The translations under genes and the position numbers were made by a program. Below, piece after piece: positions 1-12,233 of a stretch of 12,233 nt of DNA. This stretch comes from a bacterium (GTDB lineage Bacteria; UBP15; UBA6099; JAJRTR01). Within the stretch, counting starts at the first letter, position 1, and every line of letters begins with the position of its first letter. The notes beneath the pieces are model-generated. The model had not been told where the DNA came from. It saw only the letters and a list, made by a program, of their open reading frames with translations, and made no database searches. The stretch lies in the NCBI GenBank assembly GCA_024278215.1, contig JAJRTR010000059.1, forward strand, positions 1 to 12,233. The letters are read 5' to 3'.

Positions 1-23
1 GGAAATCGCAGACGATCGCACGG

Positions 24-230
24 ATGCGGAAACAAACAGCCTCCGACAAGCAGGCCTACGTTGTGAAAGCGGAAAAAATGTATGACCGGCATTTCGCCGG
101 AATTGATGAGGCCGATGCATATATGATCTATCGCGGAGTGATTGAATTGTTGAGACATTCACCTAAGCACAAAGTAGCGATGGAAATCCGAAAAAACCTG
201 AAGCCCATTGACATAAGTGCTGATATGTGA
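24..230 (+). CDS. Small protein of unknown function (may be 5'-incomplete)
   Basis: This reading frame encodes about 68 residues, rich in charged residues and probably helical. It contains the stretch KMYDRHFAGIDEADAYMIYR followed by a basic C-terminus, and I recognise no family. The frame has no stop between base 1 and the ATG at 24, and no good Shine-Dalgarno sequence precedes that ATG, so the gene may begin upstream of the window; an ATG at 78 is another possible start. It ends in TGA at 228-230, just before the -10 box of the promoter at 208-236, so the next transcription unit begins inside its 3' end. It is called coding because the frame is open across its length, runs in the same direction as the other genes and has a soluble-protein composition. 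No function is proposed. Confidence 0.5.
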   Translation: MRKQTASDKQAYVVKAEKMYDRHFAGIDEADAYMIYRGVIELLRHSPKHKVAMEIRKNLKPIDISADM

Positions 231-236
231 TACAAT
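208..236 (+). promoter_or_regulatory. Near-consensus sigma70 promoter
   Basis: The -35 box TTGACA (208-213) matches consensus exactly. It is separated by exactly 17 bases from the -10 box TACAAT (231-236), which matches five of six positions. Transcription would start near 243. The promoter sits in the last codons of the preceding gene and faces about 245 bases without a convincing gene, which fits a promoter for a structured leader or small RNA and possibly the methyltransferase operon beyond it. Confidence 0.8.
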
Positions 237-242
237 GCGTTA

Positions 243-360
243 TGCTGGCTGCAACGGCGAATCGGGAGAAAAAAGATGACCTCGTGCGGTCGATAATCGG
301 AAAAGCTTTTTCCCGAGGCTTCCGATTTTGCAGACGATCGCGCGAGGTTTTCTGTTTTTT
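243..360 (+). ncRNA. Candidate small RNA or regulatory leader
   Basis: The segment between the predicted start site and the U-rich tail at 349-360 has no convincing coding sequence: a 97-codon frame from 227 crosses it, but its composition is arginine-rich and unlike a protein family. It folds into a long helix (see the terminator entry). Bases 262-273 (TCGGGA, one bulged G, then AAAAA) are complementary to bases 307-316 (TTTTTCCCGA) in the inner loop of that helix. This allows either a pseudoknot or a competing antiterminator pairing. The RNA could be a free small RNA of about 118 nucleotides, or a leader whose read-through into 489 onward is controlled. No known RNA family was recognised. 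Confidence 0.5.
279..360 (+). terminator. Long composite intrinsic terminator-like stem
   Basis: Bases 279-292 (ACCTCGTGCGGTCG) pair with 335-348 (CGATCGCGCGAGGT) over 14 continuous positions with two G-U wobbles. Inside this, 295-300 pairs with 322-327 and 303-306 with 318-321, leaving an 11-base loop. The stem is followed by TTTCTGTTTTTT (349-360), a rho-independent type tail. It lies about 110 bases after a strong promoter, so it would end a short RNA or attenuate transcription into the genes from 489. Confidence 0.6.
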
Positions 361-361
361 A

Positions 362-466
362 TGGCGGTGGCGGGACGCAGGCCCTCCTTACCTGGAGCCG
401 ACGGAGACACCTTGCCTGTACGCAGAGCAAGAAGGCCGTAATCGTGTTCGACTCCCGATGCCGCTA
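362..466 (+). ncRNA. Second structured RNA element, tRNA-like T-arm, family unknown
   Basis: Bases 362-374 pair with 454-466 over 13 positions with one G-A mismatch and several wobbles, closing a branched domain. Inside it, CTCC (384-387) can pair with GGAG (394-397). CTTGCCTG (411-418) pairs with CAG-A-GCAAG (423-431) around a TACG loop. CGG (402-404) can pair with CCG (436-438). Near the 3' side, GTTCGACTCCC (446-456) resembles a tRNA T-arm. A standard tRNA cannot be folded, because the anticodon loop would have six bases and the variable region more than 40. A T6 run (470-475) follows, and the SD of the next gene is at about 478-483. It may be a degenerate class II tRNA-like element, a leader domain or a ribozyme. 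Confidence 0.35.
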
Positions 467-488
467 AGATTTTTTAGAAGGAGTTGGA

Positions 489-962
489 ATGAATTACAGA
501 CGGGACGTAGCATATTTTAGTTATGTGGTTCGCCATAAATGGTTCGTCATGCTCGCATGTTTTCGGTGTAAACTCTTTTGGCGAGGCGTGACGCACGATT
601 TATCCAAGTTTAGGCCCGATGAGTTTTTCCCCTACGCTCGACGTTTTTACAATCCGGACGGCTCAACGCGGACGGTTGTGTCGAGCAACTACCATGACCC
701 ACTATTTGATAGGGCATGGGCCTTACATCAGAGGCGAAATAAGCATCATTGGGAGTGGTGGGTATGGCCTGTGAAGGCTCATGCAGAAAAAATAATGCCT
801 ATGCAAATAGACGATATTGTCGAGATGGTCTGTGACTGGGAAGGTGCCGGAAGAGCGCAAGGCCATGGGAATGACGTAGCGTCGTGGTATAAGAAAAACA
901 AAAGCAAAATGAAGCTGCATGACGAGACTATATTCATTCTCGAAGCGCTTATTGGGCAATGA
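489..962 (+). CDS. DUF5662-family phage protein
   Basis: The 157-residue product matches the DUF5662 pattern found in many phage and prophage genomes: an N-terminal HKW (16-18), the signature VTHDLSKF (34-41) with PDEFFPYA after it, then AWALHQRRNKHHWEWW (77-92) and an acidic MQIDDIVEMVCDWEGAGRAQG segment split over about 105-125. The conserved His-Asp and His-His residues suggest metal binding, which is inference; the biochemical role of the family is not known to me. The start is fixed by GAAGGAG five to six bases before ATG 489. The TGA stop overlaps the ATG of the methyltransferase at 959 (ATGA), so the two are probably translationally coupled and lie in one operon downstream of the structured leader. 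Confidence 0.8.
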   Translation: MNYRRDVAYFSYVVRHKWFVMLACFRCKLFWRGVTHDLSKFRPDEFFPYARRFYNPDGSTRTVVSSNYHDPLFDRAWALHQRRNKHHWEWWVWPVKAHAEKIMPMQIDDIVEMVCDWEGAGRAQGHGNDVASWYKKNKSKMKLHDETIFILEALIGQ

Positions 963-1717
963 ACTACATCGACCTGTTTTCGGGAATAGGGGGATTCGCG
1001 CTCGGCGCGTATTGGGCCGGATTGAAAGTTGAAAACCACTATTTCAGTGAAGTCGATCCATACTGCGTGCAACTGTATAGGGAGAGATTCCCTGAATCAA
1101 TACCACTAGGAGATATAAGCGCTTATGAGAACTGGGCCCTCCCGGACGGAGAATACATTGTTTCCGGCGGGTTCCCTTGCACACCGTTCAGTGTTGCCGG
1201 GAAGCAAAGAGGCGAGGAGGATGACCGCTACCTCTGGCCGGCGATGTTTGGCGTTATACAAAAAGTCAGGCCCCGTTGGGTCGTTTGTGAGAACGTTACT
1301 GCTATCGACGGCATGGTACTCGAATCTGTGCTTTCTGACCTGGAGTCCGCAGGGTACGAAACGGCGCCGCCGCTTGAAATACCGGCTGTCGCGGTCGGTT
1401 GTTACGGAGAACGGTATCGCACGTGGATTATTGCCTATGCCGACGGCGAGCGAGCCGACCAATGGTCCAACAACGAACGCCACTCGAACGAGTGGAGTAT
1501 GGAGGCGCACGACCAGGAAGGGCGCGCGCCACGGAGCCGGGTTTCACGACGTCTTGTACGCACTCTATGGCGTGAAGAAGCCGTCCCCGATTTTTTACGA
1601 AGCGATTATGTTCTACCCGACAGGGTGGACAGAGTTAGGGCACTCGGAAATGCGATTGTCCCTCAAATAGCGGAACAGTTGTTTCGCGCGATTATCACAG
1701 CGGAATATGAACGTTGA
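959..1717 (+). CDS. C5-cytosine DNA methyltransferase
   Basis: The product (252 residues) transfers a methyl group from S-adenosylmethionine to carbon 5 of cytosine in DNA. Motif I is DLFSGIGGF (5-13). Motif IV is GGFPCTPFS (70-78) with catalytic Cys74. Motif VI is ENV (111-113). The motif VIII equivalent is GERYRTWIIA (150-159), and motif X is RVRALGNAIVP near 225-235. The region between motifs VIII and X is short for a target-recognition domain, so the enzyme is small for the family. A phage copy without a nuclease partner would protect phage DNA from host restriction or mark it. The start overlaps the previous stop (ATGA). The TGA stop is followed at once by the ATG of the adenine methyltransferase in the same frame. 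Its C-terminal sequence LFRAIITAEYER recurs in altered form at 2450-2487. Confidence 0.92.
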   Translation: MNYIDLFSGIGGFALGAYWAGLKVENHYFSEVDPYCVQLYRERFPESIPLGDISAYENWALPDGEYIVSGGFPCTPFSVAGKQRGEEDDRYLWPAMFGVIQKVRPRWVVCENVTAIDGMVLESVLSDLESAGYETAPPLEIPAVAVGCYGERYRTWIIAYADGERADQWSNNERHSNEWSMEAHDQEGRAPRSRVSRRLVRTLWREEAVPDFLRSDYVLPDRVDRVRALGNAIVPQIAEQLFRAIITAEYER

Positions 1718-2440
1718 ATGGATTATTTATTTAGCTTCCACGAGCAGCGTCGAGAATTGCGGCCGATGATTAAATACTTCGGTTCCAAATGGCGGAGCGC
1801 GCTCCGATATCCAGTACCGAAATATGCAACAATAATCGAGCCGTTTGCGGGAGGAGCCGGATATAGCTTGAGGTACCCGGATCACAATATCGTTTTGATA
1901 GACAAGGATCCAATAATAATATCGATATGGAGATATTTACAAACGGTTACTCCGGATGAAATTTTGGCATTGCCTGATGTCGATACATCTGTCGATGATC
2001 TTGATATATGCCAACAGGCTCGATGGCTTATAGGATTTTGGCTGAATACCGGCGCTCGCTCATGCAAAACGCCGTCTTCATGGATGAGGTCAGGAATTAA
2101 CCCGGGGTCATTTTGGGGGGAAAGTTTGCGCCGGCGTATTGCAGCACAAGTAGCCAGAATTCGACATTGGGAGATGCATTGTAACGATTATGCCGCCATA
2201 GATGTTCCAGAGCCGGCGACCTGGTTCGTCGATCCGCCATATCAGATGCTAGGAATGTATTATAGATATAACAGGAAAACTATTGATTATGCAGCATTAG
2301 CGGAATGGTGCAAGACGCGCCCAGGGCAAGTTATCGTGTGCGAACAAGAAGGCGCAGATTGGCTACCGTTCAAGAAACTTATTCACTCGCATACGGCACG
2401 ACACACTATGTCATCGGAGGTTATTTGGACAAATGCTTAA
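1718..2440 (+). CDS. D12-class N6-adenine DNA methyltransferase (Dam-like)
   Basis: The 240-residue product resembles the D12/Dam family, which methylates N6 of adenine. Seen are the N-terminal IKYFGSKW (18-25), the SAM-binding motif EPFAGGAGYS (41-50), the acidic IDKDP (61-65) typical of the strand after motif I, and the catalytic DPPY (172-175). The helical target-recognition region lies between about 75 and 165. The ATG at 1718 directly follows the upstream TGA in the same frame. An internal ATG at 1766 (MIKYFGSK) is a plausible alternative, as many family members begin close to the KYFGSK motif. The preceding gene is the cytosine methyltransferase, so the phage would carry two methylation activities besides the Mom-like modifier further on. 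Confidence 0.92.
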   Translation: MDYLFSFHEQRRELRPMIKYFGSKWRSALRYPVPKYATIIEPFAGGAGYSLRYPDHNIVLIDKDPIIISIWRYLQTVTPDEILALPDVDTSVDDLDICQQARWLIGFWLNTGARSCKTPSSWMRSGINPGSFWGESLRRRIAAQVARIRHWEMHCNDYAAIDVPEPATWFVDPPYQMLGMYYRYNRKTIDYAALAEWCKTRPGQVIVCEQEGADWLPFKKLIHSHTARHTMSSEVIWTNA

Positions 2441-2449
2441 CGGGAAAAT

Positions 2450-2487
2450 TGTTTCGCGCGATTATCAAAGCGGAGGAGAAACAATGA
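2450..2487 (+). repeat. Second copy of the C5-methyltransferase 3' end (gene remnant)
   Basis: Bases around 2450-2473 repeat bases 1679-1702 almost exactly (TTGTTTCGCGCGATTATCA shared, then A/C and AGCGGA). The frame translates as LFRAIIKAEEKQ followed by TGA, against LFRAIITAEYER-TGA at the end of the methyltransferase. The copy lies after the adenine methyltransferase stop and its TGA overlaps the ATG of the next gene (2484), as is usual for a normal gene end. It looks like the original end of a cytosine-methyltransferase gene left behind when the adenine methyltransferase or its neighbour was inserted or exchanged. Confidence 0.7.
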
Positions 2488-2696
2488 CTCCGGAACTGTT
2501 CCAGAAGCTCAAACGATACCTGTGGGTATTTGCTTCGCCTATGGGAGCCGGAACATGGGATGAACATGGTTCGTTTCGCAATCCACACAAGGGAAATCGT
2601 CGGTATCTCTATCGGTGGGATGCTAAACCGAAATCTGACGTTTGGCGGCCGATGGAATATCAGGAAGCGTTGTTGATATGGCCTATAAGAGATTAA
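2484..2696 (+). CDS. Small protein of unknown function preceding the variable-repeat cassettes
   Basis: The 70-residue product (MTPELFQKLKRYLWVF at the N-terminus, then a Trp/Tyr/Arg-rich part with GNRRYLYRWDA) is not a family I recognise. The start is supported by GGAGGAG about five bases before ATG 2484. The frame could extend upstream to 2433, but that region is the methyltransferase-tail repeat. Its last 19 bases overlap the ATG (2678) of the three-repeat gene in the -1 frame, so translation of the two is probably coupled. By position it stands to the first variable repeat as the FGE-like scaffold at 3205 does to the fourth, but it shows no FGE motifs. Confidence 0.65.
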   Translation: MTPELFQKLKRYLWVFASPMGAGTWDEHGSFRNPHKGNRRYLYRWDAKPKSDVWRPMEYQEALLIWPIRD

Positions 2697-3232
2697 GGAA
2701 TAGCATACTGCTGCGCGGCGGGAGTTGGTTTAACGACGGGTCTCTCTGTTGCATAGTAAATCGTCTCGGCAATGATCCGTCGAGACGTAGCAGATATTCC
2801 GGATTCCGAATCGTTCGAAAAGCAAACCCGCCAAGCAATAAAGGAGAAAAGATGAAATTACAGGTGAGCCGAGGCGGGAACTGGGTCAACTTCGCGGCCT
2901 ACTGTCGTGTGGGGAAACGTTACTACGACGCCCCGTCGAGCCGCTATAACGGAGTTGGGTTCCGTGTTGTACGGAATGCAAAACCAATAAGTCATGAAGG
3001 AGAAAAGATGAACTTACAGGTGAGACGCGGAGGGACCTGGTTCTACCACGCGCCCTACTGTCGCGTGGCTGGTCGGCACTACATCGCTCCGTCGTGCTGT
3101 TACGAAACCACCGGCTTCCGTGTTGTACGGAAGGCACAATCTATTGAACCCAGTCGTGATCTAATAATCACGATTGAAATAAAACTAACCCAGGAGGGTG
3201 GAGAATGGACAAAGACAATCTCGTTAAGGTAA
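2678..3232 (+). CDS. Protein of three tandem hypervariable FGE/C-type-lectin C-terminal repeats
   Basis: The 184-residue product is a string of three 35-residue units at residues 13-47, 65-99 and 117-151, all with RGG(S/N/T)W at the start, a Cys in the middle, Pro at position 19 of the unit and GFR(I/V)VR at the end. This is the last segment of the FGE-sulfatase (SUMF1-type C-type lectin) fold, the segment diversified in many DGR target proteins. No scaffold precedes any unit, so these are isolated variable blocks. The units repeat every 156 bases with no frame break. ATG 2678 is used because the frame upstream to 2642 lies wholly inside the previous gene. ATGs at 2852 and 3008, each five bases after AGGAG, could give shorter one- and two-unit products. 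The C-terminal 33 residues after the last unit look random and overlap the scaffold gene at 3205. Confidence 0.75.
   Translation: MAYKRLRNSILLRGGSWFNDGSLCCIVNRLGNDPSRRSRYSGFRIVRKANPPSNKGEKMKLQVSRGGNWVNFAAYCRVGKRYYDAPSSRYNGVGFRVVRNAKPISHEGEKMNLQVRRGGTWFYHAPYCRVAGRHYIAPSCCYETTGFRVVRKAQSIEPSRDLIITIEIKLTQEGGEWTKTISLR
2714..2818 (+). repeat. Variable repeat 1 (VR1)
   Basis: 35 codons from CGC-GGC-GGG to the CGA of GFRIVR. The core reads RGGSWFNDG, then CCIVNR, DPSRRS and GFRIVR. The unit has the same length as the other four. Its leader MAYKRLRNSIL differs from those of VR4 and VR5. It is the most diverged copy at normally invariant positions (CC where others have CR) and at its 3' edge (GTTCGAAA where VR2, VR3 and VR5 have GTACGGAA). 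Confidence 0.7.
2842..2854 (+). promoter_or_regulatory. Internal ribosome binding site and ATG of VR2
   Basis: AAGGAG (2841-2846) is followed by AAAAG and ATG (2852), an ideal SD spacing, in frame with and inside the three-repeat gene. The same arrangement occurs before VR3. Confidence 0.6.
2870..2974 (+). repeat. Variable repeat 2 (VR2)
   Basis: 35 codons with RGGNWVNFAAYCRVGKR in the first half and GFRVVR at the end. The codons at variable positions are AAC, GTC, AAC, TTC, TAC, TAC, TAC, GAC, AGC, TAT and AAC, almost all ending in C or T. The 3' edge TTCCGTGTTGTACGGAA is identical to that of VR3. The conserved edge is where the initiation site for template-directed mutation would lie in a DGR target. 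Confidence 0.75.
2997..3010 (+). promoter_or_regulatory. Internal ribosome binding site and ATG of VR3
   Basis: AAGGAG (2997-3002) is followed by AAAAG and ATG (3008). The 14 bases AAGGAGAAAAGATG are identical to those before VR2, so the translation signal was duplicated along with the repeat. Confidence 0.6.
3026..3130 (+). repeat. Variable repeat 3 (VR3)
   Basis: 35 codons with RGGTWFYHAPYCRVAGR and GFRVVR. It begins exactly 156 bases after VR2, which begins exactly 156 bases after VR1. The variable codons include ACC, TTC, TAC, CAC, CAC, ATC, TGC and ACC. Silent differences from VR2 at Arg, Gly and Ala codons show that the two are not fresh copies of one template. Confidence 0.75.
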
Positions 3233-3810
3233 CGAAGGGGACTTTCCAGATGGGCTCGGACGACGGGCACCAGGACGAACGGCCTGTTCATGAAGTCGAA
3301 ATAGCCCGCGACTTTTTGATTTCAAAGTATCCGACGACGTTCGAGCAGTTTGACGCATTCTGCGAAGCAACCGGAAGAAACAAGCCCAACGACAGCGATT
3401 GGGGCCGTGGCGAAAGACCGGCAATCAACGTCAACTGGTATGACGCTATCGCTTACTGCAACTGGCTGAGTGAGAAGGAAGGTCTCACGCCCTGCTACAC
3501 GATCGACGGAGAGCAGGTGGAGTGTGATTTCGACGCCAACGGCTATCGACTCCCGACCGAGGAAGAGTGGGAATACGCCGCTCGCGGAGGGACGGAATCA
3601 CAGGGCTATAAATACGCCGGCTCGAACAGCCTCGAAGACGTGGGCTGGTACTGGGGAAACTCAGGCGGCCGGACGCATCCAGTCGGCGAGAAAAAGCCGA
3701 ACGAACTCGGAATCCACGACATGAGCGGGAACGTGTGGGAATGGTGTTGGGACGAGTACGACTCGAAGGCATATGAGAAAAAATGGAAACGAAATATAAT
3801 CGTCGGATAA
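3205..3810 (+). CDS. FGE-sulfatase (SUMF1/C-type-lectin) scaffold lacking its C-terminal variable block
   Basis: The 201-residue product carries the canonical FGE-sulfatase order of motifs: GTFQMGS (12-18), RPVHEV (26-31), PAINVNWYDAIAYCNWLS (72-89), GYRLPTEEEWEYAARGG (113-129), HPVGEKKPNELG (158-169) and MSGNVWEWCWDEYDS (173-187). Family members continue directly into RVLRGGSW...GFRVVR. Here the frame ends instead with WKRNIIVG and TAA, and the missing block (VR4) begins in the -1 frame from ATG 3783. The body is a non-catalytic lectin-type scaffold in DGR targets and an oxidase in true formylglycine-generating enzymes; the active-site cysteine region of true enzymes lies in the part absent here. 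The start is fixed by AGGAGG (3192-3197) seven bases before the ATG. A probable role is display of a variable ligand-binding surface, for example on phage tail or host surface, which is inference. Confidence 0.85.
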   Translation: MDKDNLVKVTKGTFQMGSDDGHQDERPVHEVEIARDFLISKYPTTFEQFDAFCEATGRNKPNDSDWGRGERPAINVNWYDAIAYCNWLSEKEGLTPCYTIDGEQVECDFDANGYRLPTEEEWEYAARGGTESQGYKYAGSNSLEDVGWYWGNSGGRTHPVGEKKPNELGIHDMSGNVWEWCWDEYDSKAYEKKWKRNIIVG

Positions 3811-4178
3811 TGCGCGGCGGGGGCGGGGACAGCTACGCGACATTCTCTTGCGTGGCACATCGCGACTACGACAATCCGTCGCGCTGCAGCGGCATCATCG
3901 GATTCCGGGTAGTACGCAAAGAGGAAGGGGGGGAAAGGAAAGTAAAAATCGACAGGAATGGGGATTTATGGATCGAACGCAGGGGGAAACTCGTCCGACA
4001 AAGCTGCATGCGGGCAACCACAATGGGGACATGTGGGGAACATTGCCCGATGTTTCATTATTGGGAAAGAGATGGTCTTTGGTATGTCCGCTTATGTACC
4101 CAGCGCGAGTGGGACTGGGTCTTCGAGCAATTTGAAATCGAGGACCGATCTGGCTTAACAGATGAAAACGAGATATAA
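3783..4178 (+). CDS. VR4 block fused to a cysteine-rich small phage domain
   Basis: The 131-residue product starts METKYNRRIM and then has the variable block at residues 11-45, ending GFRVVR. Residues about 53-131 are a second unit (KVKIDRNGDLWIERRGKL, then Cys75, Cys84, His87, Cys88, Cys105). This resembles small stand-alone phage proteins of the style 'xIDxxGxLWIERxG...C...CGxxCPxF', probably metal-binding. No ATG, GTG or TTG stands at the beginning of that second unit, although a purine-rich GGAAGGGGGGGAAAGGAAAG precedes it, so a once separate gene seems to have lost its start and become fused. The first 28 bases overlap the FGE scaffold in the -1 frame. Joined to the scaffold by a -1 slip at the A-run 3778-3783, it would restore a normal FGE C-terminus. 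Confidence 0.65.
   Translation: METKYNRRIMRGGGGDSYATFSCVAHRDYDNPSRCSGIIGFRVVRKEEGGERKVKIDRNGDLWIERRGKLVRQSCMRATTMGTCGEHCPMFHYWERDGLWYVRLCTQREWDWVFEQFEIEDRSGLTDENEI
3813..3917 (+). repeat. Variable repeat 4 (VR4)
   Basis: 35 codons from CGC-GGC-GGG to the CGC of GFRVVR. The normally invariant Trp of RGGSW is Gly (GGG), giving RGGGGDSY. The variable codons (GGC, GAC, AGC, TAC, TTC, GAC, TAC, GAC, AAT, AGC, GGC, ATC, ATC) mostly end in C or T. The leader bases 3794-3809 are identical to 4173-4188 before VR5. Confidence 0.75.
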
Positions 4179-4350
4179 TCGTCGGATACTACGTGGCGGA
4201 AGCTGGAGCTACTACTTAATCTACTGTCGCTTAGCTTACCGCACCGCAGTTATTCCGCCGGGGCGTTACTACAACGTCGGCTTTCGCTTCGTACGGAATA
4301 CTGATGGCTCGGTGATGAGAATGGGGGTTGATGATGCGCCAGATAATTGA
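4162..4350 (+). CDS. Stand-alone VR5 cassette, variable C-type-lectin C-terminal block
   Basis: The 62-residue product MKTRYNRRIL... consists almost only of the variable block (residues 11-45: RGGSWSYYLIYCRLAYR ... GFRFVR) and a 17-residue tail. Its first ten residues match those of the VR4 gene in eight positions, so the two cassettes share a duplicated leader. Its ATG lies 17 bases before the end of the preceding gene in a +1 frame, and its TGA (4348-4350) overlaps the membrane-protein gene that follows. Whether a 62-residue lectin fragment folds alone is doubtful. It may be an inactive reserve cassette, a C-terminus reached by frame change, or a DGR target remnant. Confidence 0.65.
   Translation: MKTRYNRRILRGGSWSYYLIYCRLAYRTAVIPPGRYYNVGFRFVRNTDGSVMRMGVDDAPDN
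4192..4296 (+). repeat. Variable repeat 5 (VR5)
   Basis: 35 codons from CGT-GGC-GGA to the CGG of GFRFVR. The variable codons are AGC, TAC, TAC, ATC, TAC, TAC, ACC, TAC, TAC, AAC and GTC. The unit has strong AAY-derived appearance and many tyrosines, which is typical of DGR-selected surfaces. The 3' edge GTACGGAA matches VR2 and VR3. Confidence 0.75.
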
Positions 4351-4702
4351 TCTTGCAAAAAAGCATAGACGCAAAGTAGTCGCCGGGGTACTTTCGACCG
4401 TTGCAATCGCGGCTGTGGTATCGGGCGTATCCGTCCTGCTTTACCAGCACAAAGACATTTCGCGTCTGGAACGAGAGGTGCGAGAGAAGCGAGCTGAGAT
4501 TGAATCGATGCAAACATATATGCGCTTCTTAATCGACCGTTCGAAGGAAGACCGCGCCGCTCTGACGGCGGAACGGGAGATGCGGCAATTTTTCGAAACG
4601 AATATCCAACACGCAGCGAAAGCTTTGGATTCCGCCCTCGATGATTACTACACGGCACAGTGGCGGATATATGAGCTTGAAGAAGAGCTGAAGAAAGAGT
4701 AG
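4331..4702 (+). CDS. Membrane-anchored coiled-coil protein, possibly inner-membrane spanin-like
   Basis: The 123-residue product has a basic N-terminus (KKHRRK, 10-15), one hydrophobic helix (about 16-38, VVAGVLSTVAIAAVVSGVSV), and then a long charged coiled coil (about 43-123, with heptad-like Leu/Glu/Arg pattern and a C-terminal ELEEELKK). This N-in, single-pass plus coiled-coil layout is that of Rz-type inner spanins, but no endolysin, holin or outer spanin lies beside it, so another role is possible. TTG 4328, ATG 4331 and ATG 4334 are in frame. GGGGG at 4323-4327 best fits 4334 by spacing. It overlaps the VR5 cassette by about 20 bases. Confidence 0.6.
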   Translation: MMRQIIDLAKKHRRKVVAGVLSTVAIAAVVSGVSVLLYQHKDISRLEREVREKRAEIESMQTYMRFLIDRSKEDRAALTAEREMRQFFETNIQHAAKALDSALDDYYTAQWRIYELEEELKKE

Positions 4703-4715
4703 AATCAGAATTGGA

Positions 4716-5192
4716 ATGGCTATCAAGCTATCAGATATAAAGCTGAACGATCAAAACCCACGCAAAGCGACCGACAGGCAGATAGAAAAGCTCGCGAAGT
4801 CAATATCTGAATTCCCAAAAATGATGGCGTTGCGCCCGATCATAGTCGATGATGATAACGTCGTCCTCGCCGGGAACATGCGCTATCGTGCTTTGCGACT
4901 GCTTGGCAAAACAGAGATTCCTAATGCATGGGTCAAAAAAGCATCGACGTTAACTGATGAAGAGCGGCGGCGGCTTGTGATCGTTGACAATGCCAATTTC
5001 GTGGAATGGGATTATGATTCGTTGGGGCAATGGGATATTGGCGAACTCGGCAATTGGGGGGTTGGCGAGAATGTAATATCAAACATTGATATTCCTAAGT
5101 TTGAACCCGTAGATGAATCAGAAGTCCCAGATTTTATGCGTGAAAAAAAGCTTATGATTTGTCCTGAGTGCGGGCACGAATGGGCGGTTTAG
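4716..5192 (+). CDS. ParB/sulfiredoxin-like domain protein with C-terminal zinc knuckle
   Basis: The 158-residue product begins with a ParB-nuclease-like domain: IKLNDQNPRK (8-17), an alpha-helical stretch to about 35, RPIIVDDDNVVLAGNMRYRAL (40-60) with the family's AGNxRxxA motif, and a basic helix with EERRRLVIVDN. A short tail carries CPECGH (149-154), a likely half zinc site. In phages this domain occurs both in DNA-binding proteins and beside DNA-modification enzymes. It is followed with a short overlap by a Mom-like gene, a pairing that suggests a role in DNA modification rather than plasmid partition, which is inference. No centromere-like repeats are seen. Confidence 0.8.
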   Translation: MAIKLSDIKLNDQNPRKATDRQIEKLAKSISEFPKMMALRPIIVDDDNVVLAGNMRYRALRLLGKTEIPNAWVKKASTLTDEERRRLVIVDNANFVEWDYDSLGQWDIGELGNWGVGENVISNIDIPKFEPVDESEVPDFMREKKLMICPECGHEWAV

Positions 5193-5800
5193 TTATTGAT
5201 TGGTGTAATTTCTCCGCAGCGAAATATGCGGTTATGCGCTGGCATTATTCAAAGCGCATGCCTGCTCCGCCACGCGCATGCATTGGCGTGTGGGAAAATA
5301 ATATATTCATTGGCACAATTATTTTTTCCCGTGGCGCGTCGGCTGGTATTGGATCGCCGTATAAATTATCAAATACAGAATGTGTAGAATTGACACGAGT
5401 TGCACTTGGGAAGCACGAGGAACAAGTGTCGCGAATATTATCAATTGCCATCAAAAAACTGAAAAGGAAATGCCCTCCCTTGCGATTGATCGTGTCATAT
5501 GCTGACCCGTGGCAGGGACATATGGGGAAGATTTATCAAGCCGGCAACTGGATATATACCGGACAGACGGCCCCGGCAATTGTATATTTCGACGAATCAG
5601 GGAAAGAAATTCATAATAGATCAATCGGTGTGACAGGATATAGAAAACAATTCGGCGTTATGAAAAAGACGCGAACGCCTGATGAATTGCAAAAGACTGT
5701 TAGGCCGCCGAAATACAGATATCTATATCCGCTTGATTCTGCAATGCGAAAACGTATATTATTACTTTCGAGGCCGTATCCGTCTGCGCACGTGGTGTAA
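5180..5800 (+). CDS. mom: Mom-like adenine hypermodification protein
   Basis: The 206-residue product resembles the Mom family of phage Mu and relatives, which turns adenine in DNA into N6-carbamoylmethyladenine and blocks many restriction enzymes. Seen are WHYSKRMP (21-28), GVWENNIFIGTIIFSRGAS (36-54), PYKLSNTECVELTRVAL (60-76), VSRILSIAIKKLK (83-95) and RLIVSYADPWQGHMGKIYQ (102-120) followed by AGNWIYTG (121-128). These match a GNAT-like acyltransferase fold. ATG 5180 is preferred over GTG 5168; both overlap the ParB-like gene, whose stop is at 5190. The last 15 bases lie inside the tRNA gene that follows. Mom in Mu is toxic and tightly regulated, but no regulator (Com) is evident here. Confidence 0.8.
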   Translation: MGGLVIDWCNFSAAKYAVMRWHYSKRMPAPPRACIGVWENNIFIGTIIFSRGASAGIGSPYKLSNTECVELTRVALGKHEEQVSRILSIAIKKLKRKCPPLRLIVSYADPWQGHMGKIYQAGNWIYTGQTAPAIVYFDESGKEIHNRSIGVTGYRKQFGVMKKTRTPDELQKTVRPPKYRYLYPLDSAMRKRILLLSRPYPSAHVV

Positions 5801-5856
5801 TGGAGCATTTGTAGATTCCATCTGCAAGGAGGGGGTTCGAATCCCGCCCGTGCGCT
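5786..5856 (+). tRNA. tRNA-Gly (anticodon UCC)
   Basis: The acceptor strands GCGCACG (5786-5792) and CGTGCGC (5849-5855) pair fully. T8 and a D-arm GTGT-AATGGA-GCAT follow. The anticodon stem TGTAG/CTGCA holds the loop ATTCCAT with anticodon TCC (reads GGA and GGG). The T-loop is TTCGAAT. The T-stem is irregular: GGGGG faces CCCGCC, which needs one bulged base (or one inserted base). CCA is not encoded. The gene overlaps the Mom-like coding sequence by 15 bases. Phage tRNAs often match codons over-used by the phage, and GGA is a common glycine codon in this window. Confidence 0.85.
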
Positions 5857-5886
5857 GAAATATATGAAAAACAAGGGATAAACAAT

Positions 5887-6183
5887 ATGCCGTGGCAAAA
5901 AGGACAATCAGGAAATCCCAAAGGGCGGCCACCGAAGGTCAAGTGCATCCCGGACATCCTCAGGAAAATAGCAGAGGAAGAAGGTACGAGTGACGGCAGA
6001 TACACGAAAATTGAAGTCATAATGCGGAAGGTGTTCGAGTTTGCGCTTGAAGGGCGTCCGTGGGCCGTGCAATTCATCGCGGAACGGACGGAAGGCAAGG
6101 TGCCGGACAAGCATGAAATTTCCGGCCGTGATGCGGCTCCGATCGGGATGAAAGTCGTCCTCGACAATGGCAAAGACTCGTAG
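5887..6183 (+). CDS. DUF5681-like protein, probable small terminase subunit
   Basis: The 98-residue product begins with WQKGQSGNPKGRPPK (3-17), the signature of the DUF5681 family, which in phages often sits just before the large terminase. The remainder is helical (PDILRKIAEEEG, YTKIEVIMRKVFEFALEG, AVQFIAERTEGK), as expected for a DNA-binding small terminase. It ends in TAG at 6181-6183, overlapping the large terminase start (6167) by 17 bases. SD AAGGGA lies shortly before ATG 5887. The position and motif support a role in recognising packaging sites, but the subunit assignment rests on context. Confidence 0.75.
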   Translation: MPWQKGQSGNPKGRPPKVKCIPDILRKIAEEEGTSDGRYTKIEVIMRKVFEFALEGRPWAVQFIAERTEGKVPDKHEISGRDAAPIGMKVVLDNGKDS

Positions 6184-7375
6184 AAGCATCACATATCGGT
6201 TATTGCCTGCCCAGACCAAGGTTTATCTACTCGAAAAGAAGTACAAAGCTTTTATCGGTGGAATAGGGTCGGGGAAAACATGGTTCGGCGCGTGGTGGTC
6301 GGTGCAACAACTCAATGGTGTGGGAGACGGTATGATTCTCGCGCCGACATACAGGATGCTCGAAGATGTGACGCAACGACAATTTATTGATTTTCTTGAC
6401 GCGCACAATATCCAATATGTGCATGAGACTGGCAAAAGCAGGGTCAGGACGTCGAGTGGGTATGTATTTTTGCGTTCGGCAGAGCACCCGGAGCGATTGC
6501 GCGGAACGAATCTTGCCTGGGCATGGGGGGATGAGGCCGCGTTATGGAGAGTCGGCGCCTTCAAAATCCTGCTTGGCCGGCTGCGGAAAAATGATGCACG
6601 CGCCCTGTTGACTACTACTCCTGCTGGGTTTAACTGGGTGTATGAGTATTTAGAGGAATTGCAGTCGGAACAATTCGGATATGTAATCGGATCAACGCGT
6701 GAGAACGTGCACCTTGATAATGAATTTGTATCGAGCCTAGAAGAGGCGTACACTGCAGAATACGCGGCGCAGGAGATCGACGGTCAATTCGTTGCATTCG
6801 AGGGGCTGGTGTATCCCGAGGTGCGAGACGGAGTACATATCATCGAGCCGTTCGATATCCCGTCCGACTGGAGGCGGTATCGGGGTATTGATTTCGGATT
6901 TGTAAATCCATTTGTGTGTTTATGGGCCGCAGTTGATCACGATGGACGAATCTATTTCTACCGAGAGCATTACAAGACAAAAACATTATTGGTAGACCAT
7001 GCCCGTATGATCAAGGCTGCGGATGTTTGCAATGATCAGAGAGACGTAGTACGATATAGTCAAACCGTGGCAGATCATGACACGCAAGATGTCGCGGAGT
7101 TACGGTCACACGGCATAGCGACAACGAAGGCACGAAAGAGCGTGTCGGTGGGAATTCAGAAGGTGAAAGCCAGGCTTGCAGTACAAGCAGATGGGAAGCC
7201 CAGAATGTTTTTTTTCTCGTCGTTGGTGCATACTCGTAAAGAACTGCGGTCATATCGATGGTCTGATAAGGCGTTAAAAGACGAGCCGATAAAAGAAAGC
7301 GACCACGCGATGGATGCAATGCGGTATATTGTAATGGCGGTAGACGGCCCGAAGGTGGGGGTGCGAATAGTATGA
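6167..7375 (+). CDS. terL: Terminase large subunit (DNA-packaging ATPase/nuclease)
   Basis: The 402-residue product has the two domains of a large terminase, which pumps DNA into the prohead and cuts it. In the ATPase domain are Walker A GGIGSGKT (31-38), motif RLRGTN (110-114) and Walker B-like LAWAWGDEA (116-124) with catalytic Glu123, then a TTTPAG coupling motif (149-154). The RuvC-like nuclease domain shows GIDFGFVNPF (240-249) with Asp242, VADHD (301-305) and DHAMDAMRY (379-387). Length is normal to slightly short for the family. The TGA stop overlaps the ATG of the portal gene (ATGA at 7372), which shows that TGA is used as a real stop here. Confidence 0.95.
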   Translation: MAKTRRSITYRLLPAQTKVYLLEKKYKAFIGGIGSGKTWFGAWWSVQQLNGVGDGMILAPTYRMLEDVTQRQFIDFLDAHNIQYVHETGKSRVRTSSGYVFLRSAEHPERLRGTNLAWAWGDEAALWRVGAFKILLGRLRKNDARALLTTTPAGFNWVYEYLEELQSEQFGYVIGSTRENVHLDNEFVSSLEEAYTAEYAAQEIDGQFVAFEGLVYPEVRDGVHIIEPFDIPSDWRRYRGIDFGFVNPFVCLWAAVDHDGRIYFYREHYKTKTLLVDHARMIKAADVCNDQRDVVRYSQTVADHDTQDVAELRSHGIATTKARKSVSVGIQKVKARLAVQADGKPRMFFFSSLVHTRKELRSYRWSDKALKDEPIKESDHAMDAMRYIVMAVDGPKVGVRIV

Positions 7376-7848
7376 AATCGATTCCCGCAATGATTGCCGA
7401 CGGAATTAGAACACGAATACATAGATGGGCCTATACAAAAGCAACAACGCAGATCAGATTGACCGACCCTGGCGTGCGCAAGGTCTTTGGGATTGACCTC
7501 GGCGACCAAGAGGAATTGACCGACCCGTTCAAACAACTCCCGATTGTGCGTGCAGCGATAAGCGCAAAGGCAGCGAACATCGCGCAGGTGCCATTTGTGA
7601 TTCGGCAGCGTGGGGCGGACGAGCCGGTGCCCGAGAACCATCCGCTCGTGGAATTGTTCAACGATATCAATCCGTATCTCTCGAAATATGATTTTTTCGA
7701 ACTGATAGTGACATACATGGACGGATGGGGAGACGCGCCGATTTTTCTTGAACGCGAGTTTGAAAGAGCGCCTGGAATCCCACAGTTTTTGTGGATGGAA
7801 TTCCCGACAATGGTCCGCGCAGCAAAGTACCAACAGAGGTTCGTGTGA
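7372..7848 (+). CDS. Portal protein, N-terminal part before an in-frame TGA
   Basis: The first 158 residues show the N-terminal portion of an HK97-type portal: DPFKQLPIVRAAISAKAANI (52-71), VPFVIR (74-79), HPLVELFNDINPYLSKYDF, and a segment with GDAPIFLERE. This is the pattern by which portals form the ring through which DNA passes. Translation would stop at TGA 7846-7848. The same frame continues without break into the rest of the portal from 7849. On its own this fragment would not make a portal, so a working phage needs read-through, recoding or an error in the sequence to be corrected. Confidence 0.85.
   Translation: MKSIPAMIADGIRTRIHRWAYTKATTQIRLTDPGVRKVFGIDLGDQEELTDPFKQLPIVRAAISAKAANIAQVPFVIRQRGADEPVPENHPLVELFNDINPYLSKYDFFELIVTYMDGWGDAPIFLEREFERAPGIPQFLWMEFPTMVRAAKYQQRFV
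7846..7848 (+). other. In-frame TGA interrupting the portal gene
   Basis: The frame reads ...QQRFV-TGA-WLVRRGKQQEF... Homology-like portal sequence lies on both sides in the same frame, so no insertion or deletion is needed. Many portals have a Gly-Trp pair at this strand, and GGA is one base from TGA, so Gly is the simplest ancestral residue, though Trp or Arg (also one base away) are possible. Confidence 0.85.
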
Positions 7849-7851
7849 TGG

Positions 7852-9393
7852 TTGGTGCGGCGCGGGAAGCAACAAGAATTTTTTCTGCCTGAAGAAACAA
7901 TCCTGATTAAATATCCGAACCCATATGACAAGTTGAGGGGGTTATCGAAGCTGTCTGCGTTGGAGATTACCAACAAGGCCGATTGGGGCGCGATCAAGTC
8001 GAACCAGATGATTTTCGAAAATGACATCGGAGCAGGTGTTGTTTTTTCGGCACCTGAGGGCGTCGAGCTGGAAGATGCCGATTACAAGCGGATAGAACAG
8101 GAGCTCATCAAAAAGCGCGAAGGCGCGAAGTATCATCACAAGGCTATGATCCTCTCCGGCGGAATGAAGGCCGACGACCTGCGAAAGACGAATCGTGACA
8201 TGCAGTATATCGAATTGCGGAAGTTCAACCGCGAAGACGTATCGATGGTCATGAAGGTTCCGAAGCCTGAGCTTGAATTGTACGAGGATATTAATTACGC
8301 GACGGCGCTTAGCTCCGATCGGTCGTTCTGGAAAAAAACACTGATACCGCTTATGCGGAAGATCGAAGACGCGCTCAACACGCAGTTTTTCTACCGGCGT
8401 GGGTACGAGTGTTATTTCGATGTAGCGCAGATCGACGTACTCAATAGCGAGGTGCTCGAAAAGGCCGATACTGCGCAAAAATATATCGCAATCGGATATA
8501 CGCTGAACCAAGTCAATGAGCGTCTAGGGCTCGGGTTCCCTGAGGTCCCCTGGGGGGATGATCCGTTCGCAGGAACAGCACTACTGCCTGAGCCGCAGGT
8601 GCGCGACGTGACGCCGAAAGCGCCAGAATCCATAATGAGCGAAGTGCATCGTAAGCAGTGGCTGGACATCGTGCAAAAAATCCTGCCCGAGGTAGGGCGC
8701 GCAAGTAAAAGCGTAAAAGCCTATTTCAAAAAGATCGAAAGAAAAATCCTGCGCGAAATGATCAAGCGCGTCGATGGGCGCGTGGTTGAGATCAAGGCGC
8801 CGACTGATGATTACGAATGGATTGAAGATCTGTTTGAAGAATCGGAATTGAAACGGATCATCGAAGCGCATCATCGTGCAGCGGCGAAAACCGGCATCGT
8901 GTCGATAGATACTCCGGCAAAAGTGGACCCAGACCCTATCGTCAGGGCTGTCCTGGCTGCGCATGGCGGGGACAAGATAGCCGATATCAATCGGAGAGCG
9001 AGCCGATACGTAATTGAAAAGTTGCGCAGCATCCTCGACCAGGCGATTGCCGATGGTGTGCCTGAAGAAGAAGTGGCGCAGAGAATAGCGACCGGATTGA
9101 AATCGAGCATGGCGAACATTTCGCGTCGCGCGCGGACAATCGCGCGGACAGAAATACACGGCGCGTATTCGCAGGGGCGACACGAAACGATGATGCAGAC
9201 GGCGCCCGTGCGGCTGCGGTGGCTCAGTACGCATGATGACGCTGTGCGTGAGAGCCACGAAATGATGGACGGCGAAGTCACCGACCCGGGAGAGATGTTT
9301 TCAAATGGGCTGCGATTTCCGCTCGATCCGAACGCCACAGACCCGGGGGAAGTGATAAATTGTCGGTGCGCCGTGATAGCGGAATATGAATAG
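7852..9393 (+). CDS. Portal protein, C-terminal part, fused to MuF/SPP1 gp7-like head morphogenesis domain
   Basis: This 513-residue frame continues the portal in the same frame after TGA 7846-7848. Residues about 1-260 read as portal (ETILIKYPNPYDKLRGLSKL; GAGVVFSAPEG; the mid-portal MQYIELRKFNREDVSMVMKVP; and DRSFWKKTLIPLMRKIEDAL). Residues about 400-513 read as the MuF/SPP1 gp7 domain (PF04233-type): RARTIARTEIHGAYSQGR, RWLSTHDDAVRESHEMMDG and the terminal NCRCAVIAEYE. MuF domains join portal to head and may carry effector domains. Together with 7372-7848 the full gene would be 673 codons with TGA at codon 159. The only internal start near the break is TTG 7852 or GTG 7855, with no good SD, so independent initiation is unlikely. 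Confidence 0.88.
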   Translation: MVRRGKQQEFFLPEETILIKYPNPYDKLRGLSKLSALEITNKADWGAIKSNQMIFENDIGAGVVFSAPEGVELEDADYKRIEQELIKKREGAKYHHKAMILSGGMKADDLRKTNRDMQYIELRKFNREDVSMVMKVPKPELELYEDINYATALSSDRSFWKKTLIPLMRKIEDALNTQFFYRRGYECYFDVAQIDVLNSEVLEKADTAQKYIAIGYTLNQVNERLGLGFPEVPWGDDPFAGTALLPEPQVRDVTPKAPESIMSEVHRKQWLDIVQKILPEVGRASKSVKAYFKKIERKILREMIKRVDGRVVEIKAPTDDYEWIEDLFEESELKRIIEAHHRAAAKTGIVSIDTPAKVDPDPIVRAVLAAHGGDKIADINRRASRYVIEKLRSILDQAIADGVPEEEVAQRIATGLKSSMANISRRARTIARTEIHGAYSQGRHETMMQTAPVRLRWLSTHDDAVRESHEMMDGEVTDPGEMFSNGLRFPLDPNATDPGEVINCRCAVIAEYE

Positions 9394-9402
9394 GAGATGA
9401 TG

Positions 9403-10128
9403 ATGGATAAATTGATAGCGGTATCGTACGGAATCAAAACCGTCGAGGCTAAAGGCAAAACACTCTATCGTGCGACTGCGAACACAAAGGCAATTGACCG
9501 TGACAATGAAATCATCCTGCCGTCAGGCTGCACGAATCTGAAACAATGGCTCGCAACGAACCCAGTGATTTTTTACGGGCATGCGTGGATGTCCTGGGAT
9601 GGCGAATCTGAGGAGAAATTGCCGATCGGCAGGGCGGAGAAAGCGCACCGAAGAAAATCAGACGGAGCTATTGAGATTGCCTGGTGGTTCCACGAGGGTG
9701 ATTTTGCGCAGAAGGTGAAATATTTAGTGGACGAAACAGTGCTCAATGCAACGAGTATCGGATTTATCGCTAAGGAATGGGAAAGCAATCCGGAAGTGAT
9801 CGAGGAAATCATTGAGTCTGAAGGCATCGAACAGGAGAAGAAGGCAAAACTTCCGGGAGCGGTCTGCACGAAATGGGAATTATTAGAATTGTCTGTCGTG
9901 TCGATCCCGTCGAACAGGGAAGCGGAAATCCTGCGGTCGCTTGAGCCTGAAAGCGCGCTTGCGTTGGCGCTCAAGTCCGTGCACTTGCCGGCAGGCAAGC
10001 GAAGTGATACAATGTCCAATAGCGAAGATGTAGAAGAGGTGGAAGCAGACGCGACGCCGCCTCAACGCTGCAAGACGTTCGCAGAAAAATATCAGGGGGT
10101 GTTTCAATGGACAAGCTTGAAGCACTGA
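9403..10128 (+). CDS. Prohead (HK97-type, U35) serine protease
   Basis: The protease cleaves scaffold and capsid N-termini during maturation of the prohead. Seen are the N-terminal IDRDNEIILPSG (31-42), the catalytic His in NPVIFYGHAW (53-62, His60), LPIGRAE (73-79), the second catalytic-site strand LNATSIGF (114-121, Ser118) and ELLELSVVSIPSNREA near residues 162-177. The C-terminal part is acidic, as in scaffold-like tails. ATG 9403 is chosen because AGGAG (9392-9396) is six bases away; ATGs at 9397 and 9400 are in frame. The TGA stop (10126-10128) lies 19 bases after the start of the capsid gene, so the two overlap. Length, about 241 residues, is normal. Confidence 0.92.
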   Translation: MDKLIAVSYGIKTVEAKGKTLYRATANTKAIDRDNEIILPSGCTNLKQWLATNPVIFYGHAWMSWDGESEEKLPIGRAEKAHRRKSDGAIEIAWWFHEGDFAQKVKYLVDETVLNATSIGFIAKEWESNPEVIEEIIESEGIEQEKKAKLPGAVCTKWELLELSVVSIPSNREAEILRSLEPESALALALKSVHLPAGKRSDTMSNSEDVEEVEADATPPQRCKTFAEKYQGVFQWTSLKH

Positions 10129-11147
10129 AAAAGAATGCCGAACTGCTCAAAAAATTGATCGAGCAGACCGAGGACGAGCAGACGGCGAAAGCATATTCGG
10201 AGCAGTACGACGAATGTCTCCGTGAAATCGCGCGAGAAGAAGCGCGCGAAGAGCAGAAGACGGAGATCAAGGCGCTCAAAGACGAAATCGCCGCGATGAA
10301 ATCGTCTCAAGCAAAAATCTTCGACGTTATCGAGGCGGGGACGATTACCGTCGGTGCCGGGAAGACGGAGTCCTATAAGGGCTTCAATCTGAACCGCGAA
10401 GTGAAGCTCGCCGGTATGCGGGCGATCAAACATCAGGGGATCATCAACCGGAGGTTCGCTGCGGATCCTGAACTCGCTATGAATTTGTCGAAAATGTTCA
10501 TCGACAAGTACGTCGAGGCGAGCCGGAAATCGCCGTTGGAAATCGCAAGAGCAAAAGCGGCGATGCAGGAAGGGACCGATCCCGAAGGTGGATATCTCAC
10601 GCCGACCGAACAGCGATTCGAGCTCGTCGCGTATGCGCGCGAGGCTTCTATCGCGCTGCAACGGGCGACGCACATCTCGATGACCTCCGACGTGATGACC
10701 ATTCCGACCGAGTTGACCAAAGTCTCGGTAGCTGTCACGGCCGAAGAGGCGCAGGCGACCGAGACCGAGCCGACGTTCGACCAGGTAACGTTGACCGCGA
10801 AGCGGTACGACGGATACGGAAAAACGTCGAACGAACTCCTCGAAGACGCGGCAGTCAACGGCGGAATCGTAGGACTGCTCCTCGACCAATTCATCGAGGC
10901 GACCGGCAAAGCGATCGATTCGGTCGTGTTCACGGCTCCTGGGGATCCTGCGTCGGGTATTTTCTCGGCAAAAGCCGGCGCGTCGGTCGTGTTCGATTCC
11001 GGCTCGACCGCCTTCTCGGAAATCATCGAGGCCGACCTCCGCGAAGCGATTCGCAAGGTGAAAAAGGAATACAGGGACGGCGCCGTGTGGATGATGCACG
11101 ACGAGCTCCTGTGGGACTACATCCGTGGACTGAAAGACTCGAACTGA
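10107..11147 (+). CDS. Major capsid protein (HK97 fold), up to an in-frame TGA
   Basis: 346 residues before the TGA at 11145-11147. Residues about 1-75 are a charged coiled coil that could act as the delta/scaffold domain, to be cut by the protease encoded just before. The HK97 fold follows: GGYLTPTEQRFELVAYAREA near 160-180, ISMTSDVMTIPTELTKVSV, an acidic ETEPTFDQVTLTAKRYDGY segment with a strong E-loop/P-domain look, TSNELLEDAAV, and the late VWMMHDELLWDYIRGLKDSN. The family motif at that point is typically followed by Gly and an aromatic/Leu stretch (DSNGNYLF-like), and here TGA replaces the glycine. The start at 10107 has GGGGGT and ATG within ten bases. Confidence 0.93.
   Translation: MDKLEALKKNAELLKKLIEQTEDEQTAKAYSEQYDECLREIAREEAREEQKTEIKALKDEIAAMKSSQAKIFDVIEAGTITVGAGKTESYKGFNLNREVKLAGMRAIKHQGIINRRFAADPELAMNLSKMFIDKYVEASRKSPLEIARAKAAMQEGTDPEGGYLTPTEQRFELVAYAREASIALQRATHISMTSDVMTIPTELTKVSVAVTAEEAQATETEPTFDQVTLTAKRYDGYGKTSNELLEDAAVNGGIVGLLLDQFIEATGKAIDSVVFTAPGDPASGIFSAKAGASVVFDSGSTAFSEIIEADLREAIRKVKKEYRDGAVWMMHDELLWDYIRGLKDSN
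11145..11147 (+). other. In-frame TGA interrupting the major capsid gene
   Basis: The frame reads ...LKDSN-TGA-NYLFAEARSGG... In HK97-type capsids the motif 'KDxNGxYL' has a conserved glycine at this place; GGA to TGA is one base change. Codon number 347. The frame is unbroken on both sides. Confidence 0.88.
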
Positions 11148-11447
11148 AACTACCTGTTCGCCGAAGCGCGAAGCGGTGGCCCGCCGCCGCAGTCGATCTG
11201 GGGCTACGATGTCGTTTCGAGCTCGCAAATGAACGCAGTGTCTGATAGTGCCGCAGGCGCGACCTTCGGCGCTTTCGGAAATCTCCGGGGTGCATACATC
11301 GGAGACAGAATCACGAACTTCGATATCATGATCGATCCATACACGCTTATGGAGTATCATCAGTCGAGGTTCTATTGCTACACAAGATGGGCGGTAGTAA
11401 TCGCGCTGCCGAACTATTTCTGCCGAATCGTGACGGCTGCAAGCTAA
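11148..11447 (+). pseudogene. Major capsid protein, C-terminal part after the TGA
   Basis: 99 further residues in the same frame as the capsid gene: NYLFAEARSGGPPPQSIWGY, DVVSSSQMNAVSDSAAGATF, then FGNLRGAYIGDRITNFDIMIDPYT and a terminal WAVVIALPNYFCRIVTAAS before TAA. The IWGYDVVSS strand followed by a small G-rich segment, an IGD turn and a basic-aromatic C-terminus is the normal end of HK97-type capsid proteins. There is no start codon with SD between the TGA and the P-domain segments; ATG 11229 would leave out the WGY strand. If the TGA is not read through, the capsid lacks an essential part and the phage is defective. Full length with one extra residue would be 446. Confidence 0.85.
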
Positions 11448-11456
11448 GCGATGTGA

Positions 11457-11480
11457 CGGGGCGTCCTTCGGGGCGCTCCG
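11457..11480 (+). terminator. Stable UUCG hairpin after the capsid gene
   Basis: CGGGGCGTCC (11457-11466) pairs with GGGCGCTCCG (11471-11480) over ten positions with two G-U pairs, around a TTCG tetraloop closed by C-G, one of the most stable RNA loops. It starts ten bases after the capsid stop. The following GTTTATACC has only a short T run, so it may be a weak terminator, a processing or stability element for the abundant capsid message. Confidence 0.65.
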
Positions 11481-11499
11481 GTTTATACCGAGAGGACGA

Positions 11500-11661
11500 A
11501 TGACCAAATCATATAAACGAGAATGTCCGAATTGCCGACGCAAAACGCATGATGAGCATGAAACAATATGTATCGCCTGCGGGCACGCAACGAGGGAATA
11601 CGTTCCGCCGAGGACGTCGTTCAAAAGCAAAGTCGTAACGAAATCCCCACCCGAGAAATAA
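11500..11661 (+). CDS. Small zinc-ribbon protein
   Basis: A 53-residue gene too short for many gene lists. It starts at ATG 11500 after GAGAGGA (spacing about three to five bases) and ends TAA 11659-11661. It has two CxxC pairs (CPNC at residues 9-12 and CIAC at about 27-30), which give one zinc site, then a basic, Pro/Ser/Lys-rich tail. Small zinc-ribbon proteins often occur in phage late regions with unknown function; possible roles are nucleic-acid binding or head assembly. Its stop is one base before the GTG of the next gene. Confidence 0.7.
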   Translation: MTKSYKRECPNCRRKTHDEHETICIACGHATREYVPPRTSFKSKVVTKSPPEK

Positions 11662-11662
11662 C

Positions 11663-12233
11663 GTGCTTCGCCTCAATTGGGCGCATTCATACGATGCGAT
11701 AGGCAACGCGCTCGGATATTCGACGCATGCAAAAATGCTTAGAGCCGCATTAGAGCGTCGATCGGATGTCGAGATTGTAGACGACGACTCTGCTCCTATT
11801 TCAGTCCACATCGTTACGCCGGATATTTACCTGCCTGATTACCAAAAATTCAACGTGCTCTATACGATGTACGAGATGGTCGAGCTGCCGCCGCGATGGA
11901 TTGAGCCGCTGCAATATGCCGACCTCATCGTTGTACCGTGTTCGCATAATCAGGATTTATTCAGCCGGTATGTGGCGGATATCCCGGTTGATGTTTGTCT
12001 TGAGGGAGTAGAGGTAGACAAATTCACTTTTTATGCTCGGCAGTTTCCGAAATTATACCGGTTTGTGTTTTACTGGTGTGGCGCGTCGAATCCTCGGAAA
12101 GGGTATCACTACACGATTGCAGCATTGGCCGCGTTCAACAACACCCACCCGGATCTAGCAAGTAAAATCCTGCTGTACATGAAAACGACGCAGGTAAGTG
12201 ATCAAGAACATATTATCGGATACAAGGCAGGCA
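11663..12233 (+). CDS. Glycosyltransferase family 4-like (GT-B), 3'-truncated by the window end
   Basis: The frame is open from GTG 11663 to the end of the window (190 codons). It reads LRLNWAHSYDAIGNALGYST with a Gly-rich first strand, then MYEMVELPPRWIEPLQYADL, IVVPCSHNQDLFSRY, VDVCLEGVEVDKF and VFYWCGASNPRKGYHYTIAA. Serial motifs of an N-terminal domain, the PxGVD-like linker (here EGVEVDKF) and the start of the second Rossmann-like domain (FxGxxxxRKGxxxxIxA) are those of family 4 transferases, which move sugar from a nucleotide donor. In a phage late region it may glycosylate virion proteins, phage DNA bases or host surface sugars; the target is not evident. The upstream stop is one base away, so it is probably coupled to the zinc-ribbon gene. 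Confidence 0.85.
   Translation, partial: MLRLNWAHSYDAIGNALGYSTHAKMLRAALERRSDVEIVDDDSAPISVHIVTPDIYLPDYQKFNVLYTMYEMVELPPRWIEPLQYADLIVVPCSHNQDLFSRYVADIPVDVCLEGVEVDKFTFYARQFPKLYRFVFYWCGASNPRKGYHYTIAALAAFNNTHPDLASKILLYMKTTQVSDQEHIIGYKAG

Follow-up and report, generated by a model that had tools for sequence, protein, structure and literature searches.

The 12,233-bp stretch of DNA analysed here (hereafter the window) carries five hypervariable blocks of 35 codons, which resemble the variable C-termini of FGE/C-type-lectin targets of diversity-generating retroelements (DGRs). This raises the question of what protein, or proteins, such a series of blocks encodes, and of how their diversity is generated. 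To our knowledge, DGR targets are whole genes, with one variable protein per gene. Multi-target DGRs are known, with two targets in approximately 13% of cassettes and a maximum of eight, reached in two bacteria (PMC10743442).

Organization of the window locus

The window corresponds to a whole contig (C29), open at both ends, from a MAG of 4.55 Mb and 207 contigs. The five blocks lie, gapless, at the positions and with the exact codons given by the initial annotation (Table 1), and their assignment as FGE/lectin C-termini also holds, as all five match an FGE C-terminal block profile (i-E 1e-10 to 1e-14) built from 12 loci plus the window, the window blocks themselves being among its input. What had been missed is that a single truncated scaffold is present and that each block is a separate cassette for it. 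This scaffold matches Pfam FGE-sulfatase (3e-46) over profile positions 3-197 of 255, has the DGR target TvpA as its best solved match (8e-33), and stops at 3808-3810, ahead of the block that it would need; scaffold and blocks are both FGE, in separate reading frames. Further, blocks 1 to 3 share an open frame (2681-3232), in which AAGGAGAAAAGATG precedes both block 2 and block 3. The window holds a single scaffold ending before RGGSW, accompanied by five cassettes, and the early description of an unusual multi-block layout, with most blocks devoid of a scaffold, was right (five blocks, one scaffold). We hold this reading of the anatomy and class of the locus with high confidence.

Table 1. 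Coordinates of the features of the locus (positions in the window)
Feature	Coordinates	Strand	Description
Cassette 1	2681..2818	+	ATG near 2681; block 2714-2818; leader MAYKRLRNSILL
Cassette 2	2852..2974	+	SD AAAGGAG, ATG 2852; block 2870-2974; open frame shared by cassettes 1-3
Cassette 3	3008..3130	+	SD GAAGGAG, ATG 3008; block 3026-3130; frame continues to stop at 3232
FGE scaffold	3205..3810	+	SD AGGAGG, ATG 3205; ends WEWCWDEYDSKAYEKKWKRNIIVG*; lacks C-terminal block
GAG AAA AAA TGG, A6 run	3775..3786	+	Candidate -1 slip site, non-canonical; weak
TAATG, stop-start coupling	3808..3812	+	Scaffold stop overlaps the ATG directly before block 4
Cassette 4	3783..3917	+	ATG 3783 or 3810; block 3813-3917
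Cassette 5	4162..4350	+	ATG 4162; block 4192-4296; leader near-identical to cassette 4 leader

Sequence variation among the five blocks

Fixed positions number 10-12, and 4-9 of the fixed codons differ synonymously per pair; the occurrence of such silent differences in all block pairs indicates that the protein motif is under selection. Third-base conservation was sought in every pair of window blocks and found in none (9-20 third-base differences per pair). This bears out the early claim that no single recent template served the five blocks, as third positions differ as much as elsewhere, and a single-template DGR for the window blocks was ruled out by these differences. The block of cassette 4 lacks the motif Trp and Cys.

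A bias towards codons ending in C or T at variable positions had also been put forward. The bias is present, with a strength that depends on the positions counted: at 15 positions picked post hoc, 31 of 37 free-choice residues end in C/T versus 16.8 expected (p ~8e-7); counting all positions with at least three residues gives 36 of 56 (p = 0.002), and columns picked from 77 family blocks give 19 of 30 (p = 0.04). As fixed columns are C/T-biased too in most other arrays, codon bias alone is weak evidence, and Y-ending codons were discarded as proof of a DGR.

Recurrence of the layout in other phages

A DNA-pattern scan of IMG/VR for SD, ATG, short leader, RGGxW and GFR, together with a second scan that added more loci, revealed scaffold-less minigenes in other phages, with 14 other viral contigs carrying 2-16 such cassettes each. 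According to the scaffold and block profiles, exactly one scaffold (S) lies in or beside the array wherever the array contig extends far enough, with 1-16 cassettes per scaffold across the array loci whose contig includes it: 3 + S + 2 in the window, 3 + S + 6 in L108 and L122 (L104 being similar), 1 + S + 4 in L086, 3 + S + 3 in L109, 4 + S in L118, 3 + S in L125, 1 + S + 1 in L096, S + 2 in L137, and 16 blocks plus scaffold on the L106 contig. The scaffold was not seen in L088 and L127, whose arrays lie at or near the contig end, and is cut in L084. It stops or leaves frame just past WEWC in the window, L024, L086, L096, L104, L106, L108, L109, L118, L122, L125 and L137; in seven contigs, the scaffold-adjacent block is fused in frame ahead of the scaffold. 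An in-frame ATG is present at most 25 codons before the block in 63 of 77 cases, and an SD of -5 kcal or better in 39 of 77. Close bacterial FGE genes (L053-L065) are single intact targets, and the FGE genes of Microcystis phages are intact, with a variable region that changes fast between LMM01 and MaMV-DC, third bases included.

The layout of one scaffold and many cassettes is apparently recurrent and undescribed, and the window is possibly a decayed member of such a system. Judging from this arrangement of sequences, the cassettes probably serve the scaffold. Among the related phages L104, L108 and L122 (L180, L177, L179), some cassettes are identical and others different, as if whole cassettes had been swapped.

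Mutation pattern in related loci

The initial annotation had proposed comparing relatives for changes at codon positions derived from adenine. Orthologous cassettes indeed differ almost solely at positions 1 and 2. Of the strain pairs, L118/L125 is the best, with scaffold and flanks 99% identical and four versus three cassettes; two orthologous blocks here carry 13 and 16 base changes, distributed as 6, 7, 0 and 9, 7, 0 over codon positions 1, 2 and 3 (0 of 29 at position 3 in total); blocks inside one genome differ at all codon positions. Further block pairs, taken within arrays, between contigs, and from loci with nearly identical scaffolds, gave 10, 11, 1 (L088), 14, 7, 1 (L084) and 8, 8, 1 (L086), whereas scaffolds differ chiefly at third positions (e.g., 14, 9, 33). 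Change at positions 1 and 2 with third bases kept requires a template, distinct for each block lineage. Variation confined to adenine-derived positions was found in the relatives; in the window, the NNY bias coexists with varying third bases. A DGR-type origin of the cassette variation is highly likely for the relatives, and for the window we lean towards it. The proposed DGR-target character of the FGE C-termini stands, while recent DGR action on the five window copies finds no support.

Search for the DGR machinery

A genome search for a reverse transcriptase (RT), Avd and template had been suggested, and the absence of RT and template, combined with variation not focused on A-derived positions, had been named as evidence against a DGR. 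Absence was found, beside the focused variation of the relatives: no DGR-type RT was detected in the window contig or its MAG, where the phage genome is incomplete, and an N-rich template query over the MAG had no matches other than the window blocks and FGE genes of the host. The sole RVT_1 match in the MAG is a group-II-like RT, with 236 bits to group_II_RT_mat and a partial/weak GIIM maturase domain, while a true DGR RT scores 124 bits with the same model. A bAvd search gave no match in the MAG, nor in any control genome. In a host FGE gene (G000:C113, 32711-33904), a single frame of 1082 aa includes two C-terminal blocks that look variable (RGGSWDVNSGNLRASNRNNHNP...).

Among the array contigs, RVT_1 is absent from 14 of 14 (770 kb in total, several of 60-129 kb), and no N-rich template was found in 12; several of these contigs are fragments, beyond whose ends an RT could be located. 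Of 6 classic DGR contigs that the scan also yielded, all 6 have an RT, and any RT within 4 kb of a scaffold has an ordinary, intact FGE gene as its neighbour. Known DGRs with FGE/C-lectin targets (Treponema denticola TvpA; Thiohalocapsa, PMC10907252; Acaryochloris pREC1, L197) have in common with the arrays the FGE-fold scaffold, the C-terminal variable region RGGxW...GFR and, regarding the relatives, variation at codon positions 1 and 2. The arrays differ in the lack of RT and template on their contigs, and in having a truncated scaffold with several separate variable cassettes.

An ordinary DGR locus, with RT and template(s) in the missing part of the phage genome and the five blocks as plain multiple targets, would be compatible with such a short contig with open ends, with the TvpA-like scaffold and the NNY bias, and with the up to eight targets known for one bacterial DGR (PMC10743442). 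It is nonetheless unlikely, as the RT is missing even from the longest array contigs, no template was found in 12 of these contigs, and the window blocks have no common template. Moreover, known targets are whole genes, not cassettes devoid of a scaffold. As neither RT nor template was found on the array contigs, machinery acting in trans is the simplest inference, and we give supply in trans a slight preference. The Acaryochloris marina plasmid pREC1 (L197), whose classic DGR has FGE targets, comes with RT and Avd annotations and with an Asn-rich template near 4013; it is a candidate host-type donor.

Phage context of the window

The window contains a tailed-phage fragment, with genes for methyltransferases, ParB, Mom, terminases, portal, protease and capsid. 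The portal gene is split by one in-frame TGA (7846-7848), as is the major capsid gene (11145-11147), where the TGA aligns with Gly in L069; since other window genes terminate in TGA, a defective prophage is likelier than recoding, and the window prophage may be defective. The FGE array is absent from all phage relatives identified through terminase or capsid (L025, L069-L071), and no second copy was found in 7 genomes of the rare host phylum.

The window could represent a real system that has become a fossil. If instead the FGE C-terminal fragments were functionless leftovers of repeated partial duplication in a decaying prophage, this would explain these TGA codons, the loss of Trp and Cys in block 4 and the lack of a common template; however, such an origin is improbable, given that fixed residues were retained through silent change in all block pairs, that three blocks share an uninterrupted frame, and that unrelated phages share the layout, in which the motifs are intact and ATG/SD are present.

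Possible frameshifting at the scaffold-cassette junctions

In the window, block 4 is in frame -1 relative to the scaffold (scaffold in frame 1, cassette 4 in frame 0). Overlap between these frames is limited to 3777-3807, with the A6 run at its start (junction sequence GAGAAAAAATGG). No canonical X_XXY_YYZ heptamer was found in register at this junction, G_AAA_AAA at 3777-3783 being one A short; the upstream SD stimulator is at background level (-3.3 kcal), and RNA structure downstream of the A6 run is no better than in shuffles. We regard -1 frameshifting in the window as a weakly supported possibility.

The strongest case of predicted serial frameshift signals is L024 (128.9 kb; locus 8001-10862). 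Its scaffold frame continues as a 1073-aa reading frame, in which the last cassette lies, while 12 cassettes lie in the -1 frame, each with its own stop and each behind CCCTTT, always in register. There are 12 CCCTTT sites in the tail and 0 on the other strand, and the SD-like sequence upstream of the sites averages -11.7 versus -6.2 kcal. An FGE with a meaningless repetitive tail was ruled out for L024 by these 12 in-register sites, one per cassette, with SD-like sequence upstream. No other IMG/VR contig matched a junction of this type. A serine-recombinase-like gene is located at 13792-14385 of L024.

A search with the L106 scaffold yielded 78 loci. Seventeen scaffold loci (16 contigs) have at least two downstream cassettes; the first cassette is in the -1 frame in all of them, and the second in the scaffold frame in all except L205. 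In that locus (4001-5500), five -1-frame cassettes follow five in-register GGGAAAG and the next cassette is in the scaffold frame; a further cassette precedes them (3830), and another has an ATG of its own (5418). GGGAAAG accounts for 11 of the 17 junction heptamers, AAAAAAG for 1 and GGGGGAG, which is non-canonical, for 5; an SD is located roughly 10 nt upstream of them (mean -9.3 versus -3.3 kcal). Canonical heptamers are present at 12 of the 17 junctions versus 3.1 expected from codon shuffling (9 of 14 versus 2.4 for unique junctions), and in 4 of 68 single intact loci. In a study that measured heptamers in E. coli (PMC4066793), both C_CCU_UUC and G_GGA_AAG are named among the strong frameshifters, with C_CCU_UUC listed as high-level. 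The junctions of the relatives resemble those of programmed -1 frameshifting (X_XXZ_ZZN plus upstream SD), with GGGAAAG, AAAAAAG or CCCTTTN in register and an SD upstream, but the arrays use their sites serially (5 in L205, 12 in L024) toward alternative hypervariable C-termini, and the window has no canonical heptamer. We read this as a putative display system of many tips on one scaffold, expressed partly via programmed -1 frameshifting.

Proposed mechanism and predicted structure

On balance, we favour an explanation in which a hypervariable C-type-lectin (FGE-fold) binding protein would be encoded in pieces: an invariant scaffold, short of its last ~40 residues, plus five C-terminal cassettes that are alternatives to one another and carry the variable face. 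Each cassette would complete the scaffold fold, either as a chain made separately or fused to it (in frame, or through a -1 frameshift), and a single scaffold would thereby acquire several binding specificities. The cassettes would owe their diversity to adenine-directed rewriting of the DGR type, with templates specific to each block and with the machinery most likely acting in trans (from the host or a co-resident element), or else their variable regions would be exchanged with host DGR genes; in the window, the DGR-type activity would be old or ceased. More tentatively, this may be a phage display locus whose tips are chosen at translation, through a -1 site per cassette or as small chains, and rewritten by a DGR borrowed from the host. 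If so, a single mRNA would give rise to a mixed population of binding specificities, with up to 16 variable tips per constant scaffold versus the one variable protein per gene of known DGR targets. In the relatives, the choice of tip appears to fall to the ribosomes, which would shift frame at up to 12 serial sites and read the remaining array as linker; one genotype would in this way yield a mixed repertoire of receptor binding at the level of translation. The consistent absence of RT and template raises the further claim that phages exploit a DGR not encoded by themselves. No publication relevantly joining ribosomal frameshifting with DGRs was found in the literature, chiefly open, to which this novelty is relative.

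Shufflons and phage tail-fibre C-terminal switching systems consist of one constant part and several alternative C-termini. This feature is shared with the arrays, but the window cassettes are in direct orientation, with no inverted repeats >30 nt in the window, and are apparently translated in place. Silent-cassette antigenic variation, with unexpressed donors recombining into the scaffold-adjacent cassette, would account for the varying number and order of cassettes between strains (L118/L125) and for the mosaics L104/L108/L122, but is very unlikely, as silent donors would have no need of the ATG that most cassettes possess, often together with an SD, or of the frameshift sites behind which others sit.

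Regarding the favoured arrangement of scaffold and completing cassettes, AlphaFold predicted the scaffold with a pLDDT of ~90 and structural matches to FGE, PvdO and TvpA. In a cassette-scaffold fusion, with few cassette sequences in the alignment, the cassette was not placed (pLDDT ~30), nor did two predictions favour or disfavour a reading of the cassette-first fusions as circularly permuted FGE folds; we infer the probable manner of contact from the known FGE fold. Downstream of block 4, the frame of cassette 4 continues for ~85 residues (3918-4178; KVKIDRNGDLWIERRGKLVRQ...), resembling a separate small phage protein.
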